64,000 nt of DNA from Bacteroidota bacterium (lineage in GTDB: Bacteria; Bacteroidota; Bacteroidia; Chitinophagales; Chitinophagaceae): the NCBI GenBank assembly GCA_018970395.1, contig JAGWWM010000001.1:124001-188000 (forward strand). Reading direction: 5' to 3'. Shown here in pieces: positions 1-64,000 of the stretch. A program made the translations under genes and the position numbers. Each line of letters opens with the position of its first letter. Position 1 is the first letter of the stretch. A model generated the notes under the pieces. That model did not search any database. It saw nothing but the letters and a program-made list of their open reading frames with translations, and had not been told where the DNA came from.

Positions 1-40
1 TGTTGGTTGTGGGTTGCAGGTTATTCGATTAATTTTACAG

Positions 41-1747
41 ATGCGAATTTTAATCTGGTTTACACTTGTAACTTTATTCTATAGACAAGGATTTGCTCAG
101 ATTTTTCTGCCTAAAAATTATCCTAAAGACGCTTTTTCATATCCTCTGAACATTCCAGTGAAACTGAATGCCAATTTCGGAGAACTCCGAAAAAATCACT
201 TTCACATGGGCTTGGATTTATATACTTTGAGTAAGGAAAATCTTCCTGTGTATGCAACGGCAGACGGATGGATTTCAAAAATAAAAATTGATCCGAGGGG
301 ATTTGGCAATGCCACCTACATCACTCATTACAATGGGTTTAGCACACTGTATTGTCATATGAATTCTTTCCCTCCTACAGTATTAGCAGCCATTAAAGAA
401 GGGCAGTACAAAAAAGAAAAATGGAATGGAGATGTGGTATTTGAAAAAGAAAGATTTCCGGTAAAGAAGGGAGACTTTATCGGGTACAGCGGCAATACAG
501 GCGCATCTGGAGGTCCTCATGTGCATTATGAAATCAGAAGAACAGAAGATGATGTGTGCATCAATCCCTTATTAATGCATCAGTTATATGACGTTACATC
601 TCCTGATATATTTCGGATTGCTGTATATGACCGCCATAAGAGCAGTTACGAACAGCAACCCAAAATTCTTAAAGTGATACATGATTCCGGCGGGTTTACC
701 ATAAGCAGTGGCTTTTTATCAGTAGCGTCCAATAAAATAGGGATTGCCCTTCAGGCTTCCGACAGAATGACCGGTGTTCAGAATCCCAATGGTATTTATG
801 AGGCTGTGATTTATTTAAATGAACAACCTGTCAGCGGATTTCAGATTGATGGAATTGACTATTTACAAACAAGATACATGAACGCCCATGTTGATTACAG
901 ATTAAAACAAACCGGGGGTGCTTATTGGCAGCATCTTACCCCATTGCCGGGAGATCGTTTGCCTATTTATTATAAAGCGAATCCTTCCGGTTGTATTGAG
1001 CTGACAGACACTGCTAAACACAGCCTCCGTATCGAGGTAAAAGATGCCAATGGGAATGCTGCAAATATGCGGTTTCAGCTACAATGGAATGGAGAAAAAT
1101 CAGTCTCAATGTCCCTGAAGGATAGTCGTTATATGATGCCAGGGTTGATCAATGTGTTTGAAAAAGAAGCTTTTCAGATGGTAAGCACTGAGAAAAGTTT
1201 TTATGATGCGTTTAAGATGACGTATTCCGTGAAACCCGGTAACATGAAAATGGTTTCGGATATACATATTGCCCATAGTCCTGTTATTCCCGTTCACGAT
1301 TCAATCTATTTTCGTATCAAACCCACCCGGAGTTTGTCGGAGCAGGAGCGCGCGCGGGTAATTATGATTCAGTCTGCTTTGGGAAAATTATCAGTTTCTA
1401 AAGCACTTGAACAGCGCGGCTGGTATGCTGCACGTTTTCGATCGTTTGGAGAGTACAGGCTGGAAGTAGATTTAGTTCCGCCACAAATTACAGTTAAAGG
1501 GGTAGTGGATGGTGGAATATTGAAAGAGGGTGAAGTGATTGTATGTACATTAAACGAAGACTACAAAGAGATTCGTCTGTTTCGCGCGGAGTTAGATGGC
1601 AAGTGGTTAATGTTTGAAGGAATGGGGCCTGTATTTCGTTATAAAACAGATGAGTATTGTCAGCCGGGTGAACATCAACTAAGATTCATAGCGGAAGACG
1701 AAGCAGGTAATAGAACGGAAAAGAAAATCAACTTTACTCGTCTATAA
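41..1747 (+). CDS. Secreted M23-family metallopeptidase
   Basis: Zinc peptidase of the M23 (lysostaphin/LytM) family, which cuts peptide cross-bridges in peptidoglycan. The ATG at 41 gives a signal peptide ending near AQ at residue 20, so I prefer it to the in-frame TTG at 14. The visible metal-site motifs are HMGLD (H55, D59) and HVH (H160, H162), inside the usual G-rich contexts (GYSGNTG, GGPHVHYE). The catalytic domain spans roughly residues 35-190. The remaining ~380 residues look like beta-rich domains, common in large Bacteroidota M23 proteins. The product is 568 residues and probably periplasmic. It ends 14 bases before a convergent gene. The family call is firm; the exact substrate is not known. 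Confidence 0.88.
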   Translation: MRILIWFTLVTLFYRQGFAQIFLPKNYPKDAFSYPLNIPVKLNANFGELRKNHFHMGLDLYTLSKENLPVYATADGWISKIKIDPRGFGNATYITHYNGFSTLYCHMNSFPPTVLAAIKEGQYKKEKWNGDVVFEKERFPVKKGDFIGYSGNTGASGGPHVHYEIRRTEDDVCINPLLMHQLYDVTSPDIFRIAVYDRHKSSYEQQPKILKVIHDSGGFTISSGFLSVASNKIGIALQASDRMTGVQNPNGIYEAVIYLNEQPVSGFQIDGIDYLQTRYMNAHVDYRLKQTGGAYWQHLTPLPGDRLPIYYKANPSGCIELTDTAKHSLRIEVKDANGNAANMRFQLQWNGEKSVSMSLKDSRYMMPGLINVFEKEAFQMVSTEKSFYDAFKMTYSVKPGNMKMVSDIHIAHSPVIPVHDSIYFRIKPTRSLSEQERARVIMIQSALGKLSVSKALEQRGWYAARFRSFGEYRLEVDLVPPQITVKGVVDGGILKEGEVIVCTLNEDYKEIRLFRAELDGKWLMFEGMGPVFRYKTDEYCQPGEHQLRFIAEDEAGNRTEKKINFTRL

Positions 1748-1761
1748 TTTCCTTTTGAACT

Positions 1762-2331
1762 TTAGTAAGGATACTCGCCAATATAATTTCCGGGCGGATT
1801 GTAATTTGCTACGACAATGATGGCACCGTTTGGACAGATTGCTTTGCCGGCTCCGACGGCAGTCGTATTTTTCCAGATCATTTGGGTATAATGACCCACT
1901 ACAGGGTCGGTGGGAAATTTAAAACTTTGGTACTGATAATCTGTTTTTTCGCTATACCAGCTTTCAGATGCAGATAAAGTGGAAAATACCTTGTGATTAC
2001 TGCCCCAGTAGATATTCTCACCATAATTATATTCTTTCTTGTTCACCTTATCCCGATGTTTAATTTCGCAGCCATTCTTGGTAGCCAGATAATCGGCCCA
2101 TTCTTGTGCATAGTTGGCCAGCTGAGCGTCCCACTCTAATGCAGGAACATTCACTTCCTTTCTTACCTGATTGTGATGATTGATGAAAGCGTGTATTTCA
2201 GTAGGGCTAAAGCGGCTTTTCTTTTTTTCTTTAATTGATTGTGCATAAGAAAACTGAATGATTAAGATGATTCCTAGCAAGGCGGTAAAGAAGGATTTGG
2301 TAAACATATTGAGGTTATTGAGTACTTTCAT
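1762..2331 (-). CDS. CAP-domain (SCP/PR-1-like) secreted protein
   Basis: Small exported protein with one CAP domain (residues ~45-189). The N-terminus has a hydrophobic stretch ending FSYAQ, read as a signal peptide; starting at Met9 would give an equally good one. CAP hallmarks seen are HNQVR, the ALEWDAQLANYAQ helix, GENIYWG, the VGHYTQMIWKNTTAVGAG core and the terminal NYNPPGNY. The two His and the Glu of the CAP cavity are present. Bacterial CAP proteins are envelope proteins of mostly unknown role. It stands alone, convergent with the M23 peptidase gene, and no partner is evident. Confidence 0.85.
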   Translation of the reverse strand: MKVLNNLNMFTKSFFTALLGIILIIQFSYAQSIKEKKKSRFSPTEIHAFINHHNQVRKEVNVPALEWDAQLANYAQEWADYLATKNGCEIKHRDKVNKKEYNYGENIYWGSNHKVFSTLSASESWYSEKTDYQYQSFKFPTDPVVGHYTQMIWKNTTAVGAGKAICPNGAIIVVANYNPPGNYIGEYPY

Positions 2332-2438
2332 AACGACAATATCCTCTCTTTCTTTTATTGTATTTATAATTTTGGAAATGATAACAAAACATTAAGAAAA
2401 GGCGGAGGCTTATTTGAAGTAGGGAGCTTTATCTGCAA

Positions 2439-4637
2439 TTACTTCTTTTTAATTTTACCAATCTGTGCTTTCATTTTTTTCAAGATAGCTGTTTGCTCAA
2501 GAATAAAACTGTTTTCTTCCAGTTTACCGGTGACAGCATCCATTTCTTTACGATTGGCATAAGCCATGGTTCGGAAAGGACTGGTGTAATCTTTTTCTCT
2601 TGAGCTGCTCATGTTGTTAAGCATTTTGGTCTTAGTGTTGAAAGCTTTTTCCAACAAGCCGATCATTTGGTCAGGCTGCTTCAAATCATTTCCAAAGACT
2701 TCATTATAAGAAGCAATGGCATGTGCTAGTTTGGCTTTTGGATATCTTTCACCTTCAATCAGATAAAACCGATGAATTTGTTCCCAGCTTTTTATTTTTC
2801 CAACGGCAATGTCTGCAATGATTTTATCAATCACTGATTGTTCAATCAGTTGTCCGCCCACATTAATCCAACTTTTTCGTTTTCCCGATTTAATATTTTC
2901 TTTTATCCAGAGCGAGAGATTTTTTGGGGAAGCTTTTTCGATAGCCGAAAGGATTTCCTCTGCACAATACACTTCAATCATTTCTCTGAAAGTGTGATAT
3001 CCTGCTCGTGCCTTGATCAGCAGCACTTTTCTTCCGGAATTTTCCACGCCGTCCAACAATACTTCCAGCTGATCAACGACCGGATTGTTTTCGTTTAATA
3101 ATTTTTTACCGGTTTTGATAATTGTTTTGTGTTCGTCTTCTTTGAATTTATTTTGTTTTAATAGGTAAGCTTTCCCCACCGCGTACTCGATGATTTCAAA
3201 TGCATCAAAAATTTCGTTGATGGAATCAGGTGCTAAATAATGGTTTTCGATTCTTTGTTTTTGGGTTGGGCGACCATCGCGCTGTACATATTTCCCTGCA
3301 TTTCGGGCAAGAGCGTACATATTGTACATAAACCAATAACCCGGCATAATGACCAGGCGGTCTCTGCTTACATCATTACTTACCAGCGCAAAAGGAATAC
3401 GAATATTTAATTCAGTCGGATAATCTCCTTTTGCAAGCAACGTAAAAGATGCAAATTTTGAATGGTGTTTGATACTGACGCAGAGCGCCGGCCAGAAACC
3501 TCTTCCGGCAATGAGTTCACCGTCGGCGCTCCTGCTGTTGTGGTTGCTGCCTAAGGTGGCACCTGCCGCAATATTGCTTTGCCCCCCAATATTTGCAGCA
3601 CATAAGAAGGAATTATTGTGATGTTGCTCGTGAAAAGGGTAGATCAGCGAATTCAAGACTTCACAACAACTGATGGTAGAATTGTTGCCAAGATAAGAGT
3701 TGATTAGTCTTGCCCCATATTTCAACTGCGAGTTGGAAGCAAGATAAAAGCGTACGGCTTTCACCCCGTAAAATATCCTGCATTTCTCTTCAATGATCCC
3801 GTTCACCAGTTCACAACCTTCCCCAATCTGGGTAGTCGCATAAGGAGCGGAATGAATCGTCAGATTTTTCAACTTGTTGGCTCCTTTCAGGTAGGCATCA
3901 GAACCAATATTGACATCTTTGATAATCTTACAGCTTTTAATGATGGTGCGATCACCTACAATGCCATAATACCCATGCTGCTTATCAAATAAATTTTCAG
4001 TGATTGCTTTTAATTTTGACTGCAATTTTTCATGGTCGCGATGATGGCTCCACAACCAGGCATCTCCCGGTAACATGCCGATGAATGGAATAATTTTTCG
4101 CCCTGCATTCTCATTACAAACTTCCAGCCAAACCCGCTGTTTTTCATCTTCTCCTTCTTTAACAATGCCATTGCCAAATTTAGCTGAATGTGCAGTCGTC
4201 ATTTCATCAACCCTGGAAATAATAACTTCATCGCCAATGATGTAGTGACCCAGATGACCAACATGATGAATGGCTGCATTATCGCCGATGTCGCAGCTTA
4301 CGATAGTACTATTGTACAAACCAACCGGCAATTTGACTTTATGAAATTCGAGACAAATCGGATCCATTTTTCCAATGCGGATATGGCCGTAAAAAAAGCA
4401 ATTACGTACCTGCTCCGCATTAAAACCATCTGTTACCAGAATATTCGACCAGTTGTCTGACTGATTATCTCTCTGAAGGAGTATTTCTTTTTCCCTGTCC
4501 GTCAGTTGACGATAGTTTTTTTTAATGCACTGCTGTTTAAAGCGGAGATGATATTCATCCTTTCCTTTAGGAAGATAGGAGAGGGGGATAAAATTATAGC
4601 CAAGGTCTTTCAGCGGACTTTTCCTGATTTCATTCAT
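2439..4637 (-). CDS. DUF4954 family protein (left-handed beta-helix, sugar-transferase-like)
   Basis: A 732-residue protein that I recognise as the Bacteroidota-specific DUF4954 family. No signal peptide is visible. Residues ~75-400 show hexapeptide-type repeats (IGDNAAIHHVGHLGHYIIGD, IGSDAYLKGAN, LGNNSTI, IAAGATLGSNHNSRSADGE) typical of a left-handed beta-helix as found in acyl- and nucleotidyl-transferases. The C-terminal ~300 residues are alpha-helical and Lys/Glu-rich. The function is unknown. Its position directly downstream of glmS (49-base gap, same strand) fits a role in sugar-nucleotide or envelope metabolism, but that is inference. Confidence 0.8.
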   Translation of the reverse strand: MNEIRKSPLKDLGYNFIPLSYLPKGKDEYHLRFKQQCIKKNYRQLTDREKEILLQRDNQSDNWSNILVTDGFNAEQVRNCFFYGHIRIGKMDPICLEFHKVKLPVGLYNSTIVSCDIGDNAAIHHVGHLGHYIIGDEVIISRVDEMTTAHSAKFGNGIVKEGEDEKQRVWLEVCNENAGRKIIPFIGMLPGDAWLWSHHRDHEKLQSKLKAITENLFDKQHGYYGIVGDRTIIKSCKIIKDVNIGSDAYLKGANKLKNLTIHSAPYATTQIGEGCELVNGIIEEKCRIFYGVKAVRFYLASNSQLKYGARLINSYLGNNSTISCCEVLNSLIYPFHEQHHNNSFLCAANIGGQSNIAAGATLGSNHNSRSADGELIAGRGFWPALCVSIKHHSKFASFTLLAKGDYPTELNIRIPFALVSNDVSRDRLVIMPGYWFMYNMYALARNAGKYVQRDGRPTQKQRIENHYLAPDSINEIFDAFEIIEYAVGKAYLLKQNKFKEDEHKTIIKTGKKLLNENNPVVDQLEVLLDGVENSGRKVLLIKARAGYHTFREMIEVYCAEEILSAIEKASPKNLSLWIKENIKSGKRKSWINVGGQLIEQSVIDKIIADIAVGKIKSWEQIHRFYLIEGERYPKAKLAHAIASYNEVFGNDLKQPDQMIGLLEKAFNTKTKMLNNMSSSREKDYTSPFRTMAYANRKEMDAVTGKLEENSFILEQTAILKKMKAQIGKIKKK

Positions 4638-4686
4638 GCTGCTGCTAATTTGGTTTCGGGACTATGTCAAATATAGCACAGACTCG

Positions 4687-6522
4687 TTATTCTACCGTCA
4701 CACTTTTCGCCAGATTTCTGGGTTTGTCAACATCAAAACCTTTGGCAATACCCACATAATAGGAGAGCAGCTGTAGTGGTATTACGCTGAGCATGGGTGC
4801 AATGATTTCATCGGCAGCGGGAATTGAGAAAGTAGCATTGCTAAGGGTAGGACTAATCGCATCCCCTTCAGTAATAATTGAAATGACAATTCCTTTTCTG
4901 GCCTTTATCTCCTGCATATTGCTCACGATTTTTTCGTGGTAAGAGTCTTTTGTAGCAATAAAGACAACAGGGAGTGTTTCTGTTACCAGGGCAATCGGAC
5001 CATGTTTCATTTCCGCAGCGGGATAACCTTCTGCGTGTATGTAAGAGATTTCTTTTAGTTTCAGTGCGCCTTCCAATGCTACAGGAAAATTATATCCCCT
5101 ACCAAGGAAGAGGGCATCTCCTGCTTTATCAAAGAGGGTAGCGATTGATTTAATTTGTTCAGCCTGTTGAAGAATCACAGCAACTTTTTCAGGCACTGCT
5201 TCCAGTTCCTGGAGTAGCGTAAGATATTTCTCATTGGTAATTGTTTCTTTTGCTTTCGCGATTTTCAAAGCAACCATTGTGAGTACCGTAAGCTGTCCGG
5301 TAAAAGCCTTGGTACTGGCGACACCGATCTCCGGTCCAGCATGGGTATAAGCTCCTGCGTGCGACAGGCGGGCAATACTGCTGCCCACCGCATTCACTAC
5401 TCCGAAAATAAAGGCGCCTTTTTCTTTCGCATTTTCTAATGCAACAATGGTATCTGCCGTTTCACCGCTTTGTGAGATGGCAATAATCACATCGCCCTCC
5501 TGAATAATCGGATTACGGTATCTGAATTCGGAGGCATATTCCACTTCTACAGGAATGCGACATAATTCTTCTATGATATATTCGGCTACCAAACCTGCAT
5601 GCCAGCTGGTACCGCATGCCACCATGATGATGCGTTTGGCATTGGTGAGTTTATCAATATTCTGCTCCACTCCTGCCATTGTAATCGTTCCTGCCTGAGC
5701 ATCAATTCTTCCTCTCAGACAGTCCTGAATGGTACTGGGTTGTTCGTGAATTTCTTTGATCATGAAATGGTCGTAACCCCCTTTCTCAATGGCCGCTAAT
5801 TCCATATCGAGCTTGGTGATATACGGAGTTACTTTTTCGTTGCCCAGGTTTTTAAGGATGAGTTCATCCGGTCGGACGATTGCCAATTCATAGTCATTTA
5901 CATAGACAACCTCCTTGGTGTATTCAATGATCGGTGAAGCGTCACTGGCGAGGAAATGTTCCCCTTTGCCAATGCCGATTACAAGTGGACTTCCTTTACG
6001 CGCCGCAATAATTGTTTCAGGATCATTCTGGTCAATCAGTAAAATACAATAAGCACCCACTACCCTCTTCAGCGCAATTCGAACCGCTTCTTCGAGTGAA
6101 CAATGATTATTGATTTGAATATCTTCAATAAAAAACAATAAGACTTCCGTATCGGTATCACTGCTAAAGGAATACCCTTTTGAAATCAATTCTTTTTTGA
6201 TGAGGGCATAGTTTTCGATGATACCATTGTGAATCATCGCCAGTTTACCGGTAGGACTAATATGCGGATGCGCATTGCGATCGCTTGGTTCACCATGCGT
6301 TGCCCAGCGAGTATGGCCGATGCCAGTATTGCTGTGCAGATCTTTGCCGATCAGATGCTCTTCCAGATCCGCTACCTTTCCTTTTTTCTTATAGACTTTC
6401 AGTCCGGCATTCAATAGCGCCACCCCACTGCTGTCATAGCCTCTGTATTCAAGTCTTTTCAAACCTTTTAATACAATAGGGTAAGCTTCTCTAGGACCAG
6501 TATATCCGACGATACCACACAT
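4687..6522 (-). CDS. glmS: Glutamine--fructose-6-phosphate aminotransferase (isomerizing)
   Basis: Makes glucosamine-6-phosphate from fructose-6-phosphate and glutamine, the first step towards UDP-GlcNAc for peptidoglycan and LPS; cytoplasmic. The start MCGIVGYTG sets Cys2 as the N-terminal nucleophile after Met removal. The glutaminase domain (1-~220) has HTRWATHG and HNGIIENY. Two SIS domains follow (~290-420, ~460-600), with the active-site stretches SQSGETADT and EGALKLKEISY. The C-terminus ends DKPRNLAKSVTVE, the family's canonical tail. The 611 residues match the usual family length. No glmS ribozyme is seen upstream, as expected outside Firmicutes. Confidence 0.98.
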   Translation of the reverse strand: MCGIVGYTGPREAYPIVLKGLKRLEYRGYDSSGVALLNAGLKVYKKKGKVADLEEHLIGKDLHSNTGIGHTRWATHGEPSDRNAHPHISPTGKLAMIHNGIIENYALIKKELISKGYSFSSDTDTEVLLFFIEDIQINNHCSLEEAVRIALKRVVGAYCILLIDQNDPETIIAARKGSPLVIGIGKGEHFLASDASPIIEYTKEVVYVNDYELAIVRPDELILKNLGNEKVTPYITKLDMELAAIEKGGYDHFMIKEIHEQPSTIQDCLRGRIDAQAGTITMAGVEQNIDKLTNAKRIIMVACGTSWHAGLVAEYIIEELCRIPVEVEYASEFRYRNPIIQEGDVIIAISQSGETADTIVALENAKEKGAFIFGVVNAVGSSIARLSHAGAYTHAGPEIGVASTKAFTGQLTVLTMVALKIAKAKETITNEKYLTLLQELEAVPEKVAVILQQAEQIKSIATLFDKAGDALFLGRGYNFPVALEGALKLKEISYIHAEGYPAAEMKHGPIALVTETLPVVFIATKDSYHEKIVSNMQEIKARKGIVISIITEGDAISPTLSNATFSIPAADEIIAPMLSVIPLQLLSYYVGIAKGFDVDKPRNLAKSVTVE

Positions 6523-6589
6523 ATAATGACTTGATTTTGAAGTACAAAAATAATCTTATCCGGGAGATTTCATAATAGCAGGGAAAAAT

Positions 6590-7999
6590 CTACAAGAGCA
6601 CTCCATTCAAAAAGAGGTATGCCATCGAAAAGTAGATAATCAGACCGGTCACATCAACCAACGTTGCCACAAAGGGAGTGGAGGATGCGGCCGGGTCGAA
6701 CCCCATTTTTTTAAGAAATAAAGGAAGCATTGAGCCCATCAGGGTACCCCACAGTACAATTCCTACCAGAGAAGAGCCAACGGTTAAACCGATTCTTACA
6801 AAATGCTCGCCAAAAGGATTGTCGGGGAAAAAATGCCAGATGGTAATCACGCTGAAACCAATAATGAATAAAGAGGTGCCCAGCAGCAAACCGGATAAGA
6901 TCTCCCTTTTCATGATGCGCCACCAGTCGGCAATGGTAATTTCGCCCAAAGCCATCGCCTGAATAATCAGGGTGCTTGCCTGAGAACCGCTATTGCCGCC
7001 GCTGGAAATAATTAAAGGAATGAAAGTGGCAAGAATAACTACTTTGGCAATTTCATCTTCATAACTCTGCATTGCGCTGATCGTGATTAATTCTCCAAAG
7101 AACAGAATAATCAGCCATACCACGCGTTTCTGAAACAGTTTGAAGATGGGTGTCTCAATGTAGGGCTCATCCAGCGCTTCGGTACCTCCCATTTTTTGCA
7201 TGTCTTCACTGAACTCTTCATTGGCTACCCAAAGCACATCATCAATGGTAACAATACCGAGTAGTTTATTGGATTTACTGATTACGGGAAGGGCGTCCCG
7301 ATTATTCATTTTAAAGACCTCATTCGCGGTTTCCTGGTCATCCTCAGGATGGAGTGCTACGTAACGATCATCCATCAGATCGGCAACTTTTACGGAAGGT
7401 TCACTTAGTATAAAATCCCGGATTTTTATATCATCAATCAGCTCTCCCTTTTCATTGATCACATAAATAACGCTGATGGTTTCGCTGTCTTTTCCGTATT
7501 TTCTGATCGTAGCAAATACTTCCTCAACGGTATTATAGGGATAAACATACACATAGTCGGGTGTCATCAGACGGCCAATACTGTTTTCAGGATATCCCAG
7601 CAGAGAGAGCGTAATTTTTCGTTCGTCCGGATTCAATAATTTAATGAGCTCCCTAACGGCATTACTCGGTAATTCTTCCAAAAAATCGGTACGGTCATCT
7701 GCCGGCAATTCATTTAATAATTCTGCCGTTTTGAAAGGAGGTAATTTTTTGATGATATCTTTTTGAGTGCCGATATCCAGTATTTTGAATACGCCAACTG
7801 CTCGATGATTACTAAGCGCGGAAAGTATAGTTGCTTCCAGCTCGGGATTTTCTTCTATCAATTCCGCAACCTCACTGATATTTTGGTCGTCCAGAAAGTC
7901 AGTCAATGCTTTTCTGTCGCCTGTTTCCAATACTTGCTGGAACTGTTCCGCCAAAGCTATTTTTTCTTCCGTTGCCATTAAACTTTGTATCGGCTGCAA
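6590..7999 (-). CDS. mgtE: Magnesium transporter MgtE
   Basis: Inner-membrane Mg2+ channel. Domain order is typical: an N-terminal superhelical MgtE_N domain (~20-150) with repeated LLNELPADDRTDFLEELP-type helices, two CBS domains (~150-275), and a five-helix membrane domain (~300-469) holding the conserved GGNSGSQASTL and PLFLKKMGFDPA stretches of the pore region. Length 469 is normal. Met8 (7978) is an alternative start and gives MATEEK. The cytosolic N and CBS domains are known to close the pore when Mg2+ is plentiful. The gene is 67 bases upstream of glmS on the same strand; co-transcription is possible but functionally unexplained. Confidence 0.96.
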   Translation of the reverse strand: MQPIQSLMATEEKIALAEQFQQVLETGDRKALTDFLDDQNISEVAELIEENPELEATILSALSNHRAVGVFKILDIGTQKDIIKKLPPFKTAELLNELPADDRTDFLEELPSNAVRELIKLLNPDERKITLSLLGYPENSIGRLMTPDYVYVYPYNTVEEVFATIRKYGKDSETISVIYVINEKGELIDDIKIRDFILSEPSVKVADLMDDRYVALHPEDDQETANEVFKMNNRDALPVISKSNKLLGIVTIDDVLWVANEEFSEDMQKMGGTEALDEPYIETPIFKLFQKRVVWLIILFFGELITISAMQSYEDEIAKVVILATFIPLIISSGGNSGSQASTLIIQAMALGEITIADWWRIMKREILSGLLLGTSLFIIGFSVITIWHFFPDNPFGEHFVRIGLTVGSSLVGIVLWGTLMGSMLPLFLKKMGFDPAASSTPFVATLVDVTGLIIYFSMAYLFLNGVLL

Positions 8000-8045
8000 G
8001 TTATCATTTAGATTTGATTTTTATTTTCTTATTTGCGGTATAAAT

Positions 8046-8429
8046 ATGCGATCTAGCTCATTATATATTGCTCCTTCAATGGGAAAAGGAAGAGGGGTTT
8101 TTACGGAGGAAAGCATCCCTGCGGAAACGGTAATTGAAACTGCTCCGGTGATTGTAATGGAATCAGCAGACAGAAGCCTGTTGGATCAAACCCTTTTGCA
8201 TGATTATATTTTTGAGTGGGGAGAAGACAGTAAAAAGTGCGCCATGGCATTAGGATGGGTTCCTCTCTACAACCACGCATTACCAGCAAATTGCGAATAT
8301 TTTATGGATTTTGAAGCTGAAATCATTTTTATCAAAACTGTTCGGGATATTGAACCAGGAGAAGAGCTTTTTGTGAATTATCAGGGTGATTTTGATAACG
8401 ATAAGCCGGTTTGGTTTCAGGGGGAGTAG
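8046..8429 (+). CDS. Small SET-domain protein
   Basis: A 127-residue protein made almost entirely of a SET lysine-methyltransferase fold. Visible motifs are GKGRGVFTEESIPA at the N-terminus, the cofactor-binding YNHALPANCEY (the NH-x-C motif) and GEELFVNYQGDF with the near-terminal tyrosine. There are no pre- or post-SET cysteines and no other domain. Its substrate in a bacterium is unknown. It reads away from mgtE (46-base divergent gap). Short stand-alone SET proteins are found scattered in bacteria; horizontal origin is possible but not shown here. Confidence 0.85.
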   Translation: MRSSSLYIAPSMGKGRGVFTEESIPAETVIETAPVIVMESADRSLLDQTLLHDYIFEWGEDSKKCAMALGWVPLYNHALPANCEYFMDFEAEIIFIKTVRDIEPGEELFVNYQGDFDNDKPVWFQGE

Positions 8430-8563
8430 ATAGAATAATTTCAAAAAATTCGAGATTTATTGCTTTTTCGGATAAATTTCCCTAATTTGTACCTTCTTTT
8501 TTTGAAATCCTGTTTGTGCCACAATAAAAATGTATTGAAAACTGTTTCCTTTTATTAATAGAA

Positions 8564-9148
8564 ATGCGGCTAATAGCAGTCATTATATCATTTGTTTGTT
8601 TGCAGTCCTCTCTGAAGGCACAGGAATTTGAAGTTATTCCTACTCCTACATGTGCCTTTCTAAAATGGAGATGGGCTGACGCGAAAGTTCCCGATCATTT
8701 CGAAATAGAACGCAGAACCCGGGGTAGTAATTTTGAAATGATTTCTATAGGCTTTTTGTTGCAAGATACTGATACTGCTTTCTTACATTATAAAGATAAA
8801 TTAACCGGCAACAACGAGCATTATTATTATCGTATTAAAGCGGTTTATCCTGACGGAAATGCTGATTACAGCGAGATTGTTTCCGTATCTCTTGCCGATT
8901 TGGATAAAAAAATAATTGATGCCAGACTGGATAATAAAACGGGCAAATTGAAGCTTTCTTTACCCCCATTAAATGGCGCGTATATTTGTCGTGTTTACGA
9001 CATGAACGGCGTGCTGGTGTCCGTTGAAAAGCCAGAGGCTTGTTCTCCTGAAATTACCTTCAACAGTATTGAAGGAAACAGCTTTTTCATTGAATCGTTT
9101 CATCCTCTAAGCGGCAAGAAATTTTATAGTACCTTTTCCCGTAACTGA
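8564..9148 (+). CDS. Exported hypothetical protein with a fibronectin-III-like domain
   Basis: A 194-residue protein with a signal peptide (ending LKAQ, about residue 20). Residues ~25-105 resemble a fibronectin type III fold: CAFLKWRWADAKVPDHFEIERR, then YYYRIKAVYPDGNADYSEIVSV. The remainder resembles the beta-rich C-terminal modules of exported Bacteroidota proteins but lacks an obvious type IX secretion signal. I do not recognise a specific family. It converges with the barrel gene at 9155, leaving only 6 bases between stop codons. Confidence 0.6.
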   Translation: MRLIAVIISFVCLQSSLKAQEFEVIPTPTCAFLKWRWADAKVPDHFEIERRTRGSNFEMISIGFLLQDTDTAFLHYKDKLTGNNEHYYYRIKAVYPDGNADYSEIVSVSLADLDKKIIDARLDNKTGKLKLSLPPLNGAYICRVYDMNGVLVSVEKPEACSPEITFNSIEGNSFFIESFHPLSGKKFYSTFSRN

Positions 9149-9154
9149 TTCGGC

Positions 9155-10291
9155 TTAAAAACTCCACTTGATTCTCAAAAATCCATCGTGTCGGATAATA
9201 CTCCATTTGTTTTCCTTTAGAATAAAATGTTGTGTTACAATATCTGCTTCGAGATTGTCTGCTAAATTGAATCGAAGAGAAGGACTCAGGAAATGCATTT
9301 CGGCTGACGGAGAAAGCAGGATCATCAGATTGAAATCTGCCAGATCAGTCATCCCTTTCTCTGCAGAAAATTCCATTGTCCAAGCAGCAGGCATTTGCTG
9401 TAAAGGACTCATGGATATTTCTGTTTTCTTTCGATCATAAAGAGGACGAGTACTCCCTTCGCTATTGTATAAAACCCCTGCTTTGATATACCAGTCGTTT
9501 GATAACAGATGATCCACTTCGCAGGAAAAATTAAAAACAGGTTTAGTGTAGTGAAAAAAATATTGTGCTTCTCCTTTCAGGCATGCATTTCGGATACTTC
9601 CTGCAAAGGCACCTCCCAGCGTTAGCCGATGATTATACCATCCGGCAATTGCCTGTACATCCCAATGCCCTATCTGTTTGAAGTATTTGATTCCTCCGAT
9701 GGTATTTCTTCTTTTTCCGACAAGTGCCACACTCAATTCAATATTGGAGGAAAGACTGCTTTGATAGCGCGTCTGAAATGCATCGCAACCGGGTCGTTCT
9801 TCGTAATCAAAATCCAAAAAATTATAAGTATTGAACAGATCATTCGGGTTCCAGGTGGTGGTGGTGCTCCAGTTGATTCTTTGTCGTCCCACCCGAACAT
9901 ACCATTTTTTATCTTGATAACTGATCCACCCTCTTTCTATATTGGTAAGTAGCATCAAATCGCGACGATTCACCCAGTTGACGGATAAGTCGATCAGATC
10001 ATTTGGGTTTTTCAGCAGCTCGGCATATTGCTCAAACCCTTTCATTTCATCACCGGTTATCATACGGCTTCTCCATTCTGCACCGAGAGAAAAGTATTCG
10101 TTCGGGTACCAACGCAGATTCAAGCGCTGATGCAATAATTGGTTGGAGGAAATCGAATGATCATCAGCGAATTGCCAGTTTTGTAAATTTTTTACATATC
10201 CGTTCAGCAACCACTTCTCTTTTGGAGGAAATGCTGGCTGAGCCATAAGATATCCGCCGGCGCAACACCATATCCATAACCATTTCTTCAT
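9155..10291 (-). CDS. Outer-membrane beta-barrel protein of the envelope-transport operon
   Basis: A 378-residue protein with a short signal peptide ([10 protein letters not shown]...YLMAQP). It alternates short amphipathic strands ending in aromatic residues and finishes in WSF, the usual C-terminal signature of an outer-membrane barrel. The stretch VGRQRINWSTTTTWNPNDLFN resembles the conserved centre of DUF1302-like barrels, which commonly accompany LolA-like carriers and RND or ABC exporters. Its start overlaps the ATPase stop by 4 bases, so it is the last gene of the five-gene operon. I infer that it is the outer-membrane acceptor or exit for whatever the transporter moves. Confidence 0.72.
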   Translation of the reverse strand: MKKWLWIWCCAGGYLMAQPAFPPKEKWLLNGYVKNLQNWQFADDHSISSNQLLHQRLNLRWYPNEYFSLGAEWRSRMITGDEMKGFEQYAELLKNPNDLIDLSVNWVNRRDLMLLTNIERGWISYQDKKWYVRVGRQRINWSTTTTWNPNDLFNTYNFLDFDYEERPGCDAFQTRYQSSLSSNIELSVALVGKRRNTIGGIKYFKQIGHWDVQAIAGWYNHRLTLGGAFAGSIRNACLKGEAQYFFHYTKPVFNFSCEVDHLLSNDWYIKAGVLYNSEGSTRPLYDRKKTEISMSPLQQMPAAWTMEFSAEKGMTDLADFNLMILLSPSAEMHFLSPSLRFNLADNLEADIVTQHFILKENKWSIIRHDGFLRIKWSF

Positions 10292-10995
10292 CCGTTATCG
10301 GGATTTACGAATGCAGTATCCGATGCGATTTTTCCATCTACCAGTGTTATCACTCTTCTCGCTCTTTCAATCACGCGCTGATCATGGGTTGAAAACAGAA
10401 ATGTCATATTGGCTTCCCGATTGAGTTGTTCCATCATGTCCAGTAAATTGGCAGTGGATTTACTGTCGAGATTGGCAGTGGGCTCATCGGCTAAAATAAA
10501 TTCAGGATGGGATGCCAGCGCTCGTGCCACCGCCACCCGTTGCTGTTGCCCGCCCGACAAGCGGGCGGGTCTGCTGTCCATCTTTTCAGCCATCCCGATC
10601 TGCTCAAATAATCGCGCTGCCGTTTCGTCTCTTTCTTTTTTGCGCTTTCCCTGCAACAGCATAATCAACTCCACATTTTCTTTTGCAGTAAGCACCGGAA
10701 TTAAATTATAAGACTGAAACACAAATCCAATATGATGCAGCCGAAATGCAATCAGCGCCGATGCCCTTAGCTTCGTAATATCCGTTCCATTAATAATGAT
10801 ATTCCCTTCATCCGGTTTGTCCAATCCGCCAATCATATTCAGCAAGGTCGTTTTTCCTGAACCTGATGGCCCTACCAGCGCAGTAAATTCTCCTCGCTCA
10901 ATATGCAAATGCACCTGTTGAATCGCATAAACAGGTATCGTATCCGGATTGAATGTCTTGCTGATATGATGGGTATCTATGACGGTTTGATTCAT
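10288..10995 (-). CDS. ABC transporter ATP-binding protein (LolD/MacB type)
   Basis: A 235-residue ATPase. Walker [14 protein letters not shown]-loop [10 protein letters not shown], signature [15 protein letters not shown], Walker [13 protein letters not shown] and the H-loop STHD are all intact. The sequence class is that of LolD/MacB/FtsE, which power substrate extrusion from the membrane rather than import. It sits between two permease genes and a barrel gene on the minus strand: 10 bases after the permease stop, and overlapping the barrel start by 4. It should drive the heteromeric permease pair upstream. Confidence 0.92.
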
Positions 10996-11005
10996 AAAAC
11001 TGATT

Positions 11006-12223
11006 TTACATTCTGAGTGCTTCTGCCGGTTTCAGGGTTAATGTTTTGATTAATGGAATAATGGCGGAAAGCAATGCGGTCACACACACAATCAACAAAA
11101 CCGGCAGCAGTTTTTCATTGGGAAATTCCGGATACAATCGGGTGCTGAAACCAAAACTTGCCATCAACTCTTCTCCGCTGCTTGAAAAGTCCAATCCTGT
11201 CCGGTGGAAATAACGAACGCCCATCCAACCCAAGAATAAACCTACAGGTGTTCCGGCAAGAGTAAGCAATATCGTTTCCATTAGAATCAATCCACTGATG
11301 CGTATCCTTGAGGTACCCAACGCCATCAGCATCCCCATCTCTCTTCGTCTTTCCAATACTGCCATCAACATGGTATTGGTAATGCCAAATGCAAGGGCAA
11401 ACAAGATGATAATGATGATGACATAAGAATAGTCGTCCACTGTTCTGACCAGCAAATTGGTTTCGGGAGAAAGCGCGCGCCAGTCCGCCACATCCAGTGA
11501 AGGATATTGTTGCTGCAATGGAAGCAGCGTATTTTCTACAGCCTCATCTGATTGCAGAATAATGGCTATCTCATGAATGCAATGCTGCAATCCGAGTAAA
11601 CCGCTGAGCGTTTCTTTTTTTACATAGACGTTTGCTTCATCCAGCGGCGCATTGAATGTTTGATATATGCCTCTTATTTTAAAAGCTCCTGATACCAGAT
11701 TGTTGGCGGTGTCGGTAAAAGTGAGTACAATTTTTGAGCCCACATGTATCTTCAGTTTGTCAGCAAGTTTTTTCCCGATGAGGATTTCATTTTTCTTTTC
11801 CGTGAAATAATTCCCGGATACAATCTTCTCATTCAGGTGCGACACTTGCTGTTCCTTTTCCGCCTCAACGCCATTGATTTGCACACCTGCGCTGCCACTG
11901 GTAGTGGACAACATTCCGAGGGCAATCAATCGCGGAGCAGCCGAGCGTACGAGTGGGAATTTTTCTACTTCGCTAAGAAGAAAATCTCCATTCGGAATCA
12001 TCATTTCAATTTCTTTTTCCTGCGTGAAGTGGCGTGCATGTATTTGCAAATGCCCGATTTCGCTGTCAATCACCGTTCTGATTCGGTTGGTCATCATACC
12101 CTTGTATAAGGAGAGTACAGCAATGCCGGCAAATAAGCCCACTGCGATGGAAGCGATCACGACAATACTTCTCATTTTATTTCTCCAGATATTTCTCCAG
12201 GCAAGTTGCAATAACAAGATCAT
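11006..12223 (-). CDS. ABC transporter permease, LolC/E (FtsX/MacB) type
   Basis: A 405-residue permease with one N-terminal membrane helix (after MILLLQLAWRNIWRNKMRSIVV), a ~220-residue periplasmic MacB_PCD-type domain, and three C-terminal helices that form the FtsX domain (ERRREMGMLMALGTSRIRISGLILMET). I chose the ATG at 12223, because it overlaps the upstream stop as ATGA and starts on the conserved LAWRNIWRNK motif; the longer reading frame to 12328 would put an unlikely 35-residue tail inside the neighbour. It pairs with the permease gene just upstream. Confidence 0.9.
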   Translation of the reverse strand: MILLLQLAWRNIWRNKMRSIVVIASIAVGLFAGIAVLSLYKGMMTNRIRTVIDSEIGHLQIHARHFTQEKEIEMMIPNGDFLLSEVEKFPLVRSAAPRLIALGMLSTTSGSAGVQINGVEAEKEQQVSHLNEKIVSGNYFTEKKNEILIGKKLADKLKIHVGSKIVLTFTDTANNLVSGAFKIRGIYQTFNAPLDEANVYVKKETLSGLLGLQHCIHEIAIILQSDEAVENTLLPLQQQYPSLDVADWRALSPETNLLVRTVDDYSYVIIIIILFALAFGITNTMLMAVLERRREMGMLMALGTSRIRISGLILMETILLTLAGTPVGLFLGWMGVRYFHRTGLDFSSSGEELMASFGFSTRLYPEFPNEKLLPVLLIVCVTALLSAIIPLIKTLTLKPAEALRM

Positions 12224-13446
12224 TTCGATTTTTTTAATGCTTCCACCGGATTGAGTCGGATGATTTGTAGAATTGGATAGAGCGACAATACAATGCCAAT
12301 CATCAATACCGCAATTCCTTGTTCCCAAAATATACGCGCATCAGTAGCCGTTGGAAAAACAGCTTCAAATCCAAATTCCTCATACGCCTTCGCAGTGGTT
12401 TCTTTCATTTTCAATGGATACCTGTGCAAATATTGGATTAGCGGAATACTGCCAAGGATACCCAATACACAACCCGACATTACAGTTAGTATGGATTCTG
12501 CGATAACCATTAGGATCAAAGCACTTTTTTTCATGCCAATGGCAATGAGCATCCCCATTTCATATCTTCTTTCCATCATCATCATGATGAGGGTGCCGAA
12601 AATGCCAAAGCAAATAAGCAAATACAAAATGCCCTGAACATATTTCATGTTGTTGCTGTCGGTTTCAATATGCTGTTTGATGTCGGGCATCATCTCTCCC
12701 CAGTTCATTATTTCGTATCGGGTATCCAGATCTTTTCTCAGTGATTGCGTGATGGCTTCGAGTTGATCAGGCCTTTTGATTTGAATCACATAAGCCGTTA
12801 TTCTATTTTCAGTGCCGAATAAATTTTTGGCGGCTGCAATAGGCATGAACAGCGCTTGATTATTCAGTTGAGGCGCGCCGAAATGAAGAATTCCTTTCAC
12901 CGGATATTTTCCTGCTGCAGTACTGCCGTGAAATCCCTGTCCAATCACATAGATAGTATCGCCTATTTTTATGTTTAAACGAGCAGCGAGTCCTTCGGTA
13001 CACAAGACTGCTGTATCATTGGAGGAAATAAAATTTCCCTGCTTCAACTTGTTTTTGATTTGAGTGGCATTATGTTCTGCAATCGGATCAATGCCGACAA
13101 CCAGACAGCCTTTGGTTGTTTTTTCGGAAGCCACTAATCCAAAGGATTCCAATCGTGGGGCAAAAGAAGCAATATGATTTTGTTGCCGGATCTTATTTTG
13201 TAATCCGATTTCTTCTTTAAAACTATGGTCAAGATGTCGCTCGTTCCAGTAGCCTTTCGCATGTATTTGCAGGTAGCCGCTGTAAAATCCCACTACATTA
13301 TTGACCAAGTTGTTGAAGATGCCTTCTTTCAGACTGCCTGCCAGGGTAGAAAGCACGACTGCAAAAAATACCGATGCCATGCTGATGATAGATCGGGAAG
13401 GATTTCTCCCGATATTTTTCAGGGCAATATGTACAATCCATAACAT
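12220..13446 (-). CDS. ABC transporter permease, LolC/E (FtsX/MacB) type
   Basis: A 408-residue permease with the same layout as its neighbour: helix 1 preceded by HIALKNIGRNPSRSIISM, a periplasmic domain (~50-270), then three helices with MMMERRYEMGMLIAIGMKKSALILMVIAES. The two permeases are related but clearly different, as in LolC and LolE. Translation is coupled to the next gene by a 4-base overlap. It starts 10 bases after the LolA-like gene. In the Lol system such permeases take lipoproteins from the inner membrane and hand them to a periplasmic carrier. Confidence 0.9.
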   Translation of the reverse strand: MLWIVHIALKNIGRNPSRSIISMASVFFAVVLSTLAGSLKEGIFNNLVNNVVGFYSGYLQIHAKGYWNERHLDHSFKEEIGLQNKIRQQNHIASFAPRLESFGLVASEKTTKGCLVVGIDPIAEHNATQIKNKLKQGNFISSNDTAVLCTEGLAARLNIKIGDTIYVIGQGFHGSTAAGKYPVKGILHFGAPQLNNQALFMPIAAAKNLFGTENRITAYVIQIKRPDQLEAITQSLRKDLDTRYEIMNWGEMMPDIKQHIETDSNNMKYVQGILYLLICFGIFGTLIMMMMERRYEMGMLIAIGMKKSALILMVIAESILTVMSGCVLGILGSIPLIQYLHRYPLKMKETTAKAYEEFGFEAVFPTATDARIFWEQGIAVLMIGIVLSLYPILQIIRLNPVEALKKSK

Positions 13447-13456
13447 ACTTGATTGA

Positions 13457-14197
13457 TTAAGGCATCACGCGCATCGTTTCAAGAGAAAAGAATGCGTCAG
13501 GAATAACAGGATCAAATTCTATCTGCTGATATTTCATTTCGGTACGGTGATCAGTTTTGTCTGCAGGCATCATTGCAAAACGGGTGGGGATCAGTCGCTG
13601 ACTCATCATTTGCACCTCATATCCGTTCATGGAATTGACCAGCAGTCCTTCCTCATCGTAAAACCTGGAATGCAATTCCATAAAATCTTTTTTGTCAATA
13701 CACACAATCACTTTACTCCATACAACAGCAGTTTCCGGCAGCGGAATCATTTCAATGATATAACAAGCTCTCTTATCAATTAGGGTATCTCCGGTGATGC
13801 GATGATCGTAGTCGCGGAGGATGGAAGATTCCTTTACCAGATCGTCGTTGGTGAAATCAGTTCCCATCCAGCTTTGGCTCATCATGGAAGGCGGGAGACG
13901 GATGCTTCTTTCGAGGGCGGGATACCATACCCACACTTCTTTTTCCTTTTTTAAGAAAATAATTCCTTTTTCTTTTGCGGGGGCTAAAATCCGAATGAGG
14001 GAAAGATCGGTTCCTTTCATCCATGCTTCTATCTCCATGGATCGGGTCCATTCCGGTCGGATGGTTTGGATGCTCATGCGTACGTGCGAACTTTTCCCCC
14101 TGATTTTTTCATCCGCTCTTTGTACGATGGATCTGGCATCCTGCGCTACTGCACACATACTGTACAGACAGCAAAGTATCGAATATAGATTTTTCAT
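13457..14197 (-). CDS. LolA-like outer-membrane lipoprotein-sorting protein
   Basis: A 246-residue exported carrier. The start at 14197 gives a signal peptide ending CAVAQ; the longer frame (to 14263) adds residues before it. The conserved centre MMSQSWMGTDFTNDDLVKE marks the LolA-like 'outer membrane lipoprotein-sorting protein' family (COG2834), which has an open beta-barrel that binds lipid. Members usually sit beside RND or ABC exporters and DUF1302-like barrels, as here. It is the first gene of the operon 14197-9155 and is probably the dedicated shuttle between the permeases and the outer-membrane barrel. The cargo is unknown. Confidence 0.82.
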   Translation of the reverse strand: MKNLYSILCCLYSMCAVAQDARSIVQRADEKIRGKSSHVRMSIQTIRPEWTRSMEIEAWMKGTDLSLIRILAPAKEKGIIFLKKEKEVWVWYPALERSIRLPPSMMSQSWMGTDFTNDDLVKESSILRDYDHRITGDTLIDKRACYIIEMIPLPETAVVWSKVIVCIDKKDFMELHSRFYDEEGLLVNSMNGYEVQMMSQRLIPTRFAMMPADKTDHRTEMKYQQIEFDPVIPDAFFSLETMRVMP

Positions 14198-14328
14198 TCG
14201 GCAGACAGCATGAATTCGTATGATGTTCAAGATAAATGCAGGAATACATGAATAATATGACAAGGCTCAAATAGGAAGGTGAGGGAAAAGCATCTAAAGC
14301 ATAAAGACAATGGAAGCGGCATTCATAA

Positions 14329-14336
14329 TATCTTTG
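14329..14336 (+). promoter_or_regulatory. Bacteroidota -7 promoter box, TATCTTTG
   Basis: Matches the Bacteroidota -7 consensus TAnnTTTG. It ends 3 bases before the ATG at 14340, so transcription would begin at or next to the start codon, giving a leaderless mRNA. Its position also argues against the upstream in-frame ATG at 14310. Confidence 0.55.
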
Positions 14337-14339
14337 CGC

Positions 14340-15224
14340 ATGGCACTGATTAAAAAATATCTTTCTCTTATAAAATTTTCTCATACTGTATTTGCCCTGC
14401 CATTTGCATTGGTAGGTTTTTTTCTGGGTGTACGAAGCTTGTTGTCTGAAGCGGAAGAAGTGGTGATAGATTTTGGTTTTTACGCATTTTCCTTGTTGTT
14501 GGTGATCCTGTGCATGGTATTCGCCAGAAGTGCTGCCATGGCTTTTAACCGTTATCTCGATCGTCATTTTGATGCAAAAAATCCGCGCACGGTTATTCGT
14601 GAAATTCCGGCTGGTTTGTTATCAGCCAATCAGGTGTTATGGTTTACCATTGTCATGTCGGGCTTATTTATGCTCACTGCCTGGATGATAAATACCCTTT
14701 GTTTTACTTTATCGCCCATAGCTTTATTGGTGATACTTGGCTATAGTTATACCAAACGATTTACGCCGCTTTGTCATTTGGTGCTCGGACTTGGATTGAG
14801 TCTGGCACCAACTGGGGCTTTTTTATCAATGACAGGTTATTTCAGTTGGGAGCCGGTAGTTTTATCTTTCGCGGTTTTATTTTGGGTGGCAGGTTTTGAT
14901 ATTATTTATGCCTTGCAGGATGAGGGATTTGATAAGGAGCAGGGATTGAAATCCATACCGGTCTCATTGGGGGGAGAGAAGGCACTTCGGCTGAGCAGGG
15001 TTTTTCATTTGATCACTGCTGTATTGCTTTTTATCCTCGGACGAATGATTGAAGGCGGATTATTTTATTACACTGGTGCAGCTATTTTTACCGCTTTACT
15101 GATCTATCAGCATACCCTGGTTAAGCCAACCGATTTAAGGAAAGTCAACCAGGCTTTTTTTACCACCAACGGTTTGGCGAGCATTATTTTTGGGGTGTTT
15201 GCAATGGTTGAGCTGCTTTCTTAA
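14340..15224 (+). CDS. mqnP: UbiA-family prenyltransferase, MqnP-type
   Basis: A membrane prenyltransferase of 294 residues with 8-9 predicted helices. Both Asp-rich Mg2+/diphosphate motifs are present: NRYLDRHFDAKNPRT (~70-85) and YALQDEGFDKEQGLKSIP (~190-205). The sequence is of the class annotated 'UbiA-like polyprenyltransferase' that in menaquinone-making bacteria acts as MqnP, adding the prenyl tail in the futalosine route. The start at 14340 is chosen because a -7 box lies just before it. No other menaquinone gene is in the window, so the pathway assignment is by family only. Confidence 0.8.
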   Translation: MALIKKYLSLIKFSHTVFALPFALVGFFLGVRSLLSEAEEVVIDFGFYAFSLLLVILCMVFARSAAMAFNRYLDRHFDAKNPRTVIREIPAGLLSANQVLWFTIVMSGLFMLTAWMINTLCFTLSPIALLVILGYSYTKRFTPLCHLVLGLGLSLAPTGAFLSMTGYFSWEPVVLSFAVLFWVAGFDIIYALQDEGFDKEQGLKSIPVSLGGEKALRLSRVFHLITAVLLFILGRMIEGGLFYYTGAAIFTALLIYQHTLVKPTDLRKVNQAFFTTNGLASIIFGVFAMVELLS

Positions 15225-15234
15225 AAGTCCATAA

Positions 15235-15254
15235 TTTTAGACTTAAGTCTAAAA
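15235..15254. promoter_or_regulatory. Perfect 20-bp palindrome, possible operator
   Basis: TTTTAGACTT followed directly by its exact complement AAGTCTAAAA, between the mqnP stop and the ATPase gene at 15298. It is too AT-rich to be a good terminator, and the symmetry suits a dimeric repressor. A TATACTAAATT half-site, identical to the left half of the element at 60208, begins at 15258. Confidence 0.4.
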
Positions 15255-15297
15255 AAATATACTAAATTTGAGATTATAGTCAAAAAATTAAGGGTTA

Positions 15298-16425
15298 ATG
15301 GAGATTGAAAGACAGATATCTCAAAAAATAGAAGATGATTTTTTTAAGGGCAAAATCATTGTTCTGCTGGGTGCGAGACAGGTGGGCAAAACTACGCTGA
15401 TCAGCATGTTGCCTTCATGTAAATCCAATCCTGCTCTTTTTTTGGATGGAGAAAACGCAGATGTGCAGCAGTTGCTCAAAAACCCTAACGCAGAACGCTT
15501 GAAACAAGTAGCGGGAGCCAATAAAGTAGTGGTGATTGATGAAGCCCAAAAAATTGAAAATATTGGATCCATTTTAAAGCTATTTGCAGATTATGTAAAA
15601 GATATTCAGGTGCTGGCAAGTGGATCCAGCGCTTTTGAATTGCGTAATTCGCTCAACGAGCCGCTCACCGGCAGAAAGTTTGAGTATAATCTGTTTCCGC
15701 TTTCTTTTGTTGAAATGGTAGCGCATACGGGTCTCCTGGAGGAGATCAGACAATTACCCCAAAGACTCGTCTATGGCTACTATCCTGAAATTGTGAGTAA
15801 GCCTAGGGAAGCGGAAAGATTATTGCGCTTTTTGTCTGACAGTTACCTGTATAAAGATATTTTTCTTTTCAAAGGCATCAAAAAGCCGGAGAAAATGCTT
15901 GAATTGCTCAAGCTGCTTGCCTGGCAAATTGGGAGTGAAGTCAATTATCACGAATTGTCAAAAACACTGAGAATAGATCATCAGACGATTGAAAGTTACA
16001 TCGCCATGCTGGAGCAGGCATTTGTCACTTACAGGCTGCCCGCTTATCATAACAATCATAGAGCCGAGTTGAAAAAGTCCAAGAAAATTTATTTTAATGA
16101 TTTAGGCATCCGAAATGCCTTGATTAATGATTTCAGACCCGTAGAAGTGAGAAATGATGCAGGCGCATTATTTGAAAATTTCATCATCAATGAATTGAGA
16201 AAGCAAAATGAATACAAGCAGGTATTTGCCAATTTTTATTTTTGGCGCAATACAGAACAAAGGGAAATTGATTTGATTATTGAAAAAAACAATCAATTGC
16301 AGGCTGTAGAAATAAAATGGAAAACTTCAAAAAAAATCAGATTGACAAAAAGTTTTTCCAATCTTTATCCGAACACGCAATTCAAAGTGATACACCGAGA
16401 CAATTTTTTTGAAGAGATAATCTAA
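15298..16425 (+). CDS. AAA_14 / DUF4143 ATP-binding protein
   Basis: A 375-residue P-loop protein. Walker A is GARQVGKTTLI (~24-33), Walker B VVIDEAQKI (~78), followed by the AAA_14 sensor region LASGSSAFELRNS and the LSFVEM motif. The C-terminal DUF4143 domain (~205-360) contains KSKKIYFNDLGIRNAL and the restriction-endonuclease-like EQREIDLIIEKNNQLQAVEIKW (D/E-x-K). Such proteins are abundant in Bacteroidota and their cellular role is unknown; proposals include involvement with mobile DNA. It is followed by ruvX after 18 bases. The AT-rich upstream region with a palindrome suggests it is separately controlled. Confidence 0.88.
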   Translation: MEIERQISQKIEDDFFKGKIIVLLGARQVGKTTLISMLPSCKSNPALFLDGENADVQQLLKNPNAERLKQVAGANKVVVIDEAQKIENIGSILKLFADYVKDIQVLASGSSAFELRNSLNEPLTGRKFEYNLFPLSFVEMVAHTGLLEEIRQLPQRLVYGYYPEIVSKPREAERLLRFLSDSYLYKDIFLFKGIKKPEKMLELLKLLAWQIGSEVNYHELSKTLRIDHQTIESYIAMLEQAFVTYRLPAYHNNHRAELKKSKKIYFNDLGIRNALINDFRPVEVRNDAGALFENFIINELRKQNEYKQVFANFYFWRNTEQREIDLIIEKNNQLQAVEIKWKTSKKIRLTKSFSNLYPNTQFKVIHRDNFFEEII

Positions 16426-16443
16426 AAAGATTTTTTTATACAG

Positions 16444-16857
16444 ATGGCACGAATCATTTGCATAGACTACGGAGGAAAACGAACCGGTATTGCTATAACG
16501 GATCCGCTGCAGATCATCGCCACCGGATTAACGACGATAGATACTCCAAAGCTGATTCCTTTTCTCAAAGATTATTTTGCCAAAGAACCGGTGGAACGTA
16601 TCCTGATTGGCATGCCCCTGAATCTGGATGATACGCCTACGCATGCTACTCCTTTGGTAAAACAGGCCATACAATTGCTTCAAAAGAATTTTCCTCATAT
16701 TCCAATAGAAGAATGGGATGAGCGTTTTTCTTCCAAAATGGCGAAGCAGGCTATGCTGGACATGGGAATGAAGAAAAAGCAACGCCGTGATAAAAAGCTG
16801 GTAGATGAAATCGCGGCAACCATATTGTTGCAGGAATATATGGAGAGGAAGGTGTGA
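16444..16857 (+). CDS. ruvX: Putative Holliday-junction resolvase RuvX / pre-16S rRNA nuclease (YqgF)
   Basis: A 137-residue RNase-H-fold nuclease. The N-terminal strand MARIICIDYGGKRTGIAITDP carries the first catalytic Asp, the middle has RILIGMPLNLDD and the end VDEIAATILLQEYME carries the last acidic residues. The length is normal. In E. coli YqgF is essential and processes the 5' end of 16S rRNA; a junction-resolving role has also been proposed. It lies 53 bases before def, same strand. Confidence 0.95.
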   Translation: MARIICIDYGGKRTGIAITDPLQIIATGLTTIDTPKLIPFLKDYFAKEPVERILIGMPLNLDDTPTHATPLVKQAIQLLQKNFPHIPIEEWDERFSSKMAKQAMLDMGMKKKQRRDKKLVDEIAATILLQEYMERKV

Positions 16858-16909
16858 CAAATCAAATAGCATTATTTTTTATCGGTAACTTCGTGCCGAA
16901 TTTTTAGTT

Positions 16910-17488
16910 ATGATTTTACCCATTGTCGCTTACGGATCGGAAGTATTAAGAAAAGTTGCCAAAGAAATTACCCCTGACCATGAGGGCTTGTCTGCATTGA
17001 TTGCAGATATGTGGGAAACGATGTATGCTTCTAGCGGCGTAGGATTGGCTGCTCCGCAGATCAACCGGGATATCCGCCTTTTTGTGGTGGACAGTACCCA
17101 AATTTTTACTCAGATGAATGAAGAAGAAACGATGGCTTATACCGATGCCCCTGGTTTGAAAAAAGTTTTTATCAATGCCAAAATCCTTGAACTTTCCGGA
17201 AATGATTGGTCGTACAATGAAGGTTGTCTGAGTATTCCTCGCATTCGTGAAGATGTGTATCGGAAAGAATCCGTTATGCTTTCCTATCTGGATGAGCATT
17301 TTCAATCTCACACAGAAACTTACACCGGCATCACGGCAAGAGTCATTCTGCATGAATATGATCATATCGAAGGAAAATTATTCATTGACTACATGAAGCC
17401 GCTGAAAAAGAAACTCCTCAGTGGAAAACTTTCGGATATCAGTAAAGGGAAAGTGAGAGTGGATTACCGGATGTCATTTCCGAAATAA
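16910..17488 (+). CDS. def: Peptide deformylase
   Basis: Removes the formyl group from the initiating methionine of new proteins; cytoplasmic metalloenzyme. All three motifs are present: GVGLAAPQI (~44-52), EGCLSIP (~104-110, Cys metal ligand) and HEYDHIEG (~146-153, two His ligands and the catalytic Glu position). 192 residues, normal for the bacterial type. The promoter-like TAACTTCG lies about 20 bases upstream. It converges with the pseudouridine synthase gene. Confidence 0.97.
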   Translation: MILPIVAYGSEVLRKVAKEITPDHEGLSALIADMWETMYASSGVGLAAPQINRDIRLFVVDSTQIFTQMNEEETMAYTDAPGLKKVFINAKILELSGNDWSYNEGCLSIPRIREDVYRKESVMLSYLDEHFQSHTETYTGITARVILHEYDHIEGKLFIDYMKPLKKKLLSGKLSDISKGKVRVDYRMSFPK

Positions 17489-17497
17489 AGATTCACT

Positions 17498-18568
17498 TTA
17501 GTCTGTGATTTTTTTAGATTGAATATAATTCCGCCATTTATCAATTACCTGTTGCATGTCGGAGGCAATTTCACTTTCAAAACGAACGGGTTTTTGAGTG
17601 GCAGGATGAATAAATCCTAAGGTTTGGGCATGCAATGCGTGCCTCGGACAAAGCGCGAAGCAGTTATCAACAAATTGTTTGTATTTGGCATAAACGGTTC
17701 CTTTTACGATACGATCACCTCCATAGGTGTCATCATTAAAGAGGGGATGGCCGATATGCTGCATGTGTACGCGTATCTGGTGGGTACGTCCGGTTTCAAG
17801 GACACATTCCACCAATGTAGTGTAACCGAATCTTTCCAGCACTTTATAATGTGTAATGGCTTCTTTGCCATATTCTCCGTCCGGGTAGGCATCCATGATT
17901 TTCCGGAATCGCTGATGGCGGCCGATATGGGTGTGAATGGTGCCGGCATCTTGAGGCAAATCGCCCCATACCAATGCTATGTATTTTCTTTCAATGGTAT
18001 GATGAAAGAATTGTTTGGCCAGATGAAAACTCGCCTCTTGTGTTTTGGCAAGCACCACGAGTCCGCTGGTGTTTTTATCAATCCGGTGCACCATGCCGAA
18101 GCGCGGTAATTGTTTTTCCGTGAGTTCAGGTTGTTGTTGTTTGAGATGCCATACAATGCCATTTACTAAGGTGCCGTTCGGATTACCACAGCCAGGGTGC
18201 ATTACCAATCCGGCCGGCTTGTTGATAAGGATGATGTCTTTGTCTTCATACACGATATTGAGCGGCAGCTCCTGTGCAATAATTTCTCTTTCTTCCGGAG
18301 AAGTATCGGAGAAAATGACAATATCGTCGCCCGGTTTTACTTTATAATTCGCTTTCACTAATTGGTTGTTCACCAGTGCAAAGCCCTCTTCAATGGCACG
18401 TTGAATTTTGTTGCGCGTAGCCCCTTCGATTTTACTCATCAGGTACTTGTCGATCCGTACCGGCTCCTGACCTTTCGTTACGATAAAACGGTTACGCTCA
18501 TATAGCTCTTCCGCGCCATCGCCATTCTCGAGTTCCAGTTCTTGTTCTTCGTCTTCTATGATATTCAT
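17498..18568 (-). CDS. RluA-family 23S rRNA pseudouridine synthase (RluD-like)
   Basis: A 356-residue protein: an acidic N-terminal tail (~1-25), an S4 RNA-binding domain (~35-95, VRIDKYLMSKIEGATRNKIQRAIEEG), and a catalytic domain with MVHRIDKNTSGLVVLAKT containing the catalytic Asp, plus ETGRTHQIRVHM. This is the RluC/RluD layout, which modifies uridines in 23S rRNA. The exact target position cannot be read from sequence. It reads away from lipB over a 47-base gap; TAACTTTA just upstream of the start could be its -7 box. Confidence 0.93.
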   Translation of the reverse strand: MNIIEDEEQELELENGDGAEELYERNRFIVTKGQEPVRIDKYLMSKIEGATRNKIQRAIEEGFALVNNQLVKANYKVKPGDDIVIFSDTSPEEREIIAQELPLNIVYEDKDIILINKPAGLVMHPGCGNPNGTLVNGIVWHLKQQQPELTEKQLPRFGMVHRIDKNTSGLVVLAKTQEASFHLAKQFFHHTIERKYIALVWGDLPQDAGTIHTHIGRHQRFRKIMDAYPDGEYGKEAITHYKVLERFGYTTLVECVLETGRTHQIRVHMQHIGHPLFNDDTYGGDRIVKGTVYAKYKQFVDNCFALCPRHALHAQTLGFIHPATQKPVRFESEIASDMQQVIDKWRNYIQSKKITD

Positions 18569-18600
18569 GGATTGTAAAGTTACAATTCCCTTGCAAAACT

Positions 18601-18608
18601 TACCTTTG
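18601..18608 (+). promoter_or_regulatory. Bacteroidota -7 promoter box, TACCTTTG
   Basis: Exact TAnnTTTG match whose last base is 7 bases before the lipB ATG (18616), the same arrangement as before carB. The transcript would have almost no 5' leader. Confidence 0.6.
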
Positions 18609-18615
18609 TTTCTCT

Positions 18616-19338
18616 ATGTTACCGGTTGTAAATTTTCAGGATTTGGGTCAGCTTCCCTATAAAGAAGCCTGGGATTATCAGGAGCGATTATTACAGGAGA
18701 ATCTGGTCATTAAGGCGGAGTTGAGAAAAGCCGAGGAATCAGGCGGAGACAGAAGCGAGCTTGCTACCCGGCATCATTTATTGTTTGTGGAACATCCTCC
18801 TGTCTATACGCTGGGTAAGAGTGGTGATCCCACGCATATTCTTATCAATGAAACCGAAAGGGCAGAGAAGGGTATTGAATATTTTCCAACCAACAGGGGA
18901 GGAGATATTACTTTTCACGGGCCTGATCAGCTGGTGGGTTATCCAATACTCGATTTGGAGTATTTTGAAACAGATATTGCGAAATATTTACGCAAGCTGG
19001 AGGAAGTGATTATTTTGACCATAGGCGACTATGGATTAAAAGGTGCACGTAGCAGCGGGGAAACCGGGGTGTGGCTGGATCCGGAGATAAAGGGCAGGGA
19101 AAGAAAAATTTGCGCAATGGGAGTGCGCTGCAGCAGATGGATTACCATGCACGGATTTGCATTGAATGTGAATACCGATTTAAACTATTTCAATCATATT
19201 GTGCCTTGCGGCATTCCTAATAAAAAAGTAACTTCTCTTCAGCATGAATTGCAGCATCAGGTGCCGATGCAGGAAGTGAAGGAGAAGGTAAAATATTATT
19301 TTCAGGAAGTGTTTGGGGTGAGGATGGTGATGATTTGA
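18616..19338 (+). CDS. lipB: Octanoyltransferase LipB
   Basis: Moves octanoate from acyl carrier protein to lipoyl domains, the first step of lipoate attachment. Motifs: NRGGDITFHGPDQLVGYPI (~95-113), RKICAMGV with the catalytic lysine (~170), HGFALNVN and IVPCGI with the catalytic cysteine (~197). The segment ~25-55 (RKAEESGGDRSELATRHH) is an insertion before the LLFVEHPPVYTLG motif, seen in other Bacteroidota LipB. 240 residues. lipA is not in this window. Confidence 0.96.
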   Translation: MLPVVNFQDLGQLPYKEAWDYQERLLQENLVIKAELRKAEESGGDRSELATRHHLLFVEHPPVYTLGKSGDPTHILINETERAEKGIEYFPTNRGGDITFHGPDQLVGYPILDLEYFETDIAKYLRKLEEVIILTIGDYGLKGARSSGETGVWLDPEIKGRERKICAMGVRCSRWITMHGFALNVNTDLNYFNHIVPCGIPNKKVTSLQHELQHQVPMQEVKEKVKYYFQEVFGVRMVMI

Positions 19339-19443
19339 TTTAGAATAAAAGTAGCCTTATCGTCATAGCAGGTGCAATTAGTGTAGTGAAACCTTTTCCC
19401 ACCCCCCCCAAAAAAAGTTCCACTATCCGTTTAGTGAAACTAA

Positions 19444-19497
19444 CCCAAAACAAGAAAGCCCATAACTAATTCAAAATAAATTAGTTATGGGCTTTCT
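19444..19497 (-). terminator. Strong rho-independent terminator of the tRNA-like RNA
   Basis: Perfect 19-bp inverted repeat (19479-19497 with 19453-19471) and a 7-base loop. On the minus strand it is followed by TTGTTTT (19452-19446). It starts only 4-5 bases after the 3' end of the tRNA-like structure. The plus-strand side lacks a T run, so it serves the minus strand. Confidence 0.85.
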
Positions 19498-19501
19498 ATT
19501 G

Positions 19502-19673
19502 CTGTAGGGGGAGGAGTCGAACCTCCACGGGGCAGTTAGCTACAGCACAAAGATTAAGTGGTCAACCCTGGTCGGCCTTACCAATGGTAACGTCGGCTCT
19601 ATGCTGCGTTTGTCCTGTGATCCCCACCCTCGAGACGAGAGGGCATGTCTGCCAAAATTTCATCACCCCACAG
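19502..19673 (-). ncRNA. tRNA-like structured RNA with a ~100-nt variable-region insertion
   Basis: Read on the minus strand, the ends fold as a tRNA. The 7-8 bp acceptor pairs CTGTGGGG (19673-19666) with CCCTACAG (19509-19502). A short D-arm follows (ATG/CAT, loop with GGCAGA), then a 5-bp anticodon-like stem CCCTC/GAGGG with a 7-base loop TCGTCTC. The T-arm is canonical: GGAGG-TTCGACT-CCTCC (19526-19510). The D region resembles leucine-type tRNAs. Between the anticodon-like stem and the T-arm lie 100 bases (19626-19527), closed by GGGG/CCCC and containing CAGCATA/TGTGCTG and TTACC/GGTAA hairpins. Loop position 33 is C rather than the near-universal U, so decoding is doubtful. No CCA is encoded. 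It is not a normal tmRNA: no tag reading frame, too short, and it has an anticodon-like arm. Confidence 0.55.
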
Positions 19674-19694
19674 TGTTAAAGAACTATTATGATG

Positions 19695-19726
19695 CAAATC
19701 TATGTAAACAACTGTTTCTTTGCAAA
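19695..19726 (-). promoter_or_regulatory. Promoter of the tRNA-like RNA
   Basis: On the minus strand, TTTG (19726-19723), 20 bases, then TAGATTTG (19702-19695), matching the Bacteroidota -33/-7 pattern. Downstream, between start site and RNA body, GTTCTTTAACA (19684-19674) resembles the boxA antitermination element found in rRNA leaders. Confidence 0.55.
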
Positions 19727-19771
19727 AAAATTAAAGATTTTTTTTAAAGTTTAGAAAAAATCTATTTATAT

Positions 19772-19796
19772 TTAGAAATCAATTGAATATTTCTAA
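19772..19796. promoter_or_regulatory. Probable autoregulatory operator of the Lrp-type gene
   Basis: Perfect 8-bp inverted repeat TTAGAAAT / ATTTCTAA with a 9-base AT-rich spacer, ending 14 bases before the start codon of the Lrp/AsnC gene. Symmetry, spacing and position fit a dimer or octamer of an Lrp-family protein controlling its own gene. The regulator is inferred from adjacency. Confidence 0.5.
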
Positions 19797-19810
19797 CTAA
19801 AATTTAGCTT

Positions 19811-20290
19811 ATGGGAGCCAAATTGAATCTTGACAAATTAGACCTCCAGATCATCGCAGCTATGATGGAAGACGCTCAAATATCCTATGCTGACCTGGGC
19901 AAAAAACTATTCGTTTCCGGCGGCACTATCCATGTTCGCATCAAAAAATTACAAGATATGGGCGTGGTTAAAGGAACCCGCCTGCATGTTGACCTCGCTG
20001 CACTCGGCTACGACCTCACTGCCTTTGTTGGCATCTATTTGGAAAAAAGTTCTTTATATGATTCTGTGGCTCAGGATCTTAAAAAAATTCCGGAAATCGT
20101 GCGCCTCAACTATACCACCGGTAACTATAGCATGTTCATCGAAGTGGTGTGTAAAGACATGAGCCAGCTGCGTTATGTGCTACACGACGCTCTCCAGAAA
20201 ATACAAGGCATTGAAAGAACAGAAACCCTTATCTCCCTCGAAGAAAGTTTTAACCGAAATGTGGTGGTGCTGTCCGAGAACGCTGATTAA
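19811..20290 (+). CDS. Lrp/AsnC family transcriptional regulator
   Basis: A 159-residue regulator: an N-terminal winged helix-turn-helix (NLDKLDLQIIAAMMEDAQISYADLGKKLFVSGGTIHVRIKKL), followed by a RAM-type effector/oligomer domain (~65-150) with the conserved TGNYSMFIEVVCKDM. The length and layout are standard. The family senses amino acids or related metabolites; the ligand here is unknown. A perfect inverted repeat just upstream suggests self-regulation. It converges on the ABC exporter gene. Confidence 0.94.
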   Translation: MGAKLNLDKLDLQIIAAMMEDAQISYADLGKKLFVSGGTIHVRIKKLQDMGVVKGTRLHVDLAALGYDLTAFVGIYLEKSSLYDSVAQDLKKIPEIVRLNYTTGNYSMFIEVVCKDMSQLRYVLHDALQKIQGIERTETLISLEESFNRNVVVLSENAD

Positions 20291-20335
20291 ACCAACCCGG
20301 TTACTTTTTTAGTTATTGTATCAGAAAACATCTTG

Positions 20336-22123
20336 TCAAGCCGTTGCAGTAGGGTTGTGTAACGCACTTAGTTCAGCGTATTTTCCTTTTTGTTGCAATA
20401 GTTCTTCATGTGTGCCCGTCTCTATGATCTTTCCTTTTTCCAATACCAATATCTCATGCGCTCTGCGAATGGTGGACAACCGATGCGCAATAATAATAGA
20501 AGTTCTGTCTTTGATGAGGGTATCAATTGCATGTTCAATTAATTGTTCTGTTTCGGTATCCACGGAGGCGGTGGCTTCATCCAAAATAAGAATGGTCGGA
20601 TTGTAGAGCAGCGCCCGCATAAAACTCAGCAATTGTTTTTGTCCTTGTGAGAGGGTGCTTCCTCGTTCCAATACCTGAAAATCATAACCGCCCGGCAAGG
20701 ATTCAATCCATTCGTGCAAGCTGAGAAGCCGTGCGACTTCCACCACTTTTTCCGCAGGTATTTCAGGATTTCGTAGCGTAACATTTTCAAGAATGCTGCC
20801 TGGGAAAAGAAAGACTTCCTGCAATACCACCCCGATGCGGCGTCGCAATTCATCAGGTGCAATTTGATGAATGGGAATGCCGTCAATCAGAATCGTTCCT
20901 TCTTGGTGGGTGTATAAACGATTCACCAGACTGATAATAGAAGTTTTCCCACTTCCCGTTGCACCTACCAGTGCTATTGTTTTACCGGCAGGAACGGTGA
21001 AACTAATATCCTGAAGTGCCCAGTTGTTTTCTTTATAGGCAAACCATACTTTGTCGAAAACGATTTGTCCATTTGAAATGGTGGCATCTTTACGATAACC
21101 TTCAGTTGGCGCCTGTAGATAATCGTTTTGATCGAAGACAGCAAACACTCTTTCGGAGGCGACCATACCCATTTGCAATACATTGAATTTGTCGGCAATG
21201 AGTCGCAGCGGTCGAAAGAGCATATTGAGTAAGAGGATGAAGGCCATCACATCGCCGGCCAGATTCGTTTTCGTTCCTGCGGGCAAGTGCACCGACTGGC
21301 CGGCGCTGTACCATACGAGTAATCCGAGCGACAAAGCCAATATGATTTCTACCACCGGAAAAAAAACGGCATACGCAAAAATCGCACTGATATGCGCTGC
21401 TCTATGATCCCGATTGATGCGCTCAAATTTTTTAAACTCCTGTTGCTCTACCCCAAATGCCTGCACCAGTTGCATTCCCTGTATCTGCTCTTGCACAAAA
21501 GCATTCAGCGCAGCTACAGCATTTCTTACTTTTTTGAAGGAACGATTCACGCTCTCTTTAAAATAATAAGTGCCAATCAGCATAATGGGAAAAGGAATCA
21601 GACACACAAGCGTCAATTGCCAGTTCAAATAAAACATCACGCCCAACACCGTACCAATCGTCATTAAATCGGCAATCATCGGTATCAATCCCTCCGCGAA
21701 AATATCACTGATGGTTTCAATGTCGTTGATGGTCCGTGTCGTAAGCGTTCCGATCGGCGTTCGATCAAAAATCCGAAGATTCAGATGCAATATTTTTTGA
21801 TAGATGGCCGCACGCATATCTTTCACCACCTGCTGTCCAAGCCACGAAGTATAATAAGAAAAGAAAAAACGAAAAATGGTTTCCAATACAATCCATCCAA
21901 TCTGAAATAAAGTAATCCGAAGCAGCATCTCAGGAAGACGGTTCTGGATGTAATCATTGACGGTAATCTGTATCAGCCAGGGACGCACCGGCGCCATTGC
22001 AGCAAGTAACAACGAAAGTATAATAGCTGCATAGGTTCGTTTTTTATACGGCTTTGTATATCCTAATATTCTACGAAGATGGGTAAAAGAAAATCCTTTT
22101 TTAGCGGGCGGAGTCGCAGACAT
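20336..22123 (-). CDS. ABC transporter, fused permease/ATPase exporter (MsbA-like)
   Basis: A 595-residue half-transporter. Residues ~25-320 form the six-helix ABC_membrane domain (GTLTTRTINDIETISDIFAEGL). The ATPase follows with Walker A GATGSGKTS, Q-loop GVVLQEVFLF, signature STLSQGQKQLL, Walker B LILDEATASVD and the switch His in IAHRLSTI. Such proteins act as homo- or heterodimers and export lipids, drugs or peptides; MsbA-type lipid A flipping is possible but not provable. There is no protease or binding domain. It lies 36 bases after the dacB start region, likely in its own unit. Confidence 0.92.
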   Translation of the reverse strand: MSATPPAKKGFSFTHLRRILGYTKPYKKRTYAAIILSLLLAAMAPVRPWLIQITVNDYIQNRLPEMLLRITLFQIGWIVLETIFRFFFSYYTSWLGQQVVKDMRAAIYQKILHLNLRIFDRTPIGTLTTRTINDIETISDIFAEGLIPMIADLMTIGTVLGVMFYLNWQLTLVCLIPFPIMLIGTYYFKESVNRSFKKVRNAVAALNAFVQEQIQGMQLVQAFGVEQQEFKKFERINRDHRAAHISAIFAYAVFFPVVEIILALSLGLLVWYSAGQSVHLPAGTKTNLAGDVMAFILLLNMLFRPLRLIADKFNVLQMGMVASERVFAVFDQNDYLQAPTEGYRKDATISNGQIVFDKVWFAYKENNWALQDISFTVPAGKTIALVGATGSGKTSIISLVNRLYTHQEGTILIDGIPIHQIAPDELRRRIGVVLQEVFLFPGSILENVTLRNPEIPAEKVVEVARLLSLHEWIESLPGGYDFQVLERGSTLSQGQKQLLSFMRALLYNPTILILDEATASVDTETEQLIEHAIDTLIKDRTSIIIAHRLSTIRRAHEILVLEKGKIIETGTHEELLQQKGKYAELSALHNPTATA

Positions 22124-22159
22124 GCTGCAAAGGTAAAGTTTCGCGTAGCGCCACGGACA

Positions 22160-23350
22160 TTAAGGACGGCCTTTATTGAAAAAGGTAGCACATACAAATC
22201 GCTCCAGTGCTTTTCTTACAGATTTAGCGGGCGCATGGTGATGATTGATAAGGATAGAAAAAAGATATCGTATCCCGTTTTCCTTAACAATAAACCCACT
22301 CAGAGCGGCATGTCCGCTGAGCGTACCTGTTTTGGCAAAAATTTTTCCACGTTGCGGAAGAAAATATTCTTTCAGTGTGCCTTCTCCTCCGGTGGGGAAG
22401 AGCGGCAGCATGCGATCGCTGCCGAATTCTTTTTCCAATTGTTGCAACAACTGAATGAAATCATCGGGAGTAAAGAGATTGTGGCGACTGAGTCCGCTGC
22501 CATCCACCCATGATGGACGCATATAGGAAGACGCATAGACCTCATCAGTTGTTTTTGCAATGATTGCTTTTTCATTGAAGCTGCCCAATTGTTGAAGTCC
22601 GGATGCCAACAGTAATTGTTCGGCAAGAAAGTTATCACTTTGATGCATCATTTTTTTGGCGACAGAATCCGTTGGAAAAGAATAAATGGTTTGAAAAGAA
22701 TCGGAAGCAATCAGTCGGGAGTATGCAGGAACTACCGGCACTCCGAGTGTATCAGACAATAACGCAGCAGCTGTTTCAATGCCTTTGGTTTCGAAGGGAA
22801 TGAATGCTGCTGTATCAAGGGAAGATTTATTTCGGAGACAGTTGCCATACAAAGGCATAGCGCTTCTTTCGGGCATATACGATTGAAGTCTGTCTTCCCA
22901 TGCCCATCCTTTTCCATAAACTTCCGTATTCCACGGTGGTGATATCAGTACAATAGGTTTAGTGTTGGAACGAAGTCGCTCAAAACTTTTTTGAGGATTG
23001 AAATCGCTTCGTAAAAAAGTGGGATCTCCTTTTGCCAGCAACAATAAACTGTCTTTTGTTTCATACACATCAAATGCGGGCAATGAATCCGGCAAATATT
23101 TCAAGGCAGTATACAAAGTGGCAATCTTCACATTACTTGCCGGCACAAAATATTTTTCGTGCTGATAGCGCAGCACATATTTTTTTTTATCGAGATCCCA
23201 GATGGCAATGCCGACATGGGCTTGTTTGGAGATACTGTCTCGCAGCAAATGTTGCAATGCTTTTTTCGCAGTATATCGCGGTGTTTGACAGGCAAACAAA
23301 CTGAGGAGCAGAACCGTGAGAAGGAAAAAATAATTGCGTGCGTGTTTCAT
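22160..23350 (-). CDS. dacB: D-alanyl-D-alanine carboxypeptidase/endopeptidase, PBP4 (S13) family
   Basis: Trims and opens peptidoglycan cross-links in the periplasm. The active-site triad motifs are all present: SNVK (S-x-x-K), SDN (S-x-N) in MHQSDNFLAEQLLL, and KTGTL. The start at 23350 gives a lipoprotein signal with lipobox LFAC (Cys ~20), so the enzyme is probably membrane-anchored; the frame open to 23389 adds 13 unneeded residues. 396 residues is on the short side for the family because the usual inserted domain is small. Confidence 0.9.
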   Translation of the reverse strand: MKHARNYFFLLTVLLLSLFACQTPRYTAKKALQHLLRDSISKQAHVGIAIWDLDKKKYVLRYQHEKYFVPASNVKIATLYTALKYLPDSLPAFDVYETKDSLLLLAKGDPTFLRSDFNPQKSFERLRSNTKPIVLISPPWNTEVYGKGWAWEDRLQSYMPERSAMPLYGNCLRNKSSLDTAAFIPFETKGIETAAALLSDTLGVPVVPAYSRLIASDSFQTIYSFPTDSVAKKMMHQSDNFLAEQLLLASGLQQLGSFNEKAIIAKTTDEVYASSYMRPSWVDGSGLSRHNLFTPDDFIQLLQQLEKEFGSDRMLPLFPTGGEGTLKEYFLPQRGKIFAKTGTLSGHAALSGFIVKENGIRYLFSILINHHHAPAKSVRKALERFVCATFFNKGRP

Positions 23351-23457
23351 TAAAACTGTATCTATTATTTGGTAAAAGTATAAAACCAAAGCCCAAAAGC
23401 ATTCCTGTAAGTGGAATATTTTTTAATGATTATTTGGTTAGGTATATACGTCCCGTA

Positions 23458-23479
23458 GAGACGCACAATTGTGCGTCTC
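23458..23479. repeat. 22-bp perfect palindrome, REP-like
   Basis: GAGACGCACAA directly followed by its exact complement, in the 255-base intergenic stretch 23351-23605. Palindromes of this GAGACGC type recur between genes in many Bacteroidota and cyanobacteria. No gene is seen in this gap. Confidence 0.6.
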
Positions 23480-23605
23480 CATAACCTTTTACAATCATAT
23501 TACAGAATAAAAAATCACATTTTCCCAGGACATTATGGAATCAAAAATTTAACTTTTCCTTGCCGCTCCTACGCAGATAATTCTTAAATTTAAAATCTAA
23601 GATAA

Positions 23606-25210
23606 ATGCGTATGATACAAGAGGCTTATGTAACGGATGCGGTGTGGTTGAGTATCGCTTTTGTCAGTGGGCTAATTGCCAAAAGAGTTGGCTTGCCCAC
23701 TCTGATTGGTTTTTTAATTACCGGGATTGTATTGAATATCCTTGGCGTTAAGAGCGGGCATATCAGCGATATCCTGCACGTGCTTTCTGATCTGGGTATC
23801 ATGTTGCTCTTGTTTACGATCGGACTCAAAATAAAAATCCAATCGCTTTTTCAAAAAACAGTCTGGCTTACCGCTTCATTGCATGTATTGATCATGGTGG
23901 TAATAGTTGGATTATTACTGTTTCTGCTGAGCTATACCAGCTTACAAATGTTCAGTGATCTTTCCTTTAAAGCATGTTTTCTGATTGCGTTTGCGCTCAG
24001 TTTTTCGAGTACGGTTTTTGCGGCGAAAATTCTGGAAGAACGAAGTGACCTGAGTTCCTTTCACGGAAAGCTTACCATTGGCATTTTAATTATTCAGGAC
24101 ATTTTTGCGGTGCTCTTTCTTGGATTTACGGCACCTGAAACGCCTGGACTATGGATTTTTGCCATTCCGGTTTATCTATATCTGATTCATTTTGTTTTGT
24201 ATAAGTTGCTTGATTTCTCAGGACACGGTGAACTGTTAACTGTCTTTGGTTTTTTTGCCGCTTTTGTAGCAGGGGCTTTTGCTTTCAAATGGATGGGCGT
24301 AAAAGCCGATCTCGGTGCACTGGCAATTGGCATGTTGTTGGTCTATCATCCTAAAGCGGAAGAGCTCTATGATCACATGATGGGGTATAAAGATTTTTTT
24401 CTCATCGCTTTTTTTGTCAGTATTGGCCTGACTGGTTTACCGGGGTGGAACACCCTTTTTACTGCCTTCATATTGCTGATTTTTTTAGTCCTAAAATCAG
24501 GACTGTTCATGATGCTGCTGTCGCGCATTGGCGTTAAGGCAAGGTCGGCATTTTTAACTACTATTTCTTTGAGTCATTTCAGCGAGTTCGGACTCATTAT
24601 CGGATTAGTTGCCGTGCAATCCGGTTGGCTTAGTCAGGATTGGTTGCTGGTATTGGCGATGCTGATGATATTTTCGTTTTTAATTGCTTCCCCCATTAAT
24701 GCGTCGGCTCATCGTTTATTTGATCGGTATTCCAAGTGGATCATGAAGATGAACAATCGTCGTGGTACGGATGATACGGAGATTAAGGATTTTGGCGAAG
24801 CAGAATATCTCATTATCGGCATGGGGAGTATCGGGAGACCGGCTTATGATTATCTCAATCAGATCTATCCGGGCAAAGTGACAGGAATTGATTACAAACA
24901 GGAATATGCTAAAGCGTTAGTAGAAAAAGGTTACCGGGTGTATTGGGGAGATGCCAGCTATCGTACGTTCTGGACTTATAAAAGAATGGCATCTGTAAAA
25001 CTGGTCTTGCTGGCGATGAGTGATTTTACTTCGAATAAAAATACCTTGACTGAGATTGTGAAAATGAGGAGACGAAAATTTAAAGTTGCGGTTATTACCC
25101 ATTATCCGGAAGAAGCCGCTCAGTTTAAAAAATGGAACGTAGATTTTATCTACGATTACAAATCGAATATAGGTGTGGATTTTGCAGAGAAATCTTCTTT
25201 ATACGCATAA
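23606..25210 (+). CDS. CPA2-family cation:proton antiporter with RCK domain (KefB/KefC-like)
   Basis: A 534-residue inner-membrane antiporter. Residues ~5-380 form about 12 helices with the Na_H_exchanger motifs (GLPTLIGFLITGIVLN, SSTVFAAKILEE, LTIGILIIQDIFAVLFLG). The C-terminal ~390-530 is a TrkA-N/RCK NAD-binding domain (YLIIGMGSIGRPAYDYL, VTGIDY, GDASYRTFW). Such systems expel K+ in exchange for H+ and are gated by the cytosolic domain. The RCK_C subdomain is absent. The gene stands alone, convergent with the arginase-fold gene. Confidence 0.92.
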   Translation: MRMIQEAYVTDAVWLSIAFVSGLIAKRVGLPTLIGFLITGIVLNILGVKSGHISDILHVLSDLGIMLLLFTIGLKIKIQSLFQKTVWLTASLHVLIMVVIVGLLLFLLSYTSLQMFSDLSFKACFLIAFALSFSSTVFAAKILEERSDLSSFHGKLTIGILIIQDIFAVLFLGFTAPETPGLWIFAIPVYLYLIHFVLYKLLDFSGHGELLTVFGFFAAFVAGAFAFKWMGVKADLGALAIGMLLVYHPKAEELYDHMMGYKDFFLIAFFVSIGLTGLPGWNTLFTAFILLIFLVLKSGLFMMLLSRIGVKARSAFLTTISLSHFSEFGLIIGLVAVQSGWLSQDWLLVLAMLMIFSFLIASPINASAHRLFDRYSKWIMKMNNRRGTDDTEIKDFGEAEYLIIGMGSIGRPAYDYLNQIYPGKVTGIDYKQEYAKALVEKGYRVYWGDASYRTFWTYKRMASVKLVLLAMSDFTSNKNTLTEIVKMRRRKFKVAVITHYPEEAAQFKKWNVDFIYDYKSNIGVDFAEKSSLYA

Positions 25211-25255
25211 ACAAAGTGTCATCTCAAGATAGGTCTAACGGTTCCGTGAATACCG

Positions 25256-26395
25256 TTAAAACTCCCGCTCCTGCGCTCTAAACCATCGCTCCGGAATTTC
25301 ATTCTGCGCCGCGAGGCGATAATCTCTCTCACTGCATGGAATGATTTTTCCGTCTGGCAATTGCATCCACCAGCGACCGGTTCTTTTGCTTTGTAAAAAC
25401 AGCGCCTCTATTTCATTAAAGGCCGTATGAAATTCGTTGAAATCATCTCTGTCGGACAAGGAAGATTCTGTCGCCGCTTTTGTTTTCCCATCAATAAAAT
25501 ACCAGATCATTTGAGCAATCTGCATCGCTGTTTGTCTACTGGGATCGGCAGCGGCATTATACCCGTAGATGCCGAGGGTGCTGAGTTGTTGACTCATGCC
25601 CGCAAAGCGAGTAAGGGTACACATTTCTTCTCCGGTTAATCCATTGGGAGAAATAGCGGAGCCGGGCGCATAAGCATGTGCCAGTGCCGACATGTCAATG
25701 GAGACTAACTGCGTACTTCTCAAAACAGGCTCCATTTCCATCAGATGTTCTTTCACTGCTCCAACGCGATAACAATCGAATCCAAGTTTATCCATTGTTT
25801 GCAGCATGGAAGGATGCACGTAATAACTTTGAAAAGCAAGATGGTGATAAGTTTTGATAAAATTCGGTTCTCCGGTCAGCATCTCCATTAAAAAGTTTTC
25901 ACTTTTAATCGAAGATTCTCCTACGAGATTGATCAGCGCATCAATACAAACCACTTCAATCAGTTTCTTTATTTCTGCGTAAGCACTGTATTGCGCAAGC
26001 GTAATATCGTGACTTCCTCCAATGAGGATGACTGTTATTTTTTCAGCTAATAAAGTTTTGATAACCGTACGAATGGCCGCATAAGTATCAGAAATGTTTT
26101 GTCCGGTTTTGATGTTGCCGATATCCGCGATGCGGATATCGGGGTGCCATTGGTAAGACTGAAAAAATTCTTTACGGATGATATCTGCACCATTGCTGCT
26201 GAAAATATTAAATCCGTTTCCTCTTTCTTCAGGGATACCTAACAATACAATGTCCACTTCTTTTAAATCCGGGAAATCTTCTTCATATAATCGGATATGG
26301 GTTCCCCATTGAGATTCATTCAATGCTTCGTCGTTCATCAGTTTTGACAGGGAAATGGGTTGAAGAAAATCCTGAATCAGCAAAGGATCGCTCAT
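25256..26395 (-). CDS. Arginase/ureohydrolase-fold protein (formimidoylglutamase-like), metal site degenerate
   Basis: A 379-residue protein with the ureohydrolase fold. The first metal motif GGSHD is intact. The second, DAHxD in active enzymes, reads DALIN, and the third, normally SxDxDxxDP, reads SIDMSALAH, so several Mn2+ ligands are replaced. Bacteroidota have a conserved branch annotated formimidoylglutamase with such changes. Function is therefore uncertain: an unusual metal site, or a non-catalytic role. It is the last gene of a four-gene minus-strand group, 57 bases after the deacetylase gene. Confidence 0.75.
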   Translation of the reverse strand: MSDPLLIQDFLQPISLSKLMNDEALNESQWGTHIRLYEEDFPDLKEVDIVLLGIPEERGNGFNIFSSNGADIIRKEFFQSYQWHPDIRIADIGNIKTGQNISDTYAAIRTVIKTLLAEKITVILIGGSHDITLAQYSAYAEIKKLIEVVCIDALINLVGESSIKSENFLMEMLTGEPNFIKTYHHLAFQSYYVHPSMLQTMDKLGFDCYRVGAVKEHLMEMEPVLRSTQLVSIDMSALAHAYAPGSAISPNGLTGEEMCTLTRFAGMSQQLSTLGIYGYNAAADPSRQTAMQIAQMIWYFIDGKTKAATESSLSDRDDFNEFHTAFNEIEALFLQSKRTGRWWMQLPDGKIIPCSERDYRLAAQNEIPERWFRAQEREF

Positions 26396-26452
26396 GGTAT
26401 TGTTTTTATTTTGGCAAACATAATGAAAGCTGCCGATTGTCGTAAAGCTCTT

Positions 26453-27733
26453 TTATTTTCGGTGGGCAATTAATCGCTCATACTCTTTCATCCAGCCCGG
26501 CCATAAGGTATTATCTGACAGTAAATGATTGTGCGAAACGGTGATCATAGTGCCATTCGTCGCTTGAATGCGTTCCCGATATGCTTCCCATTCTGCTGCA
26601 GCTTCGGCTGAACTGAGTTCGTTTTCATAGAAAGAATTGGCATCCATCCATGCTAAAGGATGAATACGAAGAGAAGTTGCTCTTTCTCTTTCCAGGTCGT
26701 ACCATAAAAAAGATTGTGCCGTCGCTGCACGGAATCCATTCAGGGTTCCATAGCCCATGCTGTAGTCGTTTGCAATGCCGATACTTTCCAGGGAGCGGTA
26801 GGTGTTGGGCAAAGAGAAAAGAAGGTAATGTTGACGGCTGTGAATGACAGGACGTTGAATAATATTTTCGAGTATTTCTTTTTCTGCTGCAAGCGCCTCC
26901 GGATGGGTATGACTGTAAATCGAAGGATGAAGACCAACCATATTGTTTTGCGCAGTGGTCTTAATCAGTTGTCGATAAGCTTTTTGTTGAATGGATATAT
27001 GTCTATCTAGACCGCTTCTTTTCTTGCCAACCGGGAAAAAATAAATGGGCTTGCATTGATGTTCTGCATGCAGCTGATGAAGCGTGTCATAACAATCATA
27101 AGGATCTTTCTTGTTTCCTAACAATACCTGCATTCTTTCAATAATGCTGTTTGGATTTTTGAGGCCGCCTGCCAGGTTTCTCCAGAAGCCTTTATGTTGA
27201 TAGCTCCAGGCGATATCAATATCGTAGGTAGGGATGAAAGAATAGCCGGGTGATCGGAGGGAAAGCTGTGGGAAATATTCAATCAGCAGCTGCGTGAATA
27301 ATTGCAGCCATTCCTCAATCAAAGGACGATGGAGCAAATTGTTTTGGAAGAGCGTGGATTGATGATGCGGGTATCTTCCGAAGGTGTCGGGTGTAAATGC
27401 TTCATATTCTTCATACCGACAGAGATGAAAAAAAATGGCAGCAGGTAAATCAAAACCAATATTGCCATTCGCGGGAAAGCAAACGGGTATTGAGCGGTAA
27501 TTTGTCCATTCAATCGTTTGCCTTTGGATATTATTTTCATAGAGTAGTCCGGATGGAATGATTTGAAATTCCGTATCTCCAAAAATTTTATCTGAGTAAT
27601 TGATTTTATTTCCGCTTGCTTTAAAATATTCCTGGTCGTTGGTAGTGAGTATAAAGGGGATGCCGGTCTTTTCAAAGAGATACTCAAATACATAGCGTAT
27701 CCGCGGCGTGATGGTATCAGTATAAACAAGCAT
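26453..27733 (-). CDS. Polysaccharide deacetylase family protein
   Basis: A 426-residue protein of the Bacteroidota group that combines an N-terminal ~120-residue domain (DUF7033-like) with a NodB-type deacetylase domain. Catalytic-region hallmarks are IPTYDIDIAW (D-x-D), VGLHPSIYSH and SRQHYLLFSLPNTYRSLESIGIANDYSMGY. No signal peptide is visible, so it is probably cytoplasmic. Its start lies 6 bases after the LutB-like stop, indicating co-translation. The substrate is unknown. Confidence 0.8.
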   Translation of the reverse strand: MLVYTDTITPRIRYVFEYLFEKTGIPFILTTNDQEYFKASGNKINYSDKIFGDTEFQIIPSGLLYENNIQRQTIEWTNYRSIPVCFPANGNIGFDLPAAIFFHLCRYEEYEAFTPDTFGRYPHHQSTLFQNNLLHRPLIEEWLQLFTQLLIEYFPQLSLRSPGYSFIPTYDIDIAWSYQHKGFWRNLAGGLKNPNSIIERMQVLLGNKKDPYDCYDTLHQLHAEHQCKPIYFFPVGKKRSGLDRHISIQQKAYRQLIKTTAQNNMVGLHPSIYSHTHPEALAAEKEILENIIQRPVIHSRQHYLLFSLPNTYRSLESIGIANDYSMGYGTLNGFRAATAQSFLWYDLERERATSLRIHPLAWMDANSFYENELSSAEAAAEWEAYRERIQATNGTMITVSHNHLLSDNTLWPGWMKEYERLIAHRK

Positions 27734-27739
27734 GAGCGA

Positions 27740-29116
27740 TTAGCGGGATTTTTTTTCTTTCCACAACTGATTGAAACTTTTTTCCGGAAAATGTAAATCG
27801 CCTCTGTTTTGGGTCCAGCTTTTCATGAATTGATGAATCATCCACGATTTAATTTTTGCCTTCCCCTGATTCATTAGTCCGCGGTGCAACGATACTTGTT
27901 TCCATATTTTCCAGGCAACCCTTTCACCAAAAGGAGCCAGACCTTGTGTAACGGATTCTGCACGATTCTCCAGTAATAACTCGTGCAGATTGATGCGAAC
28001 GGGACAAACTTCCGTACAGTTGCCGCAAAGCGAGGAAGCGTAACTTAAGTGTTTGTATTCATCTAAATCTTTCAGGTGTGGAGTTAATACTTTTCCGATG
28101 GGTCCGCTGTAGGTAGTGCCATAACTATGCCCCCCAATATTTTTATAGACCGGACAGGCATTAAGACAAGCACCGCAACGAATGCAGTAAAGACTTTCTC
28201 GGGTGGCGGGATTTTTCAGCAGGTTGGTTCTGCCATTATCGAGCAGGATGACAATCATTTCGTCGGGGCCATCTGTTTCATTAGCTTGGCGAGGACCAGA
28301 AATAATACTGTTATATACTGTTACCTGCTGACCTGTACCGAAGGCAGACAAAAGCGGCCAGAACAAAGCAAGATCCTGAAAGGAGGGCAGCACTTTTTCG
28401 ATACCCACGATGACGATATGTGTTTTGGGAAAAGCGGTACTTAGTCGACCGTTACCTTCGTTTTCAGTAATGGCAACTCCACCAATATCTGCCAGAATAA
28501 AATTCGCTCCTGTAATGCCGATTTCGGCTTGGGTATATTTTTCTCTCAGAATTTTACGTGCGACCTGAGTGAGTTCCTGTGGAGTGGCTTTAGGATTTGT
28601 GCCTAATTTTTCGGCAAATAATTTCGCCACGTCTTCCTTGCTTTTATGCATGGCAGGGGTCACGATATGATAGGGGGCTTCGCCATCTAATTGCTGAATA
28701 TATTCTCCCAGATCTGTTTCTATACTTTCGATATCGTTGGTTTCGAGAAATTCATTGAGGTGAATTTCTTCTGTTGCCATGCTTTTGCTCTTGACGACAG
28801 AGCGACATTTTTTTTCTCGGCAGATTTTCAGAATTTCTGCACAGGCTTCATCGCTGTTTTGCGCCCAGATTACTTTTCCGCCTCGGGCTGTAAATTGAAG
28901 TTCAAAAGTTTCTAGTTGCTGATCGAGGTTTTCAATAGCGCGCCATTTGATATTTTTTGCTCTTTCACGGGCGGTCATCACATCCGTGAACTGTGCTTTG
29001 CCTTCCGGTACTTTGGCGTTGTATTTGCCGATATTAAAATTGATGGTTTGACGATGTTTCAAATCGGCAGCCTTTCGGGCTCCTGCTTCCATAAATTTTT
29101 CGGCAATGGGATTCAT
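27740..29116 (-). CDS. LutB/LldF-type iron-sulfur protein
   Basis: A 458-residue protein related to LutB, the lactate-oxidation component. The N-terminal LUD domain (~65-300) has VKSKSMATEEIHLNEFLE and ITGANFILADIGGVAITENEGNGRL. The C-terminal part has two 4Fe-4S motifs, CIRCGACLNACPVYKNIGG and CGNCTEVCPVRINLHELL. lutA and lutC are not adjacent, so a lactate role cannot be confirmed from context. It lies between DUF3109 and deacetylase genes, a combination I recall as common in Bacteroidota. Confidence 0.85.
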   Translation of the reverse strand: MNPIAEKFMEAGARKAADLKHRQTINFNIGKYNAKVPEGKAQFTDVMTARERAKNIKWRAIENLDQQLETFELQFTARGGKVIWAQNSDEACAEILKICREKKCRSVVKSKSMATEEIHLNEFLETNDIESIETDLGEYIQQLDGEAPYHIVTPAMHKSKEDVAKLFAEKLGTNPKATPQELTQVARKILREKYTQAEIGITGANFILADIGGVAITENEGNGRLSTAFPKTHIVIVGIEKVLPSFQDLALFWPLLSAFGTGQQVTVYNSIISGPRQANETDGPDEMIVILLDNGRTNLLKNPATRESLYCIRCGACLNACPVYKNIGGHSYGTTYSGPIGKVLTPHLKDLDEYKHLSYASSLCGNCTEVCPVRINLHELLLENRAESVTQGLAPFGERVAWKIWKQVSLHRGLMNQGKAKIKSWMIHQFMKSWTQNRGDLHFPEKSFNQLWKEKKSR

Positions 29117-29137
29117 GTTGTTGAATGAAGTATGAAG

Positions 29138-29737
29138 TTAGTTTTTCTTTTCCTTATCTCTATCAAAATGTTGAGCAGCAATCTGGTCGAGCACTTCAAA
29201 GAAATCTTCTCCGTATTTACGGATGAGGGGTTCTTTCAAAAACTGATAGACCGGCACTTTGAGTTGCTGACCCAAACGGCATGCCGGCGCGCAGAGGGTT
29301 TCTCGGGGTTCGTAGTTCACGTATTCAATTTCCAGGTTTTCACTGTGTGAAATTTTGATTGGAAAGAGGTGGCAGGAGATGGGTTTTTTCCAGTCTGACT
29401 TTCCCTCGTTATACAGGGTTTCAAAACCGCATTTGAAAATGCCGGCTTCATCGCGGAATCCATATACGCACATGCCGCTGCCGATAGTGGGCGTTACCCA
29501 GCCAAACTCATGATCGTAAGTATAGTAGCCTGACTGTTCAACAATTTCAATGCCTTCTTTTGTCATCAATGGTTTTACCTTTTCATAGTATTTTTCCACC
29601 TGTTTTTTCTCTTCCTCCGTAAGTGGTGCGCCCGCATCTCCCTCTACGCAGCAGTCGCCTTTGCAGCGTTGAAGATCACAGACAAATTGTTCTTCCACGA
29701 CTTCATTGCTGATGTAGATATTGTCAATGATGATCAT
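29138..29737 (-). CDS. DUF3109 family protein
   Basis: A 199-residue cytoplasmic protein with cysteines in family-specific places: CDLQRCKGDCCVEGDAG near the N-terminus, FKCGFETLY, CHLFPIKI and LCAPACRLG. The layout suggests metal or iron-sulfur binding, as in the related YkgJ-type zinc/iron-chelating proteins. The function is unknown. It is the first gene of the minus-strand group 29737-25256 and reads away from carB. Confidence 0.82.
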   Translation of the reverse strand: MIIIDNIYISNEVVEEQFVCDLQRCKGDCCVEGDAGAPLTEEEKKQVEKYYEKVKPLMTKEGIEIVEQSGYYTYDHEFGWVTPTIGSGMCVYGFRDEAGIFKCGFETLYNEGKSDWKKPISCHLFPIKISHSENLEIEYVNYEPRETLCAPACRLGQQLKVPVYQFLKEPLIRKYGEDFFEVLDQIAAQHFDRDKEKKN

Positions 29738-29771
29738 GCTTCCTTTTTTGCAAATTTAGCAGGTTGATACT

Positions 29772-29779
29772 TACCTTTG
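29772..29779 (+). promoter_or_regulatory. Bacteroidota -7 promoter box, TACCTTTG
   Basis: Ends 7 bases before the carB start codon at 29787; a TTG about 21 bases upstream could be the -33 element. It shows that the half-length carB has its own promoter and is not simply the tail of a broken gene. Confidence 0.6.
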
Positions 29780-29786
29780 CGCCGCT

Positions 29787-30980
29787 ATGGCAAATACAGT
29801 TCTCCACAACGAATCTATTCCATCCGACAGAAAAAAAATTATTGTTTTAGGTAGTGGTCCTAACCGTATCGGGCAGGGCATTGAATTTGACTATTGTTGC
29901 GTGCATGGTTTACTCGCTATCAAAGAAGCCGGCTATGAAGCCATCATGATCAATTGCAACCCTGAAACGGTGAGTACCGATTTTGATATGGCCGATAAGC
30001 TATATTTCGAGCCGGTGAACTGGGAGCATTTATGGGAGATCATCGAGCTTGAGAAACCGTATGGAGTGATTGTTCAGTTAGGAGGACAAACCGCTTTGAA
30101 ATTAGCCAAGCGTTTGCATGAAAAAGGGATTCGGATCATTGGTACATCGTTTGACAGTATGGATATTGCAGAAGACAGGGGGCGGTTCAGTGATTTGCTG
30201 AAAGAGTTGGATATACCCTATCCGCAATATGGCACCGCTTATACTACTGACGAAGCGATGGAAGTAGCCAAGCAAGTCGGCTATCCGGTATTGGTGCGTC
30301 CGAGTTATGTGTTGGGTGGACAAAGAATGCGGATTGTAATCAATGATGATGAGTTGGAAAAAGCGGTGTTGAGTCTGATTAAACATTTACCCGGAAATAA
30401 AATATTGATTGATCATTTTCTCGATCGTTGTCAGGAGGCAGAGATAGATGCTATTTATGACGGAGAAAATTTTCATATTATGGGCGTGATGGAGCATATT
30501 GAGCCCGCGGGTATTCATAGCGGCGACAGTCATGCTGTATTACCTGAGTTCAATCTAACGCCCCTGGTGGTAGCGACGATGGAAGAGTATGCGAAACGGA
30601 TTGCGCAGCGTTTGGATATCAGAGGACTCATCAATATTCAATTTGCCATTAAGGATGGTAAGGTGTATGTGATAGAAGCGAATCCGCGTGCTTCGCGAAC
30701 CACACCGTTTATCGCAAAGGCTTATCAAATTCCGTATTTGAATATTGCCACTCGAGTGATGATGGGGGTAAACAAGCTGACAGATTTCCAATATGAAAAA
30801 AAGCTGACCGGCTATGCGATTAAAGAGCCCGTGTTCAGTTTCAATAAATTCCCCAATGTCAACAAGGAGCTTGGGCCGGAGATGAAGAGTACCGGTGAAG
30901 CCATTCGTTTTATTAAGGATTTGCGTGATCCCTGGTTTAGACAACTTTACAAGGACAGGAGCATGTATTTGAGTAAGTAA
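29787..30980 (+). CDS. carB: Carbamoyl-phosphate synthase large subunit, C-terminal ATP-grasp half only
   Basis: A 397-residue protein matching only the second synthetase half of CarB (about residues 550-935 of the E. coli protein). Present are GSGPNRIGQGIEFDYCCVH, VNCNPETVSTDFD-like and IVQLGGQTALKLA, the ATP-grasp core RPSYVLGGQRM, EPAGIHSGDSHAVLP and EANPRASRTTPF, ending at GEAIRFIKDL...YLSK. The first half (carboxyphosphate-forming) and the C-terminal MGS regulatory domain are both absent here. It has its own promoter and start. Split carB genes are known in some archaea and Aquifex, so a separate carB N-half elsewhere in the genome is expected. Confidence 0.9.
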   Translation: MANTVLHNESIPSDRKKIIVLGSGPNRIGQGIEFDYCCVHGLLAIKEAGYEAIMINCNPETVSTDFDMADKLYFEPVNWEHLWEIIELEKPYGVIVQLGGQTALKLAKRLHEKGIRIIGTSFDSMDIAEDRGRFSDLLKELDIPYPQYGTAYTTDEAMEVAKQVGYPVLVRPSYVLGGQRMRIVINDDELEKAVLSLIKHLPGNKILIDHFLDRCQEAEIDAIYDGENFHIMGVMEHIEPAGIHSGDSHAVLPEFNLTPLVVATMEEYAKRIAQRLDIRGLINIQFAIKDGKVYVIEANPRASRTTPFIAKAYQIPYLNIATRVMMGVNKLTDFQYEKKLTGYAIKEPVFSFNKFPNVNKELGPEMKSTGEAIRFIKDLRDPWFRQLYKDRSMYLSK

Positions 30981-30990
30981 GCTCTCCGGA

Positions 30991-31003
30991 ACCCCGAAGG
31001 GGT
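30991..31003 (+). terminator. Hairpin ACCCC-GAA-GGGGT after carB
   Basis: Five-bp GC hairpin 11 bases after the carB stop, followed by ATTTTT. The ACCCCGAAGGGGT core is a frequent intergenic sequence in Bacteroidota and probably works as a weak terminator. Confidence 0.45.
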
Positions 31004-31024
31004 GAAATAAATTTTTAAAAAAAA

Positions 31025-31068
31025 AAGTCTACCAAAATAATAGGAATATAAATTTTATCCTATATTTG
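31025..31068 (+). promoter_or_regulatory. Promoter and possible operator of the TonB receptor at 31171
   Basis: The -7 box TATATTTG is at 31061-31068. Upstream, AAGTCTACCAAAATAATAGG (31025-31044) matches the element over the dehydrogenase promoter (60208) at 13 of 20 positions. A separate inverted repeat ATAGGA/TCCTAT (31040-31045, 31058-31063) overlaps the -7 box. The promoter is fairly secure, the operator tentative. Confidence 0.45.
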
Positions 31069-31078
31069 CACCGAAATT

Positions 31079-31133
31079 ACTCCGCCAATAACGGAGTTTT
31101 TATTGACCTTTTAAGTCTATAAAAAAGATAGAC
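31079..31133 (+). promoter_or_regulatory. Leader hairpins before the TonB receptor
   Basis: Two stem-loops in the 5' leader. ACTCCG/CGGAGT with a 7-base loop (31079-31097) is followed by TTTTTATT and looks like an attenuator. GTCTAT/ATAGAC (31115-31120, 31128-31133) comes next. The start codon is 38 bases further on. Confidence 0.4.
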
Positions 31134-31170
31134 AATAAACAAGTGAATTAATCAACCACATAAATTCAAA

Positions 31171-33804
31171 ATGAAAATGAAAAAAAATCTAATGTTGTCG
31201 GGGGTCTTTATTCTTATCGTATCCCTGCAGGTAACTGCCCAGCAAATACTGAGAGGGCAGGTGAAAAATGAAAAAGGACAAGCCATCGAAGCGGCTACAA
31301 TCCATGTGAGAGGAACCAAAACAACTGTGGCAGCAGATGCGGCAGGAAATTTCTCCCTTCGTCTTCCCGAAAAATTGCCGGCGGTATTACATATCACCGC
31401 TGCCGGTTATCAAACCCTCAACCAGCGCATTGAATCATGGGCAGATACGGTGTATGCCATCACGCTGGGACTGAATGATCAGTTGGATGAAGTCGTTATC
31501 ACTTCGCGTCGCCGCTCTGAAGTGGCACAGGATGTACCGATTGCTATTTCAGTTGTATCAGGATCGCAAGTGGATAATGCAGGGGCTTTCAATGTAAACC
31601 GTTTGAAAGAAATTGTTCCTTCTGTTCAGCTATATACCTCCAATCCGCGTAATACCGGTATTAATATCAGAGGGCTGGGTTCTCCCTTTGGATTGACCAA
31701 TGACGGATTGGATCCAGGGGTTGGTTTTTATGTGGATGGCGTGTACTTTGCCCGTCCAGCAGCAGCTACCTTGGATTTTATTGATATAGAACAAATTGAA
31801 GTACTGCGTGGGCCCCAAGGAACCTTATTCGGGAAAAATACCACTTCGGGTTCTTTCAACATCACTACTCGCAAGCCCACTTTCAAACCCGGTGCTAATT
31901 TTGAATTGAGTTATGGCAACTATGCTTTTGTACAGGCAAAGGCATCGGTAACCGGCGCCATATCGAAAAAAATTGCCGGTCGCCTTTCATTCTCCGGAAC
32001 CAGTCGTAACGGCGTGATTGAAAATGTTAGGACCAGACAATACACCAATGAGCTCGACAATATTGGAGTGCGCGGACAATTATTGTACAAACCTTTTGAA
32101 AATACTTCCATTACGCTGGCAGGTGATTATAATGATCAACGTCCGGATGGTTATGCACAGGTAGTAGGCGGTGTAGTACAAACCAAAAGAGAAGGTTTTC
32201 GTCAATTTGATTCTATAGCTAAAGATCTTAATTACAAACTTCCCTCCACCAATCCATTTGATCGTAAAATAGATACCGACGTTCCCTGGAATTCCGGCAA
32301 TGGGCTGGGTGGCGTTTCTTTAAACATTGATCAAAAAATAGGCAGAGGAAAATTAACGGCTACTACTTCCTGGCGCTATTGGGATTGGGATCCTTCCAAC
32401 GACCGAGATTTTACAGGATTACAGGCATTGGTTAGATCGGCGAATAAATCCAGACATACCAACTGGTCGCAGGAAATTCGTTATGCCGGTGAATTGACGG
32501 ATCGTTTGAGTGGTGTGGTAGGTTTATATTACATTGATCAGGAAGTGAAGACCGATGGACTGGAGCAAGCCGGGAAAGATCAGTGGCGCTTTTCTCAGAA
32601 TGCTACTAAATCAGGTGGCCGTAACAGATTGTGGGAAACACCAGGTTTGGTAGATGGTCGTGGAATTAGAACCAACTCATCCATTAAATCTCAAAGCGCA
32701 GCGGCTTTTGCAAACATAGATTGGGAAATCGTTAAAGGATTGCATGTGTTGCCCGGTATTCGTTTCAACTACGACAGAAAAGATGTGTTGTTTGACAGAA
32801 GAGCTTTTGGTGGTTTGGATACGGCAACCTATGTTAACCCGGCAATTACTGCGGATTCACTTACTAAGGTCAGAACCAATTTGCAAAACTTAATCAATAG
32901 CGTTTATAGAAATCAATTCTATGTAGCTAATGCAGAAGAAAACAATTTCACTTATCAGTTAACATTGGCTTACAGACCCAATCAGAAGATCAATGCATTT
33001 GCTACTTATTCTACCAGCTTTAAACCTATTGGCGTGAATGTGGCAGGGTTGCCTACAGTTACAGGATCTAATGATCCGGATTTATCGCTCGCAGTAATCA
33101 AACCGGAATATGTAACACACTATGAATTTGGCATCAAGTCGAATCCCACAGATAATCTGACCGTGAATATTGTTTATCACAATACAGATATTAAAGATTA
33201 TCAGACCAATGTTCAGTCGGCTCAGCTGAATGTAAACAGAGGCTATATCGCCAATGCCGAAGCTGTGAATGTAAAAGGGGTGGAATTGGATGCGAACTAC
33301 AGATTCAACAATGCTTTTTCATTTTTTGGTGCGTTGACCTATACCGATGGTCGTTATGTTAAATTCACCAATGCGCCGCTTCCTCTTGAAGAAACCGGTT
33401 TGACAGAGAACGGACAACAGAAAGCATTTAAAGATGTTTCCGGTGGTCGTTTACCCGGCATATCTGAATGGGCAGGTTCTTTAGGTGGAGAATACACAGT
33501 GCCGGCTCAATTTTTAAAACAAAAAGGAAAATTCTTTATTGCAGCTGAGGCTTTCTATCGTTCAGAGTTTTCTTCCAATCCAACTCCCTCCGCAGTGTTG
33601 AACATTCCTGCTTATACGATCGTAAATGCTCGTTTAGGTTTTCGCACTACCAATGGTTTCTCTGCTTTCTTATGGAGCAGAAACCTGACCAATACCAATT
33701 ATTTTGAGCAGTTGCTTGCTGCCGGAGGCAATGCAGGACATTGGGGCGCCGTTCTGGGCGATCCTTTGACCTATGGAATAACACTGAGATACGCACTTCA
33801 ATAA
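31171..33804 (+). CDS. TonB-dependent outer-membrane receptor
   Basis: An 877-residue receptor: signal peptide (ending VTAQ, ~24), a carboxypeptidase-regulatory-like beta-sandwich (~25-110), a plug domain (~118-230, LDEVVITSRRRSEVAQDVPIAISVVSG ... VDGVYFARPAAATLDFIDIEQIEVLRGPQGTLFGKNTTSG) and a 22-strand barrel ending in aromatic ALQ. It imports a ligand using TonB/ExbBD energy. It is not a SusC (no SusD follows). The ligand is unknown; the neighbourhood and shared upstream motif hint at a sulfur compound. A hairpin terminator follows at 33880. Confidence 0.93.
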   Translation: MKMKKNLMLSGVFILIVSLQVTAQQILRGQVKNEKGQAIEAATIHVRGTKTTVAADAAGNFSLRLPEKLPAVLHITAAGYQTLNQRIESWADTVYAITLGLNDQLDEVVITSRRRSEVAQDVPIAISVVSGSQVDNAGAFNVNRLKEIVPSVQLYTSNPRNTGINIRGLGSPFGLTNDGLDPGVGFYVDGVYFARPAAATLDFIDIEQIEVLRGPQGTLFGKNTTSGSFNITTRKPTFKPGANFELSYGNYAFVQAKASVTGAISKKIAGRLSFSGTSRNGVIENVRTRQYTNELDNIGVRGQLLYKPFENTSITLAGDYNDQRPDGYAQVVGGVVQTKREGFRQFDSIAKDLNYKLPSTNPFDRKIDTDVPWNSGNGLGGVSLNIDQKIGRGKLTATTSWRYWDWDPSNDRDFTGLQALVRSANKSRHTNWSQEIRYAGELTDRLSGVVGLYYIDQEVKTDGLEQAGKDQWRFSQNATKSGGRNRLWETPGLVDGRGIRTNSSIKSQSAAAFANIDWEIVKGLHVLPGIRFNYDRKDVLFDRRAFGGLDTATYVNPAITADSLTKVRTNLQNLINSVYRNQFYVANAEENNFTYQLTLAYRPNQKINAFATYSTSFKPIGVNVAGLPTVTGSNDPDLSLAVIKPEYVTHYEFGIKSNPTDNLTVNIVYHNTDIKDYQTNVQSAQLNVNRGYIANAEAVNVKGVELDANYRFNNAFSFFGALTYTDGRYVKFTNAPLPLEETGLTENGQQKAFKDVSGGRLPGISEWAGSLGGEYTVPAQFLKQKGKFFIAAEAFYRSEFSSNPTPSAVLNIPAYTIVNARLGFRTTNGFSAFLWSRNLTNTNYFEQLLAAGGNAGHWGAVLGDPLTYGITLRYALQ

Positions 33805-33879
33805 TTGAAGTAAACTGATAAAAAGGCTTAAGGTTTTAAAGGTTAATTTAAGCAAGCAGTAAGAAGACGTATCCTAATC

Positions 33880-33913
33880 AAGAGGTGTCCCGGCAATGAA
33901 CGGGATGCCTCTT
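33880..33913 (+). terminator. Terminator after the TonB receptor
   Basis: A 13-pair stem (33880-33892 with 33901-33913, two G-U pairs) with an 8-base loop and a short T-rich tail, 75 bases after the receptor stop. Confidence 0.6.
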
Positions 33914-34072
33914 TCGTTAGGGGAATGTAAATCTTATTTTGTTTCTTATTGCTATATTTCGTTGATCGTTGTTCGTTTATCGTTGATCGAAAAATACGAA
34001 AAACGAGAAACGATGGACGGTAAACGAGACTGCCCGCGCGTTTTGCCTTGCCAGCGCCACACGTTTCCTTAT

Positions 34073-34199
34073 CGTCATCCTGAGCGAGAGCGAAGGATCT
34101 CATGTTTAAGGCAAAAACAAAGAGGTTTAATTGCTTTTGATCTTTGACTTTTGAATTTTATGTTTTTGTGTAGATGTTTCGCAAACGCTCAACATGACG
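34073..34199. repeat. Pair of inverted REP-like elements in a non-coding gap
   Basis: The gap 33914-34250 holds no convincing gene. A 28-base element at 34073-34100 (CGTCATCC...GGATCT) recurs inverted at 34172-34199 with 21 of 28 bases identical. Each can fold as a 5-bp hairpin, and two stem pairs differ in a compensated way (C-G, C-G in one; G-C, T-A in the other). Elements starting CGTCATCCTGAGCG are widely dispersed in Bacteroidota genomes. Flanking text (repeated TCGTTTATCG and CTTTGCGATCTTTG) is also of the dispersed intergenic type. Confidence 0.6.
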
Positions 34200-34250
34200 T
34201 CCTTTGCGATCTTTGTCTCTTTGCCGCTTTGTGTGAAATAATTCAGCATC

Positions 34251-35414
34251 ATGGTTTCTTATACATTAAAAGATCTTATAAAATATTTTCTAAAACTCGG
34301 CACCACCGGTTTTGGTGGTCCTGTTGCATTGGTAGGGTACATGCACCGCGATCTGGTGGAAGAAAGAAAATGGATTAGTGAAGAAGAATATAAAGAAGGA
34401 TTAGCGCTAGCGCAACTTGCGCCCGGTCCTTTGGCTGCACAATTGGGCATTTATTTAGGCTATGTGCATCACGGCATATTGGGCGCTACACTCAGTGGAC
34501 TGGCATTTGTACTTCCTTCTTTTATCATGGTGGTTTTATTGGGCATTGCATATACCACCTATGGCGGACTCCCATGGATGCAGTCTATATTTTACGGCGT
34601 AGGCGCTGCCGTGATTGGCATCATTGCAGTGAGTGCTTATAAGCTAACCATCAAATCCGTGAGTAAGTTTGAAACAGCTGCCATAAAATCAAACTGGATA
34701 TTATGGTTATTTTATATCATCACTGCTACGCTGACAGTCATTACTCAAAATGAAGAAGTGCTGCTTTTTATTACGCTTGGTTTTATCTACATGCTGATTA
34801 AAGCGCCACCCTCATGGGTCAAAAAACCAACCGCATCTTCTGTCGCGCTGATTCCTTTATTTAGTTTATGGAATATTGATTGGAGTAAATTGTCGCAGAT
34901 AGCGTGGTTTTTTACGAAGGCCGGTGCCTTTGTTTTTGGGAGTGGACTGGCGATTGTTCCGTTCTTACATAGCGGGGTAGTAAATGAATACAAATGGTTG
35001 AGTGAACAGCAATTCGTTGATGCTGTAGCGGTAGCGATGATTACACCCGGCCCTGTGGTCATTACCGTTGGTTTCATCGGTTATCTGGTAGCCGGAATTA
35101 AGGGGGCTTCCGTTGCAGCACTCGCCACTTTTTTACCTTGTTATTTGTTGACCATTATTCCTGCGCCTTATTTCAAAAAAATATCTAAAAATAATAGCAT
35201 TAAAGTTTTTGTGGATGGTATTACTTCCGCAGTAGTAGGAGCATTAACCGGAGCGGTAATTGTAATTGCAATTCGATCCATCGTTGACATTCCTACTTTG
35301 GCAATAGCTATTGCATCTGCTGCTCTTCTTTGGTATGTGAAGAAAGTAAGTGAGATTCACATCATTGCAATAGCAGCGTTAGTGGGGTGGGTGATGAGGA
35401 GTTATTTGGGGTGA
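34251..35414 (+). CDS. chrA: Chromate transporter family protein ChrA (two CHR domains)
   Basis: A 387-residue inner-membrane protein with two homologous CHR halves. The first carries KLGTTGFGGPVALVGYM and LAQLAPGPLAAQLGIYLGY (~15-65); the second FTKAGAFVFGSGLAIVPFL and AVAMITPGPVVITVGFIGYLV (~220-280). The duplicated GGP and PGP motifs are the family signature. ChrA exports chromate; chromate is a sulfate analogue and some CHR relatives lie in sulfur-metabolism loci. With sulfatases downstream, a sulfur-oxyanion role is possible. Intact. Confidence 0.9.
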   Translation: MVSYTLKDLIKYFLKLGTTGFGGPVALVGYMHRDLVEERKWISEEEYKEGLALAQLAPGPLAAQLGIYLGYVHHGILGATLSGLAFVLPSFIMVVLLGIAYTTYGGLPWMQSIFYGVGAAVIGIIAVSAYKLTIKSVSKFETAAIKSNWILWLFYIITATLTVITQNEEVLLFITLGFIYMLIKAPPSWVKKPTASSVALIPLFSLWNIDWSKLSQIAWFFTKAGAFVFGSGLAIVPFLHSGVVNEYKWLSEQQFVDAVAVAMITPGPVVITVGFIGYLVAGIKGASVAALATFLPCYLLTIIPAPYFKKISKNNSIKVFVDGITSAVVGALTGAVIVIAIRSIVDIPTLAIAIASAALLWYVKKVSEIHIIAIAALVGWVMRSYLG

Positions 35415-35476
35415 GTTTATAAGGTTTGTAAAGTAGCTTTGCATTAAACAATTCATTTTTTAAGGAATTCATTCAA

Positions 35477-35484
35477 TAATTTTG
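35477..35484 (+). promoter_or_regulatory. -7 promoter box TAATTTTG
   Basis: TAnnTTTG match 54 bases before the ATG at 35539, giving a leader of about 45-50 bases. Confidence 0.5.
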
Positions 35485-35538
35485 CACTCAATTATTTGAA
35501 AAATAAATTGATTGAAAATAATCACAAAACTTATAAAT

Positions 35539-35931
35539 ATGAGACAAAGTAAATGCGCGATGCTGCTATTTTTTCTTTGTATCGCTTTTGCAGCCAATAG
35601 TCAAGACAGTACTACAATAAATAATAGCAAAAAATTCAATGTAGGTTTGGAAGGCATGTTAGGGTTTTCCGCTGGAGAAAATTTTTATTCAATGAATGTA
35701 GGAGGACCAAGTTTGTTTTTGGTGCTCAATAAAGATTGGAAAATTGGCATAGGCGCATTTCCATCCCTTTATTTACTGGAAGGCAAATTGGGAGCACGAT
35801 TAGGGGTAGCTCCAAAAGTTGAGTATAAAAACTTAGTATTTTTTGCTCCTTTCTTTTACAGGGAAAAAACAGAAAAATGGATTTGGTCTTTTGGGTTAGG
35901 GTATAAGTTTCATAGGAAAAAATCCATCTGA
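35539..35931 (+). CDS. Small exported hypothetical protein, possibly outer-membrane
   Basis: A 130-residue protein with a clear signal peptide (MRQSKCAMLLFFLCIAFAANSQ) from the ATG at 35539; the TTG at 35512 is a less likely start. The mature part is beta-rich (FNVGLEGMLGFSAGENFY, SLFLVLNKDWKIGIGAFPSLYLLEG, WIWSFGLGYKFH) and could be half of a small barrel or a membrane-associated sandwich. No family recognised. It has its own promoter and precedes a 670-base gene-free region. Confidence 0.6.
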   Translation: MRQSKCAMLLFFLCIAFAANSQDSTTINNSKKFNVGLEGMLGFSAGENFYSMNVGGPSLFLVLNKDWKIGIGAFPSLYLLEGKLGARLGVAPKVEYKNLVFFAPFFYREKTEKWIWSFGLGYKFHRKKSI

Positions 35932-36021
35932 TTCTTGGGTTAGCAGGCCTTCTTTAAATAAAGCATTTCACGTTTAGAATTATTTTTTTTCATTTATGCA
36001 AAAAAAATTTTGTTGTTATTA

Positions 36022-36056
36022 TTTTAGTCTATAATTTTGTCTACCAATTCAGTAGA
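36022..36056 (+). promoter_or_regulatory. Putative promoter/operator of the sulfatase operon
   Basis: TTTAGTCTATAATTTTG contains a -7-like TAATTTTG and is immediately followed by TTGTCTACCAATTCAGTAGA (36037-36056), which matches the element at 60208 (minus orientation) at 16 of 20 positions. The GTCTA core occurs twice here. It lies about 545 bases before the susC start. Confidence 0.45.
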
Positions 36057-36600
36057 TTATTAAGATAAACTTATTTACCACCAATAAGTTGTAAGAATGA
36101 AAAGTGAATGTTTTTTTCACAATCTGCTGAAGATCTTTTGAACAGGTGGTATTCTTCTCTTTCAATTCCATCGAGATTTTTTCCGCTGTTCACTAGTAAA
36201 AAAGATAAACACTTTCAATAATTAATATCCCAATTATTAATTATTAATTACTAATTATTAATTAAACAATCATCTGTTTACCACCGACAGATCTGTAACC
36301 CGACTATAAAACAATAAAGATGGTTAGTCAGACATTTCTAAAACCGATTCGAAACCAGGTGGTGGTTAATCTTTTTCATCGCAGCACGTACTGTTGTTGC
36401 TGATATATCAAATCTACTCATTACTGTCAACGCACGTCGGTACTGTAACCTGTTCAGCCTTTTGAAAGCAAGGGTGGTACTTGTCTACATTAGTGCTGAC
36501 AGGTTCACTACCGGCTTGTGTGGCAGTTTAGATTATTTCATCATTCAATTCATTTTTCAGCAATCATTACTTCTATTATAAAATCAATAAACAAGGTCAA
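36057..36600 (+). promoter_or_regulatory. Long structured leader upstream of susC
   Basis: No gene is seen in this 544-base stretch. Three related modules are recognisable. ACCACC (36076-36081) can pair with GGTGGT (36145-36150). ACCACC (36280-36285) can pair with GGTGGT (36361-36366). A third module has CTGTCA-AC-GCAC (36424-36435) pairing with GTGCTGACAG (36493-36502), enclosing GGTGGTAC. TGTAA occurs after the left arm in all three, and a GAA...AGG(G)TGGT block on the right. An alternative stem GAACAG/CTGTTC (36140-36145, 36186-36191) overlaps the first. An ATTATTA-rich tract occupies 36217-36265. It does not match a riboswitch class I know. Confidence 0.4.
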
Positions 36601-39600
36601 ATGAGAAAACTAAAACTTATTGTGTGGGTATTTCTATTTTCGATTCCTTTATTCACGCAAGGACAAAATCCTACTCAACCGGTTATTAATTCTATTGTTA
36701 CCGGTAAGATTACAGATGGCAAAACCAAAATTCCACTCGAAGGCGCCGTTATTCAGATCAAAGGCACTACCAATATCGCCACATCGGATAGTAAAGGAAA
36801 CTTTACCTTAAGAACTGCGCAAAAACTCCCATTCTCTGTGGTGGTAAGCCATACGGGTTATAAATCAGAGGAGGTATTATTCAATACGGATAAGGCAGAT
36901 GTCAAACTAGAGCCAAACATTGGCGTTTTGGAAGAAGTTACCGTTATCGGATATGGTACACAACGGAAGAAAGACAATACAGGTTCTGTGGCTTCATTGG
37001 CCAAGGATAAATTCAATCAGGTAACTCCATCAGTTGATAACTTGCTCAAAGGTTCGATTGCAGGCGTGGTGGTCACCCAAAGTTCCGGTGCTCCCGGAGC
37101 CTCTTCGACTGTTCGAATTCGCGGTGGCAATTCCATTACAGGAGGCTCTGAGCCGCTGTATGTAGTGGATGGGGTACTTATTTACAATGACAACAACAAT
37201 GGGAGCGCCGGCATTTCATTGGCGGGCGCGTCACTAAATGTGTTGGCCTCTATCAATCCTGCCGATATTGAATCCATTGATGTTTTGAAAGACGCTTCTG
37301 CTACGGCTATCTATGGTTCGCGTGGCGCGAATGGAGTAATCATTATCAATACAAAAAAAGGATCTAAAGGTCAGAATAATATCAACTATCAGGCGTATGT
37401 AGGTACCCAGCAGGCGATTAAAAAATTGAATCTCTTAAATGCCAGACAATGGGCCGAGCAAAGAAATGATATCATCAAATCTCTGCCAACAGCACCCAAT
37501 CCGGGTGCGTACACTAATGCACAATTGGATTCGATTGAAGCTACAGGCGGATACGATTGGCAGTCTGCCGCTTTGAGAGAAGCAATAGTACAGAGTCACC
37601 AGTTGTCTCTTTCGGGAGGCGATGAGAAATCCAGATATGCGTTATCCGGCAACTATTTTGCACAGGATGGAGTAGTCATTGGCTCCGATTTAAAACGATT
37701 CTCCGGAAGAGTCAATTATGAACGCAATATTTCATCGGCTTTAAAATTCGGGGTGAATCTTACCGGAAGCAATGCTACGCTGAATGGTACAGGCGTGGGA
37801 GCATTTTCTTCTCCCAATAATTTCGTAGCAGTTCTTCAGCAATCTCCCGTAGTGCCCATTTACAATAGTGATGGAAGTTTTAATATCACAAGAAATCCTT
37901 TCGTTGCAGGTTCGAACGGACTGGTGCCCAATCCAATTTATGATCTGGTGAATACTAAAAACGAAACCAAAATCAATCGTGTATTGGGTAGTTTTTTTGC
38001 AGAATACAAAATCACCAAAGACCTCGTGGCTAAAGTAAGTGCAAGTGCGGATTTGATCAATACCAAACAGAATTATTATGCCCCATCCACCAATACCAAT
38101 GGTATTGCAGAGAAGGGAAGAGCATTGATCGGAAATAAAGCGGTTCATTCTATTCTCAATGAAAACACACTTACCTATAATAAATATTTTGGCAACAATA
38201 ACCTGCTTACCGCTTTGGTCGGTTATACTACCCAAACTACCGACGGAGAAATTTTTTCAGCAGATGCTTCCAATTTTATCTCAGATATAAATACGTTCAA
38301 TGCCATCCAGGATGGAACACCGGGAAGACCCTTTTCGGATGCGTTCAGAAGCGTACTGAATTCATGGCTCGCCAGGGTCAACTATTCCCTCAATGGAAGA
38401 TATAACTTTACGCTTTCCGCTCGCGCTGACGGTTCTTCCAGATTTGGAAATAATAGCAGGTGGGGTTATTTCCCATCAGCCGGGTTTTCATGGAATCTGA
38501 GCGAAGAACGTTTCCTTTCTTCATTGAAAAAAATCGGAGATGTTAAACTCAGATTAAGTGCAGGCAATACAGGGAATCAGGAAATTCCGGATTATCTTTC
38601 ATTGGCAGCGGTTCGTTCAGTCAACTATAGTTTTGGAGGTGTTGTACAAACGGGTTTTGCGCCTACTCGCTTACCCAATCCGGATTTGCGTTGGGAAAGA
38701 ACCTCCCAGTATGATGCGGGAATTGACTTGAGTTTTTTCAAGAAGAGACTGGTACTGACAGTAGACGCCTATTATAAAAAGACGACTGATTTATTAGTAA
38801 ACGTCCCCGTTCCTTTAACAACCGGATTCACCTCAGTTTTAACCAATATCGGAGCCGTTGAAAATAAAGGGATAGAGTTGGCTATCAATACTCAAAACAT
38901 TATCACAAAAGATTTCAGCTGGACTACCAATTTTGTTTATTCTCTGAATAGAAACAAGGTATTGGAAATAGGAAATGGCGTGCCTCAATTTTTCCCTACT
39001 ATTCCGGGCGGCGTGTTGACTGTACAGCAACCGGTGATTGTAAAAGTAGGACTTCCTTTGGGTAGCTTCTGGGGCTATCAAACCAATGGTTTATTCCAAA
39101 CCGGCGATGATATTGCAACCCTTCCTGTACTGGGAGCAGCTGCTACTACCAAAGCAGGGGATCGTCGCTACGCGGATATCAGCGGTTCTGATGGAAAACC
39201 GGATGGCAAAATAACAGCAGCTCATGACAAAGTATACTTAGGTAGCGCTCAACCCAAATTTGTAGCAGGCTTAACAAATAGTTTTTCATACAAAGGTTTC
39301 GATTTGCAAATATTTTTTCAAGGAGTATTTGGAAATAAAATCTTCAATGCGCTCAGACAAAATCTAGAAATTCCCACACTCGGAAGCAATGGGTTGGCTA
39401 CGCTGGCCAACAGATGGACGCCTGATAATCCAACCAATGATATCGCCAGAGCAACCTCTTCTCCCGCAGCAGTTCCCTCCGATCGATTCATTGAAGATGG
39501 TTCTTTCATACGCTTAAGAACACTTACCCTGGGTTATACTTTACCTAGTGAAATTGCTTCAAAAATCAAGGCAAAAAATATCAAGTTCTTCGTATCGGGT

Positions 39601-39744
39601 CAGAATATCCTGACATTCACTAAGTACACCGGCTACGATCCGGAGGTGAGTACGTTCGAACAGAGTAATCTGATACCGGGCATTGATTATGGAACGTATC
39701 CAGGCTCCAAAACCTATACGGTGGGATTGGATGTGACTTTCTAA
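36601..39744 (+). CDS. SusC/RagA-family TonB-linked outer-membrane protein
   Basis: A 1047-residue SusC-type transporter. Signal peptide to ~22 (LFTQGQ), carboxypeptidase-regulatory-like domain (~33-110), plug with the SusC signatures VIGYGTQRKKDNTGSV and IRGGNSITGGSEPLYVVDGV, and a large barrel ending in YTVGLDVTF. With SusD it takes up oligomeric or bulky nutrients. It starts a long same-strand operon with sulfatases but no glycosidase. A very long leader with a possible regulatory structure precedes it. Confidence 0.96.
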   Translation: MRKLKLIVWVFLFSIPLFTQGQNPTQPVINSIVTGKITDGKTKIPLEGAVIQIKGTTNIATSDSKGNFTLRTAQKLPFSVVVSHTGYKSEEVLFNTDKADVKLEPNIGVLEEVTVIGYGTQRKKDNTGSVASLAKDKFNQVTPSVDNLLKGSIAGVVVTQSSGAPGASSTVRIRGGNSITGGSEPLYVVDGVLIYNDNNNGSAGISLAGASLNVLASINPADIESIDVLKDASATAIYGSRGANGVIIINTKKGSKGQNNINYQAYVGTQQAIKKLNLLNARQWAEQRNDIIKSLPTAPNPGAYTNAQLDSIEATGGYDWQSAALREAIVQSHQLSLSGGDEKSRYALSGNYFAQDGVVIGSDLKRFSGRVNYERNISSALKFGVNLTGSNATLNGTGVGAFSSPNNFVAVLQQSPVVPIYNSDGSFNITRNPFVAGSNGLVPNPIYDLVNTKNETKINRVLGSFFAEYKITKDLVAKVSASADLINTKQNYYAPSTNTNGIAEKGRALIGNKAVHSILNENTLTYNKYFGNNNLLTALVGYTTQTTDGEIFSADASNFISDINTFNAIQDGTPGRPFSDAFRSVLNSWLARVNYSLNGRYNFTLSARADGSSRFGNNSRWGYFPSAGFSWNLSEERFLSSLKKIGDVKLRLSAGNTGNQEIPDYLSLAAVRSVNYSFGGVVQTGFAPTRLPNPDLRWERTSQYDAGIDLSFFKKRLVLTVDAYYKKTTDLLVNVPVPLTTGFTSVLTNIGAVENKGIELAINTQNIITKDFSWTTNFVYSLNRNKVLEIGNGVPQFFPTIPGGVLTVQQPVIVKVGLPLGSFWGYQTNGLFQTGDDIATLPVLGAAATTKAGDRRYADISGSDGKPDGKITAAHDKVYLGSAQPKFVAGLTNSFSYKGFDLQIFFQGVFGNKIFNALRQNLEIPTLGSNGLATLANRWTPDNPTNDIARATSSPAAVPSDRFIEDGSFIRLRTLTLGYTLPSEIASKIKAKNIKFFVSGQNILTFTKYTGYDPEVSTFEQSNLIPGIDYGTYPGSKTYTVGLDVTF

Positions 39745-39794
39745 CAGAAGCATATTTATAGCGTAAAGCAATCAAAAACTTTAAAAAATATACA

Positions 39795-41312
39795 ATGAAC
39801 TACAATAAGATTTTTTATAAATCATACCTCCTCGGTTTTGGTACGGTATTGATCCTTTCCTTTGGTTTTGTCTCCTTCTTGTTCACTTCCTGCAACAAAC
39901 TGGAGGTAAAGCCGGAATCCTTCGTTACTACCGATAATTTTTTCAAAACAGAAAATGATGCCATTGCCAGCGTAACGGCTGCTTATTCCGCGCTGAATAT
40001 TGATCCGACTGATCAAAGTTTATTTGGACGCAACTTGTATTTCCTTACAGACATGGGAAGCGATTACGCGGTAGCGGGTTCTTCTGCTATCAATCCCAAC
40101 GTGCGTGCCATCAGTGGCTTATCTCATGATGCGAATACGGATCGGATTTTTATCGCCTGGCGTCAAATATACAATGGTATTAACAGGGCAAATATTGCAA
40201 TCGAAAACATTCCACGTGTCAATGGGCAAGAGACAGTTAAAACCCGGCTCATTAATGAAGCGAAGTTCCTCAGGGCATTACTTTATTTTCATGCTGTACG
40301 CTTGTGGGGAGCCGTTCCGCTCGTTTTGAATGGAGCCAAAACTACTGATATCAACCAGCTCAGGTTAAAAAGAACACCGGTTAATCAAGTCTATGCACAA
40401 ATTATTAAAGACCTCACAGATGCAGAGTCGCTCCCGGCCATTAATACAGGTGCTAATGCCGGCAGAGCTACCGGCGGAGCTGCAAAAGCCTTGTTGGTGA
40501 AAGTTTATCTCACCCAAAAAGAATGGAATAAAGCGATTGATAAAGCCAAGGAAGTCATCAATGGCAGCTATGGCTATACCTTAGTATCCAATTTCGCAGA
40601 TCTCTTTAATCCTAAAAAGAAAAATGGTCCGGAACATATTTTCTCTGCTCAATTTGAACCCAATCAGGCAGGCAATGGTTCAAGCGGAAGTACTTTTATG
40701 GCAGCTGGTTTTGTTGGATTTATTGGTAGAGAACCCGCAGATATCATATCGGATGTAGCCCTTTTCTATGATATCTACGAACCCGGTGATACGCGCAGGG
40801 ATGTGTCGTATGCCAAACAATTAACCAATCCCGCTACCCAACAACCTTTCGTATATCCGAAACCTATTTTCAGAAAATATTTGGATACCACCATTCTCTC
40901 AACACCGGGAAATGTGGCGATCAATTTTCCTTTGATTCGTTATGCAGATATTGTCTTGGCTTTTGCTGAAGCTACCAATGAAGCTTCCGGCCCCACTCCT
41001 GAAGCGTATCAAGCGGTTAACAATATCAGAAGACGAGCCTTTGGCAAACCGATCGATGTAGCAGATCCTTCTGTTGATCTTCCTGCGGGCTTAAGCAAGA
41101 GCGATTTCAGAGAGGCTATTTATGAGGAAAGAAAAAAGGAATTTGTACAGGAAGGACAACGCTGGTTTGATTTGGTCAGATGGGGAAGACTGGTAAGTGA
41201 AGTAAGTAAAGTAGCGGCCAAAAAAGCGGTCTCAGAAAGAAATAATCTGTACCCGATCCCCCAACCGGAAAGAGATATTAATCCTGAACTGACTCAAAAT
41301 CCGGGATATTAA
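39795..41312 (+). CDS. SusD/RagB-family nutrient-binding outer-membrane lipoprotein
   Basis: A 505-residue SusD-type protein. A lipoprotein signal ends FTSCNKLEVKP (Cys ~33). Early TPR-like helices show the family motif IFIAWRQIYNGINRANIAIENI and RLINEAKFLRALLYFHAVRLWGAVPLVL. The C-terminal SusD domain holds YEERKKEFVQEGQRWFDLVRWGRL and the usual YPIPQPERDINPELTQNPGY end. It forms the lid over the SusC barrel. It follows susC by 50 bases. Confidence 0.96.
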   Translation: MNYNKIFYKSYLLGFGTVLILSFGFVSFLFTSCNKLEVKPESFVTTDNFFKTENDAIASVTAAYSALNIDPTDQSLFGRNLYFLTDMGSDYAVAGSSAINPNVRAISGLSHDANTDRIFIAWRQIYNGINRANIAIENIPRVNGQETVKTRLINEAKFLRALLYFHAVRLWGAVPLVLNGAKTTDINQLRLKRTPVNQVYAQIIKDLTDAESLPAINTGANAGRATGGAAKALLVKVYLTQKEWNKAIDKAKEVINGSYGYTLVSNFADLFNPKKKNGPEHIFSAQFEPNQAGNGSSGSTFMAAGFVGFIGREPADIISDVALFYDIYEPGDTRRDVSYAKQLTNPATQQPFVYPKPIFRKYLDTTILSTPGNVAINFPLIRYADIVLAFAEATNEASGPTPEAYQAVNNIRRRAFGKPIDVADPSVDLPAGLSKSDFREAIYEERKKEFVQEGQRWFDLVRWGRLVSEVSKVAAKKAVSERNNLYPIPQPERDINPELTQNPGY

Positions 41313-41330
41313 TAGTTAATGTTTTACTGT

Positions 41331-41492
41331 ATGGCTATTCCCTTTTTTCGAAAATTATCATTTCGATTTTTAACGATAAGTGATATTAAAATTATCGGGA
41401 AAAAAATAATCGTCGGCTGGATAGTCTCGTTGATACCGCTGATTATTCTCGCCGGCGGTTTATTCCTTATCATCCGGTTATTGCAACCTTAA
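41331..41492 (+). CDS. Small 53-residue membrane protein
   Basis: Short reading frame from ATG 41331 to TAA 41492. The first half is basic (FFRKLSFRFL, DIKIIGKK) and the second a single membrane helix (IIVGWIVSLIPLIILAGGLFLIIRLL), so an N-in inner-membrane topology is likely. It fits neatly between susD (18 bases before) and the desaturase-like gene (11 bases after), supporting a real gene. No family recognised. Confidence 0.55.
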   Translation: MAIPFFRKLSFRFLTISDIKIIGKKIIVGWIVSLIPLIILAGGLFLIIRLLQP

Positions 41493-41503
41493 ATTCATTT
41501 TAT

Positions 41504-42532
41504 ATGTCATTATCTCATACTGATAAAGTCAAATTAAAAAGAGATATAGGAATCAGTGCGCTTATTTATGCAATTCCTGTAGTGGTCTTATATGTCTATT
41601 TTCAATTTACCGGTGCAAAACCATGGCTTTTGCCTGTTTCTCCGGAACATTCAGATCTTCCTTCTTTTTTCAATTTCATAGAACCTTATTTGAAACAAAT
41701 TCAAACAAGGGGGTTCTTCGCCATTATTATTATTCTGGGTATTCTTGAATTTTCTTTGGGGTTATACGAAAAAAAATGGACTAAAAGTGAGAAGCTGGTA
41801 GATATCGTATGCTTCGTGGCACCGATATTTCTCCTTATTCCCTTCACCTCCTTTCACAAGTTTGTAGTAATTCCTTTCGTGTTGCCCGGACTTGAAAATT
41901 ATTTTTCATGGGTTCCTTTCTGGGGAGCATTTTTTCTCATCGCCATTGCGGATGATTTAACTCAGTATTGGTATCACCGCTTGCATCATCAGGTACCTTT
42001 TCTTTGGCGATTTCATCGCACGCATCATTCGGCTCCTTATATGGGCATGGCAATGGCGAGTCGGCAAAATTTTATCTATACAGTTTTTTTCTCTCAGATA
42101 TATGTGACAGCCACACTTATTTATCTGGGGTTAGGGCCTGCTGCGCTGCTGGTTGGCGTTATCAAAGGTCTGATTACTTTATCCGCTCATTCCAGTATTC
42201 CCTGGGACAAGCCTTTTTACAAGTATAAAATTTTACATCCTGTTGCTTGGGTATTGGAGCGCGTGATTTCTACTCCGGCTACCCATCATGCGCATCATGC
42301 AGATACTCTCGATGACGGTGTTGGTAATTACAAAGGGAATTTCGGGAATATGTTTTTTTTATGGGATGTGATTTTTAAGACAGGTATCATTACGCGCAAG
42401 TATCCCAAGTCTTACGGTATAAAATTCTACAAACAGGAAGAATGGTATGCGCAGTTTTTATGGCCCATTTTCAAATCGAAAAAAGAAGGCAGTGAACTTT
42501 CTAAGTCCGGCCCGGAAATCGGAGGCGTTTAA
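41504..42532 (+). CDS. Sterol desaturase / fatty acid hydroxylase family protein
   Basis: A 342-residue inner-membrane di-iron oxygenase. The three histidine boxes are YHRLHH, FHRTHH and THHAHHAD, with surrounding helices. The family hydroxylates or desaturates lipids and sterols or cleaves alkyl-glycerol ethers. Its place inside a SusCD-sulfatase operon is unusual: it may act on the lipid part of a sulfated substrate, or on membrane lipid. Both are inference. It lies 11 bases after the small membrane protein gene. Confidence 0.88.
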   Translation: MSLSHTDKVKLKRDIGISALIYAIPVVVLYVYFQFTGAKPWLLPVSPEHSDLPSFFNFIEPYLKQIQTRGFFAIIIILGILEFSLGLYEKKWTKSEKLVDIVCFVAPIFLLIPFTSFHKFVVIPFVLPGLENYFSWVPFWGAFFLIAIADDLTQYWYHRLHHQVPFLWRFHRTHHSAPYMGMAMASRQNFIYTVFFSQIYVTATLIYLGLGPAALLVGVIKGLITLSAHSSIPWDKPFYKYKILHPVAWVLERVISTPATHHAHHADTLDDGVGNYKGNFGNMFFLWDVIFKTGIITRKYPKSYGIKFYKQEEWYAQFLWPIFKSKKEGSELSKSGPEIGGV

Positions 42533-42603
42533 TTTTTTATTCTTCAAGTTAAATCTTATTCAAAAAATACAACAGAAAATAATCATCCTTTTATTTAATC
42601 ATT

Positions 42604-44439
42604 ATGCAAATGAAATCAATTGTCAGTTCATTATTGTTTTTTGGTCTATCCGTTTCTGCATCTTACGGACAAGAGCAGCTGCCTTATCAAGGGAAAGTAG
42701 GAAGAACCCTTGCAGAATCAAAAGAATGGTGGCCTAAGGAAGTGAAAGCGCCATCCAATGCCCCCAATGTTGTCTGGATCTTACTGGACGATGTTGGCTT
42801 CGGTGCCAGCAGCGGTTTTGGAGGGCTCATCAACACACCCATCCTTGACAGCTTGGCCGGCAATGGTCTTCGCTATACAAATTTTCACACAGCAGCAATC
42901 TGTGCACCCACCCGCTCTGCGTTGTTGACCGGAAGAAATCAACATGCCGTTCATGTAGGTGGATTTTCTCATACTTCATTGTCTGCCGGATTTCCGGGAT
43001 GGGATGGCAGGATTCCTTCATCTGCCGGTACCGTTGCAGAAATACTTCGCGAGAATGGGTATAACACTTTTGCAGTAGGCAAATACGGTGTAACGCCGGA
43101 TGAAGACGCTACCGATGCGGGTCCGTTTGACCGATGGCCAACGGGCAAAGGATTTGATCACTTCTATGGGTTTTTAGGATCAGAAACTGATCAATATAAG
43201 CCCGATCTGGTAGAAGATCAGGCGCATGTGCAACCCGATGGCAGACATTTAAGTGAACTGATTACCGATAAGGCGATAGAGTACATCTCTAAGCAAAAAA
43301 AGGCAGCGCCTAAAAAACCGTTCTTCTTATACTATGCACCCGGTGCTGTTCACTCTCCGCATCAGGTAGCGGAAGTATGGAGCGATAAGTATAAAAGCAA
43401 ATTTGATGAGGGATGGGATGTGTACAGAGAGAAAGTAATCGCCAACCAGAAAAAGCTTGGACTCATTCCTCAAAATGCTCAACTGCCTTCCAGACATAAA
43501 TATATTAAACCCTGGAATGAACTGAGTGCAGATGAGAAGAGACTTTATGCAAGATTCATGGAAGTATATGCCGGTTATCTCGAGTACACAGATTATGAAA
43601 TATCCAGAGTGGTGAATCATCTTAAATCGCTCAACCAACTGGAGAATACGCTTTTCTTCGTTATTCTTGGAGATAATGGTGCAAGTAAGGAAGGGGACAT
43701 ACGCGGCACCATCAATGTACCCCTCAGCTCGAAATTCTTCGGTAAGTCAACAGACAGTTCAGAATTTGCGAATAATCTAAAGAACATCGATCTTATTGGC
43801 AAACCTGAAGGAATAGAAGCCAATTACCCATTAGGCTGGGCACAGGCAACCAATACTCCTTTTAAAGCATGGAAGCAAGATGCCCATTCAGAAGGAGGCA
43901 CTCGCAATCCGCTCATTGTATTTTATCCGAAAGGAATCAAGGAAAAAGGCGGCATCAGAAATCAATACGGTTATGTAACGGATGTGTTGCCTACCACACT
44001 GGATGCAGTTGGGATAAAAGCGCCAAATCGAATCAAAGGAATTGCGCAAGATACACTCACAGGAGTTTCTTTATTTGAATCGTTTGCCAAAGCAGATGTG
44101 CCTTCTAAACATACAACACAATACTATTATATTTTCGGATCAAGAGCTATTTATAAGGATGGATGGAAAGCCTCCGCTGCACATTTCCCTGATTTTTTAG
44201 ATTTAACCAGCCCCTCTATTACTAAGGATAATAACAGAGTAAGAGATTATGATAAAGATGTATGGGAACTCTATGATTTGAAAAATGATTTTAATGAACT
44301 AAATGATTTATCCAAAAAGAATCCGCAAAAACTAGCTGAGCTGAAACAGCTTTTCGAAGAGGAAGCCAAAAAGTATAATGTATATCCGTTTATTGACTGG
44401 CAGGATGTACTGCAAGGCAGAATTCATAAGAAAGAATAA
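42604..44439 (+). CDS. Arylsulfatase-type sulfatase (formylglycine-dependent)
   Basis: Hydrolyses sulfate esters in the periplasm. Signal peptide ends SASYGQ. The metal-site LLDD is at ~61-63. The modification motif CAPTRSALLTGR places the formylglycine cysteine at residue 100. WKQDAHSEGGTRNPLIVFYPKG and the C-terminal WELYDLKNDFNELNDL are typical of type I sulfatases. 611 residues. The motif is the Cys type, needing an oxygen-dependent formylglycine-generating enzyme such as the one at 46862. The substrate cannot be told from sequence. Confidence 0.94.
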   Translation: MQMKSIVSSLLFFGLSVSASYGQEQLPYQGKVGRTLAESKEWWPKEVKAPSNAPNVVWILLDDVGFGASSGFGGLINTPILDSLAGNGLRYTNFHTAAICAPTRSALLTGRNQHAVHVGGFSHTSLSAGFPGWDGRIPSSAGTVAEILRENGYNTFAVGKYGVTPDEDATDAGPFDRWPTGKGFDHFYGFLGSETDQYKPDLVEDQAHVQPDGRHLSELITDKAIEYISKQKKAAPKKPFFLYYAPGAVHSPHQVAEVWSDKYKSKFDEGWDVYREKVIANQKKLGLIPQNAQLPSRHKYIKPWNELSADEKRLYARFMEVYAGYLEYTDYEISRVVNHLKSLNQLENTLFFVILGDNGASKEGDIRGTINVPLSSKFFGKSTDSSEFANNLKNIDLIGKPEGIEANYPLGWAQATNTPFKAWKQDAHSEGGTRNPLIVFYPKGIKEKGGIRNQYGYVTDVLPTTLDAVGIKAPNRIKGIAQDTLTGVSLFESFAKADVPSKHTTQYYYIFGSRAIYKDGWKASAAHFPDFLDLTSPSITKDNNRVRDYDKDVWELYDLKNDFNELNDLSKKNPQKLAELKQLFEEEAKKYNVYPFIDWQDVLQGRIHKKE

Positions 44440-44482
44440 ATGATTTCTTTTTTTTCATATGTGGTTTTTTTAGTGTGAATGC

Positions 44483-44523
44483 AAGCACTTCATCAATTAC
44501 AACCCTTTTTGATTGAAGTGCTT
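44483..44523 (+). other. Inverted repeat between sulfatase and lipoprotein genes
   Basis: Perfect 10-bp arms (AAGCACTTCA / TGAAGTGCTT, 44483-44492 and 44514-44523) with a 21-base loop that can add four more pairs. The T-rich tail is weak, so it may be a partial terminator or an mRNA-stabilising structure within the operon. Confidence 0.45.
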
Positions 44524-44554
44524 CTTCACGTTTATTCTTCTTAAAATATTTTTT

Positions 44555-45199
44555 ATGCGTATTATCCTTTTTTATTTGGGAATCATTGGAGTTTATTCTG
44601 CCTGCAACAGATTTAAAAATGAATTCATTACACTGGCATCCAACCAACAACTAAAGATTGTTAACAGAGAAAAAACGATACAGGAAGAAAACGGTGTTAA
44701 ATACCTTCATTTCATTGATGAAAGAGAAGGGGAAGGTTTGGTATGGCTTCCGGTGAAAGATTTGAGCAAAGGAGTGATAGAAGTCAAGCTCAGAGGGAAA
44801 GATGTATTCCAGAGCAGTTTTGTAGGCATTGCTTTTCATGGTTTGAACGACAGCACTTATGATGCCGTGTATTGCCGACCCTTTAATTTTTTTGCTACTG
44901 ATTCTGTTCGTCGCATTCACGCCATTCAGTATGTCTCCATGCCTGCATACGGATGGAAAAGACTTCGGGAAGAAAGAAATGCCATTTTTGAAAAAGAAAT
45001 TAAGAATCCTCCCGATCCGAATGGCTGGTTTACTTTAAAACTGGTAATAGGAGATCATGTTTCCGCTTATATCAATGATCAAAAAATACCGGCTTTGACG
45101 ATTGAAAAATTAACGAATAGTACATCCGGCAAGCTAGGGCTTTTTATGGGCGACATCAGCGGAGGCGATTTTGAATATGTAAAAATTCAGTATCTCTAA
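44555..45199 (+). CDS. Lipoprotein with concanavalin/laminin-G-like domain
   Basis: A 214-residue exported protein from the ATG at 44555 (MRIILFYLGIIGVYSAC, a probable lipobox Cys at ~17). The mature part resembles the ConA-like fold of family-16/DUF1080 domains: GEGLVWLPVKDLSKGVIEVKLRGKD, FVGIAFHGLNDSTYDAVYCRPFNF, NGWFTLKLVIGDHVSAYINDQKIP, GKLGLFMG. No catalytic residues are recognised; a ligand-binding role at the cell surface, feeding SusCD or the sulfatases, is inferred. It is 17 bases before the second sulfatase. Confidence 0.65.
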   Translation: MRIILFYLGIIGVYSACNRFKNEFITLASNQQLKIVNREKTIQEENGVKYLHFIDEREGEGLVWLPVKDLSKGVIEVKLRGKDVFQSSFVGIAFHGLNDSTYDAVYCRPFNFFATDSVRRIHAIQYVSMPAYGWKRLREERNAIFEKEIKNPPDPNGWFTLKLVIGDHVSAYINDQKIPALTIEKLTNSTSGKLGLFMGDISGGDFEYVKIQYL

Positions 45200-45216
45200 T
45201 TGATAAATCAGCAAAT

Positions 45217-46860
45217 ATGAAGAGAGTAATTATTTTTTTCAGTTGCTTCATTTTGATTGGCGCAAAGGCGCAAGTCAAATCCCCAAAGTCTGCCAAACCG
45301 AATATCGTTCTTATTCTGGTAGATGATTTGGGCTATTCCGATCTGGGCGCTTTCGGATCTGAAATACAAACACCCAACCTCGATAAACTTGCTTATGAAG
45401 GTTTAAGGTTGCGCGAGTTTTACAACAACTCTATTTGCGCGCCTACCCGCGCCTCTTTGCTGACCGGACAGTATCCCCATAAAGCCGGAATAGGTTTTTT
45501 CGATATCAACCTGGGGCTGCCTGCCTATCAGGGCTATCTGAATAAGGAATCGCTCACTATCGGGGAAGTGCTCAGAAACGGAGGATACTCTACTTTGCTT
45601 TCCGGCAAATGGCATGTAGGAAGCGATAGTCTGCAATGGCCTAAACAAAGAGGATTCGACCGCTTTTACGGAATTACCAAAGGAGCTGCCAATTATTTTG
45701 ATGTGCAGCTATTGCTATTTGGCATAACACCATATCCCGTAACATTATTGAAAGATAATCAACAACAGTTTCCGGCTGACAACAGTTATTATTTCACTGA
45801 TGAAATCGGAAACAATGCCGTGCAGTTTCTGGAAGAACAACATAAAGAAAACAAGCCTTTCTTTTTATATCTCGCTTTTACGGCTCCTCACTGGCCCCTC
45901 CAGGCAAAACCGGAGGACATAGCAAAATACAGAGGTAAATATGATTTGGGCTGGGATGTATTAAGAGAGCAGAGAATTGACAGACTGAAATCTTTAGGCT
46001 TGCTTTCCAAAGAGCAAAGCATTGCATTACAGGATTCAGAAGTGCCTAGATGGAATAAGTTAACCTATGATGAACAACAATTCTGGAAAGCGAAGATGGA
46101 AGTGTATGCTGCCATGGTTGATAATATGGATCAGAATGTAGGGAAAGTCATTTCAAAAATAAAAGAACTGAAAAAAGACGAGAACACGCTTGTGATTTTT
46201 ATTTCTGATAACGGAGCGCAGGGGGGATTCAATACCTACAATCCATTGAAAAGAGGATTGGTTAAAAATCAGGGACCGGTAGGAACAGCGGGGTCGTTTG
46301 ATTATCAGGAACAGAACTGGGCTTATCTTTCCAATACTCCCTTACGACACTATAAAAATAATTTTCATGAAGGCGGTTTCAGTTCACCGTTTATTGCCTG
46401 GTTTCCTTCAAAAATTCAATCGGGTCGTATAGACCAGGGGGTAGCGCATCTGATTGATCTCGCCCCTACCTTTTACGAACTGGCAGGAATTAAATATCCC
46501 GACAAATACAAAGGCATTAAAACAAATCCGTTGGCAGGAAGAAGTTTACTGCCCGTTTTATTCAATGGAGAGAAGCATGTAAACAGAAATGAACCTTTGT
46601 TTTGGGAAAGAGCAGGTAACAGAGCGGTAAGAGACGGCAAATGGAAAATTGTTTCTATCTATCCATCCTACACCTGGGAATTGTATGATCTGGAAACAGA
46701 CAGAGGGGAAACCAATGATCTGGCAAAAACATATCCTGAAATAGTGAATGCACTTTCAGCAAAATATTTTGAATGGGCTGAAAAATCGGGTGTAGTTGAA
46801 TATAGCAGGTTTAAACTTCCAAACGAATTTATTCCGGGTGGTGCACCGAAGAAAGAATAA
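45217..46860 (+). CDS. Arylsulfatase-type sulfatase (formylglycine-dependent)
   Basis: A second sulfatase, 547 residues, clearly different from the first. Signal peptide ends GAKAQ. Metal ligands LVDD at ~35-37; CAPTRASLLTGQYPHKAG puts the formylglycine cysteine at residue 74. Further signatures are LSGKWHVG, FHEGGFSSPFIAWFP and WELYDLETDRGETNDLA. Its stop is followed after one base by the start of the formylglycine-generating enzyme gene, so the two are probably translated together. Confidence 0.95.
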   Translation: MKRVIIFFSCFILIGAKAQVKSPKSAKPNIVLILVDDLGYSDLGAFGSEIQTPNLDKLAYEGLRLREFYNNSICAPTRASLLTGQYPHKAGIGFFDINLGLPAYQGYLNKESLTIGEVLRNGGYSTLLSGKWHVGSDSLQWPKQRGFDRFYGITKGAANYFDVQLLLFGITPYPVTLLKDNQQQFPADNSYYFTDEIGNNAVQFLEEQHKENKPFFLYLAFTAPHWPLQAKPEDIAKYRGKYDLGWDVLREQRIDRLKSLGLLSKEQSIALQDSEVPRWNKLTYDEQQFWKAKMEVYAAMVDNMDQNVGKVISKIKELKKDENTLVIFISDNGAQGGFNTYNPLKRGLVKNQGPVGTAGSFDYQEQNWAYLSNTPLRHYKNNFHEGGFSSPFIAWFPSKIQSGRIDQGVAHLIDLAPTFYELAGIKYPDKYKGIKTNPLAGRSLLPVLFNGEKHVNRNEPLFWERAGNRAVRDGKWKIVSIYPSYTWELYDLETDRGETNDLAKTYPEIVNALSAKYFEWAEKSGVVEYSRFKLPNEFIPGGAPKKE

Positions 46861-46861
46861 A

Positions 46862-47941
46862 ATGAACATACTATCTATGAGATCAGCTTTTCCTATTTTA
46901 TTCTTCTTAGCGACTGTCAGTTATCAAACTTATGCACAGAACGATAATCATGTCACAAAACAAGCTAATCCGTCTCATCACTCGTGTAAAGTGCCCTCGA
47001 GAACGGGAGCAAATAATAGAATGGTTTCTTTTGTATCAGCTAAGGATTCACTCCATAAAGGGATGGTGTTTATTAAAGGCGGAACTTTTCTGATGGGTTC
47101 AGATGAATTTGAAGACAGTAAGCCGGTACATAAAGTAAGTGTGCGCGATTTCTGGATGGATGAGCATGAAGTTACCAATGAACAGTTCGCAGCTTTTGTA
47201 TCTGCAACGGGTTATGTTACGGTAGCAGAAAGAGCGTTAAAACCGGAAGATTTTCCTGATGTGCCTGCAGATCGTTTAGTGCCCGGCTCTGCTGTATTTA
47301 CCGCTCCAAAAGAAAAAGTATCCTTAAACGATCCTTTGCAGTGGTGGCAGTATGTAAATGGCGCCAGCTGGAAGCATCCGCTTGGACCGGAGCGTTCCAT
47401 TGTAAACAAAGCAAATGATCCGGTTGTGCAGGTATGTTATGAAGATGCAGTTGCTTATGCAAAATGGGCAGGGAAGCGATTGCCTACAGAAGCAGAATGG
47501 GAATATGCCGCAAGAGCAGGAAGAAAGAATGGGTCTTATTATTGGGGAGACAGCTTGAAGGTCAAAAGTCAATGGCCGGCTAATATCTTTCAGGGCGATT
47601 TCCCAACTAAAAATTCACTGGAGGATGGATATGATTTTGTAGCACCCGTGAAATCATTTCCTCCTAACCCTTATGGTTTGTATGATATGGAGGGAAATGT
47701 TTGGGAATGGTGTAGCGATTTGTATAGACCGGATTATTATAAGGAAAGTCCAACCGACAACCCAAAAGGACCTTCCGATAGTTATGATCCGGATGAACCA
47801 GGTGTAGAAAAACATGTTCAGAGAGGAGGTTCTTTTTTATGCAGCGATCAGTATTGCATCCGTTATAAAGCCGGCAGCAGAGGAAAGGGTGAAACTTCCA
47901 GCGCAAGCAATAATCTAGGATTCAGATGTGTAAGAGATTGA
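46862..47941 (+). CDS. Formylglycine-generating enzyme (SUMF1 family), exported
   Basis: Converts the sulfatase motif cysteine to formylglycine using oxygen and copper. 359 residues from ATG 46862; Met6 (46877) is an alternative start. The N-terminus is a signal peptide (ending TYAQ, ~26). The FGE domain spans ~65-359: GMVFIKGGTFLMGSDEF, WMDEHEVTNEQFAAFV, RLPTEAEWEYAARAG, MEGNVWEWCSDLY. The catalytic cysteine pair is kept as C327 and C332 in RGGSFLCSDQYCIRYK. This separates it from the many SUMF1-domain proteins without enzyme activity. It should act on the two sulfatases after export. Confidence 0.93.
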   Translation: MNILSMRSAFPILFFLATVSYQTYAQNDNHVTKQANPSHHSCKVPSRTGANNRMVSFVSAKDSLHKGMVFIKGGTFLMGSDEFEDSKPVHKVSVRDFWMDEHEVTNEQFAAFVSATGYVTVAERALKPEDFPDVPADRLVPGSAVFTAPKEKVSLNDPLQWWQYVNGASWKHPLGPERSIVNKANDPVVQVCYEDAVAYAKWAGKRLPTEAEWEYAARAGRKNGSYYWGDSLKVKSQWPANIFQGDFPTKNSLEDGYDFVAPVKSFPPNPYGLYDMEGNVWEWCSDLYRPDYYKESPTDNPKGPSDSYDPDEPGVEKHVQRGGSFLCSDQYCIRYKAGSRGKGETSSASNNLGFRCVRD

Positions 47942-47982
47942 TACTTCAACTCGCTATTTTAAAAGAGAATATTCAAATCCGT

Positions 47983-50457
47983 ATGGTAACATTGTATAGG
48001 AAATCAGTAGTATTCATTTTTTTATTGTTTCTATCCGGCAGTTTATTTGCACAAAAGGGAGTTGTAAAAGGAGTGATTGCTGATCGGGAAACGAATCAGC
48101 CGATTGAATTTACCAGTGTAGTGGTGTTGAAGCAGTCCGACTCCTCAGTCGTAGGCGGAAAACTGACCGGGAAAAAAGGAGACTATCTGATTGCTTCATT
48201 GGATGTAGGAAACTATTTGATCAAGGTGGTTTCTATCGGATATGAAAACTATCTTCAATCATTTTCAATAACTGAATCTATTCGGGAATTAAAGTTCGAT
48301 AGCATTTTTTTGAAAGTATCCCGAAAGCAGCTGGATGATGTTGTTGTACAGGGAACGCGTTCAAAAATCAGCAATAAACTGGATAAGCAAATTTACAAGG
48401 CGGGTCAGTTTGAAGCTGCCAAAGGCGGAAACGCAACAGATGTACTAAAGAACTTGCCTTCTGTATCGGTCAATGCTTCAGGAGAAATATTTGTAAGAGG
48501 TGCCACCGGATTTTTAGTTTTGATTAATGGGAAGCCCGTCTTAACCGATCCACAGACAGTACTAAGTCAGTTGCCCGCAAATACAATTGAAAATATAGAA
48601 ATTATTACTGCACCTTCTGCTAAATATGATGCAGATGGAAAATCGGGAATTATCAACATTACCACCATCAAAGGTTCATCCAACGGCTCATCTACACAAT
48701 TTAATTTGCTTGGCGGATTGCCAAGCACCACCGACTATGATAATCTTGAAAAGCCACTACGGTTTGGCGCTGATATCACGTATAATTATAAAAAAGACAG
48801 ATGGGATATTACGCTGAGCGGCAACTTTACCCGTAATGATGCGAATGGAAGAAGAGAAGGAGATGTATTCACAAAGAATCAATCCGATAATATCATTACT
48901 TATTTTCCATCATTGGGTGAGCGGAGCTTTGATCGCTATAATTTTGGAGGAAGAACGGTGATTACTTACAATCCCGGAAAAAACGATGTCATAAGTGTAG
49001 GATTGGTTGCCGGTAAAAAGTATCAGCAAAGAAGAGCAGATATCGTTTATAATAATACGGTGAGAAATCTGACCACAGGCGCTCTCATCCGAACCTTTAA
49101 TTATTTCAATTCGAATTTGCAAAACAGAGAAGGCGTTTTCACCTTAGGAAGCATTGATTATATACATATTTTTAAAAATAAGTCTAAGATAAACGCATCT
49201 TTTATTTATGAATACGCGAATCTCTACGGCAATACTTTCAACACCAATACTGATTTTCCTCAAAAGCGAGCGGTCTTTCAATATGTAACCAACCCATATA
49301 GCAATCCCATTGATGGCTATAGAATAAAATTCGATTACAGTATTCCTTTTGGCAAGCATAAATTAGAAACCGGCTATCAGTACAGATGGGATAATCAGGA
49401 AGGGAATTTTGAATATAATGTTACTCCTATTACCAACCAGCCTGATATTGAAAAGTTCAGAGGTTTTGCCTGCTCTACCAATCAGATTCATGGACTGTTT
49501 ACGGAATTGTCCGGTAAGCTGGGAACAATACAATATAATACAGGGCTCCGATTTGAGTCTGCCAAAAGATCAGTGCGTTTATCCTATGATGAGAATATCA
49601 ATAAGTTGAATCTGGATAATTTATTTCCTTCTTTGAATCTCTTGTATCCTTTGAACAGTGCCTGGAATTTAAAGGCCGGTTACAGCAAGCGTGTTCAGAG
49701 AAATAAAAATTATGAGTTGAATCCTATACCTGAACGTGAACACTCTGAGACACTGGAGCAGGGGGATCCCAACCTCTTGCCGCAATTTATAGATCTTGCT
49801 GAATTAGGCATTAACAATCAATTTCCGAATGGTTCATTTTTTACTACCCTTTATTTTCAAAATATCAAGCATCCCATACAAAGGGTTAACAGTGTTTATG
49901 CAGATACCATACTGAACAGGGTTTTCACCAGTACAGATAATGCCCGGCTCATTGGATTTGAGATTGGCAGTAATTTTAAACCGACGAAATGGTTTACTGC
50001 TTATGCAGGTGCCAACATTTACAATTATAAAATTGGAGGCACTTTAAATGTGCTTGGTTCAGTATCAGAGGTAGCCAACACCAATTGGGTTTATTCATTC
50101 AATATTAATACTGCTTTTGATTTAGGTAAACAATGGAATTTGCAGGCTAATCTGAATTATTTGTCAGCCAGACCGACTGCTCAGGGAGAAGATTCAAGAT
50201 TCTTTAATCCGAATATCTCTGTCAAAAAAATCTTTAATAACGGCAGATATACTTTAGGGTTCCAGTGGCAAAATATCAATCTTGGCAGATTAAATGCTAA
50301 TGAGCAAAGGATTTCTACATCGGGCAGAGATTTTTATACCACAACCAACTATATTCAGGAGACTGATGTCTTATTGATTAATTTTACGATCAACTTAAAC
50401 AAATTGAATAATAAAATCAAATTGCCTTCGAGTGAGATAGGCGAAAAGGAATTCTAA
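47983..50457 (+). CDS. TonB-dependent receptor, outer-membrane beta-barrel (OMP_b-brl_3) type
   Basis: An 824-residue receptor starting at ATG 47983 (signal peptide MVTLYRKSVVFIFLLFLSGSLFAQ). It has a carboxypeptidase-regulatory-like domain (~25-105), a plug-like region with FVRGATGFLVLINGKPV and IENIEIITAPSAKYDADGKSGIINI, and a barrel. This class lacks a SusD partner. In the operon it may import the desulfated product, or sulfate-carrying ligand of another size than SusCD handles. The reading frame open to 47926 overlaps the FGE gene and adds no useful residues. Confidence 0.9.
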   Translation: MVTLYRKSVVFIFLLFLSGSLFAQKGVVKGVIADRETNQPIEFTSVVVLKQSDSSVVGGKLTGKKGDYLIASLDVGNYLIKVVSIGYENYLQSFSITESIRELKFDSIFLKVSRKQLDDVVVQGTRSKISNKLDKQIYKAGQFEAAKGGNATDVLKNLPSVSVNASGEIFVRGATGFLVLINGKPVLTDPQTVLSQLPANTIENIEIITAPSAKYDADGKSGIINITTIKGSSNGSSTQFNLLGGLPSTTDYDNLEKPLRFGADITYNYKKDRWDITLSGNFTRNDANGRREGDVFTKNQSDNIITYFPSLGERSFDRYNFGGRTVITYNPGKNDVISVGLVAGKKYQQRRADIVYNNTVRNLTTGALIRTFNYFNSNLQNREGVFTLGSIDYIHIFKNKSKINASFIYEYANLYGNTFNTNTDFPQKRAVFQYVTNPYSNPIDGYRIKFDYSIPFGKHKLETGYQYRWDNQEGNFEYNVTPITNQPDIEKFRGFACSTNQIHGLFTELSGKLGTIQYNTGLRFESAKRSVRLSYDENINKLNLDNLFPSLNLLYPLNSAWNLKAGYSKRVQRNKNYELNPIPEREHSETLEQGDPNLLPQFIDLAELGINNQFPNGSFFTTLYFQNIKHPIQRVNSVYADTILNRVFTSTDNARLIGFEIGSNFKPTKWFTAYAGANIYNYKIGGTLNVLGSVSEVANTNWVYSFNINTAFDLGKQWNLQANLNYLSARPTAQGEDSRFFNPNISVKKIFNNGRYTLGFQWQNINLGRLNANEQRISTSGRDFYTTTNYIQETDVLLINFTINLNKLNNKIKLPSSEIGEKEF

Positions 50458-50489
50458 ATATAAATTTGTATCCACTATAATAAACCTAT

Positions 50490-51743
50490 ATGTCAGTTAA
50501 CAAAACAATTCAACTCTCTGAAGACTGGATCGTGGTTTTACTCGGAGGATTATCTATTGTTTTTATTCTGCTCGGACTGAATCTTCCCTTGCCTGTATAT
50601 AACTGGAGCGGTGGCGCAGAACTGAGCAGTAAGTTATTAACGACTGATAATTTATTGGCCTTATTGTATCAGTTGTTGTTTGTGCTGGGTGTCAGTGCTA
50701 TCGGTTTTTTGCTGTCCGGCAAATCGCTTAAACATCTTTTCTTCGGGTTTCCTGTGCTTTATCTTCTAACCATCTTCGCTACATTTATTGCAGGCAGTGC
50801 GCAAGTGCGTTCGCTGAATCTCGAAGCAGTGATTATCAGTTTAACTGTCGGTCTCTTAATTAGTAATTTTCTGAAAGTTCCGGAGTGGCTCAAAGCGGTA
50901 TTATCAACGGAACTCTATGTTAAAATCGGATTGATCTTGTTGGGGACAGGCGTTATTTTCGGAGACATTCTTAAAGCAGGAACCCTCGGGTTGATTCAGG
51001 CACTGGCAGTAGTAGTATCAGTCTGGTACTTTGCCTACTGGATCAGTACCAAACTTAAAATTGATGAAGAGCTCAAGATGATGCTGGCAAGCGCGGTTTC
51101 TATCTGCGGTGTATCCGCGGCCATTGCAACTTCAGGTGCCATCAAAGGGGATTCCAAAAAATTATCTTATGTGATTTCATTGGTATTGATAACCGCAATT
51201 CCTATGATGATCGGGATGCCTTATCTCGCGCAATATCTGGGACTTTCACAAGCAGAAACCGGTGCCTGGCTGGGCGGCACCATTGATACTACCGGCGCTG
51301 TAGTGGCTTCCGGAACATTAGTAGGAGAGGAAGCATTAAAGATTAGTACCATCGTGAAATTTTCACAAAATGTTTTACTGGGCATTGCCGCTTTTGTGAT
51401 TTCCATTTATTGGTCGTATACTAAAAAACAGGATTCGCCGGAAGCGCAACTAAAACCTTCACTCTCCGTCATCTGGGATCGTTTTCCAAAATTTGTACTT
51501 GGTTTCATTGGCGTATCCTTACTGTTTTCATTTGTGGTGCAACCTGAAGTGATCAGTGATGTAAAAGGCACTTTCAAGAATTTACAGACTTTATGGTTTA
51601 CACTGGCTTTTACCAGCATCGGACTGGAGACAAAGTTCAGTGAGCTATTTTATAAAGGGAATAAAAAACCGCTCTATGCGTTTCTCCTTGCACAGTTGTT
51701 TAATGTGCTGGTGACGCTGGCGATTGCGTATGTGTTGTTTTAA
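50490..51743 (+). CDS. YeiH/UPF0324 family membrane protein (putative sulfate exporter family)
   Basis: A 417-residue protein with about 11 helices. The family core is visible: LNLEAVIISLTVGLLISN, KIGLILLGTGVIFGDI, VSICGVSAAIATSGAIKGDSKK, GGTIDTTGAVVASGTLVGEEALKISTIVKFSQN. Families of this type are named 'putative sulfate exporter', though experimental support is thin. Here it ends an operon that frees sulfate from esters, which suits a sulfite/sulfate or sulfonate transport role. It is 32 bases after the receptor gene. Confidence 0.88.
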   Translation: MSVNKTIQLSEDWIVVLLGGLSIVFILLGLNLPLPVYNWSGGAELSSKLLTTDNLLALLYQLLFVLGVSAIGFLLSGKSLKHLFFGFPVLYLLTIFATFIAGSAQVRSLNLEAVIISLTVGLLISNFLKVPEWLKAVLSTELYVKIGLILLGTGVIFGDILKAGTLGLIQALAVVVSVWYFAYWISTKLKIDEELKMMLASAVSICGVSAAIATSGAIKGDSKKLSYVISLVLITAIPMMIGMPYLAQYLGLSQAETGAWLGGTIDTTGAVVASGTLVGEEALKISTIVKFSQNVLLGIAAFVISIYWSYTKKQDSPEAQLKPSLSVIWDRFPKFVLGFIGVSLLFSFVVQPEVISDVKGTFKNLQTLWFTLAFTSIGLETKFSELFYKGNKKPLYAFLLAQLFNVLVTLAIAYVLF

Positions 51744-51749
51744 CGGTTC

Positions 51750-52409
51750 TTACTCCGGCTGCGGCACCACGCGCAGGTAAGGCTTCACGGCTTTCCAGCC
51801 ATTGGGATATTTTGTTTTCGCTTCTTCATCCGATACTGATGCAAGAATGATCACGTCTTCTCCTTTCTCCCAATTCACCGGGGTGGCTACCTTATGCTGC
51901 GCCGTCAATTGCATTGAATCAAGCACACGTAATATCTCATTGAAATTTCTGCCGGTGGACATCGGATAGGTGAGGATCAGTTTAATTTTTTTATCCGGTC
52001 CAATGATAAATACAGATCTCACGGTTTGATTGGTGGCGGCTGTTCTGCCTTCTGCTTTCCCGGTTTCCGTTGCGGGCAGCATATCATATAATTTCGCTAT
52101 TTCCAGATTGGGATCGCCAATCATCGGATAATTCACACTGCAGCCTTGCGTTTCCTCTATATCTTTTTCCCAACGCAGGTGGCTCTCCACCGGATCTACA
52201 CTCAATCCGATGATTTTGGTGTTTCTCTTTTTAAACTCTGGTTCCAGTCTCGCCATATATCCCAATTCGGTAGTACAAACCGGAGTGAAATCTTTGGGAT
52301 GTGAAAACAATACCACCCAGCTCTCGCCAATCCACTCGTGAAACTGAAGCGTTCCGTGTGTGGTTTCAGCGGTAAAATCGGGCGCGATGTCGTTGATGCG
52401 TAAACTCAT
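51750..52409 (-). CDS. 1-Cys peroxiredoxin (Prx6 type)
   Basis: Reduces peroxides. 219 residues from the ATG at 52409 (MSLRINDIAPDFTAETTHG); the frame to 52442 adds unlikely residues. The peroxidatic cysteine is in HPKDFTPVCTTELG (Cys45). The long C-terminal extension (VNWEKGEDVIILASVSDEEAKTKYPNGWKAVKPYLRVVPQPE) marks the Prx6 branch. No resolving cysteine is seen. The promoter (TATATTTG on the minus strand, 52447-52440) is overlapped by a 20-base palindrome, suggesting repression by a regulator that also acts at 60208. Confidence 0.95.
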   Translation of the reverse strand: MSLRINDIAPDFTAETTHGTLQFHEWIGESWVVLFSHPKDFTPVCTTELGYMARLEPEFKKRNTKIIGLSVDPVESHLRWEKDIEETQGCSVNYPMIGDPNLEIAKLYDMLPATETGKAEGRTAATNQTVRSVFIIGPDKKIKLILTYPMSTGRNFNEILRVLDSMQLTAQHKVATPVNWEKGEDVIILASVSDEEAKTKYPNGWKAVKPYLRVVPQPE

Positions 52410-52439
52410 ATAAAAAGATTTAAATTTTGAATCGATGTA

Positions 52440-52463
52440 CAAATATACTAATTCGATAGACTA
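52440..52463 (-). promoter_or_regulatory. Promoter with overlapping palindromic operator (peroxiredoxin)
   Basis: Minus-strand -7 box TATATTTG (52447-52440) overlaps TATACTAATTCGATAGACTA (52444-52463, plus strand), an imperfect palindrome of the form TAnnCTA-N6-TAGnnTA. It is identical at 18 of 20 bases to the element at 60208-60227, 7.7 kb away. Confidence 0.65.
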
Positions 52464-52513
52464 GTCAAAAAATTATTTCCCGTTAAGGTTAGAAATGCGA
52501 TAAGCTGATTTTT

Positions 52514-53233
52514 CTATCTTACAAAAACCACCTCATCATAAGGCACTCTGTATCGTTTACCCCAGATGCCGGCTTCTGTTCCAAGGCCAACGGAAATGAT
52601 CATATTGATTTCTGCACCTTTGGGTAAGCCTAAGAATTTCTTTACGCGTTTTTCGTCAAAGCCTTCCATTGGACAGGAATGAAAGCCTTCCGCGGCAATA
52701 GATAACATAAAGGTTTGTGCTGCCAGCGCACAGGACTTGTGCACCGTGATGCGTTGTTCAGTTTTTCCGCCTGCTCGGAAAAAAGGTTTTCTCCATCCCA
52801 TTACCAAACTAATGCACTTGCGCATCAGCGTGCTGAATCCCAACAGATCGTTTCTGTATAGTAATGGCATGATGGTATCATAATACTTGAGTGCCTTCTT
52901 TTGAATTTTTGTAGGCTCTCCCTGAATGTTTTCTTTGATTCTGTAGAGATTCCAATTGGCTCTTTCGCGCCATTTATCTTTTCGGGTGACAAACACCACC
53001 ATTTGCTTTGCTGTTGCAGCGGCTTGTTGACCTAAACAGAGCGGTACCATTGCCTTCAGCGCTTCTTCAGATTGTATCCAATAAAATTCCCACAATTGCA
53101 TATTGCTGCTGTTGGGTGAAAGAATGGCTCTTTCCAGACTGGTGCGTATGATTTCATCAGGCACCTCAACATCAGGATTAAATTTTCTGTTCGATCTGCG
53201 GAAGTCGATGATTTTTTGAAATTCGGCATTCAT
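52514..53233 (-). CDS. Nitroreductase family protein
   Basis: A 239-residue flavin-dependent oxidoreductase: N-terminal FRRSNRKFNPDVEVPDEIIRTSLERAILSPNSSNMQLWEFYWIQ (FMN-binding RRSxR motif), then ALAAQTFMLSIAAEGFHSCPMEGFDEKRVKKFLGLPKGAEINMIISVGLG, the second family block. The physiological substrate is unknown. It lies 105 bases upstream of the peroxiredoxin gene on the same strand; since a promoter sits between, the two are at least partly separate. Confidence 0.9.
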   Translation of the reverse strand: MNAEFQKIIDFRRSNRKFNPDVEVPDEIIRTSLERAILSPNSSNMQLWEFYWIQSEEALKAMVPLCLGQQAAATAKQMVVFVTRKDKWRERANWNLYRIKENIQGEPTKIQKKALKYYDTIMPLLYRNDLLGFSTLMRKCISLVMGWRKPFFRAGGKTEQRITVHKSCALAAQTFMLSIAAEGFHSCPMEGFDEKRVKKFLGLPKGAEINMIISVGLGTEAGIWGKRYRVPYDEVVFVR

Positions 53234-53348
53234 GGGGATTTGTTATTTTTTCTTAGGGTAAAAGTAAGGTGTTGAAACGATTACTCAACTGATATAATTC
53301 AATTTGAGCAAAGGTATATGATGAAAAACTTTCATTACCTTTACTATT

Positions 53349-53735
53349 GTGAAAAATTTAAATGTTATATTTTTTTCTTGTATTATCCTTTTGACAAATA
53401 CTCCTGCAATTGAGTTGTTTCGCCTGCCGGTGTTGTTGCATCATTATCAGGAACATCAATTATTGGATCAGAATCAATCCTTTTTTGATTTTCTGAAAAA
53501 ACATTACGCAGACATTATAGAACACCCTGACGATCAACATCATGATCATGAAAGACTGCCGTTCAAGTCAGTCCACAATTCTCTTAATTGCTTAGTAACT
53601 CATATACCTTCTTCGTCTTTATTGAGTTCTGTCCAAATATTTCCTGCTCCTACAATTATAAATTGGTATAGCAGAGAGGTGAATTTTATATCTTCCTTTC
53701 TAAGTAATATCTGGCAGCCTCCGCGTATCAGCTAA
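53349..53735 (+). CDS. His-rich small exported protein of the metal-efflux locus
   Basis: A 128-residue protein with an N-terminal hydrophobic signal (MKNLNVIFFSCIILLTNTPA) and many histidines: LLHHYQEHQ, KKHYADIIEHPDDQHHDHERLPF. I recognise no named family, but small His- or Cys-rich proteins often precede CzcA/CusA operons in Bacteroidota. A periplasmic metal-binding role is inferred. A promoter-like TACCTTTA lies just upstream. The RND gene begins about 100 bases downstream. Confidence 0.6.
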   Translation: MKNLNVIFFSCIILLTNTPAIELFRLPVLLHHYQEHQLLDQNQSFFDFLKKHYADIIEHPDDQHHDHERLPFKSVHNSLNCLVTHIPSSSLLSSVQIFPAPTIINWYSREVNFISSFLSNIWQPPRIS

Positions 53736-53837
53736 TTTTTATTCTACTGCTGAATGACCTGCTACTCTTGCCGGTTACTTTCAAAAAAGTAATTTCCTGT
53801 ATCAGGGAATCTATTGTATCAAATTTTTTATTCAATC

Positions 53838-56800
53838 ATGCTGACGAAAATTATTGGGTTCTCAATTAAGAATAAACTGATTATTGGACTATTGGTAATT
53901 GGGCTTATTATTTTCGGGGTATATGAGCTGAAACGTTTACCGGTTGATGCGGTACCGGATATTACCAATAACCAAGTGCAGCTTATTACTGTTGCTCCTG
54001 CTTTAGGCGCCAACGATGTTGAACGCCTCATTACTTTTCCGATTGAACAGGCGAATAGTAATATTCCCGGGTTAAAGGAACTGCGCAGTTTTTCCCGATT
54101 TGGGCTGTCTATTGTGACCATGGTATTTGAAGATGACATTGATACTTATTGGGCACGTCAGCAAATCAGTGAACGACTCCAGCAGATTCAGGAACAAATT
54201 CCTAAAGGTTTGGGCACAACCGTACTGGCTCCTGTTTCGACTGGATTGGGTGAAATCTACCAATATGCGGTGCGCGCCAAAAAAGGGTATGAACATAAGT
54301 ACAATGCCATGGAGCTTCGTACCATTCAGGACTGGATTGTTCGCAGGCAACTGCTGGGCGTAAAAGGAGTCGCTGAAGTCAGCAGTTTTGGCGGTTTTTT
54401 AAAGCAGTATGAAATAGCGGTAGAACCCGCAAATTTATTGTCGCACAACATCACCATTAATGATATTTACCAATCACTTGAAAACAATAATCAAAACACC
54501 GGTGGCTCTTATATCGAAAAAGGGCCAACGCTGTTATACATCAGAAGCGAAGGTTTGGCGGGCAGCATCAGTGATATTGAAAACATGGTCATCACAACAC
54601 TTTCAGACGGAACGCCCTTGCGTATTCGTGATGTTGCGAAAGTAAATATCGGTGCTGCCACCAGATATGGCGCCATGACCTACAATGGAGAATCACAGGT
54701 AGCAGGAGCGGTCGTGCTGATGTTGAAAGGAGCCAACAGCAAGGAAGTGATTCAAAATATCAAAGAACGGATAGCGCAAATTAATAAGATGCTTCCGGAA
54801 GGTATAATAATAGACGCTTTTTTGGATCGCACGAAGATGGTCAATAATGCCATTAATACGGTTACGAAAAATTTAACAGAAGGCGCTTTGATTGTTGTTT
54901 TTGTACTGGTGCTTTTCCTTGGAAATTTTCGGGCAGGCTTTTTGGTGGCATCTGTCATTCCGCTTTCCATGCTTTTCGCTGTTATCATGATGAATCTTTT
55001 TGGTGTGAGTGGTAATCTGATGAGTCTTGGCGCGCTGGATTTTGGCTTGATTGTAGATGGAGCGGTCATTATTGTTGAAGCCGTTATGCACCGACTGTCT
55101 CACAGTAAGCATTTTCTAAATGTCAACAGACTGACACAGACTCAAATGGATGCTGAAGTACAGGATTCCGCATCCCGCATGATGACTAGTGCGGTGTTTG
55201 GCCAAATCATCATTTTACTGGTCTATCTGCCTATTTTTTCTTTGCATGGCATTGAAGGTAAAATGTTTAAACCTATGGCGCAGACGGTCGCCTTTTCACT
55301 TGCCGGCGCCTTTTTGTTATCCCTCACCTATATTCCGGTGATGAGTACATTGTTCTTGCAAAAAAATATTTCCCATCAACCAACCTTTTCCGATAAATGG
55401 ATGTATCGGCTGGAACGATTTTATCAATCTATGCTGATTAAATCGATCAGAAATCAAAAACAGATAATCCTTTCCGTTATACTGCTGTTGGCAGGTGCAG
55501 GGGTATTGCTTACTCAGTTGGGCGGGGAGTTTATGCCCAAGTTGCCGGAAGGTGATTTTGCAGTTGAAGTGAGGGTGTTGTCGGGTAGCAACTTAGGAAC
55601 ATCCATAGATGCGGTTTCCAAAGCATCAAAGTTGTTACTGAATCAATTTCCGGAAATAGAAAAGATTGTAACCAAGACGGGCAACAGTGAAATACCTACC
55701 GATCCTATGCCGATTGATGCTTCCGATATGATTGTGGTACTCAAAGGAAGAAAGGAATGGACTTCCGGAAAAACTTATGAGGAGTTGGAAACTAAAATGT
55801 CTGATGCGTTAAAAGATATTCCGGGCGTTAATTTTAGTTTTCAATATCCGGTAGCGATGCGCTTTAATGAATTGATTTCAGGGGCAAGACAAGATGTGGT
55901 ATGTAAAATTTTCGGAGATAATTTAGATACATTAAGTGCCTATGGACAAAGACTGGGCAATATATGCAATGCGGTTCAGGGAAGCAGCGGTTTGTATGTA
56001 GAAACTGTATCCGGTTTGCCGCAGATTGTGGTTAAATATAATCGTGCGGCTATGGCCCAGTACGGACTGAACATCAATCATGTGAATAATGTCATTAATG
56101 CCGCTTTTGCAGGTCAGTCTGCAGGGATGGTTTATGAAGGAGAAAAGCGCTTTGATCTTGTCGTTCGCTTAGCAGGTGAAAAGCGGAAAAATCTTTCGGA
56201 TGTTCAGCATTTGTTGATTGCAACGCCGCAGGGCAAACAAATTCCTTTGTATGCAGTGGCAGACATTGTTATGACTGAAGGTGTCAATCAAATACAAAGA
56301 GAAAATTCTCATCGAAGAATTATGGTTGGCTTCAATGTACGTGGAAGAGACGTGCAAAGTATGGTACATGAACTTCAGCAGCGGGTGGCACAACAAATTA
56401 AATTGCCGGTAGGGTATTATATTACTTATGGAGGTGCGTTTGAAAATTTAGAAGCAGCTAAATCAAGATTATATGTTGCAGTTCCTGTGGCTTTGGTATT
56501 GATCTTTTTGATGTTGTTTTTTGCTTTTGGTTCTGTCAGACAAAGCTGGCTTATTTATTCTGCGATTCCTTTATCTGCAATCGGAGGTGTTTTTGCTTTG
56601 GGTATTCGAGGAATGTCTTTTAGCATATCTGCCGGAGTTGGTTTTATTGCTTTGTTTGGCGTGGCTGTATTGAATGGTATTGTGCTGGTGGGCGAATTTA
56701 ATCGCCTGAAAGCATCCGGGATGAAGGATTTGAGACGGATAGTGATGATGGGAACCAAAGTGCGCCTGCGTCCGGTATTGATGACGGCTTTTGTAGCATC

Positions 56801-58193
56801 TCTAGGTTTTTTGCCTATGGCAATCAGTACGGGTGAAGGGGCAGAAGTCCAACGTCCGTTGGCAACCGTGGTGATTGGGGGACTATTGATCGCTACTTTT
56901 CTTACCTTATTCGTATTGCCCATTTTGTATATTCTTTTTGAACGGAATAATATGGTTAAGTTGAAATCAATTCCGAAAAATACTTTGGTAATAACGGCAA
57001 TCTTCTTTTTTTCAACAAGTGTTCATGCGCAAACGCCCATCAGTTTACAGGCGGCTATTGATACGGCATTAAAAAATAATTTATCTGTAAAAACAGAAAA
57101 GCTTCGCGCAGACTATCAAAAAATATTGATCAGAACCAGCAAGGATATACCCCCAACTAATTTTGTCGGAGAGTATGGTCAAATCAATAGTTTTTACAGA
57201 GATGCCAAGCTTGGATTTTCGCAAGCCATTCAATTCCCTAATGTGTATGCTACGAAAAATGCGCTGCTCACTCAAGAGTGGAAACATAGCTTTCTGGGGA
57301 TTGCAGTTAGAGAAAAAAATTTAAAAAAGGAAGTGGCGACATTGTATTACGAGCTGTTGTATTTACAAAAGAAACGCAAACTCTTCATGAAAATTGATTC
57401 GCTTTACTCGGAATATTATAAAAGAGCAGTTATTCGATTGCGATCCGGAGAGACGAATATTTTAGAAAAGATAACAGCAGACAATCAGCGGAATCAGGCT
57501 GTTTTACAGTTGTCGCAACTGGAAAAAGATATGCAGATCGTGCAACTGAAATTTCAACTTTTACTCAATACCGATACGACCTTTTTCCCTTCCGATCAAG
57601 TATCGGCTGAAGCCTATTTTACGACTGCTGATACCATGATGCCGAGTCAACATCCGACACTGATCTATGCCAAACAAAAAACGGATATGGCAATTGCGCT
57701 CACCAATCTGGAAAAATCGAAAAGATTTCCGGAGTTGAATGTCGGCTATAATATAATGGGGATGAGGGGCGTTGGCGCAGATAATATTTTATATGATCGC
57801 AACCTCCGGTTTCAGTCGGTTCAATTGGGATTGGGGGTTCCTCTGTTCACCCAGGCGATTAAAGCAAAAATCAGTGCAGCTAAATTGAATGAAACCATCA
57901 CCCGAATGGAGTACGATGCTAATCTTAAAAGTTTCAATCAATATTACCGGTCTGTTCTGTTAGAGTACAAAAAATATACAGATGCCGTTCACTTTTATGA
58001 GACGGTTGGTTTAAATAATGCTGAAACAATTATCAAGACAGCAGATGCGCAGTTTGCGAAGGGAGAAATTAATTATCTGGAGTGGGTAATGCTGATGAAT
58101 GAATCGGTAAAGCTGCAAAGTGAATATGTGGAGACTGTATATAACAGAGATAAAATGCGAATTGAACTTAATTTTTTAAAAACAAATAAATGA
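53838..58193 (+). CDS. CzcA-type heavy-metal RND pump fused to a TolC-like outer-membrane domain
   Basis: A 1451-residue fusion. Residues 1-~1035 are a full RND pump (start MLTKIIGFSIKNKLIIGLL; PVDAVPDITNNQVQ; helix-4 motif DFGLIVDGAVIIVEAV, which matches the divalent-cation CzcA subclass rather than CusA). Residue ~1039 onwards, MVKLKSIPKNTLVITAIFF then STSVHAQTPIS, reads like an intact signal peptide, followed by a ~400-residue OEP/TolC-like domain of long helices (EKITADNQRNQAVLQLSQLEKD). So one gene encodes the inner- and outer-membrane parts. Such fusions are known in Bacteroidota. The periplasmic adaptor follows at 58200. Confidence 0.94.
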   Translation: MLTKIIGFSIKNKLIIGLLVIGLIIFGVYELKRLPVDAVPDITNNQVQLITVAPALGANDVERLITFPIEQANSNIPGLKELRSFSRFGLSIVTMVFEDDIDTYWARQQISERLQQIQEQIPKGLGTTVLAPVSTGLGEIYQYAVRAKKGYEHKYNAMELRTIQDWIVRRQLLGVKGVAEVSSFGGFLKQYEIAVEPANLLSHNITINDIYQSLENNNQNTGGSYIEKGPTLLYIRSEGLAGSISDIENMVITTLSDGTPLRIRDVAKVNIGAATRYGAMTYNGESQVAGAVVLMLKGANSKEVIQNIKERIAQINKMLPEGIIIDAFLDRTKMVNNAINTVTKNLTEGALIVVFVLVLFLGNFRAGFLVASVIPLSMLFAVIMMNLFGVSGNLMSLGALDFGLIVDGAVIIVEAVMHRLSHSKHFLNVNRLTQTQMDAEVQDSASRMMTSAVFGQIIILLVYLPIFSLHGIEGKMFKPMAQTVAFSLAGAFLLSLTYIPVMSTLFLQKNISHQPTFSDKWMYRLERFYQSMLIKSIRNQKQIILSVILLLAGAGVLLTQLGGEFMPKLPEGDFAVEVRVLSGSNLGTSIDAVSKASKLLLNQFPEIEKIVTKTGNSEIPTDPMPIDASDMIVVLKGRKEWTSGKTYEELETKMSDALKDIPGVNFSFQYPVAMRFNELISGARQDVVCKIFGDNLDTLSAYGQRLGNICNAVQGSSGLYVETVSGLPQIVVKYNRAAMAQYGLNINHVNNVINAAFAGQSAGMVYEGEKRFDLVVRLAGEKRKNLSDVQHLLIATPQGKQIPLYAVADIVMTEGVNQIQRENSHRRIMVGFNVRGRDVQSMVHELQQRVAQQIKLPVGYYITYGGAFENLEAAKSRLYVAVPVALVLIFLMLFFAFGSVRQSWLIYSAIPLSAIGGVFALGIRGMSFSISAGVGFIALFGVAVLNGIVLVGEFNRLKASGMKDLRRIVMMGTKVRLRPVLMTAFVASLGFLPMAISTGEGAEVQRPLATVVIGGLLIATFLTLFVLPILYILFERNNMVKLKSIPKNTLVITAIFFFSTSVHAQTPISLQAAIDTALKNNLSVKTEKLRADYQKILIRTSKDIPPTNFVGEYGQINSFYRDAKLGFSQAIQFPNVYATKNALLTQEWKHSFLGIAVREKNLKKEVATLYYELLYLQKKRKLFMKIDSLYSEYYKRAVIRLRSGETNILEKITADNQRNQAVLQLSQLEKDMQIVQLKFQLLLNTDTTFFPSDQVSAEAYFTTADTMMPSQHPTLIYAKQKTDMAIALTNLEKSKRFPELNVGYNIMGMRGVGADNILYDRNLRFQSVQLGLGVPLFTQAIKAKISAAKLNETITRMEYDANLKSFNQYYRSVLLEYKKYTDAVHFYETVGLNNAETIIKTADAQFAKGEINYLEWVMLMNESVKLQSEYVETVYNRDKMRIELNFLKTNK

Positions 58194-58199
58194 ATTGAA

Positions 58200-59324
58200 A
58201 TGAAGAAAGTCATATCTGTAATTCTGTTAGTTGTCGGCTTCTTTTCATGTAAAAATAAAGAAGTGGAAAAGACGAATGAAAATCTGGATCCCGATGTAGT
58301 ACGTCTAACGGATGCTCAATATCGTAATGCCGGCATATTAACAGATACATTAAGACAACAAGTCATTTCTTCTGTATTGAAAGCCAATGGAGTGATTGAT
58401 GTGCCGCCGCAAAACATGGTTTCTGTCAGTATTCCTCTGGGAGGCTACTTGAAATTTACCAAATTAATACCCGGAATGCATGTTCAAAAAGGGGAGGTGT
58501 TGGCTGTGCTGGAAGATCCGCAGTATATTCAATTGCAGCAGGATTATCTTACGGCAAAATCGCAACTCGTTTACACTGCAAGCGAGTATCATAGACAGCA
58601 GCAGCTGAATGAGAATAAAGCGACTAGTGATAAGGTTTTTGAGCAGGCTAAAAATACCTATACAATGCAGCAGATTATAGTAAAATCGCTGGAAGAAAAA
58701 CTCGAGTTGATTCATCTTAATCCTTTGGCAGTAAATGCAGGGAATATCTCTAAAACTATTAATATTCATTCACCCATCAACGGATTTGTAACTGCAGTAA
58801 ATTCCAATATTGGTAAATACGTAAATCCCAGTGAAGTGCTGTTTGAATTAGTGAATCCGGATGATATTCATTTAAAGCTTACCATATTTGAAAAAGACCT
58901 GGATAAACTCTCTATCGGACAGGAGTTGAGGGCTTATACTAATACCAATCCTGAAATCAAGCATCCCTGTGAAATTCTTTTGATCGGGAAAAGTTTATCG
59001 GCAGACCGGTCTGCCGAAGTGCATTGCCATTTCAAAAAATACAAAGAGCATTTGTTGCCTGGTATGTTTATGAATGCAGATATAGACATCAAAGCCAAAC
59101 TGGTGAATACGCTACCGGATGATGCATTTGTTCGTTACGAAAATAAAGATTTTCTTTTCATTCAAACAGATCCTAAAACCTTTTCAATGGTGGAGGTTCA
59201 AAAAGGCAATTCAGAAAATGGATACACGGAACTCTATAAACCGGATGAATTTAGAAATAAAACCTTTGTAACAAAAGGAGCATATAATCTGCTTATGACG
59301 TTGAAAAACAGCAGTGAGGAATGA
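58200..59324 (+). CDS. Efflux RND periplasmic adaptor (membrane fusion lipoprotein)
   Basis: A 374-residue adaptor linking pump and outer-membrane channel. A short lipoprotein-like N-terminus (LLVVGFFSCKNKE, Cys ~18), barrel-sandwich lipoyl halves (~75-110 with MVSVSIPLGGYLKFTKLIPGMHVQKGEVLAVLEDP, and ~190-220 with INIHSPINGFVTAVNSNIGKYV), a coiled hairpin between them, and a beta-barrel domain to the end. CzcB/CusB class. It starts 6 bases after the pump gene, hence the same operon. No metal-binding N-terminal extension is seen. Confidence 0.93.
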   Translation: MKKVISVILLVVGFFSCKNKEVEKTNENLDPDVVRLTDAQYRNAGILTDTLRQQVISSVLKANGVIDVPPQNMVSVSIPLGGYLKFTKLIPGMHVQKGEVLAVLEDPQYIQLQQDYLTAKSQLVYTASEYHRQQQLNENKATSDKVFEQAKNTYTMQQIIVKSLEEKLELIHLNPLAVNAGNISKTINIHSPINGFVTAVNSNIGKYVNPSEVLFELVNPDDIHLKLTIFEKDLDKLSIGQELRAYTNTNPEIKHPCEILLIGKSLSADRSAEVHCHFKKYKEHLLPGMFMNADIDIKAKLVNTLPDDAFVRYENKDFLFIQTDPKTFSMVEVQKGNSENGYTELYKPDEFRNKTFVTKGAYNLLMTLKNSSEE

Positions 59325-59352
59325 TTTCTTTATGAATGATAAAATGGGCATT

Positions 59353-60138
59353 TTATTTTTTCTTTGATGCCATTACTTTCGCTGCTATGTTGAGTCTCAA
59401 TTTGCCGGAGGGTGTAATACCGGATAAAAATCCAAGGATTTTATTTTTGAATCCGGGAATCACATGCAGTTTTCCTTTCATCATGCCATTGTATCCTTCT
59501 AACGCCACATCTCTTGAAGTCATCCCCCCTTTTTCATAAATTTTGGCGTTACGCATATCGGCACGTTCCATGAAATTCGTCTCTGTTGCCCCAGGAGATA
59601 AAACGGTTACAGAAACGCCGGTGTTTTCAAATTCTTTGTGAATGGCTTCTGACAGACTAATTACATAGGCTTTAGTAGCTCCATAAACTGCAAAATTAGG
59701 ATCGGGCTGTAGACCGGCCATAGAGGCAACATTCATAATCTTTCCGCTCCCCTTTCTAACCATCTCTTTTCCGTAATAATAAGTTAGTTCAGTAAGACTC
59801 AACATATTCAAATGGATCATTTCCCTGTATTTCTCCATGCTTCTGTCAACGAACTTGCCATAGTCGCCAAACCCGGCATTGTTTACTAAATACCTAACAA
59901 AAAAACTTTTTGAACTTACCATATCATGAATTGCCTGAATGCCTTCATTTTTAGACAAGTCAGCGGCAACGGTAAACACATTTATTTTATACTCTTCTTC
60001 GAAAGATTTTTTGATTTCGAGCAATTTCTTTTCATCTCTTGCCACAATCAGTATATCGATCTGATCTTTTGCAAAAAGTTTGGCTATTTCATGGCCTATG
60101 CCGGAGGAAGCACCTGTTACAATTGCAATTTCTTTCAT
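59353..60138 (-). CDS. Short-chain dehydrogenase/reductase
   Basis: A 261-residue classical SDR: nucleotide motif TGASSGIG at the N-terminus, NNAG, catalytic Ser in VASMAG and YGATKAYV (Tyr and Lys). It belongs to the DltE/YqjQ-like group whose substrates are unknown. I chose ATG 60138; the frame to 60147 would need a TTG. The 20-base palindrome at 60208-60227 overlaps a minus-strand -7-like TATATTTA about 65 bases upstream, so it likely shares control with the peroxiredoxin gene. Confidence 0.9.
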   Translation of the reverse strand: MKEIAIVTGASSGIGHEIAKLFAKDQIDILIVARDEKKLLEIKKSFEEEYKINVFTVAADLSKNEGIQAIHDMVSSKSFFVRYLVNNAGFGDYGKFVDRSMEKYREMIHLNMLSLTELTYYYGKEMVRKGSGKIMNVASMAGLQPDPNFAVYGATKAYVISLSEAIHKEFENTGVSVTVLSPGATETNFMERADMRNAKIYEKGGMTSRDVALEGYNGMMKGKLHVIPGFKNKILGFLSGITPSGKLRLNIAAKVMASKKK

Positions 60139-60207
60139 TTTAATCAACTTATAAACAATATTAAAACACTCTCATGGATTACAATTTAAATATTTTAGCA
60201 ATTTAAA

Positions 60208-60227
60208 TATACTAAATTGATAGACTA
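60208..60227. promoter_or_regulatory. Palindromic operator-like element (copy 2)
   Basis: TATACTAAATTGATAGACTA, form TAnnCTA-N6-TAGnnTA, 18 of 20 bases identical to the copy at 52444. It lies in the divergent gap between the SDR and aldo/keto reductase genes and overlaps a minus-strand -7-like sequence, so the SDR gene is the likelier target. Confidence 0.6.
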
Positions 60228-60304
60228 ATAAAAAAATATTATTTTTGTCGGGAACTTTTGATTAAGTTTTACCTTTATTGTCAACCAACTATTTTTACTT
60301 ACCG

Positions 60305-61198
60305 ATGAACAAAATCTATCTCAGCGATTCCGGCCCCAAAGTTTCACCGGCTATTTACGGATTCTATCGCTGGCAGGATGAGCATCTTTCATTCTCTCAA
60401 ATGGAATCTGTGGTACATTTATGTCTGAGCCTTGGCATAAACACCTTCGATCACGCTGATATTTACGGAGGATACGATTGTGAAGAACTGTTTGGTCGCG
60501 TCATTCAGTCGAGCGGTATCAAAAGAGAGGAGATTGTCCTTTTTACTAAAGCAGGTTATCTAGTGCCGCACTATCTCAAACCTGAAATTAAAGTGCCCCA
60601 CTTCAATAGTTCCGGGAAGCATTTGCTGGCGAGTCTGGAGCAATCACTCCGTAAGCTTCAAACCGATTATGTAGATGTTTTTCTGGTGAATAATCTAGAT
60701 GCCATCTCCGATCTGGAAGAAACGGCTCGTACCCTCGAACAAATCAAATCTTCCGGTAAAGCGAAAAATATAGGCGTGGTCAATTTCTCTGTCTTCCAGC
60801 ATCAGCTGTTAAGTTCTTATCTGCGCACACCCATTGTTACCAATCATATTGAATTGAATCTCCTGAATACGGCGGCGCTCGATAACGGACAGATTGATTA
60901 TATCAAACAGAAATATATGCGTCCCCTTGCCACTGCTCCGCTTGCAGAGGGAAAAATTGCGGAGAGTAATGATAAAGTACCTTTACAAGTAAGAGATAAA
61001 CTTGAACAATTGGCAACTAAATATGATACTCATTTTGAGTCCGTTGCTATTGCCTGGCTGGTGAAACTGGGAGCGCTTCCTTTAATCGGAACCACCAATG
61101 AAGCAAGAATCAGGAATATTGCTGCGGGTTTCAGCTTTGAACTGGATCATCAGGAGTGGTATGAGCTGTATAATATTACAAGGGGTTTTGTAAGATAA
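60305..61198 (+). CDS. Aldo/keto reductase
   Basis: A 297-residue NADPH-dependent reductase of the YdhF-like branch. Motifs: DHADIYGGYDCEELFG (catalytic Asp and Tyr), FTKAGY (Lys), LLASLEQSLRKLQTDYVDVFLVN, and the cofactor-end signature ALPLIGTTNEARIRNIAAG. ATG 60305 gives MNKIYLSDSGPKVSP; the frame open to 60278 would need TTG. Substrate unknown. It reads away from the SDR gene. Confidence 0.92.
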   Translation: MNKIYLSDSGPKVSPAIYGFYRWQDEHLSFSQMESVVHLCLSLGINTFDHADIYGGYDCEELFGRVIQSSGIKREEIVLFTKAGYLVPHYLKPEIKVPHFNSSGKHLLASLEQSLRKLQTDYVDVFLVNNLDAISDLEETARTLEQIKSSGKAKNIGVVNFSVFQHQLLSSYLRTPIVTNHIELNLLNTAALDNGQIDYIKQKYMRPLATAPLAEGKIAESNDKVPLQVRDKLEQLATKYDTHFESVAIAWLVKLGALPLIGTTNEARIRNIAAGFSFELDHQEWYELYNITRGFVR

Positions 61199-61209
61199 AT
61201 AGGTTGTCG

Positions 61210-61258
61210 ATCCCGATTTCTCGGGATGTTGTCGTGCCCAGCATTCGTGGGGCGGTGT
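61210..61258. repeat. Intergenic hairpin with repeated TGTCG units
   Basis: ATCCCGA-TTTC-TCGGGAT (61210-61227) forms a 7-bp stem with a 4-base loop, followed by GCCC...GGGC and several TGTCG units. It looks like a dispersed intergenic element and could end transcription of the reductase gene. Confidence 0.45.
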
Positions 61259-61319
61259 CGGGTTGTCTGTGCTTAATGGATGTGCGGCGTATTATTTATT
61301 TTTAATATTATCTGGATCT

Positions 61320-62549
61320 ATGCACTTGAACTGGATGGCTTTGGCGGTACCTCTTTTTACTTCCTTCATTTTGCTGGAATACTATGTTTCTGTCAAAAAA
61401 AACAAATCCGTCTTCCGTTTTGATGAAACGATTTCCAATCTCAATGTGGGTATTGCGGAGCGCATTTGTGATTTGTTTACGACCGGACTCTTTTTTTATT
61501 TTTTTGATTATTTGTACAAGCATTTTGCCTTCTTTCATTTTAACGCAACGCCTCTCAATTGGTTACTACTTTTCTTATTCACTGATTTTCTTTATTACTG
61601 GTACCACCGTTATGGTCATCGGGTAAATATTCTTTGGGCAGCTCATGTGGTGCATCATCAGAGTGAGGATTATAATTATTCCGTAGCGGTCAGGGTTACT
61701 ACTTTACAGGCAGTATTCAGAGGGTTGTTCTGGTCGTTTTTGCCGGTATTGGGATTTCCTGCGGAAATGATTACGATGGTATTATTGTTTCACGGCATCT
61801 ATCCATTTTTCTCTCATACCCAGCTGGTTGGTAAGCTTGGCTGGCTGGAATATATTCTGGTAACGCCTTCTCATCACCGCGTTCATCATAGTTCTAATCT
61901 TGAATACCTGGATAAGAATTATGGAGATGTATTGATTATATGGGATAAACTATTCGGTACTTTCAAAGAAGAACAAGAGAAGCCGGTTTACGGATTAACC
62001 AAACCGCTGAACAGTCACAGTTTTCTTTGGCAACATTTTCATTTTTGGCTCGAGATGTTGCTGTCCTTCGGTCAACAAAAATCCTGGCGCGACAAATGGA
62101 AAGTCATTTTTGGCAGACCTGATGATTTGAATCCGGAGCATCGTACAATACTGGAGGAGCGATTATTGCAGAAACCCACAGGGGATTTTATAGTCAACAA
62201 GTTGCTTTATAAAGTAATTCTTTTTCAAGCAGTTTTAATTTTGATTGTACTTTTTTTTGTGATTTTATTTGAGCCTTTGTTAAGTGGCACACAACTGACA
62301 CTTGCAACTCTATTTATTCTTATAAGTGTAATTAGTAACGGAGCCATGCTGGAGCAGAAGAACTGGGTGTTTTATCTGGATTATTGTCGATTAATCTTCC
62401 TCTTTTTATTTCTTTCTACCCTCCCCATATCTATTTATATTTCCCTATTCCTTGCTATTATTCTTATTCTGGTGGTTTTCGCATTCGGTACTGCAAAGAG
62501 ATATTATCAAAGTGTGTTGTATCAACAGGGTATTTTCTCCAAAAACTAA
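61320..62549 (+). CDS. Sterol desaturase / fatty acid hydroxylase family protein
   Basis: A 409-residue membrane di-iron enzyme and the second of this family in the window. Histidine boxes are YHRYGH, HVVHHQSE and THHRVHHS, then the NYGDVLIIWDKLFGTF block. A further ~4 C-terminal helices (~310-405) extend it beyond the 342-residue homologue in the sulfatase operon; this longer form resembles the TMEM195/alkylglycerol monooxygenase group. I start at ATG 61320; the longer frame uses TTG. Substrate unknown. Confidence 0.87.
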   Translation: MHLNWMALAVPLFTSFILLEYYVSVKKNKSVFRFDETISNLNVGIAERICDLFTTGLFFYFFDYLYKHFAFFHFNATPLNWLLLFLFTDFLYYWYHRYGHRVNILWAAHVVHHQSEDYNYSVAVRVTTLQAVFRGLFWSFLPVLGFPAEMITMVLLFHGIYPFFSHTQLVGKLGWLEYILVTPSHHRVHHSSNLEYLDKNYGDVLIIWDKLFGTFKEEQEKPVYGLTKPLNSHSFLWQHFHFWLEMLLSFGQQKSWRDKWKVIFGRPDDLNPEHRTILEERLLQKPTGDFIVNKLLYKVILFQAVLILIVLFFVILFEPLLSGTQLTLATLFILISVISNGAMLEQKNWVFYLDYCRLIFLFLFLSTLPISIYISLFLAIILILVVFAFGTAKRYYQSVLYQQGIFSKN

Positions 62550-62668
62550 GGGTTTTCCTAACTGCAAAAAATTGCATTGACTAAACTGAAGCTGTAGTTT
62601 CGTATTGGGATTTAGATGTAATTACTCTTATCCAATAAATTAATCCAATACCAATTAAAACCTGCCTT

Positions 62669-64000
62669 ATGAAACAATGGCTCTTTTTGTTGCTGTTGAT
62701 TTTCAACTTTACAGGTAGGGAAGTATTCTCTCAGATTACTTCCCCTCAGGTAAGGGCTGCTTTTGGGGTGGATGGAGAGCTCAGAAGTAATTATTTCAAC
62801 ACTGCTGCACTAGCTGCCAATGATGACTGGTTTAAAATAGATGCCGGTACGGGTATCGGGGTAATTGATACGACGGGTGTGGCTGCTCAACTTGCATTAT
62901 ACAATTCCAATACAAATTCCCGCTATGTTCCGCTTATGCGAGGCATGTCCGTTCCTCTCTATTCCAATCTAAATAATAAAACGCTCATTGATGCGGTATT
63001 TGTAAGAGACCATCATGGTAATGATTCTTCTTCTTTTTCCGGTGGAAACAAGAACGGAATGAGCCCGGCCAACTGGTCTTGCCCGGTTTCACAATCAGTC
63101 CCCGATAAAAGCGAAATCCTCGATATGTATATGCACGTAAGGAGAGACGGCACTTCCACTACGGATTCATTGTGGTTCTTTGGAGGATTGTCGTTGGGGA
63201 GCAATCAAGGTAACCGCTACTTTGATTTTGAAATGTATCAAACCAATATTCAATACAATACTGCCACACAGAAATTTTCGGGTTTTGGTCCAGAAGCCGG
63301 ACACACTGCCTGGTTGTTTGATGCGGCAGGTAATGTAATCCGTCCGGGCGATATCATTTTTACAGCCGAATATAGCAGTTCTGCACTCAGCTATTTAGAA
63401 GCTCGTATTTGGGTGCATCAAAGTACTTTGTCAACAAACCCCGCAGCCTTTAACTGGGGAGGTGCTTTTGACGGAGATGGAACCGGCGCAGTTTATGGCT
63501 ATGCGAATATTGTTCCCAAAACATCAGGTAGTTTTTATACCGGTTTGCAATGTGCACTGAACGCGTGGACGGGCGTTTTTCAGTTGATTCAAAAAGATAA
63601 TTCTCTGTCCACTACCTACGACGCCAATCAATTCATGGAGTTCTCAGTCAATCTAAGTAAGTTGGGATTGGATCCGTTAATGACATTAAACGATGCCTGT
63701 GCATTGCCTTTCAGAAGACTGATGGTCAAATCCCGTTCATCCATATCCTTTAATGCGGAGTTGAAAGATTTTGTTTGTCCGTTTACCTTCTTTAATGTCC
63801 CTGCCGCAGATGTTACTACGGGATTCCCCTCTATTTGTCCGGGCAACGTAAGTGTGGTTTGGGTCAATAATGCCATTCCAACTTCCACCTATACCTGGCA
63901 GGCTTTGGGTGGCGGAAATATTGTGGGAAGCAATACCGGCTCATCTATTAATATTAATCAGCCAGGCACATATGTTGTAAGTCAGTATTTGATGAATGGA
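62669..64000 (+). CDS. Large secreted surface protein, N-terminal part (runs off the window)
   Basis: Open for 444 codons from ATG 62669 to the last base without a stop. Signal peptide MKQWLFLLLLIFNFT...VFSQ. The first ~370 mature residues are a beta-rich region rich in Asn, Ser and Thr (FVRDHHGNDSSSF, WSCPVSQSVPDKSEILDMYMHVR, YFDFEMYQTNIQYN). From ~390 an Ig/PKD-like module begins (ICPGNVSVVWVNN, YTWQALGGG, INQPGTYVVSQY). This layout is usual for very large Bacteroidota adhesins exported by type IX secretion; the deciding C-terminal signal lies outside the window. Confidence 0.8.
   Translation, partial: MKQWLFLLLLIFNFTGREVFSQITSPQVRAAFGVDGELRSNYFNTAALAANDDWFKIDAGTGIGVIDTTGVAAQLALYNSNTNSRYVPLMRGMSVPLYSNLNNKTLIDAVFVRDHHGNDSSSFSGGNKNGMSPANWSCPVSQSVPDKSEILDMYMHVRRDGTSTTDSLWFFGGLSLGSNQGNRYFDFEMYQTNIQYNTATQKFSGFGPEAGHTAWLFDAAGNVIRPGDIIFTAEYSSSALSYLEARIWVHQSTLSTNPAAFNWGGAFDGDGTGAVYGYANIVPKTSGSFYTGLQCALNAWTGVFQLIQKDNSLSTTYDANQFMEFSVNLSKLGLDPLMTLNDACALPFRRLMVKSRSSISFNAELKDFVCPFTFFNVPAADVTTGFPSICPGNVSVVWVNNAIPTSTYTWQALGGGNIVGSNTGSSININQPGTYVVSQYLMNG

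Follow-up and report, generated by a model that had tools for sequence, protein, structure and literature searches.

Which RNA is encoded by a gene that folds as a tRNA at its ends, carries a long insertion in its variable arm and is called by none of the usual annotation programs? The question is raised by positions 19501-19673, minus strand, of the window, by which we mean the whole stretch of 64,000 nucleotides of Bacteroidota DNA that was analysed. The RNA was found to belong to a widespread, previously unrecognized family of Bacteroidota and some viruses. This family is new and matches no Rfam family, while the pathway logic into which we would place it, the conversion of RNA-bound aspartate to asparagine, is already known.

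Architecture of the tRNA-like RNA

The gene and its signals are arranged as follows along the window.

19695-19726, minus strand: promoter of the Bacteroidota type, TTTG-20-TAGATTTG (from the count of TAnnTTTG in upstream regions)
19674-19684, minus strand: boxA-like GTTCTTTAACA (from the count of the TTCTTTAA motif in upstream regions)
19501-19673, minus strand: body of the tRNA-like RNA, from base -1 (C) to C74 (ends from the family alignment and covariance model R1)
19666-19672, minus strand: 5' strand of the acceptor stem, TGTGGGG, including U1 and G2 (covariation)
19645-19663, minus strand: D arm with G18G19 and the A at the position that we number 20a (covariation alignment and base counts in relatives)
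19627-19643, minus strand: anticodon arm, CCCTC-TCGTCTC-GAGGG
19636-19634 and 19632, minus strand: GUC and C38 within the anticodon arm
19529-19625, minus strand: variable-arm domain with the stems GGGG/CCCC and CAG/CTG, a GGAYAAA/CTAA internal loop and an inner stem (stem covariation)
19560-19567, minus strand: near-self-complementary GGTTGACC element, conserved in long forms
19510-19526, minus strand: T arm, GGAGG-TTCGACT-CCTCC (covariation)
19503-19509, minus strand: 3' strand of the acceptor stem, CCCTACA (covariation)
19501-19502, minus strand: discriminator G73 and encoded C74
19454-19496, minus strand: terminator hairpin of 18-19 bp with T-rich sequence after it

The tRNA architecture is complete, with acceptor, D, anticodon and T arms, U8, A14, G18G19 and the T-loop bases, and T8 was observed in all 124 relatives described below. 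In the window's copy, T8-G9 and a 3-bp D stem with G18G19 can be read from the sequence, and the variable-arm stem GGGG...CCCC closes on 89 nt. The terminator hairpin (19496-19454) begins 4 bases past the end of the body, which agrees with the first-pass annotation, where it had been placed within 5 bases. The leader consists of TTTG-20 nt-TAGATTTG, which we take to match the Bacteroidota promoter consensus, together with GTTCTTTAACA. Of 258 upstream regions, 106 contain TAnnTTTG where shuffles give 10.4 on average, and 79 contain TTCTTTAA with at most one mismatch where shuffles give 27.8.

Processing of the ends in the manner of a tRNA, as had also been suggested, appears likely because C74 is encoded as in the tRNAs of this genome (32 of the 32 other distinct tRNAs examined) and because an ordinary tRNA lies 4 nt away in 15 of the 38 viral stretches that have tRNAs. 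As to the CCA end, 27 of the 32 distinct tRNA genes examined in this genome (G000) encode C74 only and five the full CCA.

No tRNA or tmRNA was called by ARAGORN anywhere in the window. A match in Rfam had been named beforehand as evidence against the proposal; the search gave nothing in the window at gathering score, and permissive settings gave only matches far below it. The Rfam tRNA model RF00005 matched at the relative itself in none of 14 loci holding relatives. We considered tmRNA (RF00023) and rejected it, as neither a model match nor an ARAGORN call falls on the window's RNA and the tmRNA gene of this genome was found elsewhere, in line with the earlier view that the RNA is not a tmRNA. 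The tRNA-like RNA gave one blastn match in its own genome, where ordinary tRNAs including tRNA-Asp are present. No paper on this RNA was among those listed by the literature searches. Current annotation tools overlook it, and the finding adds an RNA to genome annotation.

Distribution of the family

The RNA was detected by blastn in 54 of the 99 genomes searched, the window's genome counted in, with tandem copies in some; runs of four or five copies were noticed in some genomes (L335, L342 and L316). Near relatives occur in two sizes, 155-195 nt and, with a shorter domain, 119-123 nt. The GGTTGACC element is missing from the six short forms examined.

A covariance model located the RNA in 140 of the 248 genomes sampled from the order and, among the matches listed, in 40 of 395 genomes of the phylum. 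Genomes were counted as carriers (RNA-positive) at a best E-value of 1e-18, a line that keeps 140 of 162 genomes with reported matches in the order and 40 of 200 in the phylum; some of the genomes dropped by it hold copies cut by a contig end (G158, G050). Matches that are 83-88 nt long and score under roughly 60 bits were dropped, since their size and score suggest ordinary long-arm tRNAs. A wider set of 124 relatives, 112-207 nt long, was drawn from the best-scoring matches listed. All letter counts given below use this model-derived set, as the anticodon letters of pattern-derived relatives are fixed by the pattern. Since its training set consisted of GUC copies, the model could overlook copies that score lower and have other anticodons. 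It was run on 80 of at least 120 named stretches from a pattern scan. The named carriers confirmed by the model, among the matches listed, include Chitinophaga, Terrimonas, Pedobacter, Mucilaginibacter, Spirosoma and Dyadobacter, and further ones are Cyclobacterium, Algoriphagus, Neolewinella and an Ignavibacteriales MAG.

Evidence for a selected structure

The folding energy of the single sequence is unremarkable (z -1.46, with 16 of 200 shuffles folding as well) and is insufficient alone, so that the case for a selected structure is a comparative one. A MAFFT alignment of 25 copies, built independently of the structure, has 99.1% of its cells paired as against 93.5% in shuffles, and double-sided changes were observed in 14 pairs as against a shuffled mean of 6.6. 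Neither value was reached by any of 500 shuffles. The shuffles were not exceeded in one of the five measures, that of further pair types, where 102 of 500 reach the observed value. For 123 distinct relatives, in an alignment fitted to the model, 96.8% of the cells pair compared with 47-57% for slid partners, and 29 pairs are doubly changed. The covarying stems are those of the acceptor, the T arm and the variable arm. These comparisons indicate that the structure is under selection. They also bear out the first-pass description of an independent tRNA-like RNA with all four arms: the acceptor and T-arm pairs, whose absence in relatives had been named as an argument against it, were found to be conserved, and the long insertion in the variable arm is a real domain with covarying stems.

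The same insert could be taken for an intron that is spliced out of the variable arm of a tRNA. Once most of the insert is removed, the window's copy is called tRNA-Asp(gtc) by ARAGORN, and a compact viral relative (L363) exists. However, the insert's stems prolong the variable-arm stem and covary with that continuity, no self-splicing intron family was matched in Rfam, and the short forms would leave little sequence for an intron of that kind. Truncation is itself a weak test, in which one cut led to a reading as tRNA-Asp in 3 of 38 copies and as tRNA-Thr in 2 of 38, and other cuts gave 3 and 5 of the 32 long copies and none of the 6 short ones. We regard splicing as extremely improbable.

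Conserved nucleotides and tRNA identity

U35, C36, C38, G73, C74 and the pairs U1-A72 and G2-C71 are present in each of the 124 relatives, as is A at position 20a, and G34 is present in 121. Variable positions of the anticodon loop are 32, 33 and 37. U33 was observed in 112 relatives, the C33 of the window being local, while U37 was observed in 114 and a pyrimidine at this position in 118. The passages on identity in PMC9976931 list G73, G34, U35, C36 and C38 as strong aspartate determinants; there, U1-A72 confers amidation specificity, and G1-C72 together with U20a blocks the amidation of Asp-tRNA-Asp. All five letters of this tRNA-Asp set are retained, G34 at 121 of 124 and the others without exception, and the letters of a GatCAB substrate (U1-A72, no G1-C72 and no U20a) were found in 124 of 124. 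As far as sequence can tell, the conserved letters of the family are those of aspartate identity and of GatCAB identity. The earlier idea that descent from a leucine tRNA holds the key to function is unsupported. Among 32 distinct tRNAs examined in the window's genome, T1-A72 occurs only in tRNA-Asn and tRNA-Gln.

The RNA shares with canonical bacterial tRNA-Asp the letters G34-U35-C36, C38, G73 and G2-C71, the bases of the L-shape and an encoded C74. It differs in that U1-A72 replaces G1-C72 and A replaces the U at 20a, in the prevalence of U37, in the usual absence of G10 and in its long variable arm. Two of these differences concern aspartate recognition. The G10 of tRNA-Asp is not kept (A in 99 and G in 11 of 124 relatives), and G1-C72, through which the acceptor end is positioned in AspRS, is replaced by U1-A72 throughout.

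With a GUC anticodon, U33 in 112 of 124 relatives and a place inside viral tRNA arrays, the RNA might be a special decoding tRNA that brings Asp or Asn to Asp codons. We find this improbable, since a pyrimidine occupies position 37 in 118 of 124 relatives, an ordinary tRNA-Asp is present in the window's genome and also in 13 of the 43 viral sequences, all of them partial stretches, and the RNA would cause mistranslation if amidated. A non-decoding role had been argued earlier from C33. That argument fits only a subset of the family, although the role itself is plausible given the prevalence of U37 and the presence of the ordinary tRNA-Asp.

Co-occurrence with GatB and the asparagine enzymes

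If the RNA is a substrate of GatCAB, its carriers need GatCAB. This prediction was set before the search, in which GatB stands for GatCAB. GatB was found in 134 of 140 RNA-positive and 54 of 108 RNA-negative genomes of the order, in 48 of 48 and 2 of 12 within the window's family, and in 23 of 23 and 2 of 25 in other Bacteroidota, all of these counts being uncorrected for kinship and the 25 being the genomes of the class displayed without a strong covariance-model match. The two GatB-positive, RNA-negative genomes of the window's family (G190 and G050) are contig-end cases, and G050 also has the 3' half of the RNA elsewhere; after these two contig-break corrections, GatB is present in 50 of 50 carriers and 0 of 10 non-carriers. 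G349, one of the two corresponding genomes in other Bacteroidota, shares its genus with two carriers. No full GatB was found in six RNA-positive drafts of 290-530 contigs (G147, G165, G167, G204, G228 and G253).

Enzymes were probed with E. coli segments in 30 genomes, namely 20 hand-picked from the 140 RNA-positive ones and 10 RNA-negative ones of the family. AsnRS was observed in all 30 (weakly in G104) and GlnRS in 29 (not in G104). Both are present in 19 of the 20 probed carriers, which leaves GatCAB without an obvious other substrate. An AsnA or AsnB match at 1e-12 was not obtained in 5 of the 20 RNA-positive genomes (G150, G035, G028, G031 and G221). AsnA was found in one of the 20 (G113), together with the RNA and GatB. 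Among the 30 genomes a close AsnB (66% identity) was seen only in G252, which has an AsnC-like gene and neither the RNA nor GatB. Weak AsnB-like proteins, none above 48% identity, were found in 15 of the 20 RNA-positive genomes and in 6 of the 9 RNA-negative genomes other than G252. As these proteins are found in both groups, and in view of G113, the RNA cannot be claimed as the sole asparagine route.

In its treatment of such enzyme sets, PMC4206432 counts Bacteroidetes among the genera in which AsnRS, GlnRS and GatCAB occur together and an Asn synthetase is lacking, and it proposes that asparagine is made on tRNA-Asn. The tRNA-like RNA is a candidate for another asparagine carrier besides tRNA-Asn and, if it is one, would explain why many Bacteroidota keep GatCAB despite having AsnRS and GlnRS.

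The AsnC-like regulator

A protein gene is transcribed away from the RNA:

19811-20290, plus strand: divergent gene for an AsnC-like regulator (from the closest solved protein, E. coli AsnC 2cg4, from NCBIfam and from co-occurrence)

Against solved structures, the regulator scores 113.7 bits with E. coli AsnC and 47.5 with Lrp, and its best NCBIfam match is AsnC at 157.9 bits, under the cut-off of 227. E. coli AsnC controls asnA, and the two genes are divergent with a gap of 151 bases. The two loci are alike in that an AsnC-type regulator is divergent from a gene for asparagine synthesis, a proposed one in our case, with about 150 bp between them; they are unlike in that the divergent gene of the window is an RNA and not asparagine synthetase A.

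All 49 members of the AsnC-like cluster drawn from 80 named loci are divergent from the RNA. In the 80 model-derived loci an AsnC-like gene is close and divergent in 39, and none was found near the RNA in 41, for which mostly 1.2-1.6 kb upstream is covered. None was found in the 43 viral stretches. Among 65 loci that have no AsnC-like gene, the commonest neighbour family was observed in 8. At the level of genomes, an AsnC-like protein is encoded in 139 of 140 RNA-positive genomes and in 26 of the 108 others. Of these 26, which have no full RNA, 23 were inspected (G065, G205 and G277 being left out). In five of them the contig ends within the RNA or its first bases (G190, G050, G158, G183 and G196), and in the other 18 the RNA was not found, some of those stretches ending early.

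Two other arrangements were noticed by eye. In L377 and L378, from two genomes of a different family, the position facing the AsnC-like gene has boxA-like leaders and other long-stem sequences, and possibly holds a different RNA. In L380, L382, L384 and L385, whose family has no tRNA-like RNA in the sampled genomes, a conserved hairpin AATGCTG...TGATGAGGAGC...CAGCATT lies upstream of the AsnC-like gene.

Proposed role

We consider it probable that the RNA is a dedicated carrier, probably a non-decoding one, which AspRS charges and GatCAB converts to Asn-RNA, so that asparagine is supplied under AsnC control. Once expressed, the RNA would receive aspartate on its CCA end from AspRS, which would read G34-U35-C36, C38 and G73. 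GatCAB would then read U1-A72, meet no blocking G1-C72 or U20a, and convert Asp-RNA to Asn-RNA. Asparagine would be set free, most simply by ester hydrolysis, for use by AsnRS and the rest of metabolism. Because an Asn-RNA bearing GUC would misread Asp codons as Asn, it would have to be kept from the ribosome, and the long variable-arm domain together with the pyrimidine-37 loop probably bars it. The divergent AsnC-like protein probably sets the supply of the RNA by sensing asparagine, as judged by analogy with AsnC and asnA of E. coli. Of all this, the analysis demonstrates the structure, its conservation, the identity letters, the gene layout and the co-occurrence, while the steps from expression through charging and amidation to release, the exclusion from the ribosome and the control by the AsnC-like protein are inferences.

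If this is true, a tRNA relative, probably non-decoding, is dedicated to making an amino acid, and the asparagine source of these bacteria becomes directly testable. We see about even grounds for and against calling it a new RNA class, in which a reusable RNA coenzyme for a free amino acid takes up aspartate, is amidated to the asparagine form, is barred from translation by its variable-arm domain, is regulated by an asparagine sensor and is carried by viruses of these bacteria as a metabolic gene.

The proposal has parallels in known systems. Similar to tmRNA, the RNA is tRNA-like and would be without the usual decoding of sense codons, and 7 of the 43 viral stretches receive a tmRNA call from ARAGORN. 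However, tmRNA carries alanine letters, whereas the window's RNA has aspartate letters, full D and anticodon arms and no tmRNA call. Glutamyl-tRNA serves tetrapyrrole synthesis, where a tRNA-bound amino acid is likewise a metabolic intermediate, but that tRNA also decodes and here a separate RNA is proposed. Among the closest known systems is tRNA-dependent Asn synthesis by AspRS and GatCAB on tRNA-Asn, which the sections of PMC4206432 on this route describe for Deinococcus, Thermus and Bdellovibrio. It has in common with our proposal an aspartyl acceptor with U1-A72 and the presence of AsnRS and GlnRS in the same genomes. On that route aspartate is loaded onto the decoding tRNA-Asn by an AspRS that is either non-discriminating or a second one, whereas we propose a separate RNA with aspartate identity (GUC), a large extra domain and an AsnC-like linkage.

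Viral copies

Pattern matching gave 44 viral contigs, 42 with a full copy and two with a copy cut by the end of the stretch, whereas blastn against phage and plasmid collections gave no match. Among the 43 viral stretches with a match above 100 nt, 38 have tRNAs, and the nearest tRNA was on the same strand in all 38. Viruses carry such an RNA among their tRNA genes. When positions 33-38 were left free, the viral scan gave 26 contigs, of which 25 were already known and one has a compact relative, also with GUC. This relative (L363:4526-4620, minus strand) is about 94 nt long, is called tRNA-Asp(gtc) by ARAGORN and scores 67 bits with the model; its anticodon loop, TTGTCTG, has G at position 38.

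The viral neighbourhoods bear on a reading of the RNA as a serine acceptor, for which its long variable arm and G73 would be suited. Of the 38 viral stretches that have tRNAs, 29 have a tRNA-Ser as the closest one, and both G73 and G2-C71 belong to the bacterial Ser set in the part of PMC9976931 that concerns it. That set includes C72, whereas A72 is found in 124 of 124 relatives, and serine acceptance leaves the conservation of GUC and C38 unexplained. Such a role seems very unlikely to us.

A perfect palindrome of at least 8 nt was observed after GACCAC in 28 of 36 viral copies (for example L239, L252, L254 and L259) against 2.7 expected, and its sequence varies. In bacterial copies, palindromes of at least 8 nt occur there in 8 of 57 (4.1 expected) and of at least 6 nt in 14 of 57 (14.0 expected), so that the strong signal is a viral one. 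The viral palindromes suggest that these RNAs may dimerize via self-complementary loops.

Dimerization would suit an RNA with a regulatory or scaffold role that binds both AspRS and GatCAB, for instance as the RNA core of an asparagine transamidosome or as an AsnC-coupled sensor of aspartate charging, and that provides no route to free asparagine. The large variable-arm domain, which is conserved together with its internal loop, would suit it as well, and the coupling to AsnC and GatB fits any role in Asp/Asn balance. The invariant U1-A72, G73 and C74, in turn, suit a charged substrate better than a passive scaffold. We hold this alternative to be unlikely. The generic regulatory or scaffold function of the first-pass annotation is unsupported, the partners being specifically the AsnC-like regulator and GatCAB, and it is kept here in this more specific form beside the asparagine carrier that we prefer.

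A second kind of viral RNA was also noticed. It has tRNA-like ends (TAGTCAGG... CCTGACTAC), cores that differ strongly between copies and an overall length of 116-151 nt, and on some contigs it is present in several copies:

L246:5129-5277, 6477-6617 and 7682-7831, minus strand: second viral RNA kind
L250:4331-4446 and 4906-5050, plus strand: second viral RNA kind

The same kind was observed in L249, L271, L272, L274, L275 and L278.
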